Assembly (NCBI GenBank): GCA_033297075.1
Contig: MU858083.1
Coordinates: forward strand, 62,001-126,000
Direction: 5' to 3'
Length of the DNA: 64,000 bases
From: Rhypophila decipiens
Taxonomy: Eukaryota; Ascomycota; Sordariomycetes; Sordariales; Naviculisporaceae
The position numbers and the translations under genes are program-made. The notes below the pieces were generated by a model, which worked only from the letters and a program-made list of their open reading frames with translations, did not search any database and had not been told where the DNA came from. Positions 1 to 64,000 of this stretch are shown one piece after another (the stretch's first letter is position 1; each line of letters starts with the position of its first letter).

Positions 1-116
1 ACCAGCGGAAGGCTTCGGTGCGTCAATCTTAAACGACCTCGTCTCGTCCTCTTTGTGGAACACGCCGATATGTTCAGATATACCCACATCTTTCCAGATC
101 TCCTCTAGTACCAACC
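1..116 (-). CDS. Possible 5' part of an exon running off the left edge
   Basis: On the minus strand one frame stays open from about 116 to the window edge (38 codons) and reads as ordinary soluble protein, including EEIWKDVGISEHIGVF and then KEDETRSFKIDAPKPSA. Just upstream of it (117-135 on the minus strand) is a plausible acceptor ending in AATAG with a CTGTGAC branch-like site, so this could be an internal exon whose next part lies outside the window. I do not recognise the family. A chance open frame of this length is possible, and no start codon is visible. Confidence 0.3.
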
Positions 117-879
117 CTATTCCAAGTCCAAGTCACAGATACTTATGCGGGGGGCACCAAGCTTCCAGGAAAAAAGAAACGCCGGGTGTGATGCGGAGTG
201 CCAAGCCTGCTGCGAATCAAAGTCCCTTGCCTGGGTTGTGTCAAGAGCGTGTTGTCTGGTCGCAGTGTTTCTGCTCGCAACGTTTCTGCTGGGCTCTGTT
301 CCTACCGTGCGCCGTCTCTGAGATGGTTCATACTGGTGTGGATTGAGATATAAGAACTACAAACATGTAGATATGTCTCCCAAGTTCATGAGATATCTAT
401 CAGCTCGCAAAAGTGAAGGATGATGTGAAATGAATGAAAAGGAGCTGGGATAATTATAACGGCTGAATTGCTAACCGAAAGAAAAGATACATGGCTCTTC
501 GTTTGATTTTCCTTCTCCCAGCCTGCCAGTCACAATTGCCGGCAAGCAAACACTTCCGCTGCTGTCTATCTCATCTCCATGCCATCATGTGAATTCTAAT
601 CCTGCTATTTTGATGCTATAAACCGACATCAATATCAAAAAGAACCCAATAACGCTAACCTTCCTCCCGACCAGGACCAAAAACCCCCACAATCAAGGCC
701 AACATAAAAGCAGCAAAACAACCAAAGGAGCAGTCGTGTATAATGAATAAGTACCTAATGCTAAAGCCGCAAGCTTGGGAGAGACACGAAAGGAAGAAAG
801 GAATCCCACATAATGAGACCCTCTATTCGTGTTCATGCTTCCACTCTGCTGGCTGGGTCAAAGGCAGAGACAGCGGTCC
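117..879. other. Intergenic, 3' flank of the trehalose synthase gene
   Basis: No coding frame with sensible composition, no tRNA and no repeat was seen. The right half must contain the 3' UTR of the trehalose-6-phosphate synthase gene. Confidence 0.5.
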
Positions 880-2615
880 CTACTTTCTCGTAGTCTCTCC
901 AGTAACAGCATCGATAGTATCCTCAACCACCTGCTTTGCCCCGTCCACCACGCTTTCTCCGGCTTTCGACAAGGCCGACTGCTCGGCATCGCCCTTCTCG
1001 TCGATCATATCGCTGATCCTGGTCAGCTCCGAGACGAAGCTTTGCCCCCACCAGGCGCTGGTATACTTGAAGACATATCTCTCCAGCTTTTTGTAGTTGG
1101 TCTCCCTCTGTTCCGGGCTCATGGTCACGGCATCATGAATCGCGTTGGCCAATTCCTCAGTATTCCACGGATTCACGATGAGGCTACCATTAAGGCTCTG
1201 TGCGGCTCCGGTAAACTCTGACAAGATCATGACGCCGTGGTTCTCGCGCTGCGTCGCAATGTACTCGTAAGAGACCAGGTTCATGCCGTCTCGCGTCGAG
1301 CTGACTAGGCAGACGTCACTGACAGCATAGAGGGCCGTAAGTTCGTCGAACTGGACAGACTGGTGGAGGAAGTGGATGGGCATGAACTCGATGGTGCCGA
1401 ACTTGCCGTTGATGCGGCCGACGAGCTCGTTCACAACGGCCCTCAGATTCTGATACTCTTCAACGTCCTGTCGCGAGGGCACAGCGACTTGCACCAGCAC
1501 TATCTTGCCGACCCATTCTGGGTGCTCGGTGAGGAAAACCTCGAGCGCGTGCAGCTTTTGGGGCACGCCTTTGATGTAGTCGAGGCGATCGACACCGACA
1601 ATGAGCTTGACGCCTTCGAACTTGCGCTTAAGCGCCGCGATACGAGCCTGGACCGCAGGCTTCTTCAGTCCCTCGACAAACTTGTCAGGGTCAATTCCGA
1701 TCGGAAACGCTCCGACCGTGACGAACTTTTTATAATTCTCTGTTTCCCCGTTCGGTAACTCGATCTTTTCCTCGTAGTCTACCCCGTTGGGTGTGGTGGG
1801 CGTGGAGCTAATAACAGGCGTCAGCTAGATAAACCCCTTATGAGAGCGCTTGCGACTCGGCACCTACAGAATTCGGGAGCAGCTGCTCAAGAAATGACGG
1901 GCATAGTCATATGTGTGGAAGCCAATCAGGTCGCAATGGAGAATGCCCTTGAGAAGTTCGGATCGTACTGGGAGGATGCGATAAATCTCGCTGCTGGGAA
2001 AGGGTGTGTGGAGAAAGAAAGCAATCTTGACATTCTTTTTTGTTTTCCCAATCTCTTCGCGGAGCATCCGAGGGAGCAGCATCAGGTGGTAGTCGTGAAC
2101 CCAAACGAGATCCCCGTCTTGAACATCCTGAGCGACGGTCCTGGCAAAGATTCGGTTCACCTCCTTGTAAGCGCTCCAGGCGCCTTCGTCGAAAGTGATC
2201 TCGCCGGGATGGTAGTGGAAGAGTGGCCAAAGAATGGAATCTGGTGTCAGAAACTCGTCAGCAGGCAAGCGTGAATATTGTGCTGCGGGAGGAAGACAAG
2301 CATACTGGCAAAGCCATTGTAATGGCGATCGGCTAACTCGTCGTCAATAAAGACTGGGATGGCATCGTGTTCGTCCCTGAGTCGTTGCCTCATAGGCCCC
2401 GCCTCTGCCTCGGGAACTTCCAAGCCAGGCCATCCATACCATTGGAATCTTGTTGCCTTTGACAGGCCGCTCAATCCGGTGACTAGACCGCCAGAGGACA
2501 TGGAAAAGGTGTATTGGCCATCTTCGGAGCGTTTGATGGTGATGGGCAATCGGTTGGAGATAAGCAGCAGGCGGCCGCCTTCCGCGGGGGCCTGGTCGTC
2601 AATGGCTGCGGGCAT
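880..2615 (-). CDS. tps1: Alpha,alpha-trehalose-phosphate synthase (UDP-forming)
   Basis: Predicted CDS is complement(880..1807, 1868..2240, 2306..2615), 536 residues, with two introns of 60 and 65 nt; all junctions keep frame. The enzyme (glycosyltransferase family 20) joins UDP-glucose and glucose-6-phosphate into trehalose-6-phosphate, the first step of trehalose synthesis in the cytosol. Visible family features are the N-terminal LLLISNRLPITI, then WYGWPG, SILWPLFHYHPGEI, VWVHDYHLMLLPRMLR, the sugar-binding stretch FFLHTPFPSSEIYR, IVGVDRLDYIKGVPQKLHALE and a C-terminal DGMNLVSYEYIATQ. Length fits the fungal single-domain enzyme; no phosphatase domain follows. The start at 2615 (MPAAIDDQ) is the first ATG in frame. 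The C-terminal tail after about residue 480 is Ser/Ala/Glu-rich and variable in the family. Confidence 0.95.
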
Positions 2616-4566
2616 TGTGAAGAGGGCTTTGCTCAAAGGTGTGCTGAGGCAGAGTCGAATGGAATGGTTTGTCCTCGGAGACAAAAGGGGCGAGCGAGGA
2701 AAAAAAGATGTGGTTCTTTCTTCCCAAGTCTTCGGTCAGTCGTGATACTCGTCGCCAAGGATAACCGAGCCGTTGAGGGTTGGCACAGCTACCAGAAGAT
2801 GAGATGCAAGAACGCCGATCAAGATCAATCGGGGAAAGAGGTTGGAAGCAGACCTTGCACCCAAAATGCTTGATCCGAGATAAAGGTTTTGTATGATGTG
2901 TGTTACTTTTTTTCCCGCTTGGGTTTGTCGATCAGTCAGTGACAGCTTGGTGGGAGGAAGCTCTGGAAGCGGCCCGGTAAGATAGAAGGAAGGCGGGGCA
3001 GTTTGCGCCAACAATCTGCACTACGGCGGGGTAATCAACTGCATGAAATACGTCAGTGGACGTGTCCAAACATGATAAAAAGTGGAGGAGAAAAGCAATC
3101 CAGGCGTGCCAGGCAATTCCATTTGCTCCCTCCCGGAAGGTGCACTCACGAAAAAGTCCCGGCCAACCTTCCACCCGCTTCCTTCTTTATTTGCTCGCTA
3201 TCTGCACTGGCCAGGCCCTTTTTCTCCTTTGTGCAACTGTCGAGATGTATCGCTACAGTCAGGTGGTTTGGCAGAGGGTGTCAGGAGGGACGGGATGTTG
3301 TTCTCTGCTTCCGAAGACCCCGGCAAGTTCCATGTTTGGGGCTAGAAATGGAAGCGCGCCATTTTCGACTGGCGATGTGCCTGCGCGATGGCATGCATCG
3401 TGCTGAGCCGAAAGTGTCGTTTCTCGGACTCATCGAAACGTAAAATCTTTTTCTTCGGTCCTTCTATCCATTGACCCGCTTCATCGTTATTTTTGTCATA
3501 CCACATCTTATGCTCCGATTCTCTGACCTTGCCTATGCGTGGAATTGTGCCAAGAAATTCCATCACTGAAGCGGCTTTTCTTTGGTGCGACGAGAATCTT
3601 CTCGCCGCGCTTGACAGGGAAGAAGGATCTGCCAAGATGCAGCCCTCCAACGGTTGTGACGTACCGCATTCACCACTTGATCCACCATAATTCAGCCTGA
3701 GTGCCACTGTATCACACAGCATCTTGTCAGCGACAGGGATGTGTGACAGAAATTAGCTGATCTTGCTGGGGACTTGCGGTGCAGGTTGGTCATTTTTTGT
3801 CCCAGCCATTGTCTCCCCTTGCTTCTGATCCCAGCCGACAACTCCCGACACCATCTGGCGAGCAGCTGCCACGGTCTCGTAATCAATGGCGTCACGATTT
3901 TGTTCTTTTCTCACCGTTCAAAGTTGCCAAGCATATTGTCACCGACTTACTTTTGATAGACTCACCGCTTGATGACCGACCGCGGATCTGCGAACAGTAA
4001 ATATAGACCTTGGCCAGTCAGTATTGGACGGATACACAGTTTTACCACGAATATTACCGTTTACCCTACACGTATGGACTCAAGAGTAACAACCACGATA
4101 TCGAGCCCGTTGAGCTTTTCTCAGTCTCCGGTTTCCAACAACTGATAACCAATCAACCAAGCACGCTTTCCAATCACTTTTCTCGCGTATCACTGCATTC
4201 CGGCTTATTTCTCAGGTTTGAGCAGAAAACTTCAATTCACTCATATGGTTGCCGCGATAAGCGACGAGGCACGGTAACAATACTACGCATCAGCGGACTT
4301 GGTTCGGAGATACTAAATGGAAAGAGCCTCGGCCAATATCATTGCTCAGGATGGGCATATCGCCAGGCTCAACCACTTTCTAGCTAAAGGTGGACCAGAG
4401 TATGTCCTCCCCGAGTTGTAAAGACTTTTGTGATCCTCCTTCCCAAATCTGCCACGGCAATGTGACCTGTAGATGCATCGTCAGTGAGATACGGAAGCTC
4501 GTGAATATGGAGCACTCGTGACTAGACCACTCCTAGACCAGAGTGGAAGGCTGCACTAACTCCTCC
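2616..4566. other. Long intergenic region upstream of tps1
   Basis: About 1.95 kb without a convincing gene. Short frames on both strands have unusual composition and no homology I recognise. The left part must hold the tps1 promoter and leader; a single stress-element-like CCCCT lies on the minus strand at about 2686-2690, too weak on its own to call a regulatory site. Confidence 0.5.
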
Positions 4567-5731
4567 TCAGTAGCCACACAATCTCGTGACAAAGGGAATC
4601 TCCTTGTCGTTCGCACATCGAGGGCGCTTCTTGGTGTGAAGCATCTTGCTGGGCGTATTCGGCTCAGCTGACTTGCCCTTGGTCAACTTAGCAGCCAAGT
4701 ACTTGTTGAACGGCAGCGTCGGGTCCTGAAACTCATCATCAACCGTCTCAAAGTAGATACCCGCGACCTCAAACATCTCCTTCGCGACACCTCCAATCGT
4801 GCCACCTTGCTTGAAGAACTCCTCCAGCACCTCAACCGTCTTTGACTGGGGATTCTCCTGAGCCTGAGCCTGAGCCACGGCCATGACGTTGGCCGCGCTG
4901 GGGATCTTGTTCCTCTTGGCGCACAGCTGACCGATGTAATCGCAGATGGAGCGAAATGCCTCTCTCATGGCCGGATTGTGGCCTGCGCGTAGCATCTCGC
5001 GTGTCTCGTCTGGCAGATAAGAGCCGGCATCGTTAGCGAAGTAAGAAGGACCGTCAAACTCAAACATGTACTCTCTAGCGAAGCCCGACAAAGCATAGCG
5101 CATCTTGGGGCTCAAGAAGCCAGCGATGCAATGGCCGCAGGTACAGCCGTACTTGATTCGCAAGGTCTTGAGGATGATGTCGTCGTCGCTGGTCCAGGTC
5201 AGGTTCGAAAGGATGGTTGTGTCAATCTCGGCCGGCACGCTGCAGACAGGCTCTTGGTTTGTCAGAACAGCGACGCAGAAGATGTAGGACTGAGGAAATC
5301 CTGCAAAAGGCGGGCCGCGGTAGAAGGTACCGAGAAACGGGTGACGCATCGAGTCCACCGAGTCGTGGAGGGCTTTGAGGGGCGTGAGGCCTTCATGGTT
5401 GGTTAACTTGGCCAGCTCGGGCTTCTGGGTGAGGAGGAATTTCGTCACCTGCGGCTTGAGATTCTTCGCGGCCTTGTGGAGTAAGGTATCGCCGTGGCGG
5501 TCAGTCATGATCCATCCTGGATTGGCTGGGCCTCCTGTGAGCGTGGTCTGCAAATGGGCGATGATTCCCGGCTCGAGAATGTCTGTCTGCGAAAGCAGGG
5601 AGAAAAGCCGCTGGATTGGGCTCTCCTGGGGGACTTGCCTGTCATTGATGCCACTGCATGTTAGTACTTGAAAGGCGTGGCGGTCGGGGGTATCGGACAA
5701 ACCTGATGTTTTGATTCTCAGGGGTAGCCAT
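4567..5731 (-). CDS. Ankyrin-like / CxCGxC-module protein (family copy 1, no GNAT domain)
   Basis: Predicted CDS is complement(4567..5653, 5703..5731), 371 residues; the 49-nt intron ends with ACTAACATGCAG. A short first exon encodes MATPENQNI. Around residues 60-110 lies an ankyrin-like unit (GDTLLHKAAKNLKPQVTKFL, then EGLTPLKALHDS). Further on is a cysteine module, KYGCTCGHCIAGFLSP, and the protein ends in RLCGY. Copy 3 at 7956-9513 shares all of these in the same order (KFGCSCGQCIAGFLSP and KMCGY), so the two are paralogs. Unlike copies 2 and 3, this copy has no GNAT acetyltransferase region, and none is found in the 500 bp upstream. The first exon is short, so the start is less certain than the rest; an in-frame upstream start at about 5875 is also open. 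Function unknown. Confidence 0.7.
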
Positions 5732-6269
5732 CTTGCTCCCCGTGATAGTGGGATAGACGAGAACGATGCTATCACGACACGTCGGCTCGTGTTTGTCGAA
5801 CGTAAAACGAGGAAGAATGTCAGTGTATGAGAGAGCTGGAGTTGTCAAAGAATACGATCCAGGAACTGAACACACCTAGCCTGCACAAGGGCCCAGAAGC
5901 TTGGACCCGTGATTCGAAGAGAGCCCCTTAGCTCGTGACACATCCTGGCCCGTGGAGCAGAAATTCCATCCCAACTGTTGAGATTTTGGCTATTTTTGAG
6001 CACCCTGCTCACGGCGGTTGGTCCATTCCATCCCAAGACAATAGAGAGTTACAAACATGATCTCGTGCGCAGGTACCTGGCAGATATGCGTAGGGGTAGA
6101 CAGCAGCGGAACTATGTTGGTCTTTCACGGGCTGCTCAGAGCTCTGGCCGGATGGAAGGAACACCATGGGGAAGCAACGATGGGCCTTGAAGGTGCCGGA
6201 ATAGAACAGGCAGGGACGACCGAACACAGATGTACATGTACAAGCGACTATTAAGCCTGTTCCCCGTAC
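5732..6269. other. Divergent intergenic region between family copies 1 and 2
   Basis: About 540 bp between divergently oriented paralogs. It presumably carries both promoters. No other gene or repeat seen. Confidence 0.5.
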
Positions 6270-7448
6270 ATGTCAGAGATTGCCTCGCCCCGTCGCAATA
6301 TCAAAATGGAGGTTGAGTACAAAGCAACGCCATTTGTGCCAGACGCAAGCACACCATACCTACACCAAACATCATGTTTTGCACAACTCCAACCAGGAAG
6401 AAAGATTGCCACCTGCAAGGCGTACCTAATTCGCGGTGTAAACAGCCCAGGCCTCTGGACAAACCTCGCAGACTGCGGACACGAAGTCAGCGACTTCGCA
6501 TACACTCTTTTTGACCACAATGGGCGCTTCCGAGAAAAGTTCTACCACCACTCTGTCGCAAAGGGAACAGATGTCTGGGGTACGGAGACCAACACTGGCG
6601 AGATCGTCGTCATTGAGATATTCAAAGTCAGCTCAGCCTGGCGGGGGAAACGGATCGGAACGACATTATTCGAGACCTTTCTCGGCGCCATAAACGAGCA
6701 ACTAAGCGGCGACTACTTCATCTTTGCTCGGCCTGGTATTCTCCCAGACGAACAAGACAAAGACCACTCAGACAACGAAATCATAAACATGGCCGAGGCC
6801 TTCTACCGCTCCCTCGGGTTCAGAAGGGTCGGAAACAGCGCCTGGTTCGGCTACGCCAAAGACCCCAACCACGCCTCCAGACATCTCGAAGCCGCCCTAG
6901 ATCTTCGTGTCTCAGAGCCTTCAAGCTCGTCTCAGTGGCCAGCCATCCACAAACTGATGACCACCATCGCAAACCCCAGAATATCCGACGGCACATCTCT
7001 CCAACGTCTGCGCCAAACCTTTCCAGTCTCCACCGCCGAATTCAGGGCAGTGGATGACCCCCGATGGGAAGTTCAGAGCAATCCAGAAGGCGATACCCTC
7101 CTCCACAAGGCAGCCTTGGCCTGCAAACCAAAGACAGTCAAGTACATACTCTCTCTCAGGCCCGACTTGGCGACTAGGTCAAATGCCATCTACTACACGG
7201 CCTTGCATGTGCTTGAAGAAACCATGGAAAAGCTCCGTCACCCGTTTCCCTCATCTTCCATAGACACACCGAGACCTGTTACCAGGCCTTTCAAGGGATA
7301 TTCAACCGCTTCTCTAGAGTGTTACCAGATCCTGAAGTTATGCTCAGAGCAGAAGGGGGAGACTTTGTTGAGCGATGATGCCCGCCTGGCAACTTTGATT
7401 GAGTCTATGAAGGATGGTAGCTTTATTATGGATAGCGATATAAGATAG
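6270..7448 (+). CDS. GNAT acetyltransferase-like plus ankyrin-like protein (family copy 2, C-terminally short)
   Basis: Single exon, 392 residues. Residues about 75-200 look like a GNAT N-acetyltransferase: a strand-rich part with TGEIVVIEIFKV, the acetyl-CoA loop SAWRGKRIGTTLFETFL (R-x-x-R-x-G pattern), and the late helix and strand AEAFYRSLGFRRVGNSAWF. Residues about 270-320 form an ankyrin-like unit (EGDTLLHKAALACKPKTVKY). Both blocks align with copy 3. The protein ends at SFIMDSDIR, just where copies 1 and 3 continue into the CxCGxC module, so about 200 residues of the family C-terminus are missing. An AT-rich minisatellite begins about 115 bp after the stop. Whether this is a functional short form or a truncated gene cannot be told from sequence. 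Confidence 0.7.
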   Translation: MSEIASPRRNIKMEVEYKATPFVPDASTPYLHQTSCFAQLQPGRKIATCKAYLIRGVNSPGLWTNLADCGHEVSDFAYTLFDHNGRFREKFYHHSVAKGTDVWGTETNTGEIVVIEIFKVSSAWRGKRIGTTLFETFLGAINEQLSGDYFIFARPGILPDEQDKDHSDNEIINMAEAFYRSLGFRRVGNSAWFGYAKDPNHASRHLEAALDLRVSEPSSSSQWPAIHKLMTTIANPRISDGTSLQRLRQTFPVSTAEFRAVDDPRWEVQSNPEGDTLLHKAALACKPKTVKYILSLRPDLATRSNAIYYTALHVLEETMEKLRHPFPSSSIDTPRPVTRPFKGYSTASLECYQILKLCSEQKGETLLSDDARLATLIESMKDGSFIMDSDIR

Positions 7449-7563
7449 CCCGACCCGTCGTAGACTTTTCGCACATGCCTCTATAAACTACACACCCTTG
7501 TAATAAAATACGGCGCCTAATATACAGGCACCAGTCTTCTTATATACAGGCACTACAATTATT

Positions 7564-7937
7564 GGAATAGAGGCTTTAACTAGCTAGAATAAATGCTTTA
7601 ACTAGCTCGAATAAATGCCTTAACTAGACTGGAATAAATACCTTTACTAGCTTAAATAAATAAAGTTAACGTTAGAATAAATGCTTTTACTAGTTTAAAT
7701 AAATACTCTAATAAACTTGAATAAATACTTCGACTAGTTCGAATAAATACTTTAACTAACTGGAATAAACACTTTAACAAACTTAAATAAATACATTAAC
7801 TAGACTAGGATAAAAGCCTTTACTAACTTAAATTAATACTTTAACTAGTTCGAATAAATGCCTTTACTGGCTTAAATAAATACTCTAATAAACTCGAATA
7901 ATACTTCGACTGGCTCGAATAAAGGCCTTGACTGGAC
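7564..7937. repeat. AT-rich minisatellite, about 17 units of 20-23 bp
   Basis: Degenerate tandem repeat with a unit close to GAATAAATRCTTTAACTAGCT. Units differ by substitutions and one- to two-base indels. It fills the gap between the stop of family copy 2 and the stop of family copy 3. Just before it (about 7520-7555) there is a shorter direct repeat of TATACAGGCAC. Confidence 0.85.
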
Positions 7938-7955
7938 TCAAGGCTCGGGTGCCGT

Positions 7956-9513
7956 CTAACCCGCATATCCACACATCTTCCGAACAAGATCGATATCGAA
8001 ATCATTCATGCCTACTGGACCCTGCCATCCCCAACTCGGGCCATCCTCACGAACCATAAACCCAATGCCGGCCGCTTTTGCCGCTTCACTGAAAACCTCA
8101 GCTGCAGCTGCATTGATAGTCCCGCCGTTTCTCAGGTACTCCTTCATGCCAGCTACCATAACAGGGCCCATGGGTAGATCGTGGTCCATGTCATACTCAT
8201 AGCCATGGAGTATTTTCTCCACCACATCAGAAGGTTCCTTGGCCTTCGCTGCCCCAAAGCGAGCCATGACATTCCTGACGGTAGGGAGTTTCTTGTCTTT
8301 ATTGCAGACCTCCCCAATTAAGTGGCAGAACTCCCAGAAGCCGCGAATCATCAACTTATTTACTTCCGGTTCTCGCAGTACTGGGACTGGAAGACAATGT
8401 GGTCCTAGAGGACACTTCTCTGCACCAATCTGGTCCTTGATACACCTGACAGTCAACTCCCCCAGCGCGTCAGCCACCTGGGGACTCAGGAATCCGGCGA
8501 TACACTGCCCGCATGAGCAGCCAAACTTGGCTCTCAAGGTCTTGTTGACGGCGTCATCTTTCAGCTCCACAGCCGAAAGGAATGCCACGTCAAGATGAGC
8601 GGGGAGCTCAACGAACTTGTCTCCTCTTAACATTTCCAAGCATGACAGGCAGTCTTGAGGGAAGCCTGAGAAGACGGGGCCGCCGTACACGTAACGAACC
8701 ATCTCCATCGTGTCCTCGAGAGCCTGGAGCGGGGTATAGCCCTCGGAATTGCGAGCACTAGCAAGCTCCGGATTCTTCTCCAAGATGGACTTGACAACCT
8801 GCACGCGGAAGTTTATCGCCGCCTTATGGAGAGCCGATTCCTGCGTCCTCTCCAGTCTCAGGTCGTCCGCAGCCGTCAGGCCGTGTGATGGGTGTGTCGA
8901 CTTGGCAGCGAAGGCAAACCAGGAGGTGTTTCCAACTCTTCGAAATCCTTGGGATCGCCAGAACTCCTCGGCAATCTCTAGATTCTCTTCGGGGGTGCCG
9001 GCTTCTCCGGTCAGATGGCGGGGCTGGGTGAAGGCGAAGCCCTCTTGGGGGGATTGCCTGAACATATTGATGGCTTTGCCGACGAGTTCAGTTGCGATGT
9101 GCCTTCGGCGCCAATTGGCGTCGACATGTGACTTCTCAATCAGCAACAGGTAACCGGAGTTCGCGTTGAGCTCCGGCCCCCAAACCCCGGTCCCCTTGGC
9201 AACGGGATGCTCATAAAACTTCCTTTTCAGGTTCCCATTTTTGGGTGAACAAGGAGAAGGCCAAAGAGAAAGCTCCACCAGCCTCAGGAATAGTAGCCAT
9301 TTGCGCCCAGAAGTCGGGCATCATGTCGTGGGGTCGGGTGTAAGACATGAGACAAGTACCGACTTCCTCTCCTTTGGCATTGGCGGAGAGGGTGTATGTG
9401 CCGCCTCCATCTTGGTCAGTCCGGTAGTCGGTAGTATGCTAGTATTGGACGTCGCCACCGTGGTTGTCGTGATCGGGTGCGGCTGCACCCTGGGACTCGT
9501 CTCCTTCAGACAT
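7956..9513 (-). pseudogene. GNAT-ankyrin-CxCGxC protein (family copy 3), probably inactivated
   Basis: This is the only copy with all three parts. The main open frame (7956..9278) holds most of the GNAT region (NWRRRHIATELVGKAI, then EEFWRSQGFRRVGNTSWF), an ankyrin-like unit (ESALHKAAINFRVQVVKSIL), the cysteine module KFGCSCGQCIAGFLSP and the end KMCGYAG. The GNAT N-terminus is found upstream in another frame: TCLMSYTRPHDMM up to AFSLAFSLFTQ, which would join the main frame if one base were absent near 9238-9245, a C3A5 run. The likely start is the ATG at 9513 (MSEGDESQG), but that frame has a TAG at 9441-9439 before reaching the GNAT part. No intron of believable size removes either lesion. 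Two independent lesions favour a pseudogene; sequence error at the run is possible for one of them. Confidence 0.6.
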
Positions 9514-9788
9514 CTGGGCGAGCGACAGTGCGGCACGCGGAGAGTGAGCAGCGACCTATGCCTTCGAAGTCGTAAATGAATGGAGAACGAGGTAGTAAGG
9601 GGGAGGATTGACAAGACCCGATCGGCAGAGTTTGTCGCGAGTCGCTGGGTCCAGGTGTGGTGTAATCAGACGTGTGTACGGGATTTGGTGGGCAAAGGAA
9701 TTTGTAGAAAGTGGTTCAATGGTTTTCAATGAAGGTGCTAGAAGGCTAAAGAAGCAAACAGGCAGCCAATTGACGTTCGCCCGCCGTC

Positions 9789-10925
9789 TCACAGATCCTG
9801 CCTTGACTGGTCAATCTCTAATGGCTGGGCAGTGACGACCTCGGTGGACTTCATCTCCCCAGCCCGAAATGAGTACGTAAACGTCCAGCCCGAGGCAGCC
9901 GCACCATGGTCACCGTCCTTGCTGACCACCACAATTCCGCTGTGAATGGCAGGGTGCTTGCTCAGCATGCGACGGACGACATCCTCCGCGGCTTCTGTCG
10001 GCGTCATCCCCCGTCGAAGATTCTCCACCGCCTGGTAACACGGAAGGAACCGCATCATCAGATCACCATCTCCCGTGGCCCCACATGCGCCAACATCACC
10101 ATCAACATAAGACCCACTCCCCGCAATCGGACCATCTCCAACTCGACCTGGCACCTTGTGGGAAGCTCCGTTCGTCGATGTCCCTGCCGCCATGGCCCCG
10201 GTCCGGTCAATGACCACCATTGAAATCGTATCATGTGAGTGAACATCTCCACCCCCGTTCCCCGTCACCAGTTCAGGTACGGGTACCATTGTCTCCTCCA
10301 TCTCGCCGACTACTTGAACCCCGCGAATAGGTGTATACGGACCGCACGAAGACCTCGGGTCAGGGCTAACATTCACTCGAAAATTCCCTTGACACCGGTC
10401 CCGCTTCCACGCCTCACATCGCTCCCTCGACTCAGGCGTAGACAGATCCTCCTCGACAAACCCGTTCTCGACCGCAAACTTCGTCGCCTGATCGCCCACG
10501 AGCAGCGAATGCGAAGTATGTTCCAGCACATGTCGCGCAACAGAGATGGCATCGCGTATCCGACGCAACCCAGCCACCGCGCCGCTGTTCATGGTCGTCC
10601 CGTCCATGATCATCGCGTCGAGTGTCGTCTCACACGATTCATCGGGGGACCCTCCATAGCCGACCGTCCCGTCACACTGGTTGGCCTCGCAGGCTGAACA
10701 ACCCACCTCGACGGCGTCAATGGCGGTGGCATTGGGGTTTTGTACGAGGTGGTTATATGCTGCGTCTGTGGCGACTGTGAAGGGCCCGCCCCAGGTATTG
10801 ATCACAAGGGGAAGACCTGGCAAGTTCTTGTCGTTGGTCTGCTGTTGCTGGCATGCCGCCGGAGAAAGGAGGCTGGCCAGCAGCCAGAGACTGTTGAGAT
10901 ATCTGGGAATGTTCCTCATGATCAT
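9789..10925 (-). CDS. Secreted glycosylasparaginase (N4-beta-N-acetylglucosaminyl-asparaginase) family, Ntn hydrolase
   Basis: Single exon, 378 residues from the ATG at 10925 (a second ATG at 10919 begins MRNIPRYL). An N-terminal hydrophobic segment ending SLLSPAACQ looks like a signal peptide. The mature region shows LPLVINTWGGPFTVATDAAY, a Cys-rich part CSACEANQCDGTVGYGGSPD, DAMIMDGTTMNSGAVAGL, and the autoprocessing site DVHSHDTISMVVID, in which Thr at about residue 231-233 should become the N-terminal nucleophile after self-cleavage. Then come STNGASHKVPGRVGDGPIAG and GACGATGDGDLMMRFLPCY, both typical of the family. These enzymes split the GlcNAc-Asn link in glycoprotein breakdown, in a lysosome/vacuole or outside the cell. 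The processing site and following glycine-rich motifs are intact, so the gene looks functional. Confidence 0.9.
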   Translation of the reverse strand: MIMRNIPRYLNSLWLLASLLSPAACQQQQTNDKNLPGLPLVINTWGGPFTVATDAAYNHLVQNPNATAIDAVEVGCSACEANQCDGTVGYGGSPDESCETTLDAMIMDGTTMNSGAVAGLRRIRDAISVARHVLEHTSHSLLVGDQATKFAVENGFVEEDLSTPESRERCEAWKRDRCQGNFRVNVSPDPRSSCGPYTPIRGVQVVGEMEETMVPVPELVTGNGGGDVHSHDTISMVVIDRTGAMAAGTSTNGASHKVPGRVGDGPIAGSGSYVDGDVGACGATGDGDLMMRFLPCYQAVENLRRGMTPTEAAEDVVRRMLSKHPAIHSGIVVVSKDGDHGAAASGWTFTYSFRAGEMKSTEVVTAQPLEIDQSRQDL

Positions 10926-11689
10926 TTTAAGACCATAAAAACCCAATTTTCCTTCCAGTCTGGTGAATATATACAACACCCGCCAGTAACAATGTGTTGC
11001 GATGCCTGTGGATTAAATTCGTGATAATTGATTCGTCCATGAAAGAAGTGAAGTTGAAAGCGGAACCGCCACAGATCGATCTGTCCCGGGTAGGGAGCGG
11101 CTAAAATCGGCGGACCGTCACCCTATTGGCTGCTGCGGCGGTTTTGTTTCAGGGGCATATCAGAGCCCTGCTAAGAAACGAAACCCAGCTGCCAATCTCT
11201 CTCTTTACAATCTGTTCGTCGTCTTTCTCAGAAACTTGATGCTTCCTTTTGGGACCCCTAGTATCCTCATTTGAAGGTCGTGATATTCATTAGGTATATA
11301 TTCCAGATACTATCTCTATAATGGTTCGTTACCCCATATATATCCCATGGCCTCCCATACACCCGTCATGAAAGTGTATATACTCTTGTACGCAGATACA
11401 GTAAATACAATAAAGACGCTTGCACCAAACCAAACTCAGAAAAAGAAAATGGGAGGGCTTATACAACGTACAAAGCCAAACAAATGAGATGAACTCAAAC
11501 CTGCATACATGCTCTCTCGCTTTCCTTCCTAATGCAAGCAATAACGTATGTGGAACCGACTTGGTACCATGCAATGATCGCCAACTCGATCTTGACGAAG
11601 TTGAGTATTTCTCATGGAACCTATCTTCCCGGGTGGCGATCCGGTTTCATTGCCCCGTCGGCCATTTACCAGGGTAAAGGTAAGAAACA
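10926..11689. other. Intergenic region
   Basis: About 760 bp with only short, oddly composed open frames. It includes the 5' flank of the glycosylasparaginase gene and the 3' flank of the transporter gene. Nothing else seen. Confidence 0.5.
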
Positions 11690-14022
11690 TCAATGAAGTT
11701 CTTGTCTCCCAGGAATATACGGCTTCGTGTCCGACTTGATGATGTAAACTTCACCAATCAGCACTACAAGCCCAACCACCATGGCAATCGAGATGATGGG
11801 CAGATTGACGCGCGCAAACTCGAGACGGCGAACGTGAATATGCTTCCTCTCAAGAATATCGCGCCAGAGCAAACCAGCGAGCGAGGCGCTGAAGGCTGTG
11901 CTGAAGGCGCCGTAGTTGACGCCGATGGCCATGGCGTAAATGGTTGCCCAGAAAGTGCGCTCGCTGATGTAACCAGAAGAGTTTGGATCATTGTGAATCT
12001 CGAGCCACGCTTGGACAACGCGCGACAAGAGGATGGTGGTGCCGATGTTGGTACCGGAGAACTAATGACACAAAGAAATATCATGCGTCAGCAGATTTCA
12101 ATCTTCAACATTCCATCATGACTTACATTGCACAAAATGACAGACAGGAAACCCATGCCGCCAATGGCACCTATCGTCCCCGTCTTCTCCACCCAGTGGT
12201 CCCATCCGTAGGCAAAAACGGGGACCCAGCCCTTGGTGACCAACCCTTGCACGAGGACAAACATGGTGAATGCGAATGGTATCAACGCAAATGGGAGATG
12301 ACCCATCACTGCCGTGGCTGTTGGAAAGGTCTCCTGACACCACCGATGGCCATCACGTAGGGCAACTCCCAGGGTGCGTGGTCCAGGATCAGGTTCCTCA
12401 AAGTCTTCCATGTCCTCAACCTTTTGCTTTTCCACGTCCCCTTTCTCCCTTACCTCGCCCGGCCCCTTGGACGACTCTTGTGAGCCCCGTTTCTCGTCTG
12501 GGAGAGAGGACTTCTCGGCCGCTGTCGTGATTTCGTCCCTAGTAAGTGACTTTTCGATATTTCCATTCCGGTTTCTGACCTCGCCATCATGTGAGTCCGA
12601 ATCGGTAACGGCAACATCATCCCGAGAAAGAAGATTGAGCTGTGCCTCCTGTTCTGCCCGCCGTCTGGCCTCTTTCTCTCGTCGGAACTGGGCCACCTCT
12701 TCCCGCCCTTTGCGAGCAATCTCGCGGGTCTCCTTGCGGTGCTTCCAGCCAAAAATGATGTCCCATATTAGCATGATGACTGCCGCTGGCAGCGTCACAT
12801 AATAGACCTGCAACTCCTGCTCCTTGGAGCTCATGATAGCATTCGCCACTAACAAGGTGATGAGAGTGGCCGCCATGATGATGCCTCCAAAAGAAGCACC
12901 GCCTTTATCGAGGAAGGGATTCATGATCTCCTCCAACGAAAGCACTTTTCCTTGCTCGTCGTTGATGTGCTCGTTCTCCTGCTCCTCGGCGTTTCCTCTA
13001 GCGTTAGGAATATTCGGGTTCACCGGTTTCCTCCTCCTCGCCTCCTCGGGTAGTTCATGCATCTTGATCGACATGGGAATCAGCGACTCGTTGGCAAAGA
13101 CGATGTAGAGAAGGAACGGAAACAGGACTATAGCCGTGGCGACGGTGGGAACCACCATGTGAGCCGTATAATCAATAAACTTGATTTTGAAAGCGCCGGC
13201 AAGCACGAGATTGGTCGGGTTCGATGAGACGAGAATGGCAGATGCAATGTTGGCCACTGCAAACTGTGTATGGATCCATGCTCTGGGATGGACAATATTG
13301 CTCGAGACGCGAGTCATATAAGCCAAAAAGGCCGTCCCGGAGAGAATAATCGGGTCATTGCCGATGAAGCTGCCGAGCACGAAGAAAAAGGCATAAAGGT
13401 AGAAGAAGAGACGATGGCCGACTTCGCCCCCCAACTGTAGGACCTTGAAGGCCAAGTATCTGATCAGCCCCGAGGCGTCGATGGAGATGGCGATATAAGC
13501 AAGGGTGATGAAGAAAATCATTATATCGTAGGGCAGGATGTCGTTTGCGCCGATAGTGCCATCATGAACCTCTTTCCTCCCAATGGCGCCGATAGCGAGT
13601 AGGAATAGGTCAGCAATTAATGGGGCCGTAACAAAGTTCATGGGGAACCTGAACCATGCAATCGGCGAGGTATTCTGACTCGCGCCATGACGCCGGGATT
13701 TGTCGTCTTTCCTAGGTCCAACTATACACCAATCGACCAGCTTTTGGTGGATGAAATCCGTGACAAGCCGGGGGGCTGGTATGGGAATATGGAAAGGAAA
13801 GAGGACGACCAGATCTGTATGTTGAGTTGGTCAGATGGGCATATAACAAGCTGGGTCAACCAGCTCAGCAGGTTCAAGTCAGTATTCGAACAACCTACTA
13901 GCAGCGATAAAGACTAGCAGAGTGACAATGGATTTCCACTCCTTGATTTTGTTGACATTGAGGAACTCCTGGCGGTCCAATTCGTACTGAGCCGCTGACA
14001 TGGCTTCCTCCTCTGGCGTCAT
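11690..14022 (-). CDS. ArsB/NhaD-type (citrate-transporter-like) membrane ion transporter
   Basis: Predicted CDS is complement(11690..12061, 12127..13814, 13899..14022), 727 residues, introns 65 and 84 nt, all in frame. The protein has many hydrophobic segments: one near residue 35 (SIVTLLVFIAA followed by LVVLFPFHIPIPAP), a cluster from PMNFVTAPLIADLFLLAIGA through ILPYDIMIFFITLAYIAIS, FFYLYAFFFVLGSFIGNDPI and FAVANIASAILVSSNPTNLV, then a long charged cytoplasmic loop (about residues 390-560) rich in Glu, Arg and Lys, and a second membrane half ending before KPYIPGRQELH. The SNPTNLVLAGAF and GNDPIILSGTAF stretches are characteristic of this superfamily. The substrate (Na+/H+, arsenite, dicarboxylate or other anion) cannot be deduced. 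The start at 14022 gives MTPEEEAMSAAQYEL. Confidence 0.85.
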
Positions 14023-15518
14023 ACTGGCTGCGGTGGGAACGCTGTCGACTCGCTCAGCGTAATGCAGCAGTGAGGAGTGAATTCTTGAAAGAAAGCATTG
14101 AGTTGGAATGAGTTGATATATCGGATGAGACAAGAAGGATGAGCCAGAGGTCTGGGGGACTTTGAGGTTGATCAAGAAGAAATTTTATTAAGTGAGATTC
14201 ATTGTGGCGCGGGGTTTCTGGGGTTGGCGAAGTTGGTGGTTGGTTGATAGCCCAGTAACAGACACTGCCAGGCCCCCTAGTCAAAGCATCTGGCCAGTTT
14301 GTTCCGGGACGGGCACACGTGCGGCAGTCCCTGCTCTTCATTTGTTTTGTGGGGCCGAGATGGCTGTCTTGGCCTTTGAGTGGCTCGCTTGCCAAGACCG
14401 TCAAGATGGGCCGGGACGGGCTTGGCTCTCTTGTCTGAAGTGAAAAAAGCAGCAGCAGTCAAGAGACCCGATTCAGGAGCTCGGGCCACTCCCACCAGTA
14501 TCAAATGTTACTGCGTCAGGATGTCAACCTCAGGAATGCCCCAAATGCCATGAGATCAAAGTGTGACGAGCTTTTGCTGGTCGGTCCCGGATTGGGCATC
14601 GGGTCAATGGGTAATCAGGGAAATATTGGCGGTGAGCGCGGATTGCGGGGCGCTGTTAAGACTTGCAGGAGGCTCTGCGCCCGGTTTGTTAGGCAGCCAA
14701 GACCCGCCAGAAGTGTCTCAAAATCCCGTAGGGATAGTGGACCCTAACCCTGTCCCTCAGCGCCGGGTCCTTGACCCCTTGGAAGTTGTCCGGTGCAAAA
14801 CGATATCTTATTTGAACCACACAGGTAAAAACCGTAGTGTAATCAACTCCAAACACTTGCATTTTCTAGCTAGTGCGTCGCAAGCCGTCGAAAGAGCATC
14901 AGAAATGAGCAATATTTACCCATCGACAAGTTCAGAGAGGGGAAACATGTCGCGTGCTCTCGGGTACATCGTATTCCTCCATTCGATGCCGCCTCCATTG
15001 TCAACCCTCTCCCAACTGGGTGACCGATGCACCACCGAAGCCTGGAACCCCCACCTTTTGTGAGCGCGCTGTCCAACCGTTCGCCTCAAAAACAGGATGG
15101 CTGATCGTTTTTCAGTGGCTTGTTCGGGGTCACGAACTTCTGTAGGGGGAAGGTACAAGGAGGCTCTGTATATTGCGCCGCGAATCTGAGTACCAGTCAT
15201 ACAGGAAGGAGCAGGAACGTAAGCTTCCAGTTCACACTTGATCGTGCTGTCAACCGTTCCTTGGGTCATCCCGCTCCCCTCCAAAATCCATCCCCACATG
15301 GAAGCTTATTTCAGACAAGGACCCATTGTTTCCCTCTTTTATCCCTATTTACAATTCCCTTGTTTACAAGTCCACTTACAAGGCCCATTATCCTGACGTT
15401 CTTCTTTTTCGGTTTTTGGTTCTGCCAAAACGCCATCACTCAATTCCATACCTTGTAGTAGAAAGCCAGGGACACCTAGATACAAGTGAAAACCAGTCGA
15501 AACCGCGGCGCCGAGGTC
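14023..15518. other. Divergent intergenic region
   Basis: About 1.5 kb between the ion transporter (minus) and the multi-pass membrane protein (plus). It should carry both promoters. No further gene recognised. Confidence 0.5.
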
Positions 15519-17838
15519 ATGCCACCGGCTCTTCTCAGCGCCCTCGCCAATGGAAGCCTACTAGATGCCGCCAGCAACGCCTCCTCGGCCGTGAACTCGA
15601 CACTCAATGGTGATGGTTTATATGTCATTTGTGCCTGGCCAGTCTCGGGCCAATACGGTCCTGGCTCTAGATTCCTGTTCGTTCAAATACTCCCCCTTCC
15701 CGTCCCTACCGATGCGTCGGCCCGACTCAACCGACTGACTTCTATGGTGCCAAGATACTATGCTCTCGTCGCGGCATGTGTGTTCGCGAGAAAGGCAGAC
15801 TGGCTTCGGGGCGCCTGTCTTGCGGGCGCTCTAATCATTCCCGCCGTCGCGGCTCTTCATGGAATCATCCTCGCCATCATGCATATTCCAGGTGGGACCA
15901 GTCTCGTGCACCGCCAAGGCAGAATACCAAAGTCTCACTAACTGTCGTGCCCACCAGGTGCCGTGGATATGGACATCTACGGAGCTTTTCAGGCCTGTTG
16001 CATCGGTGTCCTCGCCGCTCCAATCACGGTCAAGCTTTCCAAGACGTACTTCAACGACCCTGGCCGTAATACCATTTTCATGTGGACTCTCTTGCTCCTT
16101 GGTGGTGAGCGCCAGACCCCACCCCTGTACCACAGCCATGATGCTGACTCGACCAAAGGACTTCTTAGCTTGACGGTCGAGTTTTACCGTGTTTCGCCGA
16201 CCAAGTGCAATCTGTTTGATGATGATCACAATCCCATTCTCGATCCCGGCCTCTTTCCCTACCAAGAAGGGTCGATCTGCGGTCTCAAATGTGAGGTTGG
16301 TAATGGGCCGACTTCTTCCATGCGTACTGGTGCGGTCAACAATATTTATGTGATCCCTGCCCCGAAGCCTCTTACCACTGGGACGGCGACCCTTCTGGCT
16401 GCTGCGTGCTGCATTCCCGCCATCCTGTTGCTGGTCTCCATGTGGAACACCATCCTGGAGAGAAACTGGGAGTCCCGCTTCGGGCGCAAAGAAGAGGGGC
16501 TAGATGATATCATTGAAGGGACCAATGCGGCCACTATCAGGAAGATGAGGCTCGTCAACGAGAGAATCGGGTCCTTCCTAGGTCTTATCCAGGCCTTGGT
16601 ATTTGGAAGTGCTGTCCTGGCCATTCTCATTCTTGGCGAAATCAACTTCTTCAGTCCTCAGACCAGATATCAGACCGAACCAATCGAAAGTATAGGTGAG
16701 CATCTTGGAGCGCAATACCGGGTGGACACTCACTGAATGATGGCTAACCTGAAGTGAAGGACAATGGGGTCCTTTGGCCGGAGCCGCACTCGCTGCTCTT
16801 GGGTCTTTGTATGCCTGGTCGATGAAAGATCCAGAGCCAGCCAAAGAAGATTCTCCTTCACCGGAGGACATGCACCATTGCACGTGCACCCACCACCACG
16901 ACAATGGGTCGAATTTATCGTCGCGAGGCAGTACGGAGAATGATGGCGTTCATGACGAAGTCTTTGAGAGCCCCGCGCTTGAGCAAACCGTATTTCCAGA
17001 TCTCGAACATGCGATAAGCCCTCCCCAGATGGAGGAGGTTCGCAAAAGAGCCACGCTTCCACCATCCACCTACTCGCCACAAGCCCACGGGACTAGGGAT
17101 CGAGCAACGAGTTTCTTGAGCGAGCGGGGCCGCTCACCCGTCCCTTCGCCAACTAACAACGACGCGTCTGAACGGGAAGACGCTGGGGGTCGTCTCAAGA
17201 TTGCGTCCAAGTTGGCGAGGCTTAGTGAGAAGCTAGGAACAGCAGAGAAGGGCCTGTTTGACGACTCTGACTTTAGAGAAGGAGAGGCATCATTCTACCC
17301 AACAGTCCCTGGCGAGGAATGGAGAAACGCGGCCCTGCAATCGACCGAAGAACGCTACCAAGCGACAAGAGACTTGGAGCAGACGGAAAGAAGGTCGCGC
17401 TCGAGGGCACCCAGTTTTGCTGGAAGCGTCGCCTCGGGAATTGACGATGACGGCACTTCAAGGAGTCGGGCAGTTTCTCCTAGCCCCTCCGTCTCTCGCC
17501 CACGCAGATCAAGTACCTTGGGCTATCAAAGCTCGGCCCCACGACGGAGCGTGACTTCGCCGGGCTCACCGCCAATCCCCGAACGGTCGTCAACCCTGAC
17601 TGTCCCAGGTCAAATCCATCATCACGGCAGCACCCGGCAAAGATCGTCTCCCGGCTCAGGGGCACTGTTTATCTCTGTGCCAGAAGCGGATTTTGCCGAG
17701 CAAAGCCCTATCAGTCCCGAGACGCCCGCTATCATTGTTTCGGCCGACCCGGAAACAATTACCAGCACAGACGGCCTTGCGGAGAGTCCCACTTCTGCCG
17801 GCCCGAGTAGACCAGTTCTAAAGGAGTTTCCGCACTGA
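15519..17838 (+). CDS. Multi-pass membrane protein of unknown function
   Basis: Predicted CDS is join(15519..15676, 15755..15891, 15958..16104, 16159..16695, 16760..17838), 685 residues; four introns of 54-78 nt, all keeping frame. The third intron (54 nt) has no stop and could be read through. The first intron uses a weak donor (GTTCGT), but removing it gives a smooth join, GSRFLYYALVAACVFARKAD. Residues 1-25 are Asn/Ser/Ala-rich. About six hydrophobic segments lie between residues 45 and 435, including ACLAGALIIPAVAALHGIIL, NTIFMWTLLLLGGLLSL, LLAAACCIPAILLLVSMW, LIQALVFGSAVLAILILGEI and PLAGAALAALGSLYAW. The last 240 residues are a Ser/Pro/Arg-rich, low-complexity cytoplasmic tail with a His-rich patch (HHCTCTHHHDNGS). 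I do not recognise a named family; the layout suggests a plasma-membrane protein with a regulated tail. Confidence 0.8.
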
Positions 17839-19216
17839 TAGACACACGAGACACTGTTTGCTGTGGAATTGCATTCCATAGACAACAAAAGCGAATCCAC
17901 GCCTACCCCTCTTATTGGAGATGCCGAAACAACCAACGGGACGAGAAGTCACCGCTTTACACTACTAACGTTTTTAACGACAACAACCGCCAACAAGTTG
18001 CAAATGCCAACTGTCGAGTCAAACACGCTTCTGGCGTGATTGTATGGAGCTTATTGCTCCATCATACGTTTCATGGTCATTTATATCCTACCAGCCACCA
18101 ACACATTGATAACCTCATGAGTTTGTGATCTCAGATTACGTCCAAGCCCTCGCAGGGGTTCCGACCAACAGCTCAGGCTCACAATATACCAACCTTGATG
18201 CACGATAGAAAGCTTTATACAACAGAATACGGACAATGGAACCAATACACGGAACGATACTGGAAAGCTATCATGATAAGTAACGTCGATATGGATTTGG
18301 ATATGTACGATGGATTTTGAATCACAAATGGGAATGTGTACAATGGGAATGTGTACATGTACATGATAATGATAATGACGGGAGATAGGGTTTTTCATTT
18401 TTGGCTGAGATCTTTAGGGATCTTCGATTTTACCCTCATGACTTCTTTTCTGTTTTGGATAGAGTATAGATACCCAATTTTCGTGTAATACCAGGATTGC
18501 TTATTTCCGGAGCACAGGATTTGTCTACTGTTCGGTCCTTCGAAGAGCTCCGAGATATGACCCCTCAACTTCCCGAGGACAGGTGCGGTGAACCTGTAGA
18601 TCAATACACTGACCTCATCAGAACTGCCGTGAATGTGTAACATCACGACATCTGCATGGCGGCTGTATCCCTGTACAATATGTTCCAGGACTTGAGCAAA
18701 TCACGAAACGTGGAACAAGGAAACCCGGACTTATGAGTTGAACTGGCATGGAGACGCGTGCCATAAGACGGTTGAATCACTAGCTTGTGTAACATCCTCG
18801 TTAATTGGCGACCAACCAGACCCTCGGAGTTCTTTTGTACGACCAAAGGCCTCAACATGTATTGGAAAAGAAATGGCGATGAGCGCCACGGATGCTACGA
18901 TCCCCGCGTCTAGTCCGATTTCAATTGGACGAGGCAGTTAATTTATTTGAACTTGATTTGAGTTGTCATCAAGTGCGAGAATGTTACACTCTAGATGTGG
19001 AGCTATTCCCAATCGTCGGGTTCTAGTCCGAGGTGGGTGTAACGGCGGGATAGAGAATCGAATTGTGGTGATGGACTTTACGTATAAATGGGACCTTGCT
19101 TGGCTACCGGTGTGGACTGAGCTTTCAGAGGGCTCGAGGTTGAACTTGAGCTTGGTAAAAGACGTTTAGCAAGCAAATCCTGCTACCAAGTATTCAGCCT
19201 TATTGTCAGTATCAAC
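17839..19216. other. Intergenic region
   Basis: About 1.4 kb. Contains short local repeats near 18,300-18,375 (GGGAATGTGTACA twice, ATGATA units) and no convincing gene. The right end is the promoter side of the GMC oxidoreductase gene. Confidence 0.5.
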
Positions 19217-21535
19217 ATGCCGCTCTCAAGAGGCACAGGACTTGCCTGGGCCCTAGCCGGTCTTTGGATCACCGCTTCATTGCCCGGGGTCTTGTCTCAA
19301 ACTACCAACAGCAAGGGCGGGACTATCAAGGAGAGCTATGATTATGTCATTGTTGGTGGAGGGACGTCCGGCCTTACTGTAGGCGACAGGCTGAGTGAGA
19401 GTGGGAAGTGTAAGTGAGATGGCCATTCAGTGTTGACAGCCATGGTTACTTACATGTATTGACAAAACAGACTCTGTTCTGGCTATTGAATATGGCTACA
19501 TAGGTACATGACCCTATCCATCTTTCGTGCCACGCATCAGGAAGAGTTGACGATCATGACTAACTTCAAAACAGAACCCGACGGACTACGACTGGGACAA
19601 AACACATACAATATCACATCTGCACCTGCGGCTGGGCTGAATAACAAGACCTTTTCCGTCGACGTCGGCTGTATCGTTGGCGGCAGCTCCGCCGTCAACG
19701 GCAGGGCCTTGCAACGCGGGACCAAGGACGACTATGACATCTGGAGTCAGCTTGGCGGTAGTGGTCCTGATGGGCCATGGAGCTGGAAGAACCTGCTCAA
19801 GTATTTCAGAAAGGTGTGTGATTACTCAAGAGACAGTGCTGTTTGAACATGGTGAAAGTGTACTGATCTTGGTTTCAAGGGTCTCCAACTTGTGCCACCC
19901 AACCCGGACATTCCCGCCGACTTCAACTTTACGGTCGACTACAAGTACTGGGGCCAGAACAACGGGAACAAAAGCGTCTTTGCCATGTATGGGAACACGA
20001 TCCCGCCGAATGCTTGTAAGTCAAGCCACTCCACTTCAGTATCCACCCAGCTAGCCTTGCTAACATAACATCATTTTCTTCTTCTTCTTCCAGACCCATT
20101 ATACCAAGGCACCAAACAGCTTCCCGGTGTCAACGTCCCAGAAGATGGCGGTAACGGCGAGCTCGGCCTACTTTACTACATGCAAGCCACAGACCCAAGA
20201 ACAGGGAATCGTTCATACGCACGCACTGCACACTGGGACGGCTTGAACCGACCAAACTATGACCTCCTCGTCGGGACCAGAGTCAACAGGATTGTGTTCG
20301 AAGGAACCACCGCAGTAGGCGTGCAAACCACACCGCGCGGCGGGACGGGTCCATCATTAATCATCAAGGCCAAAAAGGAAGTCATCCTCGCAGCTGGGAC
20401 GATCCACACACCGCAGATCCTACAGCTCAGCGGTGTTGGACCCGCTAATCTACTCAAGAAGGCGGGCATCAAAGTCAAGGTTGATCTTCCTGGTGTTGGC
20501 GCCAACTTTCAAGATCACACCTTTGTTAGCGATGTTTCCTTTCGATGTGAGCGCATGTCCCCGTGCTCTCTGTCAAACCTGTCGACTAAGCACCATGTGC
20601 AATACTATAGGGGGCACACCACCACCAATCCCACAATCCCTCATATCTCAAACCCCCGCCTCGAACGGTATATCCAGAACATACCTAGGCCTATCCGTGC
20701 CTCTATCCGTCGTCAGCGCAAACTACTCCTCCATCGCGCAAACCCTCCTCTCTCAATCCTCAGCGTCCGTCTTACCGCCTGATTCCCATCCCTCCATAGT
20801 CAAGGGCTATTCATCCCAGAAGTCCCTCCTGGCCAAGTCAATCCTCTCTTCCAAGGACACCTCTCTATCCTACCTCCGAATCTCCCTTACCCCCCTGACA
20901 GTCCTACCGACCGACAATCCCAACGTCTCACCGGCAGGTCTATCCCTCCTGCCGATAAACATCCACCCTTTCTCACGGGGGACGGTTTATATCGACGCTG
21001 TCAAAACCAAAGCTGCTCTGTCATTAGCAGCGGCTTCTGAAATAGAGCCGATAGTCGATTACCGCGCCCTCTCAAATCCACTCGACATTTCCCTCGTAAT
21101 ATCTCAAATCAGGTTTCTCAGAGCGGTATTTACCTCTCCGAACGGTCCATTCGCCGCTTATAACGCGACGGAAATCAACCCGGGGCCACAGCTACAAACA
21201 GACGCAGAGCTGGAGAAGTGGATCAGAGAAAAAACATCGCCAAGTGTATATCACCCTGTGGGAACGTGCGCCAAGATGGAGAGAAGCTTGGGCGGAGTGG
21301 TGGATGAGAGCTTGAGAGTGTACGGGACAAGGGGATTGAGAATTATCGACGCGAGTATTTTCCCGCTTGTTACGGGGGCGACTACCAGCATGAGTGTTTA
21401 TGCTGTTGCTGAGAAGGTATGTCACCATTCTATGATGTGTGCCAAAGGCGTGAGTTGACTTAGCTGACGACTGACCTGTGACTTTAGGCCGCGGATCTGA
21501 TCAAGGCTGATCAGAAGGGTGGCCATGGACACTGA
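19217..21535 (+). CDS. Secreted GMC-family FAD oxidoreductase
   Basis: Predicted CDS is join(19217..19409, 19471..19503, 19575..19813, 19880..20015, 20094..20546, 20611..21416, 21488..21535), 635 residues, six short introns, one exon only 33 bp. A signal peptide is visible (LAWALAGLWITASLPGVLS). The FAD-binding fold begins YDYVIVGGGTSGLTVGDRL; GMC signature one is GCIVGGSSAVNGRALQRGT and signature two AAGTIHTPQILQLSGVGP. The C-terminal domain has PSVYHPVGTCAKM with the likely catalytic His, and RIIDASIFPLVTGATTSMSV. The family oxidises alcohols or sugars (aryl-alcohol oxidase, glucose oxidase, choline dehydrogenase types); the substrate cannot be told. Secretion and the aryl-alcohol-oxidase-like layout suggest extracellular H2O2 production or metabolite oxidation. 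All expected motifs are present, so it looks functional. Confidence 0.88.
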
Positions 21536-21966
21536 GCTGTTTTGAAGAGACACATTAATCCGCAGTTTAAAAGCTGAGCTGGGGCTGCGAGTGTAAACGT
21601 GAACAGTAAGGGGGAGGAAAAATGTCTGAAGTCAGATGGTCAGGAAATTGAGGGAATGAGCATCACAGCCAGATAGTAATCAGGTCCAGTGATGACGAGA
21701 TCATGGAATCTGATGGCATGTCCAGCTCGGGCTCGTGAAAGATGTGTTTGGCATTGAGAAAATTGAGGCCCTGCATATTCGAGATGAAGGGCATATGTAA
21801 CGTTCTATCGACAGCAATCGATATACAAAAGAAGAGAACAAAAAGGGGGTATATACAAAGTAAAAGGGGGGTATCCAGAAGCCACAAACATCATCAACAA
21901 ACATGCGTAACAACAACAATCCACCATCATATCATACTAAATCTCATCCCACACATTCAAACCAAC
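21536..21966. other. Convergent intergenic region
   Basis: About 430 bp between two convergent genes; holds their 3' UTRs. No other feature seen. Confidence 0.5.
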
Positions 21967-22788
21967 TCAAAGCATCACCCACGCCATCCAACCCAACACC
22001 GTCGCCCCAAACATCCCCTTGGCAACTCGCAGCCCGTTGGCAACATCTTTCTTCTCCCCCGTATCCCACGCAACCCCCGGACCAGCAGGCTCAGGCGCCG
22101 CCCCAGCCTTGACCTTCTTCCCACTAGGATACTGAATATTCCAAACAGTAGTCTCCTCCTTGGTATCCCCCAACACACTCGGCGTGCCAATCCCACTCGG
22201 ACAATCCGCCTGATTCTTGCCCCCCTCCCAGTCCAGCTGACAAACCTCGTCATTCCCCCACAAGCACAACGGATCCAGAATATTATACAGCTCGTAATTC
22301 TTGCCCACCCAGCTATCCTTCTTGCCCAAACAGTCCGCCACAAAGTTCATGCTATTCGACGCGCTCAGCGGCAATTTCCCTTCTGTCGTGTGTATAATAT
22401 CCGCGCACATGGAGATATCCACATCTTTATACGTCATTGCCGTCGCGCCGCCGGCAACTGGCTTTTCGGTGGCAGAGTACCCCGTGAGGAGGTAGTTCCA
22501 CGCGTCGTAGGATACATCGTGCGCGCCCTCGGACCGGTCTATGCGCAGGAGGTGGACCTTGCGGTCCTCGTAGGACAGCTCGACGCAGAGGTTCGTGCAG
22601 TCTATCGAGTTGGGCCAGTAGGCGATTCGGTTGGTGTTGACTTTGCAGCCTAGCACGCCGACCGAGGAGGAGTAAGACTCGTGGGGGGTTACCCAGGCTG
22701 TTCCTTCGTCGGCGGAGACGAGGACTGGGAGGACGAGGAGGGATAAGAAAGAGGCGCCCCGGAGGAGGGGGGAGGATTGTGGTATCAT
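21967..22788 (-). CDS. Secreted, probably GPI-anchored fungal protein of unknown function
   Basis: Single exon, 273 residues. Signal peptide at residues 1-26 (ASFLSLLVLPVLVSA). The mature part has spaced cysteines (VGVLGCKVNTNRIAYWP, DCTNLCVELSYEDRKVHLL, MCADIIHTTEG, VADCLGKKDSW, DPLCLWGNDEVCQLDW) and the segment RIDRSEGAHDVSYDAWNYL, which I believe is conserved in many ascomycete secreted proteins, though I cannot name a family. Near the C-terminus there is a Gly/Pro/Ala linker followed by a hydrophobic tail (MFGATVLGWMAWVML), which fits a GPI-attachment signal. A long plus-strand frame over the same bases is antisense with poor composition. Confidence 0.8.
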   Translation of the reverse strand: MIPQSSPLLRGASFLSLLVLPVLVSADEGTAWVTPHESYSSSVGVLGCKVNTNRIAYWPNSIDCTNLCVELSYEDRKVHLLRIDRSEGAHDVSYDAWNYLLTGYSATEKPVAGGATAMTYKDVDISMCADIIHTTEGKLPLSASNSMNFVADCLGKKDSWVGKNYELYNILDPLCLWGNDEVCQLDWEGGKNQADCPSGIGTPSVLGDTKEETTVWNIQYPSGKKVKAGAAPEPAGPGVAWDTGEKKDVANGLRVAKGMFGATVLGWMAWVML

Positions 22789-23543
22789 GTCGCGCGACTT
22801 ATATAGAGGTTTCGCGAACAGGTTGGGTTTATTGTGTGTTAAGGAGCGTCAATCGAAAGGAGCGGGTATTTTAAATTTCAAGATATGTTCATATTACGTG
22901 ATAATGATATAGAAACGAGTGACATGGTGACTGCGAAACACCGTGAGTTAAATCTGGCCGCGCGCGCGCTCAATTGTAGAGCAAAGAAGACATTGGCAAT
23001 CGCCGCCGCAAAATGCGTCTGACATTGAAGCAGGAAGGAAAACCAACAGAGTCGCAAGAAGGGGAAAAACGCCTCTGGGGGGGCAAGCAAGCGAGCGAGC
23101 GAACCAGCGCCAGCGCCCGCCAGCGAGGGCCGTGGCGTTGCAACGGTGCCTGAACTTGTCCAGTGATGAAATTAAGCTCAGATTAAGGACAATCCTGGCG
23201 TGGTCTAGCGCCCGCTGGGCGGGACGTCATGATTGGCTCCCGCTGTGAATTTCCCCGGACCCATTTTCAGGGTCAACGGGGGGGTTTTATCGCAAGGATT
23301 TCCTCGCGAGTCGTGAAATCTCATGATGGAATCTGAGCTGGGTCCATTTGCTGGCTCGTTCGGCTGGGTAAGGGCAAAAGGGAGGATGCTCAAGAAATCA
23401 CAGAGAAACAAAGTGCATTGTTCTTTACGAAGGTCCTTTCTGGGATCCATCATCCACGTGATAAGCGGAGCAAATGCCTGAGGGGTGTTGTGGTGTGACT
23501 AACATGAAGCTGCAGTTTTGCCTTTCATCCCAGCAAATCCAAA
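22789..23543. other. Intergenic region
   Basis: About 750 bp. Contains a short GCGA-rich simple repeat at about 23,085-23,125 and no gene. Right end abuts the tRNA gene. Confidence 0.5.
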
Positions 23544-23632
23544 CCCCTTGTGGTGTAGTTGGCTATCACGTTCGGCTGTAATTGTCTCAATCATAAACCG
23601 AAAGGTCACCGGCTCGATTCCGGTCGAGGGGA
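23544..23632 (+). tRNA. tRNA-Tyr (anticodon GTA) with a 15-nt intron
   Basis: A 7-bp acceptor stem pairs 23544-23550 (CCCCTTG) with 23625-23631 (CGAGGGG), one G-U pair included, followed by discriminator A. The D arm reads TGTAGTTGGCTATCAC, the anticodon stem TTCGG/CCGAA, the T arm CCGGCTCGATTCCGG. The enlarged loop fits C-T-GTA-A, then a 15-nt intron beginning TTGTCTC, at the usual site one base after the anticodon. A T-rich run just downstream (23639-23652) can end Pol III transcription. Tyr is the best reading; it rests on placing the intron at the canonical position. Confidence 0.75.
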
Positions 23633-23771
23633 CTCATCTTTTACACTTTTTTGCACTTTACCACCGTCCAACAAACCTCCATTCTTTGCAGCAATCAAGC
23701 CCAGAAACTCTGCATCGAATCATTTTTTATCAATCAAACTCTTCAACGAATGCAAACATGGTGTCAAGTCC

Positions 23772-25194
23772 TTACACATGACCACTACAAGAATACACCG
23801 ACGCCGTCTCGTCCCCAGGATCCAAGCACCAAACAGTCTCTTTTAACCAGCGCCCCAACTCGACGCGACAAACCTCGGCTTTACTCTCTGCGTCCTCGAT
23901 CGTCTCTTGCCCGCCAAACCACCACCGACAATTCGCATTGTCAAAGCCATGCATCACATCCGGCACAAGAAGCCATTTAACCCCGCCAGTTCCCCAGTTC
24001 TCCTCGAACGCGAATCGCTCGACTTCTTCCTTTTCCAATCTCGCCCATGACGACGCTACCGACGTACCCACCCCGATCAACTCCCCCACGCGACCGACGC
24101 TATTCTCCCAACCACATATCCGCCATCGCGGGTCGTTACTCTTGCGATCGGGGATCTGCCTTAGCTTAACCGCTCTCTCCTCCCTCTCCTCGGTGTTGTG
24201 ATCATAACTCGCCGCAGCGCCCTCCCTCGCAAGCCGACACGCAAACCGCCAGCTTTCGTGCGCCAGGATATCCAATTCTGCAGCGGCCACACCAACAAAC
24301 GGTGGTAACTTCTCTCGAGGCGCAAAATACGGACTGAGCAATGGATCGGACAGGTCCTGGCCGTATGGGATATAACCCCACTCCAACGCCGGCGCAAAAG
24401 TCATCGTCGGCTCGGTCGTTGCGTTCCTTGGCGGCGGGAGCAAGTCGCCTTTCCACGGTCGATTGGCGGTTTTCTCTTCGACTGGGACGGTTAGGTCTAG
24501 ATTTCCGTAGCAAGAAATCACAGCTGCCGGGTAGCATTGCTGTTCGCGAACAAGGGGCAGTTGGCAAGCCGCCAGGGCGAGGTTCGCGCCCGAGGAGAAG
24601 CCTAGTATTGCGGTGCGGGAGCGTTTGGATGCGGTGTTGGCAGTTCGATCGATGGGCAGGGACTCGTCGGACAAGACGGCGTTGAGCAGAGCGCCGATGT
24701 CATGCACGCTTTTTGGGAAGGGGTTCTCGGGAGCTTTGGAGTAATTCAGGGCTACTACTAGGACGTATTGGCTGTCGGCGAAGGATCGGTTCCATTCGTC
24801 ATCGTCGCGCGATTGGCCGACGCAGAAGCCGCCGCCGTGGATGGTGAAGAGGGTTGGGAGGGTTTGAGGCGAGGTTTGGTCGTAGAAGGTGGGGAGGAAG
24901 ATGCTGCCGGCTCCCTGGTTAGAGTGGTCAGGTAAGTGAGGATCTTGTAGATGCCGTGTCTTACCGGACTGGAAGATTTGGACGACACTCGTAGGTTTTG
25001 ACTATGTCTGGTGCTCCGGGAGGTGGATTGAACGATTCTCGTAGGTTAATCCACCGGTAGACTGGGGAGACGAGCCCCTTGATAAAGTAGACGTAGCTTG
25101 CGTAGGTGAGCTTGGTAAGTAGCGGTGGTTCACGCCTGATTATGTTCTCTGCGCCTTGGTCTGTGGTAGGCGTAGTCTCATATGGCCGGACCAT
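23772..25194 (-). CDS. Alpha/beta hydrolase (HSL-type esterase/lipase)
   Basis: Predicted CDS is complement(23772..24903, 24965..25194), 453 residues, one 61-nt intron with donor GTAAGA and acceptor GGCAG; the join gives LPVRIFLPTFYDQ. The oxyanion-hole motif is FTIHGGGFCVGQ, the nucleophile elbow is LGFSSGANLALAA (G-x-S-x-G type, Ser in the middle), and the acid/His part is PDVMHGFDNA near the C-terminus. An acid candidate is VAAAELDIL. The motif order and HGGGF place it with the hormone-sensitive-lipase group. It has a longer insert (about residues 300-390) with charged, variable sequence before the catalytic His. Substrate unknown; neighbouring genes give no pathway. Confidence 0.88.
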
Positions 25195-26021
25195 GACAGG
25201 TTACTCGTCAGGGCAAGTAGTGGGCGAGTCTACGAGACGAGCTTTCTTGGAGGTCAACATGCCCATTATGAAGCAGGAGTAGCTGCATAATATGAGGACG
25301 AGACTCACTCTCAAATGTACGAGACGTAGAACGCTACCATGGTGGTAGACAGGGCCCGGATGACCATCTCAGCTGTCGACGTCGAACAGATACTTGCTGG
25401 CTTAGGATTAAGAGCTTTTGTTGGTGCCACGAGGATACCCCTTTTCGAGAGGGCTTCAACGGCAGAGGTCGAAGAAGAGCCACGTGCCGAACTGTAACGC
25501 GCGGGACGTGACATGGTATGGTACTGTCAACTACACGCGACTGACCTCAATACCAATGTGCTTGGCGGGGTACGGTGGTGATGGTGTTGTGATGCGGGGT
25601 TGTTGTCACTCTTTTGTTCATGTCTGAATGTTTGGGGAACCTTCCTAGCTGCCTTCCTCCACCGTGCGCCCTGTTGATCAGGGAATGCATGTGATGATTG
25701 ATCTGAACGTGATTCCCATGATCGGCTGCCACCGATTATTACGGAGGGCAGGAACCCCGCCAACTACAAAAGGAACGGGTTTATGCGGCCTGGGAGCGGC
25801 AGGTGCAGGTGAGATTGCGGCCTGTTCGGAGAGAAGAGACCTCTGACCGGTGATCTGCGATTCAGTGCAAGAGGAAGCTGCGGCTGAGCCTCGACTCCTG
25901 TTGCAACTTCTAACACTTCTAACCCTTGAGCCCAAAATTTCATGAACAATCTCAAAGACTCAACCATCGCCATCGCGACTTTTCATGTGTATAAGCCCAG
26001 CACATACATCACTTGTCGACA
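25195..26021. other. Divergent intergenic region
   Basis: About 830 bp between the hydrolase (minus) and the unknown 685-residue protein (plus). Only short scattered frames; no gene or repeat recognised. Confidence 0.5.
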
Positions 26022-28202
26022 ATGGCTGCGCTGGGGGGATCAAAGCATCTAGACTTGGAACCTCGCTGCGGAGCATGCGCCGATGTCATCTTTGAGCATG
26101 AAAGAGTCGTTGCATGTAAGTTTCATCCTCATCGCCACAAATCTCGAAATATTGTGAAGCTCACACAAAGTTCACAGTATACGGAAATGCTGGTCCAGAT
26201 GCACATGGCTACATCTCACACACCAAGCCATTCCCCTATCCCTTGGCCCACTACACCGAGGCCAAGGTCGAGAACAAACAGCTCTGCACACGCCCCGGAT
26301 GCGAGCTGTACCGTCTTCCGGGCTTTCAACGTCGAATACCCGAGGCGGTCACGGTTCATTATGCATGCTTCTCCATCTACATGCACGAGGCCGTCCCAAC
26401 TTTGGGCAGAGATGCGGCAGAGCAGCGCCTGTTCACCACGGGCCTTTACCGGAACCCTTGGCCGAGAGCGCACCCCTTATCATTGACCGACGCATATTAC
26501 ATGTCTCGGAGTGCCCTATCCAAGACGGCATCAATATCTGGATTGCCGCAACTTGGCGCCTATCCCGCTGAGCTGCTCGAGATGATCCGCCAGTCAAGTA
26601 ACCATTCCATCTTTTGGAGGACAATATCCGCCATCGCCTTCGCAGAACGAGCATGTGCGACATCACCGAATCCTTTACTTGTCGTGCCCATTTACGAAAT
26701 CGACAGCTGGGAAAGAGGCGGCATGCTCGAGCGATGGACACCGCCAGACCATCTTCCCACGGCCGATTCCGAGTTGGACAACCTCTCGCTGGAGGCCACA
26801 TCTTCGCTCTCCCCCAGGCGGGCCGTTGTGCGTCTTACAATTGATGCCGAGGGAATACAGAAGATCGAACTTCTTCGGGACCGTCCGCCGTATATACGTG
26901 AACGAACAGCAAGTATTGCCTACATGGTGGAGGAGCTGGCTACTCTCAAAGGCGTCGAGGCCTATTTCCAGGATGGTCTTGTCCAGCTATATTGCAAATC
27001 CGGCTATCCCAGTCTCAGGATATGGGACACGCCAGCGCCGCCCAGTCTTTCGCAATGCACCATATTTGCTGACAAGAAGAGGCCATGGCGGCATTTTCGC
27101 ACAGTCGAGTTTGACTCGATTACCGGCTTGACATTCTTCTACTGGAAAGGTGCCTTGCTTGGGATCCATCCACACCGTGTGAATGACCCTTGCGCCGGAA
27201 CCTCGTTCGACCGCCTGTCCAAACGACAACCGGCCGCTTGGATACATTACCCCATCTCACCGTCTGACAAGATTCTGATCTTTGGCACCCGTCCGGTGGA
27301 GGTCGGCGTAAACATTCTTGTATGTCATTACCCATCCCAAGATCCTTGTAATATTCCAACTGACCATCTTTTCCCATCAGATCAGAAGCCGTCTCTCAGG
27401 CGACGTGGTCATCGGCTCCTGGGGAAGGGGCACAGCAGCCGACACATGGCGACGAAAAGAGCCTACAACGCTCATATACGGCGATCCTCCTTTTAGCTGT
27501 CCAATTGCATACATCGGGACATACTGCCGCTATCTTCCGAATAAGCAGCAGCTCTTCAACCCAAACCCTGACTCTGACTCACTTCTCTCCTCCTCAAGTT
27601 CATCCTCCCTCGTCGTGTCGCCATCTTCCTCCCTTCCTGTCACCCCTACCGAGACTGGTGTTGGCTCTGACCCACGCGCGCGACACAAGGTTGACAGACC
27701 CTTTACATCCTTTACGAAACACGTTCCCCGCCTCCCAATACAACAAGGCACTCTTCTCTATTTTAGTGTCGCCTCCTTGAGGGACGTCGTCTCTGTCCAA
27801 ATCTTTTACGCACCCCTCGTACCACGTACTGCGCCCAATACGACACACCCCCATAACCTAGAGGTCGGATACCTCTCAGAGAACTCAACAACCGAGGGCA
27901 TCATTTTACACTACGCAAATGGAGGTTCTCGAGCACTAGGACAGGTCAAATTGCATGTCGACAACTTTGTGGAAGTCAAGAATCCGACACATGCCTTGCT
28001 GGAGCCGCATGGCTTCAAGAAGAGGAAGAGGGCCTGGATTGTGTTCGTTTCGGACCCAGAGCGAAATGAGGCTGAACCTGGTGAGGGGGTTAGTAGAGGG
28101 CCAGTGCGGAATATCACGTATTGGCCCATGAAGTGGGGAGGTGCGTTGAGGTTCTGGTTTAACGAGACTGAGCAGCATATCGGTTTCAGGTATGATGATT
28201 GA
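26022..28202 (+). CDS. Uncharacterised 685-residue fungal protein with Cys-rich N-terminus
   Basis: Predicted CDS is join(26022..26115, 26178..27319, 27381..28202); introns of 62 and 61 nt, in frame. The N-terminus has cysteines that could bind a metal: LEPRCGACADVIF, then QLCTRPGCELYRLP and VHYACFSIY. The rest contains conserved-looking globular segments, e.g. LGAYPAELLEMIRQSS (an F-box-like start of a helix pair), FRTVEFDSITGLTFFYWKGA, and RPWRHF, then a low-complexity Ser/Pro stretch (about residues 480-510) and a C-terminal region ending WPMKWGGALRFWFNETEQ. No membrane segment or signal peptide. I recognise this as the kind of ascomycete-specific protein that looks at single-gene level like an F-box-type receptor, but the evidence for that is weak. 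Confidence 0.75.
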
Positions 28203-28671
28203 GGGTGTGGGTGGCATTTTCGGTTGTATTAATGGCTGGTGAATGGGACAAAAGTGGCAGCCTGTATTGCCCCAAGATAATGGACATGATGGACACAATA
28301 CACGACTTGATGCGATGCACAACTAAACGATATACGGATGGCGACGATGGCGTTTTTGCTTGTTTTCTTCTTTTTATTGCCCATAGGTCAGAGCATATGG
28401 TATGGATGGGTATGGAAGGACGGTTAAAGTACACGGTATCATGACATGTTCAGGGAGTTTAAAGTTATACCTTCAAGTCAAATGACATTATTGCCACCTC
28501 CAGCAACCCGTTTTCCTGCTCCTGTCGTGTCTCACCGTATAAGCCCTCTGCAGACGGTGTATTTCATTGACGCTTGACATACGCCGAGTGAGTGGACATT
28601 GTGTTTTGTTGATAAAACACAAAAACAGGGGAGGAAACAGGGGAGGGGGGGGGGTCATGGGCAAAAAGCAA
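28203..28671. other. Intergenic region
   Basis: About 470 bp of 3' flank with a purine-rich run (GGGGAGG units, about 28,627-28,654). No gene. Confidence 0.5.
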
Positions 28672-28791
28672 AACATACAACACCAGGGATTCCCCAGTGG
28701 TCACCCACCTGAGTACTAGTCTGGCCGTCGCGGGCTTATCTATGGGAGAGCGGACGGGATCCCGAGTTTTCCAGCGCGTATGGTCGTATGT
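28672..28791 (-). rRNA. 5S ribosomal RNA, dispersed single copy
   Basis: Read on the minus strand, it begins ACATACGACCATAC and contains CTGGAAAACTCGGGATCCCG, CCGCTCTCCCATAGATAAG, ACTAGTACTCAGGTGGGTGA and the end GGTGTTGTATGTT, the landmarks of ascomycete 5S rRNA. The ends pair (ACATAC with GTATGT). Just downstream on the minus strand TTTTGCTTTTTG gives a Pol III stop. Compared with the common fungal form, the helix near the 5' side reads CGC where CAC is usual, with the pairing strand also changed (GCG for GTG), so pairing is kept. A single copy outside an rDNA array fits the scattered 5S genes known from Neurospora and relatives. Confidence 0.9.
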
Positions 28792-29935
28792 GCTGGTGGA
28801 GCCTCAAAATACGCTACTTATTCCAGGTCCCGCCCGGGCAAGTGGAGTTCGGCCGGAAGTGAACTGGCCTGGCCGGCTATCCAGGGAACTGTTTCCCTTG
28901 CTGGGACAGAATCTTTATTCATCAATGATACTTATGTTAGTTACCCAAAAGGCTACAAGAGGCCGGCGTAGCTCAGCGGTCAGAACGCGGACCAGCGTTG
29001 CGTTGCTATTTCGAACAGCGTTTGAGACCTGGTGAGCTTTCCAGCCAAGTCTATTCGGCAAATATTAGCTCATCCGAGTCAGCGGCATTTCCCTTTTTGG
29101 TTGGGTTTCTTTGAGCAGTGCTGCTTTTTTGTCATTTTCTTTATCCAGATGTTGTTTCTGTACCAGGTGAACTTCGAGCTCCATGATAGCAAGTTAGGCG
29201 TTGAGGACTAGAAGCCTTTGGTCGCCAATCTGGGCATCTCCGACGTTTAAATTGCTATCTGAACTATCAAGGGAGGCTATATAGTACCGCGTTGCAAAGT
29301 AAACCGACTCGCGACTGTTAAGGATCTCTAAAAGTGGTGAGGGCAGAGGGCCTCAAACTACCAAGTAAAGAGTTCACCTCCACAATCACAATGCATTCAT
29401 CAAGTCACTGATAGGGACAGTAATCTTGTTTCAAGACAGGTGTATTAATGGGACTATCTACATCCTTCATCCTCAAGGACCAAAACTAGTACCTAACCTT
29501 CCATGATCACTGCATGACAGTTAGCTCAAGTATCCATATCGCACACCTCGACCACCGCAAGAACAGTACCTCAATGCAAGGTATTACATACATTTGTAAT
29601 GAACAGAACAGAGCATCGCATCTTCACCAAAGATACTATCGTGAAAACGGGTGACAAAAATTGGACATATATATTGACATGGTTGATCGGTGTGTCGCTC
29701 ATCTTGCTGATCATGGCTTCATCAAAGAGCAATAAAGCACCAGCCATCATCCTCTGTGTTTGTTAAAAGACCAATTGTTAATCAGCAAACAACATACATA
29801 CATGACATTAACAGACATCAAAAAAGACGTTTCCCATGATGAAGAAGATGAAACAATGACAAGGGTAAAAAGGGAAAGAAAAAGAAAAACATCAGAAAAG
29901 AAAGACCGCAGTTTTCCATCTTCTCTTTCTGTCTC
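28792..29935. other. Intergenic region with a possible tRNA relic
   Basis: About 1.1 kb. Around 28,965-29,035 there is a tRNA-like A box (TAGCTCAGCGGTCAGA) and, about 35 nt later, a B-box-like GTTTGAGACC, but no acceptor stem can be formed. Otherwise no gene. Confidence 0.45.
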
Positions 29936-32900
29936 TCAACGGGCTGCAGCCGTACCGGTTGGTCTTCCTACAACAATCTCCTCGCCGCCTGGTACTTTCT
30001 CCGACTCTGTGCGACCCTCGTCGTCGTCGTCTGGGTCCTCGATACTCGTTCGTCGGGTGGCTTCTACCGCGCGGTTGATCTTTTGGCCATCTTCGCCAAC
30101 GACAACGGTGGCGCCTTCGTCGTCATCGGCGCGCATGTCGGCGAGGTCGACTGGCTCGTCTGAGATAGCTGTCGACTCAGTTGCGTCGCCGCCCGGGTTG
30201 CTCTTTTCAGAGGATGTTGGTTGTTGTTCGGTGTGGCTTGGAGGCGCGGCAGTAGTGTCTTTGACTGTGGTTGAGAAAGGCCAGAGGCTGGTGAATGGGC
30301 TCGCAGCGCTGCTGAGCTTCCCTACCCCTCCAGGGCTGGGATGCACAGGCAGGGGCTTCAGGAGAAGTCTCTCCCTGGAAGGGTCAATACCCGTAACCAT
30401 ACCTGTTGACGAACCCTGGTTGGCCTCTGGCATGGCAAAATCACCAAACTCTTCGTCCTCTATATCATCGTCAACGGCATCGTCTTCCGAGTCCGTCTCG
30501 TCGTCTCGTCCGTCCCCAAAGCGCTCGGGTTCTTTTTCGGTATCGGTTCTACCGGTTCCTCTCCGGGCAGTCCGGACTACGCCACGCCACCAGGATCCAC
30601 GGTTCCAGCCACTGCCAGAGTCTCGCCCGCCATTTTCAGCCTCGTCGTCATCGCTGCCACTCCCGGATCCACTGCCTAGCTCCTGCCTATGGTCATCATC
30701 TTCATCATCGTCGTCATCATCATCTGCAAAAGGATTCCGAAGTCGGTCGCTCGCCGATGTGCTCGGGAGACTAAAGGTTCCTGAACCTGTTGCGTTTTCG
30801 GATGTGGTCGAGGTGCCCTCTTCGCCGCCGTTGGCCGCTGCTGCCGCATTGCGCTTGTTCATTGCCAGCCTGGCGGCAAGTTGCAGACGGGCACGGGAAG
30901 GAGGGATGTTGAGAGGGGGAGGCGGTGGTGGAGGAGGAGGGATTGATGGAGGGTGCATGGACGAGGTATTGGCGTTGAGAGGGTCGGTATATGCGCGGAA
31001 CTATGGGACGTTAGTGACTGCGCATGTCAAGGCAACTAGAAAACCATAGAAAGGAGATAACCAAGCACTTGCCAGGTAGAGTTATGGGCAGAGGGCAGGG
31101 CAGGTGCAGCAGTAAAAAAGTCGCCCGTCTCACGACAAAGACATCCCATCTGATGATAGATGGGGCTTTTACGAGATGCCTTCGTTCACACACGAGTTGA
31201 ATCACACAGCCAGATAGAGAGCACAGTAACTCATGAGCAACTGATTACATCGATCATGGGGCGCTGTGATGCTACCAGTTATGTGTTGTCTTGCATTGCC
31301 GAAACATCGCTGTAACCGAAAACAGAGATTAGGGGGAAATGCAGAACATGTCAACAATAGCTGGAGGATGCAGGCCGGATCGTGGACGGCCCACCGACGG
31401 ATCAACGCCCTCAATCCCCGAGAAAGTCCATCAAGGCGAGCTCTTCCTCGTCGAATTCGGAATTCAAGTTCCGGTCGTCTATGTCATCGTCCAGATCCAG
31501 ATTTGGGGGCATCGAAGATGCGTTTGTTTGCGACCCACTTGGGCCGCCCATATGTGACATAATAAATGGTTCAGGATAACTAACCTCGCTTGCGACATCA
31601 TCATCGTTGTCCTGTTCGTCCTCTTCTTCCTCGTCGCTACTACTGCCGAAGCCAGACATCAGAGTCCCGGAGCTGATAGCAAATGGACCGATACCACTGC
31701 TGGCGCCCTCCGCCGCGTCCTGACCGCCACCGAGCCCAGCCTCGGCGAGAGCATTGGAGCCACCGTTCCCTGATAGTCCAATAGATCCCAGGCCAGTCAT
31801 GCCAGCACCTCCAAGACCGGAACCGCCCATACCTCCTCTCGCCATGGCAACATCAGGCCGGACTCCACCAAGAATAGCGTTGTCCCGCTCCCTTGTCTCG
31901 GCAAGAGGCCCTTCCACATAATTGACCCAGTTGGGAGCCATGACCTTCTCGAGAACCACTTCCCCGAGAACCTCTGGCGGATGTCGCTCCGTGAACTTGA
32001 CAACCTCTTCGGCGATCAAGGTGAGGTGGCCCATGTAGCCCATCCGCGTCTTGGTGGCTTTCTCGGACCTTTCACTCTCGAGCTGGCCGTTGATGATCTG
32101 ATTTGTGATGTCGGCCACCTCAAAAAGGCTCGTTGCCAATACCGGATTGTATCCGCGGTCCATCGGTCCATTGAACACTTGCTGGACAATGTCGTAGACA
32201 ACATTGTGTAGGAAGTTATTCCACTGATACCTGAAGAAGAAGGTCAGGATCGTGGGAACAACCGAATGCTCAACGAACTGCATTTTGAGGTAGTCGCCGA
32301 CTACCGCTTTCTCCTTTGAGCCGTCGTCATCATTTATAGACATGTTCGGGTCCGCAGAAGGGGCAGAAGGGGCCGCGGGTGGAGGGGGAAAGGACTGCGC
32401 CGAACTCGGGGCAGCTGCCTCGGCTGTTGGATCTTGTGCGGATTGGGCCTGTTTTTCTTCAAGGTCAGAGATCTGCTTGCTGATCTCAGCTTCGGAATCA
32501 GCAGAAGCGGGCGCTTCCGACCCAGATGCAGTCGAAGTAGTGGTCGGAACAGTGGTGGTGGCAGAGCCAGCCTGCGCTGCGAACAGAGGAGGCGGGGTGT
32601 CTTCTGGATGGGGCGAGAGGCCCTCTACAGCATGCGACTTCTCTTTGACGGGTTCCACCGTTACTTTTACTTTGCCCGAATCTTCCGCTTCAAGGACGCT
32701 TGCATCCAGGGTCCCTGTCGTCGCCGTGGTGCTTGTCTCTGCTGCCTGCTTCTCCTCTGGTTCAGTGATAGTAGGTTGGTGAACTTCTGAAGTCTTCTTG
32801 GCAACTTCTTCTGGTCCTGGGGCAACGGGGACCTCGACCGGCCCTCTCACGGTGCTCTCCTCTGCCGAATCCTCCTCCTCTTCCAGTGACCGCTTTGTGG

Positions 32901-34590
32901 GAGAGGAAGGGCGCGGGGCAAGTTCTCGCTCTTCAAATGTCGGGATTTCTGCGTCATCCTTGAGATCCATGTCTTTTGTATTCAGCCTAGGCGAGCTTAA
33001 GGGTTCCTCAACAAACTCATCATCGTCCTTGTCCAGGAACGATGACGTCGAGGAGGGGATGGGGATTTCCGGAAGCTCTTCGACGCCGTGCGAACTGTCA
33101 TCATCGGGTGCATCGGTTACTTCCTCAAAACCGTCGTCCTCCGAGACGTTCGTCACTCCAAGCCGGCGCTCTACTGCGTGGGATGACTGTGACATGCGCA
33201 TAGTCAGGTCTTCGGTGGACGATGGCGCGTCATCAACCCGCATAGGGTTAAGTCGCCCGGCTTCGCGCAGGCGCTGACGATGGGCATCACGGGCAGCAAT
33301 CATTTCTTCAGCCCCCTTTTCGTTCAAGAGTCCCATGTTGCTGCAATGGAGCAGTTCAGCCATCAGCTCGCAAGTCTTGAAGCGGTCGAATCCCAGTGGC
33401 TTGATCGGCTGACCCGAAGTTGTTACCATGCTCTCCTTCTGATTCGGACCGTTCAATACCAGGTTCATAAAGTCAGGGATATGATCAGCGAATAACCTAA
33501 GAAGAGTCCCTAGGTAGATGGGGTCGCGGCTCGACGGGAGCGAGTTCGGTTCCGCACCATCTGGGTCGTAATCAGAGTTGTTTTTGCGGATAACTTCAAT
33601 GATGATGCCGACACCGCAGGTCAGGGGATTTCCGCCGCCAAGCATGTACTGGATGAGCTGCTCCACGCAGGGTCTGGAAACCAGCTGACGGGTAAGTTCG
33701 TTAGGGCCAATGCACGTCTGCTCGTTTTGCGAGGCGTTCGCTGAAACCGTGATGATAGCCTTTAGAAAATCGCCGGCCGATGTCTGTGTTGACCAAGGGT
33801 GTTCGGGTCCAAGGAAGGACAGCAGTGTCGGGACGAGGTTCTGGGTATAAAGCCACTGTGAAACACATGGTAAGTTTGACACTCTCGAAGCCGGAACTCG
33901 GGGCCTGTTTACCTCTACAATGCCCTGACCGCTCTCTGTACGCTCCAAGCTGATAATGCGAAGCAGCAGGTCCATAATGTTGGGACAGTCAACATGGTTC
34001 AGCATGTCGGTTACAGCGCCGTCCAGACTTCTCAAAAACGCCAGCATGTCGTCCGTCTTTTTGTCGAAAAGAGACTCGTTAACCTTGGTAAAGTAGCTGG
34101 CTTGGAGGTTATCCAGAGGCGCCGGACGCTTCAAGAACTGCCAGAACTTTTGCAACAGTTCCTTACTCTCCATAAGAGCCTCGTAGATTGACCAGTTGTC
34201 CGAAGACAAGATCTCGGCGGCAACAAAGGCGTATCGGTTGCGCTTTTTCTCCACTGCCTCTGGATCGTTCTCTTCTGAATCGGTAGCGCTGGACGAAGCT
34301 CGTGGTCTAGACGGCAGCGCTACCCCTTTGCCTTTGCCCTCAACTTCCCCTTCGCCCTCGGCCTCGTCATCTCGGGCAGCAGGCGGTTCAGGTCTTGGAG
34401 CAACGACATACTCTAGGAGCTTCTCGAGAACGGCTGGTTCGCGCAAATATTCGACCAGCTTTGCATTGTGCTGCTTCAGCTCCTGAATGAGGTCGCTCTC
34501 TTGCAAAAGGTCCTCGAGTTGAAAATTCTCTCGGTCAAGGATTGTATCAATGGCGGAGGTGTTGGCGTAACCGCCAAATCTCCAAAACAT
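29936..34590 (-). CDS. SAPS-domain protein (Sit4/PP6 phosphatase-associated regulatory subunit)
   Basis: Predicted CDS is complement(29936..31000, 31585..33855, 33913..34590), 1337 residues. Introns are 57 nt (in-frame, readable) and 584 nt. The N-terminus MFWRFGGYANTSAIDTILD and LEDLLQESDLIQELKQHN, then NIMDLLLRIISLE, EWLYTQNLVPTLLSFL and the later KMQFVEHSVVPTILTFFFRY mark the SAPS family, which binds the PP2A-like phosphatase Sit4/PP6 and links it to G1 progression and TOR signalling. The middle and end are acidic, Ser- and Pro-rich; the last exon has PPPPPPPPPLNIPPSRARLQ and DEEFGDFAMPE. The long last intron is chosen because the donor GAG|GTTAGT and acceptor CCCATAG|TTC join in frame. 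Without splicing there, the frame continues 57 codons and ends at 31411, giving a 990-residue form. Confidence 0.88.
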
Positions 34591-36538
34591 GTTGGGCGAC
34601 TCCCAAGAAGTTGCTCACGAGAAAAACGAGGGGCACCACTGGCAGACAAATGGGCAATTGGCTTTGCCAGCACAGGACCCGGATCTTTGCCTCGACGATT
34701 TGCAGCGAGCGACGGTAGCGCTCAAGCGTGTTCGACGGTAATGGGAGGCTCGAAGTGGTTGAAGAATGCTCGATGATGCGATAAATTCGATTTGGATAAC
34801 GCCCGGGAATTCGTAAAGTTGGGTATCTCGATGATGTCTAGTATCTGCAGGACAGCAAGACAAGGTTAGTCGGAGTAAGAATTGCTTGCCGGCAATCAAA
34901 GAGTTAATCTTGATGCCACATGCAGCCACAATGTGTAATTTCTGTGTGTTGCGAGTTCGAGGTCGAGGAGGTTGTGGTTTTGGAGGGGAAGACGTAGGAC
35001 TGGACAGGGGGGTTGTGGTGCAGTGGGCGAGGCCGCTAAAGTTGCCTGTCGCAAAAAAAACGAGGGGCCACGTACAAAATCTCCTGAATGCCGATGAAGG
35101 ATATAATTACAGTGCCGATTCACCAGCTGGACGGACGAATAAAGAAAACAAGAGTAAAAGAAAAGTCGTCTAATGTAATGTCGTGAACAAATGCGCAACG
35201 GGATGGAATGCGCGCGGCCTGGCGGTTGATGATATGGGTTGCGAAAATCGGTTTCTGGTTTCCATCTGCACAGGACCAGACCTGGAAGCTTTCATGGCTG
35301 GGCCAGTCACTCGAAACGAAATGAGGTTCCCGGGGTCGGGGTCACGTTGTGACAGAGCTTCCCAGGATGAGGAACGCACGCACGGGGCACGGGGCACACA
35401 AAGCTCGTGGGCGCTGACTGCCTGGAACCCCCCACAGTTCATTGAGCCCCGCTCTTTGATTGGCTAAAAGTTGGGCGTTGACGGACAGGACGCTCGGGCC
35501 CGGTCATCGTTGGGCTTCTTCCCGGGACAGGGATTGGCTTTGTTATCGCCTGAACCTGCCCTGCGTGATGAAAAGGGGCAAGATGGCGCTTGCCCCAAAA
35601 ATGACCACTGCAGCTGAGTTAGAGGAAGGTGCTGAATCTTTGACGACAGAACCTGTCTGCTGCGCTCAAGACTGGACCGCGAAAGAGCAGACACTGTTAC
35701 CCCGTACCAGGGGCACATGCAGTTTTCTGCTCTCGACAAACATGTCCCGGCGTTGTGCGGGAAAAGGAGCATGTGATGACGATTGGCTAACCTTTCATGG
35801 ATTTGATGTCACCAAGAGGTAACCCCGAAAGCCACCACCGCCACCACACACAGCCACTTTGCGAATCCACGTCCAGCAACAAGGTCGAGTCAAATATACT
35901 TCATGACTGGACCCCGAGAGGACATACACACACAACCTCGAGCACAGGGACAGCAGGAAACTTCACCCAGCGTCCGACACCAGCGAGCCCCCCAGCGAAA
36001 TATCAGCGTTCCTGAGGACAGCTGTACCATACCTGTTGCCGTTCCTTTTTCCTCGGAGGCACGATGTGCAGGCTTTTGTCTCGCCAGCCGGCCCGGGATT
36101 CTACAAGAGTCCAAACCCGGTCGAAAGATCACTTGAATAACGGCAGTGAATGCTACCTCCCAAGGGGCCTGTGACTTGTCAGTTGAGTCACGGAAACCCG
36201 CTCTGCGGACGAAAGAGCTGAGGTCGATGTCAAGAGCCGCCGAGAGGAGAGAGGGTTACTGGCCGTGCTGTGGAAAATGAGCTAAGGGAAAGATACAGCC
36301 ATGAGAGACAGCTCACAATCTCTCGTCACAGAGCTAAGATGCCACCAGTTGACGTTTGATGGCGTGGAGATGATACGGTATTTGATACATAGTTTGGGGG
36401 ATGTCTGGGAGTGATACAGTCACAATATCATTGAGTACCCATGACGTTATATGACGTTGGATTAGTAGCGAAATTCGCCGACATAAAAGCCTGGCACAAC
36501 CGCTACTCTTTCTTCTTCCAAACCGCCTGCGGCAACAC
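34591..36538. other. Intergenic region upstream of the SAPS gene
   Basis: About 1.95 kb. Left end is the SAPS promoter/leader, right end the 3' flank of the acyl-CoA-dehydrogenase-like gene. Several short open frames were examined and none has the composition or motifs of a gene. Confidence 0.5.
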
Positions 36539-37970
36539 CTAAGTGTACCAAGTCGGCTCAGGAATCTCATCCAACAAGAGATATCTCCCCAGCTCACGAT
36601 TCTTGTAAGCCAGAGGGTCATGCAGGGAATGGATCCTGATATCACGCCAGAAACGATCCAGTCCAACCTTGCTGTGCGTCGACCTCGATCCAGTGAGTTC
36701 AAAGATACCCGAGGTAACCCTCAGACCAGTGTCTGTCGCGACAACCTTGGCACTAGCCACCCACTCGGCGAACTCGCCCCTCTCTCTAGCCGTCAGTCCA
36801 GCCCGATTCTCACCACTATACTTGGCATATACCTTGTCTGCCTCCTCCCCAGCCCTGTCGACCAGCGTCTCTGCTGCTCGTAGGTGAGCAAAGAAGTTGC
36901 CGTACGTCGAGAGGATGTAGAACTCATCTGTCGAGGATTCCTTGTTCTGTTTCACCGCCATCGTTAGTCCAGCTCAAATGTCAGAAACTAAAGCAAAGAA
37001 TGACTTACATCCCCACCATAAGGCCAAGACCTCGTATTACTCTTCGTATACTTGGCCGCAAAATCTAGAGCCCCCTGCGCAATGCCCAAATAAAAATTGA
37101 CAAACACAAGCTGGATAGTCGGCAGAAACAAACTCCCAAACTGGATCCCCAACACATTCGAATCAGGCTTCTTGGTGCTCACATCCCAGCCAAGGGCATC
37201 TTCCCACGGGGCCGAGACATTCTCAATCTTGACACTCCCGCTCTCAGTCAATCTCAGTCCCACATTATCCCAGTTATACGCAAAGCTGATACCCTCCTGC
37301 TGAGTGGGGACAATAGCAAAGATGTGTTCCTCTGGACGACCGTCAATCGCGCCTTCGAGAACGGTCAGGTCAGACACCACGCCGCCCGTGTTGAAATGCT
37401 TTGCTCCGTTGAAGGTGATGTGGGAATCGGTGGTGGTGATTACCAGGTCTGAATCACGGGGATTGACAGCGCCACCGAGGAAGTAATTGTTTTCCGTGAT
37501 TAGCTTGGCGAAACGGTGTGCTTGTTCCTGAGATCCGACCACGTTGGCTGTGGTGGACCAGAGCAGGTGATATCCCAGGAGCATTCCTATTGATCTTTAC
37601 GCACACGACATACGTTGTTAGCTGGCTGACAACTGGGACGGAGAAAAAAGGACGAGACGTACCCATCTCCATGAGCAACAATACGAATGGCTTTATAGGC
37701 GACGCTCCATGGTTGCTCACCGCCGCCGTATTTCTTGGGCCCGAGGATCTTGGTCAGGCCGGAGTGTTTCAGCAGGGCGACTTCGGCACGGGGGGACTGG
37801 TTGGCTTTCTCCCGGGCCGCGGCGTCGACTGCCAGGATGTCAGAGACTTCTCGCGCGCGCTGAAGCCATCCTGACCAGTCCGTGGGGAGGGTTGCGAACT
37901 TGGTGACGTATTCTTGGTAGATTGTTGGGTCGGACGATGGGTGGATATCGGGGACTTGCTGGGAGACCAT
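36539..37970 (-). CDS. Acyl-CoA-dehydrogenase-fold flavoenzyme (SfnB / desulfurisation monooxygenase type)
   Basis: Predicted CDS is complement(36539..36946, 37009..37594, 37663..37970), 433 residues, introns 68 and 62 nt. After a 30-residue lead comes the helical N-domain (RAREVSDILAVDAAAREKAN, EVALLKHSGLTKILGPKKYG), DGSIGMLLGYHLLWSTTA, the beta domain with ITENNYFLGGAVNPRDSDLV, HITFNGAKHFNTGGVVSDLT and DNVGLRLTESGSVKIENVS, then a C-terminal helical bundle ending with RFWRDIRIHSLHDPLAYKNR. The late RFWRDIRIHSLHDP segment and the absence of the usual catalytic glutamate pattern point to the flavin-dependent monooxygenase-like branch (SfnB, DszC) rather than a fatty-acid dehydrogenase. In fungi this branch is tied to sulfur or xenobiotic use, but the actual substrate is unknown. 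Cytosolic; no signal peptide. Confidence 0.85.
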
Positions 37971-38920
37971 GGTTTGGTATTGGCCCCTAGATAGGGTGGG
38001 ACTGAGTAAGAGTAATAAAGAAGTGAGTATGGAGTTGGTTCGGTGCTTTTAGGTATGAGATTCTGAAGAAGCTCTGGTATGAGTTGGATGAAGATGGACT
38101 CTTGAATATGGTCATGGCTTTAGGATGCAACGTCTGGCTATTATACAAGTATGAAAGAACCTCCACCGTCATGCCACCCGAGAAGATTGATTGCGAATTC
38201 AAGCACAAGATGTCGCAAACACCCATCACCAAGCCCTCTTTGGTCAAGCTTAGCCTTATTGTGACCATCTTTCATGATCTTTGGCCCATCATGCATTTCG
38301 GCGCTTGTCAGGAGTTCGGAAAGATGGGCACCTTGAGAGCTTCGAATGAGCTAACATTTGGAAAGCAGACCCTGATCTGCAAAGCGTCCAAGAGCGCAGA
38401 CACATGTCTTTGGCTCGATAATCACTTTGATTGGACAGGTATTGCGCAAGTGAGAGGTTTGTTGTCTTTGTTAGTGCCAAGAGACGCGATCGAGAATGGC
38501 AAGCTTCAGCTTCGGGATGGCATCATCGGGCTTAGCCGCGTTTACCATAGGTAGGTATGAGCCGGGGCCCCTAAAGTGTCTTTTCGGCTGGTTTTCGATT
38601 TCCTGTTTGTCTCAATCGAAACTAGACGCATTGGTCATAAAGTTGACAATTGAGGCACACGTACTAAGACATTATGATTGCAACATCAACATCTGGGGAT
38701 ATGAAGACAATAAGGGAGGGGGATATACATAGAACAGACAAACAAACAGAGTTACACACTCTTTTTATGACAATGTGCATTCATTCATCATATGTTTCGC
38801 TTAATATATATATGCATGTTTGAAGTAAAGTGTAGGAAACATGAAAAGAGAGTGGAAAAGAATATGGAAAGATTTTGTGAAAGTAGCAAAAAGAGATCCA
38901 AGCCGCTCCAGCTTGTATTA
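37971..38920. other. Intergenic region
   Basis: About 950 bp between the flavoenzyme gene and tRNA-Asp. A 156-codon plus-strand frame (38,084-38,554) has no recognisable motif and overlaps the promoter; not called as a gene. Confidence 0.45.
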
Positions 38921-39015
38921 CTCTCCCGCCGGGAATTGAACCCGGGTCTCGAGCGAAGTCGGACTACCGAGGGCGGAATGACAAGCTCACATACTGACCA
39001 CTATACTACGGAAGA
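38921..39015 (-). tRNA. tRNA-Asp (anticodon GTC) with a 23-nt intron
   Basis: On the minus strand the acceptor stem pairs TCTTCCG with CGGGAGA (one G-U pair), discriminator G. The D arm is GTATAGTGGTCAGTAT, the T arm CCGGGTTCAATTCCCGG, both typical of eukaryotic tRNA-Asp. The anticodon stem TGAGC/GCTCG encloses an enlarged loop that reads T-T-GTC-A, a 23-nt intron (TTCCGCCC to GACTT) and C. Removing the intron leaves 72 nt, the usual size. A CTTTTTG run follows downstream as Pol III stop. Confidence 0.9.
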
Positions 39016-39198
39016 TTGAATCGTGCGAGTGTGGGCACTCGCCGTAGAGGGGAAGCTGGAGCGGACTGTGGAAGGTTGAGAGTCATGACTGGTATATGGG
39101 TATTTATACTTTTCACCGGTGTGGGTCCCCTTTTTCCTCATTGCCGTTCCGAGAGACAAAGTGAAAGACGGCAAGAACGTTGGGTGCGTATTAAAACT

Positions 39199-41248
39199 TT
39201 AACAAAGTTGGAAGGTCCGCTCCTCCCTCTCAACGTCACCTTGGACAAACTCTCCATCCATGAGTTTATGAATATACGCATCGCCTACGAGCTGGTACTT
39301 TTGATCATCCGCGTCACCACCACATGGCCTCAGCACTATTGGCAACCGGCATCCCCAGAGAATAACCACCACATCGCCGGCCTTCATCTCGGCCGGACCT
39401 CTTCCCACCCAACCCCGACATGTCAAGAACGGCCTTGAACAAGACGGCATGTACACCTTCGACCCATACGCAATCAAACCCTGCAAATGCTGGCCCAGCG
39501 TGACAGACCAGTTCTCAATTCCGTTCTCCACCCCGGGCGCGGTAGCTTGTCCTATCCCTTCCAATACAGCCAGGACAGACTGGAAGCTTTCCTCGCTCGC
39601 GGAGGTCGCTCGGCTCATCAATCCTGGCCTAATAGTGGTGGTTGTTCCTTCGATATCGCAGAGGGGAATCCGCCACCTGGCCGAGTGATTGGCTTCGGGG
39701 GTGGGGTAAACCGATTCCTCTGGTGATGGTGCTAACAAGGACGACGTCTCGAGAAGCTGGGTGATATCATCTATAAAGACCCCGATACTAGGAATGTCGC
39801 CCTTTTCGCCGCTGAGAGGGCTGCCGACTTCCTGGATGATGTCGACTTGGACACCCCTGAGGGCGATGATACGAGGATCATCGGCCGAGGCCCACTGTGT
39901 CTCTTGATGCTTATCGCCACAAGCTTGGAAAAATCCGCTTTGAAGCAAGACATGGAACTGTCGTGGTTGACGCCAGTCGGGGACCCAAGAAGACATCAAC
40001 ATGCCTTGTGGGCCGCAGGAAAGTCGAGGCGACTCCGGGACCGCCCAAACCAACATATTAGCTCCATGTTTTCGCAAAATTGCCGCCCAAGTTTCCGTGA
40101 AGACCTGTTCACAGGTCTTTTGATAGTCAGGCACGATTCCCAGCTCGTCAACGTCACAAGCCAGATTCATCAAGCCGTAAATCATATCCCTGGGATCGGT
40201 CGACCGGAGAGAAACGTCCAAGACCTTACTCGCATATGCGTCCATGAGGTAGTGCAATAGCATTGGATGACTGCTATTGGGCCGCACGTCTGTACCCTCA
40301 TTCTGATCTTGCTGTCGTTGCACGCCACGATATTTCTTTCTCTGATCCAACATCCTCGTCGCCCCGTTAATCGCTTCGGCAAAGTCTTTCGACCAGTAGG
40401 GCGATCCAGTTCGAAGCTGTGCCAGCAAATCGCCCTTACTTGTCGCCAGGCCAATGACCATGCCCATCAAATTAATGTAGTAATGGACAATCTTCCCAAA
40501 AGCATCGACGTCAATCTTGAGTCCACCTTTGCCGCAAGCAACCACTGTCTCATTCGACACGGAGACTTCCTGAAGACACCAGACCCTGAACCAGTATTCC
40601 CTGTTCAGCAACGCACTGAGGGATGCTTGGGTCGGTAACAACGCCGGATGAGAGCTATCAGTAGGAATGGTTGGGTCTTCGAGCATCAGTTTGCCCACTT
40701 GTACGAACTCGCCATCACCGGCCTTTGTTCCGTCCGTAATCTTGCTTTCAGAGATAGCAGCTTGGACCTCTGGCCGCGCAGCAAAATTCACCCAACATCT
40801 TCATCACGGTCTCGCTCCCATCTGCATCGTCGCCCAGCCAGACAATCGTAGAAATCGATGCCTCATAGATTTGCTTCATGAGCTGGATCTGGCCGGACTT
40901 TTCGTCATTGTCGGACTGGTTGATGCAAAGGGCGTCGATCCAGAGCGTCATTGGGTCGCCATCTTCTGGCTGGAGCTCAGCCAAAGCAGCGACCAGGTTC
41001 TTCGTGGCGAGAAATTTGACACCGTCAACGAGGATGGGAACCGTCTCAGCAGCATTGCCCCATACGTATGAGAGAGCGGTGTATTGAGGTGGCGGGGAGT
41101 CGTTGAGGGAGACATTTCGGAGGGACAATTGGATTCTTGGCGAATTGGGAGGACCGGAGGCCGAGGGGACGGATGATGGGCGGTTGCAAGGGTACAGAGT
41201 GGCCAGGCGGATCTCTCGATTCTCGGCGTTGAGTCTTTTCCGGGGCAT
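39199..41248 (-). pseudogene. HET-domain (heterokaryon incompatibility) protein, frame broken by one base
   Basis: The 5' frame (41248 to about 40787) encodes MPRKRLNAENREIRLATLYP, the HET-domain boxes YTALSYVWGNA and LWIDALCINQSDNDEKSGQI, and TIVWLGDDADGSETVMKMLG. The 3' frame (about 40786 to 39199) continues with AARPEVQAAISES, then LNREYWFRVWCLQEV, the third HET box, STDPRDMIYGLMNLA and a long C-terminal part. The two frames meet at a run of four T (40783-40786 on the plus strand as AAAA) and would be continuous with one base fewer. An intron cannot explain it: the only GT...AG span is about 22 nt. Either a true inactivating indel or a sequencing slip. HET-domain proteins trigger cell death on contact between unlike strains; this one would be about 680 residues if whole. 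Confidence 0.8.
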
Positions 41249-41714
41249 TTTGGAAGTCTTGGCTTAGCGCAGCGTTGGCTTTTGTGTGAAGACGGATCAC
41301 GGGAAAATGTACGCCTGTTGTAACTGCGCGGTGTAGTTGGCGTTAGATCTCCAGGTTGCAGGACGAGAATCAGGTTGCGGGGGAGTCCGCTCTATCGGGG
41401 ATCTTGGCTAATTCGGGACATGGCTGAACGCTCGCATATGCACACGAGACTTTGATTTAGACATGTCACTGGGTAGCTGGGCCCCCGCGGCTGCATTTCG
41501 TGCATGAGTATTGCATAGAAAAGGTGTGGTAACCCCTCCTCCCCCAAATTCCAAATTCTTCTTTCAAAAGGACTTGAATGCGGCTCTTGTCTCAACCCAT
41601 CCCCTTCATGCAGATATTGATCATGAACCCTGACCGCTGATGACCTGTGTAGTCATGAGGCTACATTAGCTTTATTACTCCGTCTCCTCCAATATCCTCA
41701 ACGAGACCTCGAAG
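41249..41714. other. Divergent intergenic region, HET gene and CorA-like gene
   Basis: About 470 bp, presumably carrying both promoters. No other feature seen. Confidence 0.5.
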
Positions 41715-43518
41715 ATGGACCAAATCCTGTTCCTCAGCGAGCTCGACTCGGGCGGAATAACCGAAGAGTCCCGGCCAGAAGCAACCAAATGGCTCGAGAT
41801 ACTCAACTTTGCAGATGACCTCCCGAGGCAGAATGGCATTGCCAGCAAGTCCACCGCCCCGGAACCAGCCCCCAATGCGCTGAACGAAGGTGGACTGGAC
41901 AAATTCTTGTCCCGCCAGCATCCATTTCCTTCGGGCAGTCTCGAGAATGTCACGAGTGGGATTCGACTATTGTACGCAGGCCAATCTTCTCTCTTTCATA
42001 ACGAATGCTGATTATTCTTGTCTGTGTGAAGAATTCAGCAAGAGGTCAAAGCCCCAAGGGCCTTTTTTCCAGGCTCGATACCGTTCAGAAGTGAGCAGTT
42101 CAAGCTCGTGGTGGAAAAGATGCGTCTCCCGCTCGAGGTGATTGATGGGACCAGCGTCGTCGGTCCCTTTTTCTGGTGGGGCTACATAGAGGACTTCATG
42201 AGTCCTGGCCATGGACATCTCCGTGAGAGTTTTCGGCAGCTCAGAGTCTTCTCATTCCGCAGACGCTAACTTGGCAGCGTCGTCGTCGTCAGAACTGGTC
42301 TTCCGCAAATCCGACGTCCAATGGAAAGGTACATCTCGCGGCTGGGAAATGGCCCTCTCCTACTCGACGGCCACACGAATAACATCGGGCTACATCAGAG
42401 GAACGTTATCGGCAGAAATCCACCAAGTCATCGAGTTGCTCTGTGAATGTGCCAGACCAGCCTGTCATCCTTTCTTACTGCCCTTGCTGACACTCCGTCG
42501 GGAAATGTCACCCCAGATGGAGATTGATCAGCGCGATATCCGTGATCAGCTCCGGAGTATGGAGAGCGCAGTCACTAAACGATATACCCATGTTGGCCGA
42601 CCTGCGCCAGGGTATGTCGAGACGGCAGTTGGTCTCGACTCGGTAAATCGCACACTGGCGGACTACCAGTGCAAAGCAATGGGGAAGAAACCTCAGGCGT
42701 GGATAACTGCGATTCGGAGAATAGAAGACGCGATGGAGAAGTATTGGGCATTGATGGTGGCATCCGAAAGCGAGACACGGCATGTCGCAAATCACCCAAT
42801 GCCTACGGACATTCAGATGCAACACAAGACTATATCCCGCCGGCTGGGATTCATGATTGTTAGGCTTGAGGGTCTAGAGAGTTATACTCAGGTCACACTG
42901 GAGAGGCTGAACATTCAGCGGGAAGTGGTATGTTGACATCAACAACTTGTGATATCAGGCAACGGACTCCTGCTGACAATTCTGGAATGAGTCCAGATGA
43001 ATAGTATCATATCCCAACGGGAATCTCGCCTCAGTCTAGCCATTGCAGCCCAACAACGACGCATAGCACACACGACCGGACGAGACAGCACCTCCATGAA
43101 AACACTAACCATCCTAGGTGTGATGTTCCTGCCAGGAGCATTTCTGTCATCAGTCTTTGGGATGTCCTTCTTCGACTTCAGCGACGACATTTACCACTCA
43201 GTGTCTCCGAGACTATACATCTTCTTCGTAATAGTTGTCCCGCTTACGTTCATCATCATTGTCGTTTGGCGGAAGTTCGACCAGCAAAGTACCGCTGAAG
43301 CCGATACCGAGGTTAGCGACAACGAGATGAACAAACTCGAGGAGAGAATTATGGAGGCTATTCGGGATCGAACTGGGGCAAGGGTGACCACTGGATTCTC
43401 GGATAATCGTGCTCCTGTTGTTCAGGGGCATGGGGCGGCAGCACGATCGGATGAGGATCCTTCAAGTGGGAGAACAAAAAAAGCGTTTGTTTGGGTTCTT
43501 GATGCCAACTGTTGGTAA
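41715..43518 (+). CDS. CorA-like divalent-cation-transporter-type membrane protein
   Basis: Predicted CDS is join(41715..41971, 42032..42201, 42278..42927, 42997..43518), 532 residues; introns 60, 76 and 69 nt. Residues 1-160 carry the fungal-specific N-terminal part (RLLIQQEVKAPRAFFPGSIP, SVVGPFFWWGYIEDFM). A long helical region follows, then QRESRLSLAIAAQQRRIAHT and DSTSMKTLTILGVMFLPGAF, the segment leading into two C-terminal membrane helices (FLPGAFLSSVFGMSFFDF and LYIFFVIVVPLTFIIIVVW). This is the usual layout of the CorA fold, but the selectivity motif GMN of true Mg2+ channels is here GMSFF, common in the fungal group often found near incompatibility genes. The second intron has a weak donor (GTCCTG) but a good branch site and acceptor. 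Role unknown. Confidence 0.8.
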
Positions 43519-44356
43519 ATCATTTCTTAGATCAAAGCCTCGGAGTCCAGATGACCCTGGAGGTGAGCCAGAGGTATAGAGCTTTGAAAGTGTAGCTACG
43601 GGGACACATTGACAACCCTGCCCCGGATAGAGGACCAGCTCAATAGAAGCCTCTAATAAGTCTGTCGACTGAATAATCTCGTCCTTTGACAGCTCCTTGG
43701 CCCGTTCTCCACCACAGCGTTCTACTCGGGACGGGCCGGGCAGTCTCGGTGATGACATCATGACGGCTGAGGAAGAGGGTTAGGGTTAGCCGTGGTGATA
43801 TCAAACATTGGCGCCAAGGATCAACAGATGGACGGAGCGTTGTGAGAATTGGTCTGCAACAAGGCTGATGTAACTTTTGTTTACCGAGTACCAGCCGACC
43901 CACAATGGCTTTGGAATGGGGTTTGCAGAGCTTTGTTGACCTTTGGCAACGATGTGAGGTTATTCGCGCCCACATCCCACGTCCAACGCGGTTTCAGGGG
44001 CAACTTGAAAATCAATCTCACCCCCTGGCGTGGTCTGGACTCTACATGGCGGGTGGGTCGCCAGCTGAAAGCCACAAAGCAAAATCCCAGGCGGTCTCAG
44101 GAACAGCTGAAAACAGACAGCGCTAGCGTGCACTATTGACTTCATAGTCTTGGCAGTCGTCGATATTGCCAATCTTGTGGTTGATTTTAAGATTGACCGG
44201 GGCCAGGGTCCCCGATCTTGCCAAACCGATCAAAAGCATGGCATCTCTTTTTCGGGTTGTTTTCTTCTTTTCCTCTTCTTTCCTTCAGAAATCACCACAT
44301 TCGTTTCGAGTCCAGCTCATAGTCACTCTTTTTACATCCCATTCAGAATTCTCATA
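43519..44356. other. Intergenic region with a telomere-like heptamer pair
   Basis: About 840 bp. GGGTTAGGGTTAG occurs at 43777-43789. No gene recognised. Confidence 0.5.
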
Positions 44357-45823
44357 ATGCGCTCCATTCTCCTCGCACTCGGTGCGTTGCCAGCACTTGC
44401 CTTGGCCGCCGAGTCGTTCCCGACCTGCTATGCTCCCCGTGAGGAGCTCGACGGCGGCCTCGCCAGCTGTGACCAAATGGGCATGGTAGCCTGCGGTGAT
44501 GTCTGCATCGACGAGGGCGATGTCTGCTGCGAGGACTTCTCTGGCGGATGCCCTTCTTCGGCTTACTGCTTTGCTGGTACGGAGGGCATCTACGAATGCT
44601 GCCCCACTGGCGAAGACTGCGGTCAGGGTGTTGTCTCTTCCTCGGTTCTTCCCAGCTCTTCCGTCATGCCGAGCTCCTCAGTCGTCCCCAGCTCCGTCAC
44701 CTCGGTTGTTTCTTCCTCTGCCGCATCTTCTTCCGTTCCCGCCTCCAGTGCCGATGAATGCGAAGAGGAACCCATCTCCTCTGCTCCCCCCGTGAGCTCC
44801 TCCGTGCCAGCCTCGGCCTCCGCATCCGTCACCTCGGTTGTTTCTTCTTCTGCCGCATCTTCTTCCGCCCCCGCCTCCAGTGCCGATGAATGCGAAGAGG
44901 AACCCATCTCCTCTGCCCCCCCCGCGAGCTCCTCCGTGAGCTCCTCCGTACCAGCCTCGGCCTCGGCATCCGTCACCAGCGCATCCGCATCCGCATCCGC
45001 AACCAGCACCATGACCTACCCTGAATCCAGCCCGGTCACCTCCGAAGCAGTTTCATACACCACATCCACCATCTGCTCGACCAATATCTACACTGTCACC
45101 AAGTGCACCGACATGGCCAACCTCAAGTACTGCCCACCTTATTCGACAACCGTCATCACAGACATCATCCCCATCTCGACCACCGTCTGCACCGTGACTC
45201 CTACCCCGACGACATATGGCTTCTCCACCTCGACCGTCTACGCCACGACCGTTCACACCGTCACTTCGTGCACCCCCAACGCAGGCTACTGCCCCTCCAA
45301 GTCCACCGTCAAGGTCACCGGCGTGTACGCCATCTCGACCACCGTCTGCCCCATCACCACCACCGAGGGTCCAGATGCCGACTACCCCGGCGCCACAGCC
45401 GTCCCAGCCCCTCCCGCAGTTGAAGCCCCTGGGGTCGAGTATCCCAAGGAGGAATACGAGCAGCCCGCGCCGGCACCATATGCCCCTGCCCCTGCCCCGA
45501 AGGAGGAGTATGAACAGCCCGCTCCAGCACCATATGTTCCTGCCCCGGCCCCTGTCGAGCCCACCGAGGCGAACTACCCATCGGGCCCGGAGGAGAGCGC
45601 TTATGCCCCTGTTCCTGGAAAGGAGTACCCTGTCACGTCTGGAGCTGCGGTCGCGCCGTACCCGGGCGTCGCTCAGCCCACCACCTTCTACCCTACGGCC
45701 AAGTACACGGGCAACGTGGCTGCTGAGTCGCAGTATCCTGTCACGGCTGGTGCATCCAAGATGTTCAATGCGATTTCCCAGCTTGCTGTTGCCGTTGTTC
45801 TCGGCGCTGTTGCCATACTGTAG
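44357..45823 (+). CDS. Secreted Ser/Thr/Pro-rich GPI-type cell-wall protein with tandem repeats
   Basis: Single exon, 488 residues. Signal peptide MRSILLALGALPALALAAES. Residues about 24-95 form a Cys-rich domain (SCDQMGMVACGDVCIDEGD, VCCEDFSGGCPSSAYCF, YECCPTGEDCG). Then a Ser-rich region built of two copies of a 44-residue (132-bp) unit containing SSADECEEEPISSAPP, a Thr/Ser-rich part with paired blocks (STICSTNIYTVTKCTDMANL and STVYATTVHTVTSCTPNAG), a Pro/Ala region with EEYEQPAPAPY repeated, and a C-terminal hydrophobic tail (LAVAVVLGAVAIL) for GPI attachment. This is the normal composition of a heavily O-glycosylated fungal wall protein or adhesin. Two complete 132-bp units start at about 44696 and 44828; such units can change copy number between strains. 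Confidence 0.85.
   Translation: MRSILLALGALPALALAAESFPTCYAPREELDGGLASCDQMGMVACGDVCIDEGDVCCEDFSGGCPSSAYCFAGTEGIYECCPTGEDCGQGVVSSSVLPSSSVMPSSSVVPSSVTSVVSSSAASSSVPASSADECEEEPISSAPPVSSSVPASASASVTSVVSSSAASSSAPASSADECEEEPISSAPPASSSVSSSVPASASASVTSASASASATSTMTYPESSPVTSEAVSYTTSTICSTNIYTVTKCTDMANLKYCPPYSTTVITDIIPISTTVCTVTPTPTTYGFSTSTVYATTVHTVTSCTPNAGYCPSKSTVKVTGVYAISTTVCPITTTEGPDADYPGATAVPAPPAVEAPGVEYPKEEYEQPAPAPYAPAPAPKEEYEQPAPAPYVPAPAPVEPTEANYPSGPEESAYAPVPGKEYPVTSGAAVAPYPGVAQPTTFYPTAKYTGNVAAESQYPVTAGASKMFNAISQLAVAVVLGAVAIL
44696..44970 (+). repeat. 132-bp coding tandem repeat in the wall-protein gene
   Basis: Two near-identical units of 132 bp (44 codons) lie head to tail, the second with a small 12-bp insertion near its end. 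Each encodes Ser-rich sequence with one SSADECEEEPISSAPP block. Confidence 0.75.
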
Positions 45824-46117
45824 GTAAATGGATAATATAAAATATTGATTCTTTAGGATATGCTATTATAGACCCTGCAAATAACAACTAGATTAGTATC
45901 ACATCATTGCAAAAGTCCACTTTCAACAACCTTTCAAATACAAGTGACACAACGAAAGAATTCAACCCCTACTCTCGTCCCTCCATTACTAATATATCTA
46001 GGTCACGATGGTCGAGCTTATCGCCACCGACCACGTATCCGGCGCCCAGGAGGGAGGTTATCCTCTGCACAAATACCTTATGTGTGACACTAGGCCGCTG
46101 TACTGTCTATCTGCTCA

Positions 46118-47468
46118 TCAAACGACACTCACATCATTATCCACCCGAATACGGTTGGGGGTCCCGCCGATCTGACTGCTCTTGCTCTTCAAGCTGACTG
46201 CCTTGACATCTGCCATGTGATACTCTTGATGGGGTGAGACCTTGATGAACTCCTCCCGGCTCTCAACGGAGCGGATACTACCGATCCGGTTGCCACAACC
46301 CCCGTCAACCTGCGCCCCGCTCCGGCCTGTCCCGCGGAGAGATGTTAGAGATGTGTACATGGCGCTCATCACAGGTGACACATAGGCGCTCATGAGATGC
46401 CTGCCGAGATGGAGACTAGCCGGGAGACAGGTGCAGAGCAGAAGGATCACAGGTTCGGCGGTAACCCAGTACACGACGGGAATTCCCCCCACCCGTACCC
46501 GGTCAGCATCGAGAGCTCCGGGCAAGCACGGGAGCCAGACTCGCATGTAATATCGTTATCCAGGGCTTCAGAACTCTTCAGAACAGTAACCAGCCGGCCC
46601 AATGAGACAACAATCACTCTTAATTTCCCCATTTTCTTGTCAGCTGATCAACCCACAACGCCAGGGACCAGCTGCAAACACTTACCCGTACCCGAGAATA
46701 AAGATCATGATGATGCCAATCTTTTTCGCGGCGCTCACCTTGATATGCCACAGCAAAGGCAGCGGCAGGAGCAGAATGACCAAGTCGATAAACACGCTCG
46801 GCACCGCGCTCCCGATGAACATGCCGCTGTTAGGCAGGCATTCGCCCTCCACGGCCGCGTCCCAGTTCTTCTCGACGGGGTTGCAATGGAATATGGTGCC
46901 ACAGATGCAGCCGATCCACCAGGCGACGTTCATGCCGTGCGTGATCGATACCCCGTTATTGAACCATTTTCCAACCGCGATGGCCGGGAAGACACGACGC
47001 AGGAAGAGCAAGGCCGAGGCCCGACAGAGCAGGAGCGCAGTGTTGTAGAGGAAGTAGATGGCAAAGGTGCTCTTGGCTATTACCATCAGGTCCTCTGGGT
47101 CGCCAAACGTCGCGAGCACGCCCATGTGCCGGCCGAAGCCCTTGGCCACGCCGAGAATGGAGAGGGCAAGCTGGGCGAGGATGAAGGGCTAGAGGAAGAA
47201 TAAAGGTCAGATGTTATGTCCTCTAGATGAGGCTGTAAGCTGAACCCACAACGGCTAGCAGGGAAAACCAGTCATCGAGACCGAAGCGGTGCTTGAACCT
47301 CTCTCTCGGCATGGACATGCTGCGGGACCAGAAGCGGAGCGCGACCGGGAGCACCGTGACGATCACCATGACGATGCAAAACGCCCGGAGGCCGGGGCTT
47401 CGGTCAGCCGCCACATATTCGGGCGGGAATTGGGGAGGCCCGGCCTGCGGTGACTGGTTTGCCGACAT
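46118..47468 (-). CDS. Fungal rhodopsin-like (PTH11-type) integral membrane protein, C-terminal frame problem
   Basis: Exons 47250..47468 and 46686..47188 join in frame over a 61-nt intron, then a 67-nt intron leads to an exon starting at 46618. Several membrane segments: AFCIVMVIVTVLPVALRFW, DDWFSLLAVPFILAQLALSI, STFAIYFLYNTALLLC, MNVAWWIGCICGTIFHCNPV and SVFIDLVILLLPLPLLWHI. The DDWF and CNP motifs and seven-helix pattern are those of the rhodopsin-like fungal membrane proteins. The exon from 46618 reads VIVVSLGRLVTVLKSSEAL then DNDIT, but the following helix PVVYWVTAEPVILLLCTC and the C-terminal tail lie in another frame, and I find no GT-AG intron between about 46550 and 46475 that connects them; a G6 run at about 46,487 is a candidate site for an indel. 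The function of this family is unknown outside a role in surface sensing for the founding member. Confidence 0.65.
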
Positions 47469-47934
47469 GATTGCGACCTGGAGTTGCAGGTGAATACCTG
47501 GGATAACTGCTCACGTGCCCGTCCGGAGTAATACCAAGGTAATTATTAGGGGAAACAGAGTATAGAATCATGGGAAGCAAATGAATTGATCTATTATCTG
47601 AGAGAGCGTGATTCCAAAGCCAACAACCACTTCCACCAGAGCCGGCATTCCACCGAGCCCTTCGAGGAAAGAAGAAGCGGTTCCGCTGCGAGGTTTCGGT
47701 TTTGATACTTGCAAGTATTAGTGTGGCGCGACCCTATGCAGCTGCCACTGGCAGTTCCGGCGCACACCGGCCATTTGGGAGAGATGGGGAACCGCAAAGC
47801 CCGAGTCTATGCAGATCCTCAGGCAAGAAATGGGTTTTTAGTAGTTGGCAAAAATATGTCCAGAATTTGGTGGACGATTATGCGAGGTCCTTCGGTGCCC
47901 CATAGTTACTGGCATAATTAATGGGCAGGATAAT
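47469..47934. other. Intergenic region
   Basis: About 470 bp between the rhodopsin-like gene and the GMC fragment. A short plus-strand frame includes AVPAHTGHLGEMGNRKARVY, not recognised and not part of the GMC reading frame. Confidence 0.4.
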
Positions 47935-48501
47935 GCCAAATGCATGACTCCTGCTTCTCGGATTCCAAAAGGACATATCCACATCACCGGCCCAGAGATC
48001 GACTCCCCCCTCGACTTTTCCACCGGTTTCCTGTCTTCCCCCGATGATCTGGCTTTGCTCTGCTGGACGTACAAGACCCAGCGCGAGCTGATGCACCGTA
48101 TGCCCTCGTATCGTGGCGAGGTCGCCGCTTGTCACCCGCCTTTTGCGGCTGATTCGCCTGCTGCGTGTGTTTCTCTTTTGGATGTTGACAAGGTGGGCAG
48201 CATGATCAGCTACACCGAGGTGGATGACGCTGTTTTGGAACAGTGGATCAGGGAGAATGTAGGTAGTGGCTGGCATTCGATGGGGACTTGCAAGATGGGA
48301 GCATCATCATCTGAATCAGAAAATAAAGGGAGGGTACCCGCGGTCGTTGATTATGATTTGAATGTGTACGGGGTTCAGAGGCTCAAGCCGGTGGATTTGA
48401 GTGTCGTGCCGGGGAATGTCGGGTGTAATACGGCCAGTGTGGCGTTGGCGGTTGGTGAGAAGGCGGCGGATATCATCATCAAGGAATTGGGGGAATTATA
48501 A
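47935..48501 (+). pseudogene. 3' fragment of an alcohol-oxidase-type GMC oxidoreductase
   Basis: About 190 codons align with only the C-terminal part of GMC enzymes: KGHIHITGPEIDSPLDFSTG, VLEQWIRENVGSGWHSMGTC with the catalytic-type His, KMG, VYGVQRLKPVDLSVVPGNVG and TASVALAVGEKAADII. The form GWHSMGTCKMG and NVGCNTASVALAVGEK is that of methanol/alcohol oxidases. The FAD-binding half is absent upstream in any frame. It is not a copy of the GMC gene at 19.2-21.5 kb. Most likely a relic left by deletion or transfer of a partial gene. Confidence 0.7.
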
Positions 48502-49304
48502 GAGGGTAGATGGAGGAGACGGTGCTTTAACGCACTATCGGCGTTCCTGTTAAGGAGTGTAACTGGAAGTTTAACAAGCTAATGCTGGTCCAATCGTGCT
48601 CAATTCGGTCTCGGTGATAAGAACTGCTCAGTGAAACATGGAGTTTATCTCATAAAGTATTTCCACATGGCTCTGAGCGGGACTCGTGGACTATGGTACT
48701 ATGCCTGACTGTGGATTTTTCAATTAGGGATTGCCGTGTAGGCCAGAAAAAACAAAACACAAAAGATTTGAGAATTAATACGTACACTAACTATATATTT
48801 TTCATACATAATTATAATATGCAATCCATAATAGTACTTGGCTAGCAACTAGCCTGATGTAACCCGCTTTTCCAGTATAAAAAAGAGCCCCTACCAGGCA
48901 CAAACCCACCCCCCAAGCCACCACTATAGATAAGTAACCAAACTACAGCATCTCACCATATTTTTCTTAGTGTTGAGGCAGTTTACAGCCCTTAATTGAA
49001 CTATCACAGCAATTGAACTGGCTTGACCGGCTTGACTGAATTGGACTGGCTTAACTGGCTTAACTGAATTGGACTAGCTTAACTGGCTTGACTGGCTTGA
49101 CTGGCTTGAAATGGTTGATAACCATAAAGGGGTAGTATTTTGTATGCGAAATACAGGTCTGTAATTGCCGACTGCCATATGTGCCAAGATAGTGTATGTA
49201 TGAAAAGTCTATGGTGTACGTATTAATTCTCAAAGATTTACTTAAGAAAAAGAATATATTTCCACATATTATCTGGACAGCAGTAATAGTTGTTTTGATT
49301 AGTA
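48502..49304. other. AT-rich intergenic region with short tandem repeats
   Basis: About 800 bp, mostly AT-rich, no gene. Contains a 10-bp repeat array at 49,013-49,110. Right end is the 3' flank of the NLR gene. Confidence 0.5.
49013..49110. repeat. Short tandem array, unit near ACTGGCTTGA
   Basis: About nine copies of a 10-bp unit (ACTGGCTTGA/ACTGGCTTAA), with ACTGAATTGG interspersed at regular spacing, giving a higher-order period near 31 bp. Confidence 0.75.
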
Positions 49305-51345
49305 TTACTCCCATAGTAAGTCTATAATCCAACTTGAAGCTCCATCAATATACCCGCACCTGCGGCGAAAGTCCTCTGTTCTAGCACTCAGCACTTGGTG
49401 TCGAATGTGCTCCCAATCTTCTCCCTCCCAGATTTTGTTTCCACGCCTAATTATAAACAACAATATATTCTCCTCGGCCTTTTGTCCCACACTGCTGTAG
49501 TCACCGTTGAACCACTTCGTTATCATAGGGCTGGCAGTTTCGAAGTCCTTCGAGTCTATCGCCAAGAAAAGTTGGATCTGCGCCTGCGAATCCTCATCGA
49601 GGAGCGATTTGTCTGCCCCGCCAGCGATAAGAAGTTTGAGGATCGAGAGCCGTTCGTCCGCGGGTACAATGTCGAATTTCTTCTTAAATGTAGTCATTCC
49701 CTCCAAAGCACCCAGCAGACAAGCCGAGGCGGGTTTGACAAGTCTTGTATCTATCAGACACCTGACTATTTCGGTTTTACCCTTCTTACAGGCATAAACC
49801 AGTGATTTGTGCCGGTTTTCAGGGGTCATATTCGTGACCAGAATCTTGACCATACTCGGCGCATGGGGTACCGGAGGGAAATGACGAAAAGCCAGGGATT
49901 TGATATCAATCATGTGCTCCGTGACTTGGGTGAGGAACTTTGGGCTCGTTATTGCGCCGCGACGTATCATAGCCCCAACTAGTGGAGGGATGTCGTAGTG
50001 TAGAGCGATATCCAACGGAGTCAGCTTTCGTGAATGTCTCCGGGACAAGAGCTGCCCGAAATTGTAGGACAATATACGATTTTCCTCGTATATGAATTTC
50101 AAACTTACGTGTGATCCTCCACCTTCGAGTTGGCCGTTTGCAGGCGCGAGCACAATGTCCATCTCGTCCAGTGTCAGCGGCTTGTTGGCCGTTTGCAGGC
50201 ACGAGCGCAATGTCCATCTCGTCCAGTGTCAACGGCTTGTTGGCTACCAATATAATGTGAAACAAGGTCCTGGCTTCCTCTTGTTCCTGTGGGAGGACCC
50301 GATCTAACAGCTTCACATATGCTGCATCAAGATTGCGTGGAAAGCGGTTGATAAACTGGACCAGACGTTCCTCTTGCGATATTCTTGTTCTACCCAAGTC
50401 GTTTAGAACAAGGCTAACCCACAGGTATGTCAGGTTGTCTTTGTCCCGCAGTGCATCGATGACATGTCGCTGGACGGCATCGGAGGGAGGGTATCGATAA
50501 CCCTTGAAGAGCCTTCGGACTTGCTGCTCAATGGCAAGGTTGATTTCAGACTTGAGCGTTCTATATGAGTCATCCTCTGGTCGTAGATTGATCTGGTCGA
50601 CGTTTTCCATGCTGGAACGGAATGTATTCTCAATTTCTGGATATGGTCGACTCGTGAGGAAGAACTTGGCCTTACTCGGCCGTCCGATTTCACCGGTAAC
50701 GAAAGACGCAATTCGTTCAATGAGGTCGTTTCTGCTTATCTCGTCACATTCGTCCAGCGCATCCAAGACAAAGCAGACACTACCAGTTCTCGGATCGGCG
50801 ACGACCTTCTCGAGCAGGCTCCATAGTGCGGGAAGAGAGCCACTCAATGCATCCTTCTTCTTTTTGTGAATTTCGGTAGCATGATCCATGGCCCAGTCTC
50901 TGGCCAAGAGCAGTTGATAGAGAAGTGCACAAAGTGCTGCTTCAGCGGTGTCTTGAGTCGAGTCGTCAGCTTTGAAGAAGAAATAGCAGATGGCAGGAGG
51001 TGGCTCGACTGTCGAGTCCGAACAAATGAGAGTCTCATCGACTAGAGCGCGCGACAATACAGACTTGCCCGCGCCAAGCTCTGCGCTGACCCAGAGGGCT
51101 GCCGCTGATGGGTGATCGCGCCATCGGACGAACTTTTCGTGGGACACGACCCATTGGCAAGTCCCTGGGGTTCGCTTTGGGTTTCGGTCCTTTCCTCTTT
51201 CGTAGTTGGAAGAGAGAAGACTCATCAGAGCTTGGGCGTCGCTGGGGTGCTGATACTGGTTGAAGACGTGACCCTGGTGAACTCTAGCGGATCCCGATAT
51301 GTTGTTTCCTTCCCAAGTGTTCGTGGTACGACCTGAGTCATCCAT
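49305..51345 (-). pseudogene. NACHT-type NLR with N-terminal amyloid motif; frame broken by a 55-bp duplication
   Basis: The likely start is the ATG at 51345 (MDDSGRTT); an upstream in-frame start near 51600 exists. Residues 9-28 are an amyloid signalling motif (NTWEGNNISGSARVHQGHVF) of the HET-s-related type. The NACHT domain follows: Walker A ELGAGKSVLSRALVDE, Walker B VCFVLDALDECDE, then FFLTSRPYPEIEN, the arginine/sensor region and a winged-helix-like part (LTYLWVSLVLNDLG). After the segment KPLTLDEMDI the frame is lost inside an imperfect 55-bp tandem duplication (50130-50239), and translation continues out of frame to a stop at 49906, giving about 479 residues. The original C-terminal part (LTPLDIALHYDIPPLVGAMI, ankyrin-like; ends DLLWE at 49305) lies in the other frame. 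It is divergent to the HeLo effector gene. Confidence 0.85.
50130..50239. repeat. Imperfect 55-bp tandem duplication inside the NLR gene
   Basis: Copy A 50130-50184 and copy B 50185-50239 match at 52 of 55 positions; all three differences are transitions. The extra 55 bp is not a multiple of three, so the reading frame shifts from one copy to the next. Each copy, read on the minus strand in its own frame, encodes KPLTLDEMDI followed by PANGQ. Confidence 0.95.
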
Positions 51346-52334
51346 TTTGTCTATCACGTCGGAATGGGGGCCGTAAATTAAACCACCAGGCTCCAGTGGT
51401 GCGGTTCCAACAAAAATTGGCAACAAATATGGCGAATTCAGGCAAACAGTCGGGTTGAGTGTTTGCAACTTTGGAGATTTGGATGGGCATTGCGCGGATA
51501 CTTTCAAATCAAGGAAGTTATCTGTGGTTGATGGCCCTCTTCGGAGGACAAACGCCTTAGTCCCGACATAGGACCAGACAAATGCCTCTACAGTATTCAT
51601 CGCCTCAGCTTTATGTTGCCTTTTTGATAATTACTCTTGGCATTCCGTCCCGTCCCACCGCAACTGCCAATTATGAGCATGGAAGATATATGCCGGGCAA
51701 CGAAAGATTACATCCCATCCACATGAAATAGCTTGGCGCTATCAGCATCATGGGCTCTGATATGAAGAACAATCATTTTGAGGCTGACTTCGCAGGAACC
51801 GTGCATGCATTCGAGCCCAATCAATATACCGCATGCACTCGCGAAGATGAAATCTGCGCCAACTAAATTAGGCAATTTCAGTACATACTATAATTACCAC
51901 GTTGATAGTATCAGGATTCAAGTACCTCTATTTGGGAGTCAAAATGCTTCTTCTCATTGGCCCATCACCGCCGAGACCCTCCTTTCTGGGTCTAGGCCAG
52001 ATTTCATCTTCGCGAGTGCATGCGGTATCCTGTCAACATCAATCGGGGGCTCCGGAGATGGCAGATGCGCGTTGATGGCAGAATAAAAAAGAGTAGGTCA
52101 CCACGACAAGTGCCGGAAGCCATCAATTAAATTACAGCGAGACCATGAACGTTTCTCAACATTCTGTTTCACCTCTTTAGCTGCTTCGTGCTCTGCTAGC
52201 TCCATAACCATTGGTAGCAGTTCAAGATACGGATTTAGACGCTCCAGTGTGTGAGTCCCCATCATTTCCCACCTACCTAACCAGTTCCTCGTCCACTGTA
52301 TACTAACACAAAGGGGCATCGAACCCGAACGAAG
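51346..52334. other. Divergent intergenic region between NLR and HeLo effector genes
   Basis: About 990 bp that should carry both promoters. No open frame with domain signal; no repeat seen. The distance and head-to-head orientation are typical of fungal NLR/effector pairs. Confidence 0.6.
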
Positions 52335-53270
52335 ATGGAAGTTGCCGGCCTAGTCATCGGCACCATAAGCCTTGCCACCCTCTTCGAAAGCGTCATAACC
52401 AGTCTCGAGCGTATCCATATCGGCAAAAACTTTGGCGAGAACTACGAGAGCTACGCCCTCCAACTCGAGGTCCTCAAGCTACGCCTCAATAGGTGGCGTG
52501 ACGCGGTCAATAAACTTATAGAAGAAGGCGGCCAAGGATCAACTGCCGTCAAACAGGCGAACGGGGAGCTTGCAAAGCGTCATCTAAAGCTGATCGACGA
52601 CCTTCTCCAGAAGGAACAAAGACTCTCCAAACGATACATTAAACCACGGCTATCAAGGGATATTGATACAGCAGACGACGGTGCCTCCCTCCACGATCAA
52701 CATTGGCTTCTCAGAACAATTCGTTTGATCTCACAAAGACACCAACGCAGCAAAGCCAACACGACATCTACGACAGCCATGAGCAGCAGCACGCCCAGCA
52801 GCGGTCGAAAGGGTAAAGATCCTATCAGTAAGCAAGTCTCTTGGGCAATGTCGGGAGAGGATCGCTTCAAGGATCTCACCACCAGGATTTCGACACATAT
52901 GACGGACCTTGAGCAGATCGTCCCGACAGACGAGATGCAGGGCCAACTCGTCAGATTGAAGGAGGAGGATGCTATGGAGGTTTGCACCCAAGCAGAAGCC
53001 GACTCGAAGGGTGTCGAAATCCTCACCTTGACATCACAGGCAGCAGATCCAAGGTTTGCAGAGTTGCTCAAGGAAAAGACGAAGAATACGTGGATCAACA
53101 ACTCCTTCACAGGCTCAGCGAAGGTCAATCAAGGGGATATTATAGCGCCCGATTACCGCGGGCCTGTCATCCCAGCCGAAAACAAATGGGAAAAGAACAC
53201 GGCTGGCGGTAATGCCCAGCTTACACAAGGGACTGTGTATGGGCACAACCCCCCCTTTGCCAACTGGTAA
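52335..53270 (+). CDS. HeLo-domain cell-death effector with two C-terminal amyloid motifs
   Basis: Single exon, 311 residues. The N-terminus is a HeLo domain: hydrophobic first helix VAGLVIGTISLATLFESVIT, then IHIGKNFGENYESYALQLEV and LRLNRWRDAVNKL, the helical bundle known from HET-S and its relatives, with a charged middle and a Ser/Thr-rich linker (about residues 130-165). The last 60 residues hold two imperfect repeats: R1 residues 251-270 (NTWINNSFTGSAKVNQGDII) and R2 residues 283-302 (NKWEKNTAGGNAQLTQGTVY), 32 residues apart. Both match the N-terminal motif of the NLR encoded divergently 1 kb away. In HET-S, folding of the repeat pair into a beta-solenoid amyloid remodels the HeLo domain and exposes the N-terminal helix, which damages membranes; the same role is inferred here. 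No lesion in frame; the gene looks functional. Confidence 0.88.
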   Translation: MEVAGLVIGTISLATLFESVITSLERIHIGKNFGENYESYALQLEVLKLRLNRWRDAVNKLIEEGGQGSTAVKQANGELAKRHLKLIDDLLQKEQRLSKRYIKPRLSRDIDTADDGASLHDQHWLLRTIRLISQRHQRSKANTTSTTAMSSSTPSSGRKGKDPISKQVSWAMSGEDRFKDLTTRISTHMTDLEQIVPTDEMQGQLVRLKEEDAMEVCTQAEADSKGVEILTLTSQAADPRFAELLKEKTKNTWINNSFTGSAKVNQGDIIAPDYRGPVIPAENKWEKNTAGGNAQLTQGTVYGHNPPFANW

Positions 53271-53876
53271 CGAAAGCGGAAGAGCGATGAGGAGACGACC
53301 AGACTGAACCAAGATCTCCACAACTTTGTATTTTTCGCTCACCTTTACCCCTAGGTAGTTTGCCAACACCATGACCTGATTGCTCTTGTGAATCTCATTA
53401 TCATGTAAACCAGCGTTTCACCATGTGAAAATGTAACGGGCTGAGCAAGACCGGGCGGGTTTCGATCCTTCCAACCAAGCTCTGTATGAGGACTCCCATT
53501 CCTTCCCAGAGCTAGCGCCTATTGTCAGAATATTCGGTGTCGTTCGGAAGAATACATGTTCCTGTTTGTGAGGGATTGGTCATCAATTGTCATCATTGGA
53601 AATCTTGATAATCATCTTTGTCATTGGTTACTCATGGTTGGTAATAGTACTGCCACCATGTACAGTTATAAGAGAAGCTCTCTGGCGAAGCCAGAGAGCA
53701 AAACGGAGGAAAAAATCACAATCAATCAATTTTGACAAGAAGTGTGATATTCCGACACCTATTGAGCTTGGGGCCACACCAGATTGTAGCTGAAGTTTCC
53801 AAGCTCGGGTATACTATTAAATTCCTGTACACATGTACCTCATCTCAATGACCTCTGAGTCTCAGTTATTAGAGCC
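53271..53876. other. Intergenic, 3' flank of the HeLo effector gene
   Basis: About 600 bp with no gene recognised. A short hydrophobic frame near 53,590-53,790 lacks supporting features. Confidence 0.5.
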
Positions 53877-54256
53877 AGATCGGAGCCCTCTGGGCCAGAT
53901 TGAATCTAGGCCAGATAGGTACAATCGGAAAAGTGGGGCGTGGCTAATGTACCTCCAATCTGGTGGTCACCAGATTCTATCTACAGGTTTTTCTGAATTC
54001 CGGGACTGGTGAGTTTTGCTCTGTTTTTGCTCTGTTTTTGGCTGTTTTTGGAGAAAAAAGCCACAAAAAGATAAAATTTGGAGAAGGTACAAGATGCTCG
54101 CCAGATAGTTAGCACATTGATCCACAATGGCTGAAAATGGCTGTACATAGCTGTAAATAGCTGTAAATAACTGTAAATTCAGTTGTTTTGACTTTTTGTG
54201 GCTTTACTGGCAGTCATCTGGGCTAATCTGACGGGTGACCAGATGGGCTCCGATCA
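53877..54256. mobile_element. MITE-like non-autonomous DNA element
   Basis: About 380 bp bounded by inverted ends: left GATCGGAGCCCTCTGG (from 53878) and, on the opposite strand, right GATCGGAGCCCATCTGG (to 54255), differing by one base. Inside are several CCAGAT copies near both ends, an internal palindrome (AATCTGGTGGTCACCAGATT), an inner inverted pair AGCCACAAAAAG / CTTTTTGTGGCT, and short tandem runs of TAGCTGTAAA and CTGTTTTTG. No coding frame. No clear target-site duplication was found. The structure is that of a miniature inverted-repeat element. Confidence 0.7.
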
Positions 54257-55086
54257 GGGCCTGATGATACAAGACCTCACTAACAGCCCTTAGGCTCATG
54301 CACCACCATGTCAAGATTACCAATTTCTTCACCGAATTGGTCGTTCACAGTGTTCCAACTGAAAAATGACTGTTCAAGTATAACATACTCTGCACCATCG
54401 CACGTGGTTTTCATTTCTCTGCTCGACAAGGCGCACGTCTGCGAATGCCAAAGAGACTTCTTCACCCCGGCCTCTGATCATAAGCCACTCCGTGAGAATC
54501 AACATACCAAAGCTGCAGCCATAACCCATCGTCAACTACGGAGTTGCTGGTCATGCCTCGCCGGATATGATGGATAAACCCTGAAGGAGTCCTTGTAGCT
54601 ACATCCAAATAAAAAGAGGTCCAGCCTCCAACTTAGGCACATAAAAATCCTGCATCAGCTCTCGATAGGATGATTCCTTGAATAGATGAAAGAATAACTG
54701 ATTTGGATGACAGTAAAGTAGAAGTAACTCCGGCCACACCATTCATGTTGTCTTCAAAACTAAAGTACCGCCTCCCAAAACGGCAGAAATGGTATCTTCT
54801 TCTCGACGTGTAGACTACATCAACAAAGGCAACATGGAAAAGATAGACATGCAAATACAACGTTTCATTGTCTCAACAACTAAATCTATTTTAGAGACAA
54901 AGTTCATCTTAATCTTTTACCACCCCTAATTTTGCCGGATTTCTATATGATATAACGTGTTAAACAACAACATTTGCCGTATTAGTACCACGTCTCCCAC
55001 GAAGGACTGCGCCAGCATCACACTCTCTTCAGACTTGGTTCAACATGTCAAGCCTTAACCAATTGCTAGGGCCCAAACCATCATCC
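54257..55086. other. Intergenic, 3' flank of phenylalanine ammonia-lyase
   Basis: About 830 bp, AT-rich in the right half; holds the 3' UTR of the minus-strand lyase gene. No gene. Confidence 0.5.
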
Positions 55087-57462
55087 TCAAAAGCCAGCAG
55101 AACTAGCGCCAGGGCCAGCGACAAACATGCCCTCCTTAGCACCCCACTCCATAACCCGACTCATCACATCCCCCCTCCGCAATGCCTCGTAAATCTCACC
55201 CGCCATACTTCCCAAGGTCCTCTTCCTATTCACCTTGCTTCCTTCACCATTGACATGCCCATTTCCATTCGCCGCCTTTGCAGCTTCCCTCTCAGCCTCA
55301 ACAACAAGCGGTGGATGATCTACAACACCTCTGTTCATCGGGATACCCAATTCCGTTCTCACAAGATCATAAATCACCCTAGTCGCGGGGGCGAGATACT
55401 CACGTGTAATATTTACTGGGTTTTCAACAAATGTGGCCCGGAAAGACAAGTACTCCTCTGCCAAGACGGTCGACATCTCGTCCGTGTAGCGTTGCAGGGA
55501 AGCAAATGACTCATTCCCATCTCCAGATGATGCCGATACGAGAGTGATAATTGTTCCGAGAGATTCACCCACAGCCGTCCTGGCGCGATCTTTTGTGTCG
55601 AGGTGGGAGAGATGGTCCCATCTTGTTAGGATGGCGGACGTGGCCGCTTTGACAAGAGGCGAGAATGAGCTAGACAATGTCCCATTGAAGCCCCCGCTCA
55701 TTCCATGATTTTCGTAGAAAGCCAGCTCCCTCAGGGACTTGAAAGTCCGGCCCAAGACCTGATGTACTAGCAATGGAAAGCGCTTGCGCCATTCAATCTG
55801 CAGGACTCGGAGATCAACCCCCTGGCAGAGAGTGTACATGTACACGGCGGCCATGAGCGACAAGACCTCAACAGCCTCGAGGGCATACCGCGCGCTGACC
55901 AGGGCCATGGAGTTGACAGCCTGGTTGGTCATTTCAGCCATTTGGACATGGGTGCTGACTGGATGGGCGAGGTATGCCAGCTCAGCCATGTATGCCGCCA
56001 TATTGACGTCGAACCCCTTGCAAATAAACGATTCACTCGGGTCGTCCGCGCTGAGATTGGGCGGAAGTCCCTTATTGGTCATGTTGTTGATCAGCTCAGA
56101 GCTCTGGGTAAAGAGCAGCCGGCCAAGATTCTGCACGGCAGTCATCGTCTTCTCCATGGCCGACGTAATGGCCATGGCCTGAAAGTTCCCGCCATGGTGG
56201 ACACGAGAGTCCTCGGCGTCGATTAGTGGGTTATCAGTCGTGGAATTAAGCTCAACCGCTACTTGGCGCGTCGCAAGGAGGAGATCCTCCAACTGCGGGC
56301 CGATCCATTGCGGGGCGGTCCGGAGCGGGTAGCGGTCCTGGGCGAGGCCAATACGGTCTGGGTCCCGATCAGACGAGATCTTGGAGCCGGACAGGAAAGC
56401 CAAGATGTTGGCCGCCGCCTCGGTCTGCCCTGCATGTGGCCGAATGGCAGAAATAAAAGGGTGGTAGTTGTGTGCGGTTCCTGCAAGCGCCTCGGTGCCC
56501 ATGGCGGTGAGCAACTGCGTGAGGAGGGCGAGCTGGTTGGCTTGATGTATGACGATGCATGCCGTGGCACAACTCGGTGCTGTGCCGTTGGTGATCCCGA
56601 GACCTTCCTTGGCCTGCAGACGAACCGGATCGATGCCGGCCAGTTGGAGGGCCTGGTCGGCAGGTACGATCATGTCCTTTTCCGAAACACCACTGCCGCC
56701 TGCCACTCTGACAAAGACATCCGGGTTTCCTTCGATCGCGCCGGCAATGAAGGACAAGGTGGAGAGATCGCCCGAGGCCGAGATACTGCCCCGCAAAGGT
56801 ATGACGGGGGTCATGTTGTTGGAAATGAGCGCCATGATAGAGTCGATGGTACTGAGACGCACTCCCGAGTGGCCACGCAGCAGCGAGTTGCACCGGACCA
56901 GCATAGCTGCCCGCGAGATTGGATTGGGGAGGGCATGGCTTCGGAGGAGCTCGTTGTCGCTTGCTGATGTTTTGCCTTTGTCGCTTTGCAAGACGATGCC
57001 GGCATTCAGATGTTGCACAGCAGCACTCTGAAGACGTTCGACCAGCTTGGTTCGAGTATCTGCACTGCCGCCGAACCCAGTGTTGACGCCGTAGATGACG
57101 GCACCATTCTCGATCTGATTTGCCAAAAAGTCGACACTATCTTGGACTCTTTTCAAGACTTTTGGGTCCTTGGCCACTTGAGCACCAACGCCGGTTCTGA
57201 TAGAGCGCAGTGTTAGTCAGTTGTGTTTCAAGGGTGTCTCTTGGTCATGCTTGGGCTCGGTGGTGAAAGGGACCCTGTTGTCTTGGAAAGCGGAGAGGGG
57301 TAGAATTTACCGTGAAACGGCGACAACGTCGCCAATTGACAGATCACTGCCGGTAAGAGAGACATTCTTTCGGCCCTCGAGAACGTCGGACCAAGTTGCC
57401 CACTGTGAATAAGTCTCGGATGCGTGCTTGTAAACGGGTGCTGGCTCCATCATTGACCCCAT
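55087..57462 (-). CDS. Phenylalanine ammonia-lyase (aromatic amino acid lyase family)
   Basis: Predicted CDS is complement(55087..57196, 57311..57462), 753 residues, one 114-nt intron; start MGSMMEPAPVYKH. The first exon ends VVAVSR, followed by TGVGAQVAKDPKVL. The active-site loop and MIO-forming Ala-Ser-Gly lie in GSISASGDLSTLSF; also YGVNTGFGGSADTRT, the loop Asn of EGLGITNGTAP, and DNPLIDAEDSRVHHGGNFQ. The enzyme converts L-Phe to trans-cinnamate and ammonia (some fungal members also accept Tyr). The length and C-terminal multi-helical shielding region fit the eukaryotic PAL size (about 700-750), longer than bacterial histidine ammonia-lyase. The last 70 residues include a NGNGHVNGEGS low-complexity stretch. 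Regulated in many fungi by phenylalanine and nitrogen source; nothing in the promoter shows this here. Confidence 0.93.
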
Positions 57463-60400
57463 TTCATCGGTGAAGGGTATGGAGTGGATTGTTGTGGATG
57501 CTTGTCGTCTTTGTGACGCGTTTAGTGCACCGGAATCTTGGTGACTGCCGTTGGCGTTGGATTAAGGAAAAAAACTCTGTGTCGTGGCTTTCGAGGATGC
57601 CGGAGTTCAGATGTATGGAAGGGGCAGACGGCGGTGTGGATCTTGAATTGTTGGGGGGCCGGTTCAAACGGAAGGTGCCAAGAAGCAGATTGAGCAAGCC
57701 AACCGAGAAGAAACGAAGCACAAGAAAAGTTTAATTCGAGGCTAACCCATTTATTTTATAAGACATCTCATCCCACCATGGAAAGCTGCATCCTTAGTGC
57801 CCATTGTTAGTCATTACAATGCTTGTCATCCAGACTTGCCCCTTTCTCTCTAGTGGCGGTTGAAGTGTTCCGTAGGGCCCGCGATATCTGTGGGACTTTC
57901 GGGTAGATCTCCTCGTCCCAAGATCTGTACCCATCATTGAACACCGTAATTTGTTCGTTTACTGGCTGTGTGTTTTCTTGACGTCGGAGGGTTTGTCAGT
58001 ACAAGCTGATAACCAGGCCAACAACCAGCCAATCAGCGCCCTCGGAACGATACGAAACTGAATGTAACATTAGGGTTAGGGTTGGACATCTCTCACCTCA
58101 CCCTCCACAGCATAAGCTGAGCCATAAGCTTACATGTCAATACATGATCCGGTTTGGGAATCCGAAGCGCTGTGAACCACCAGTTAGTAGAATGCAGGCG
58201 TAAGTAATAAAGTGGCTGATGACATGCAGTCGATCTGCCGTAGCTGTGAGGAATCAATCAGCACCTCGAATACCAAATCAAGAGGTGCCATATCTATCCG
58301 AAATCCCTGCTTGATCGATTCGTATTTTCGTATTGGAAATACCTTACTTTGTTCTCGCTCGTTTGATGAGCGTCAAGCACCTTGGATTCATTCACTTGTG
58401 ATAGGCCGACGAAAACTTGTGCTGATGATCTGCACACCCTTTTCTACGTCAAAGTTGTTAACTACTCGGTAGTGTTGAAGATGTATTGCTACGGCGTCAT
58501 CGCTCTCCCGGCAGATGGAAGGTGGTAGAAATGTCGCCAACAGCTTCAAATTTGCCATGTCGAGTTCTTTTGCCTACATCCACGCCGGAGTCATGCACAC
58601 CGCTATCATGCTCTTGAATCTGCACTCTTGGCCTTTCCTGCCCTACCCAGGTCACGATAACCTATCAGAGCTACCATTGGTAGGTACTTACTCGAGTTCA
58701 AAGGTCTAGCAGAGCTCGGGAAAGTTGTAACTCAGCTCTCCAGTTTTCTTGGCCTGTGTTCCTCATTACGTTGTTCTCCTTTTCTGTCTCAGCACCATGT
58801 CATCAGACGTAACAATGTCTTAGGTCGCCGCTGTGCCATCCGATGTTGCTGTACAAGGAAGTCCATATCCTTACCGAACTTGAACAAGCATCGCGTAAGA
58901 GCCGAAAAATTGTGACTACAATTGCTGGTTTGCAATTGGATTCAAGTTCGTCCAGCGTATTGTAGTGGTTCGTCATGTCGTGTTAACGAAGGAACGGGAA
59001 AACAGTGCCATCGGTCCATGGAATGTCATGAAATTGTTGCTATAATGGAGCATCGTCAAAAACTTGTCGTTGGTGATATAGGGAGAATTGGCTTGGTGTT
59101 GTGATATGGCCCATGATATATTATCTATTTGATGTCACTCATTCAAGCCTGTGTCGCCACGATTGGAACAGGAGGACCTCAGATAGATTTGATATTCAGT
59201 TCTGGTGAGACTTTGTGACCCTGGTGCTCAGGCCGTAGATGAAACAGATCAGCTGCTGAGTGACGTCCCCGGACGCTCTGGAAATCTTCTGGAATGATCT
59301 GAACATGGATGTTTCCGGTCGTTGTTTCCGGACTGTAAGGACATTGACCAATCTTGAGTTAGTGACTGAAACTTGTGCAAAGTCCTTGGGGATTTGCAGT
59401 GGTATTGGGTGTGTCGTGATTATGTTGGATTGAAATGGGATTTTGTGATGAAAATGCTATGGAGCTGCAATTACATGCTGGTGACGACGTCGTGGAACGA
59501 CTTATATCCTGCTGTTATGTCGACAGTGGCATTCCGAGAGTGGTAGCTCAAAATCGACCTCGTGAGGGCTGACGCCATTGACTGGAATCTACAAAAGGTT
59601 ACCAGACGCCCTGTTGGGCCAGCTACTCGTGTAAATGTCCCATGTGCGGGCGGATTATGTGGGGGGCGGTCCTCCCGAAGACTTTATGAACTCAACTTTA
59701 TCTGAACGAACATGGAATCATTACTCAGTTGGGAATGTGCTTAGTTCAACTCCAAGTAGTAGTTCCAGATGGCAACTGAGTGGACCCACCGGACCGTCCC
59801 CGGAGGTGACAGGGAACGTGTTTTCCTCATGACCGGATGTCCGAGCATTGCCAACAACGTCCGCCACGGAGGTAGTGGGCCATGGGCTGCATATTGCCGT
59901 ATGCACAGTGTCGGTAGGCATGGGTGGGCGAATCAATGCCGTTTATTGAGCTGCCACGACGACACCGGCCTGCTTTCGCTCGAAACCGAGGTCGAGTTTT
60001 AAACCCGTTGGTTATGCATCTGCTGCAGTTTTGGCAGTTGGGTCTGCGGTGGAGACCGTGGAGGGACTGTGTATGTGAGGGTATCAGAGATATTTAATTG
60101 AAGCAGCCAGAATAGAGATTCTGCACTGATTCCAAATACTATCGCCGTATCACAGTTCCAAGGTGCCTCGACTCCTGAGCCGAACAATATCAATAACCAA
60201 CAACTAACACCCTTTCTCTGACCTATAGAAGATACGAATGATGGTATTGGTGCGGGAATCTGTCACTACCAGTACAATCACTCAGCGGTATCTCAAGTGT
60301 TTGTATCCCAAGAGACACATGAAGTCTGGGACCCCAGGGATTTCGTGCAGCACTTGTCATGTCACTACGTGCTGCAGATCGGCATAGAACGGTGACCGTT

Positions 60401-62417
60401 GTATACATTATCGACTCCCATGTGTCTTACTTTGTCGCCTCATCTCTCATCAGTCATCATCATCGGGGCGAGAACCAGACCGCTGGGATTGCACATCACC
60501 GACTAGAGGAGGAGCTCGCCACGGCAGATCAGACTTTCGTCCGAGCGCACCTAGCAATGCAGGAACCGACCTTGCACAACGTATTCAGGGTTTGAAGCCA
60601 TTTCTGTGAAGTGATCTTAGTACAGAATGCTCTATATAGGCCATACTAGGGATGTGGACCGTTTTTAACTCCAGCAGAAGTTGGGATGGCGTGCCGCACT
60701 TGCAGGTGAAAGCTTGATGAGACGTTGCTTTACCTAGAACTAGAACGGGCTGTGAGGGAAAATCAGGGGACTTGATCCAGAGGCGGCATAGAGGCTCGGT
60801 CACGGTTCTGGTCATCCGGGTGACTGGTAGGTTTGTTCCGGGACCATGCAGAGTCAGATAACGAGCCAAACCAACAGTCGAAATAAGGATGCCCTCGGCT
60901 AATATTTTAACAAGGGGCGGCTCATGATAAGAAGAGAAATTAAGAAGAGAGATTAAGAGTTTGTACAGCAATGGTAGGAGTGGTGGGTAGGACGTTTAGC
61001 ATGTTCTGGGGACGACCAACAACAACTCCGGTCTAGAACTGACTTGGCAGGGCCGGGTTGACATTCCCGGGGAGCATGTCGCCGGACTTGGTATTTAGGG
61101 GACGGGCAGCTTACCTACGGACAAGACCTGGGAACACATATTCGCTGCTTTCTCGCCCAGCGAGCAAAGCGCGAATGGACGCGAAAAAAAGCCAAGGGAG
61201 TTCAATGGAGACAAAGGAACCTGCATAGATAGAAAAAGGGAAGCCGGGGAAAGGAGGTGGTGTTGCGTGGGGAGGTCGCAGTGACCTGTCAAAGGCCAGT
61301 GGGGTAGAGATCAAGTCGCAGATGAGAGCAAGTCAGTCCGAAAGAACGGAAAGCCGGTCGGCGGCTGATTTCGTTCTTTCCATTTTTGGGACACGACAGG
61401 CCGTCAATCTCTGTTGCAATTGGGCAATGTATGCGCCGCATCCGTCGGATCTACCCAGGGAGAATAGCAGGGGAGGGAAGGTGCATTATCATATATTGTG
61501 CAGGTCGTGGTGCACAGGGCTTCGGACCTGGGGAAGTCATAAGTAAAATGTGCTGGGTGCGGAATTCGCTCTTAAAACGGGGACGAACTAGAGTGGCCGA
61601 ATTGGGAATTTGGGCAAGTGAATGGAATTCTGGCCAAGTGAATTAGCGGACTCGTCCGTGGCAGTGTCGTCTCAGTCAGAAAAGTTGCCCGAGTCAAGCC
61701 TAGACCTTTTTTCTGACGGGCGGTAAACTGTATCCGAGTACATGTAAGAACCTCCGGCGCTCCTTCCCAGGAATTTGGGAAACTTGTCGTGACGGATCCA
61801 GACTCTTCCAGCGGGTCCGCAGGCTTAATGGGAAGGTACGAATGAAGCAGCCATTAGCCTTCGTCTCAACTTGCCGGAACCAGTCTTCGAGAAGTTCATC
61901 CACTTTTTCGCTGGTGTCAAATAAGCGCAGTTGGTTGTTGGACCTGAAGGCGGCGCCGCACCGTCACACAATGTCCGTCCGTAAGAACTACGCCAAGCAT
62001 CTCCGGCATTCCTCCAACGCATGGTCCGACAGCCGGGACAGGATCGTCCAGCTAGGCCACAGCACTCACACACGCACGCAGACCAGCAAAAGAAATCCAT
62101 GCCAGAATACAATGGCTCACAATGACTGTCACAGCGAGATATAAGTATCAACTCGGCTCCCCGTGTCTCTGTCAGTAACCCATCCCAATCCAGCAGCATC
62201 TTCCCCACCCAACCAAAGCATCCCATCCAGATCTTGCCATCGTCGAATGCGATTGACAGATCTCCTTCGCCGTCTCGTGTCTCCATTTTCCTCTTCTCTT
62301 TCTTCTCCATCCTCAGAGACACCTGACGCCAAACCACCAGTGCCCTCTCCCACATCTTCAGGCACTACCATCACCAAGCCAACAGCTACCATTTCAGAAT
62401 CGAAAAATACCGCCAAA
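57463..62417. other. Long gene-poor intergenic region
   Basis: Nearly 5 kb with no recognisable gene on either strand; open frames are short and without domain features. Holds the promoter of the PAL gene (left) and of the naphthol reductase gene (right), plus a telomere-like TTAGGGTTAGGG at 58070-58081. The right 250 bp is the likely 5' UTR of the reductase gene. Confidence 0.5.
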
Positions 62418-63753
62418 ATGCCTGGTGTTACTTCCCAAAACAAGCCTGGTCACTACAACCAGATCCCCGGCCCTCTCGGTCTGGCTTCTGCTTCTCTTGA
62501 GGGCAAGGTCGCTCTCGTCACCGGCGCTGGTAAGTTTGTTTACAAATAACGTCCAAAATGCATTGCAACCATTCTGCATCATCTCACCCACCACATATGC
62601 TCGACCGGCATGTCACCCCCTTACGGCGTGCCGGACGGGTCGGTATTTTTTACCCCAACTCCATGTCCGACGGCAGCCCCCATCGACTTACACCCGTTGC
62701 CCCACACAACCCAACCCATGCACCCAACCCGGGGCTCTTATCCCTGACTTTGGACAATTTGACTCGCATGTCAATTCCGCATTATCAACGGGTGCTAATG
62801 TCATGATGTGCTGATACTGCATCTGCCACTTTCATTCCTGTCATTGCTGCTTGCACGACCAAAAAGTCGATGGACTTGCCCGACTAACAATGTCCCAGGC
62901 CGCGGTATCGGACGTGAGATGGCCCTCGAGCTCGGACGTCGTGGCGCCAAGGTCATTGTCAACTATGCCAACAGCGACAGCGCCGCCGAGGAGGTTGTCA
63001 ACATGATCAAGAAGAACGGCTCCGATGCCGCCGCCATCAAGGCCAACGTCTCGGATGTCGACCAAATCGTCCGCTTGTTCGACGAGGCCGTCAAGAAGTT
63101 CGGCAAGCTCAACATTGTCTGCTCCAACAGCGGTGTCGTCTCGTTCGGCCACGTCAAGGATGTCACTCCCGAGGAGTTCGACCGCGTCTTCAACATCAAC
63201 ACCCGTGGCCAGTTCTTCGTTGCCCGCGAGGCCTACAAGCACCTCGAGGTTGGTGGCCGCCTGATCCTCATGGGATCCATCACCGGTCAAGCCAAGGCTG
63301 TCCCCAAGCACGCCGTCTACTCTGGCAGCAAGGGCACCATCGAGACCTTTGTCCGCTGCATGGCTATCGGTATGTCTCATTCCGTCCTCAATGCTATCAT
63401 CTCACCCTCTAACATGTTTGGTTTTGCAGACTTTGGTGACAAGAAGATTACCGTCAACGCCGTTGCCCCCGGCGGTATCAAGACCGACATGTACCATGAG
63501 GTCTGCAGGGAGTACATTCCCAACGGTGCCAACCTCGATGATGATGCCGTCGATGAGGTCAGTCTCTTCCCTGTCCTGATTAGCAAAGAGTGCCATACTG
63601 ACTCCTGGTAAACAGTACGCCGCCAACTGGTCTCCTCTCCACCGCGTTGGTCTCCCCATCGACATTGCCCGTGTCGTCTGCTTCCTCGCCTCCCAGGACG
63701 GCGAGTGGGTCAACGGCAAGGTCATTGGCATTGACGGCGCCGCTTGCATGTAA
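62418..63753 (+). CDS. Tetra-/trihydroxynaphthalene-type reductase (DHN-melanin pathway, SDR family)
   Basis: Predicted CDS is join(62418..62529, 62899..63369, 63430..63557, 63616..63753), 282 residues, the usual length for these enzymes. A short-chain dehydrogenase with cofactor loop [34 protein letters not shown], the catalytic Ser in [20 protein letters not shown] and Tyr/Lys of [11 protein letters not shown], then [40 protein letters not shown] and the end GVIDGAACM-like IGIDGAACM. These match fungal naphthol reductases that turn 1,3,6,8-tetrahydroxynaphthalene into scytalone and 1,3,8-trihydroxynaphthalene into vermelone using NADPH, in melanin synthesis. Whether it is the T4HN- or T3HN-preferring enzyme is not clear. 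The first intron is 369 nt, long for this genome. No polyketide synthase or scytalone dehydratase lies in the window. An in-frame ATG 57 codons upstream (62247) is open. Confidence 0.93.
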
Positions 63754-64000
63754 AAAGACCTCGACTTCACGTTTCATGACCGACCACATATCATTACATA
63801 TTCATTTATACCACCATTTAGACTCGGCTTAGTAAGGGGATGGGGAATATAGTATGATAAGATGAGGCGGGTGTGTTGTTGTAGTAGTAACCGCAAAGTT
63901 GACTCCATTGCATATAGGAGGTTTGCTTTGTGCTGGGAGGATTGGGTTTTGTTGATAAGGGCGAGAAAGAGGGAAAGGGGGGAGGCAGAAGCTTGTGCTG
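63754..64000. other. 3' flank of the naphthol reductase gene
   Basis: About 250 bp to the right edge; no further gene is visible. Confidence 0.5.

What the first reader, a model, noticed from the sequence alone, without database searches (positions are those of the whole stretch)
49305..53270. A divergent HeLo effector / NLR pair linked by shared amyloid motifs
Seen: a HeLo-domain protein (52335-53270) with two C-terminal motifs and, head to head 1 kb away, an NACHT NLR (minus, start 51345) with one copy of the same kind of motif at residues 9-28. Known: in Podospora HET-S/NWD2 and related systems, the NLR motif nucleates an amyloid fold in the effector repeats and so activates membrane-killing by the HeLo domain; other fungal pairs use divergent motif families (HRAMs). 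Inference: this locus is an amyloid-signalling immune or allorecognition unit.
Basis: partly seen in the sequence, partly recalled or inferred. Interest (0 to 1): 0.9.

Follow-up and report, generated by a model that had tools for sequence, protein, structure and literature searches.

The report
Fungal amyloid-signalling gene pair, receptor damaged
A dung fungus carries a known type of cell-suicide gene pair, in which a receptor is thought to trigger a membrane-killing protein by seeding an amyloid fold, but here the receptor gene is interrupted while the killer gene looks whole.

Summary

The effector looks intact. The pair is also unusually divergent: 52% effector identity to an R. decipiens-labelled relative, against 94% for the genome's second HeLo protein. 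Amyloid formation, seeding and killing are inferred.

The parts
52335..53270 (+). HeLo-domain effector gene, 311 aa, one open frame
53085..53147 (+). amyloid repeat r1, residues 251-271
   Evidence: strands predicted 251-254, 257-258, 263-266, 269-270
53181..53243 (+). amyloid repeat r2, residues 283-303
   Evidence: strands predicted 283-286, 289-290, 295-298, 301-302
49906..51345 (-). NLR, open frame from ATG 51345: r0 motif plus NPHP3_N/NACHT region; out of frame with relatives after the duplication (479 aa in all)
   Evidence: PF24883 E 5.1e-35; start agrees with relative P0006
51259..51321 (-). amyloid motif r0, NLR residues 9-29
   Evidence: 0 of 10,000 shuffles; 14.7 bits with a profile of relatives
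50129..50238 (.). 55-bp tandem duplication (two copies, 3 differences) that shifts the NLR frame
49305..50128 (-). NLR 3' part in another frame: weak ankyrin matches, homologous to the C-terminus of P0005/P0006
50108..50109 (-). junction where about 160 residues of both Rhypophila relatives (including part of the weak winged-helix match) are missing

Best explanation
This is a HET-S/NWD2-type (HRAM) amyloid-signalling gene pair in Rhypophila decipiens. In the working form of such a pair (as described in PMC4518210 and PMC7885112), the activated NLR's N-terminal r0 motif nucleates a cross-beta solenoid fold. That fold templates r1 and r2 of the HeLo effector. The HeLo domain then frees its hydrophobic N-terminal helix, goes to the membrane and kills the cell. 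Shown here: the genes, motifs, homology, apparent linkage in relatives, and a predicted solenoid. Inferred: amyloid formation, seeding and killing. In this assembly the effector looks intact but the NLR frame is interrupted and lacks about 160 residues, so the receptor end is probably disabled or reduced to an r0-plus-NACHT stub.
Confidence: 0.8

Rival explanations
1. The NLR is functional after all: splicing of the 130-nt candidate intron, or a retained shorter form, gives a working receptor.
For: Both NLR parts are open: 51345 to 49906 in one frame, 50228 to 49305 in the other. Of 547 GT/GC-AG pairs that rejoin the frames, one (50108-49979, GTAAGT...TAG) met strict donor, branch-point and acceptor patterns.
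Against: That intron would remove sequence conserved in P0005/P0006, and its 5' exon would end in out-of-frame residues. The ~160 missing residues cover part of the weak winged-helix match of both relatives.
Confidence: 0.15
2. The locus is a fast-diverging allorecognition (het-type) locus, so the divergence between assemblies reflects long-kept alleles rather than ordinary orthologues.
For: Effector 52% identical to P0002, NLR 69% to P0005 over the aligned 62% and 43-49% in the 3' part. The second HeLo protein of this genome is 94% identical to P0126, also labelled R. decipiens. ANI among the decipiens-group genomes compared was about 95%, apart from one same-species pair (PMC12734299, passages). 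No closer copy found in this genome.
Against: Synteny could not be tested; paralogues with differential loss would look the same. One control gene only. That P0002 and P0126 come from the same assembly is assumed. P0002 and P0003 are 76% identical.
Confidence: 0.25
3. The whole pair is decaying and the effector is a bystander relic.
For: The NLR is broken here, and annotated P0002 lacks r2.
Against: The effector ORF is open over its whole length, with the HeLo domain, hydrophobic N-terminus and both repeats kept.
Confidence: 0.25
4. The motif similarity is chance or a non-amyloid binding motif.
For: Short motifs; no PF11558 match.
Against: Shuffle and held-out profile tests; solenoid prediction.
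Confidence: 0.04

Closest known systems
NWD2/HET-S of Podospora anserina (HRAM1)
   Different: No PF11558 match; Trp5, Asn8, Gln18; weak ankyrin matches in the NLR 3' part, where NWD2 has WD repeats (recalled); NLR frame broken here
FNT1/HELLF of P. anserina (HRAM5)
   Same: Predicted tail fold, rmsd 2.1 over 53 residues of 6eka
   Different: HELLF has a HeLo-like domain and its NLR is NB-ARC/TPR (PMC7885112, passages)
HRAM4 subfamily (PMC4518210)
   Same: Gln at motif position 18 in r1, r2 and r0
   Different: Logos not seen; position 3 is Asn here, and Asn8 is shared with about half of the aligned relatives, while His3, described for HRAM3, is the commonest residue at position 3, so placement is unresolved
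HeLo/NLR pair on contig C26 of the same genome (HRAM3-like by His3 in r1, my placing)
   Same: HeLo protein with two repeats, head to head with a NACHT gene preceded by a short open stretch that shares the second half of the repeat
   Different: Tyr18, His or Ser at position 3, Phe or Tyr at position 5

Membership tests
HRAM HeLo/NLR amyloid pair | HeLo or HeLo-like effector domain | tested here: met
   PF14479 E 3.5e-26
HRAM HeLo/NLR amyloid pair | Two ~21-aa repeats in the effector tail with Gly19, mostly hydrophobic 5/8/10/16/18, loop of 6-18 aa | tested here: met
   11-aa loop; positions 5, 10, 16 hydrophobic but 8 (Asn) and 18 (Gln) polar; Lys15 in r1, Gln15 in r2; criteria from PMC4518210
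HRAM HeLo/NLR amyloid pair | Adjacent NLR with one N-terminal copy, close to the effector's motif | tested here: met
   r0 9-29, 10 and 9 of 21 identical to r1 and r2
HRAM HeLo/NLR amyloid pair | Intact NLR | tested here: inconclusive
   frame interrupted and ~160 residues missing; one candidate intron
HRAM HeLo/NLR amyloid pair | Beta-solenoid fold of the repeats | tested here: inconclusive
   predicted with an alignment, not from the tail alone; no experiment
HRAM HeLo/NLR amyloid pair | Amyloid formation, seeding by r0, cell death | not testable with these tools
   needs bench work
Canonical HET-s prion domain PF11558 | Match to the Pfam model | tested here: not met
   not listed at E up to 10, with HMMER's filters on
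HRAM4 | Gln at position 18 | tested here: met
HRAM4 | Full HRAM4 signature (logo) | not tested
   figures are not held; only text and legends were read

The most novel reading that the evidence does not exclude
Rhypophila holds two HeLo/NLR amyloid channels kept apart by core-lining motif residues (Trp5/Gln18 here, Phe or Tyr5/Tyr18 on contig C26). The Trp5/Gln18 channel is a hyperdivergent, allorecognition-like locus, and in this strain it has lost its receptor while keeping a competent effector that must be triggered otherwise, for example by the r0 of a fusion partner.
Probability: 0.15. Interest if true: 0.65.

Novelty: new member of a known kind. Interest (0 to 1): 0.4.

Why it matters
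It adds a natural HRAM variant with changed core positions in a genome that also carries a second HeLo/NLR pair, which suits a test of how amyloid signalling channels stay separate. If the receptor is really lost, it gives a natural case of a HeLo effector without its NLR.

Tried and rejected
Chance similarity: rejected. A different stable fold of the tail: not found; the tail alone gave pLDDT 48.7 and no DSSP elements, so it is uninformative. PDB sequence searches with the tail alone and with a 7-row motif alignment gave no HET-s or HELLF hit. RIP as the cause of the NLR damage: dinucleotide ratios of the NLR parts are near the window average; not pursued. Other copies of the motif in this genome: the NLR N-terminus matched only itself at E up to 10, but only one candidate was scored and the C26 NLR was not found either, so that search is insensitive. 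In the 26 loci then held (L001-L026) only this pair and one C26 repeat (r2) scored over 28 in the motif scan; the C26 r1 and r0 did not. The missing NLR segment elsewhere: other places covering it are NLRs at most 36% identical. N-terminal motif among the 120 NLRs listed and aligned (the window's own included; 930 passed the E-value): a strict pattern over the first 70 residues found 3 of 120, the window NLR, P0006 and P0055; a softer matrix built partly from P0004 and P0006 put 11 of 120 above the best shuffled score, several of them on the P-loop region and not on a motif. Of 110 effector relatives listed, 108 were aligned; P0230 and P0231, over 500 aa, were left out. One search timed out and was rerun; one search was a coordinate slip. 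After the filing check I added, corrected the tail-profile row count (104, not 105), and lowered the best explanation's confidence from 0.82 to 0.80 because the 2kj3 hit does not test this tail.

Full report
Source. The window is G000:C39:62001-126000. The protein read from contig C26 of the same genome (P0124) is identical, apart from one leading residue, to P0125, named heterokaryon incompatibility protein s of Rhypophila decipiens, on a contig of the same length, 318,020 bases. The genome is therefore taken as an R. decipiens assembly; the strain was not established.

Observation. The effector ORF (52335-53270, +) has a HeLo domain (E 3.5e-26) and matches the solved HET-s HeLo domain (2wvn, E 2.3e-12). 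Residue 32, aligned with the HET-s/HET-S switch position (Pro in 2wvn, His in 2wvo), is Asn, as in 18 of 108 rows; none of the 108 has Pro. PMC5485727 (passages) says a substitution at position 33 deprives the protein of pore-forming activity. The best hydrophobic 19-mer of the protein is at residues 3-21. Both are compatible with a toxic form but do not show one.

Motifs. r1, r2 and r0 align without gaps; r0 shares 10 and 9 of 21 residues with r1 and r2, and r1 shares 7 with r2. Shuffle tests: 0 of 10,000 for r0 against the tail, 2 of 10,000 for r1 against r2. A two-repeat tail profile of 104 relatives, without P0001-P0003, scores P0001 29.9 bits, P0003 11.5, P0002 8.1, P0004 (the NLR) 14.7, P0055 8.0, and misses P0005 and P0006; the best shuffled controls scored 4.8 (tails) and 3.5 (NLR N-termini), and the best of the other 116 NLRs 7.4. 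A single-repeat profile (199 rows from 105 relatives) is weaker: P0004 12.9, P0055 8.1, P0001 7.8, P0002 3.5, with P0003, P0005 and P0006 missed; best controls 4.8 and 2.6. The alignment that gave the columns included P0001-P0003, a small leak. D/E/K and S/H counts are 1 and 4 in r0, 2 and 2 in r1, 3 and 0 in r2, in line with the charge-poor r0 described in PMC4518210. Charge pairing between r1 and r2 was not tested.

Relatives. The first protein search listed three proteins: the window's own and two from Rhypophila. Their reported longest-contig lengths (106,837 and 50,493) equal those of the two Rhypophila NLRs at the top of the NLR list, so the pair is probably linked in both; the contigs themselves were not read. 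P0003 has both repeats and P0002 ends after r1; P0006 has r0 and the annotated P0005 does not. Gln18 occurs in 5 of 108 rows at r1 and 4 of 108 at r2: the Rhypophila proteins plus P0194 and P0204. Trp5 occurs only in the Rhypophila proteins (3 rows at r1, 2 at r2).

Divergence. P0001 is 52% identical to P0002 and 47% to P0003, while P0002 and P0003 are 76% identical. The second HeLo protein (P0125) is 94% identical to P0126, labelled R. decipiens, and 84% to P0127 of PSN 637. The NLR is 69% identical to P0005 over 62% of P0004, and 43-49% in the 3' part. PMC12734299 (passages) gives 94.99-95.21% ANI between the decipiens-group strains compared, apart from one same-species pair at 99.74%, and treats CBS 256.69, held as R. 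decipiens, as R. myriaspora. That P0002 and P0126 share an assembly, and that it is such a relabelled strain, is my inference.

NLR damage. Frames 49906-51345 and 49305-50228 overlap. A 55-bp tandem duplication with 3 differences lies at 50129-50238; 55 is not a multiple of three. The differences between copies argue against an assembly slip. After 50109 the window goes straight to sequence matching P0006 from about residue 499 and P0005 from about 485, skipping about 160 residues that both have, which include part of their weak winged-helix matches, below the Pfam cut-off. Of 547 GT/GC-AG pairs that rejoin the frames, one met strict donor, branch-point and acceptor patterns. No better copy was found in this genome.

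Second pair. Contig C26 has a HeLo protein with two repeats (PF14479 E 5.4e-46, no PF11558 match) and, head to head, a NACHT gene (NPHP3_N E 4.8e-19) preceded by an ATG-starting open stretch that shares the second half of the repeat; that gene's full model and the motif's register were not worked out.

Literature. PMC4518210 (outline with abstract, results, methods section on identification, one discussion section, legends and tables read) describes five HRAM subfamilies, 155 two-repeat HeLo-related proteins and 98 adjacent NLRs. Its Table 1 lists P. anserina under HRAM4, while PMC7885112 and PMC7889193 (passages) place HELLF in HRAM5. PMC9815663 (outline, one section and passages) and PMC12258605 (outline and passages) survey fungal NLRs; neither main text names Rhypophila. 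PMC12734299, on Rhypophila genomes, has no mention of HET-s, incompatibility, NLR, HeLo or amyloid in its main text. A search for any two of Rhypophila, HET-s, NLR and amyloid listed 15 of 19,941 papers, none of which contained Rhypophila; the rest were not examined, and supplements were not open to me.

Noticed in passing
51826-52028: A ~203-bp element with 31-bp perfect inverted ends lies between the two divergent genes; related copies (69% over ~190-200 bp) on contigs C10 and C109 and short end-like matches on C2 suggest a miniature transposon.
   Followed up: partly
49011-49109 and L005:5411-5836: Similar short tandem repeats (ACTGGCTTG and TGACTGGAT type units) lie beside both HeLo/NLR pairs of this genome.
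   Followed up: no
47845-48501: Open stretch matching only the C-terminal domain of a GMC oxidoreductase (E 1.3e-20), possibly a gene remnant.
   Followed up: no
55087-57216: Aromatic amino acid lyase on the minus strand (E 9.8e-148).
   Followed up: no
46682-47188: Fungal rhodopsin-domain stretch on the minus strand (E 1.8e-32).
   Followed up: no
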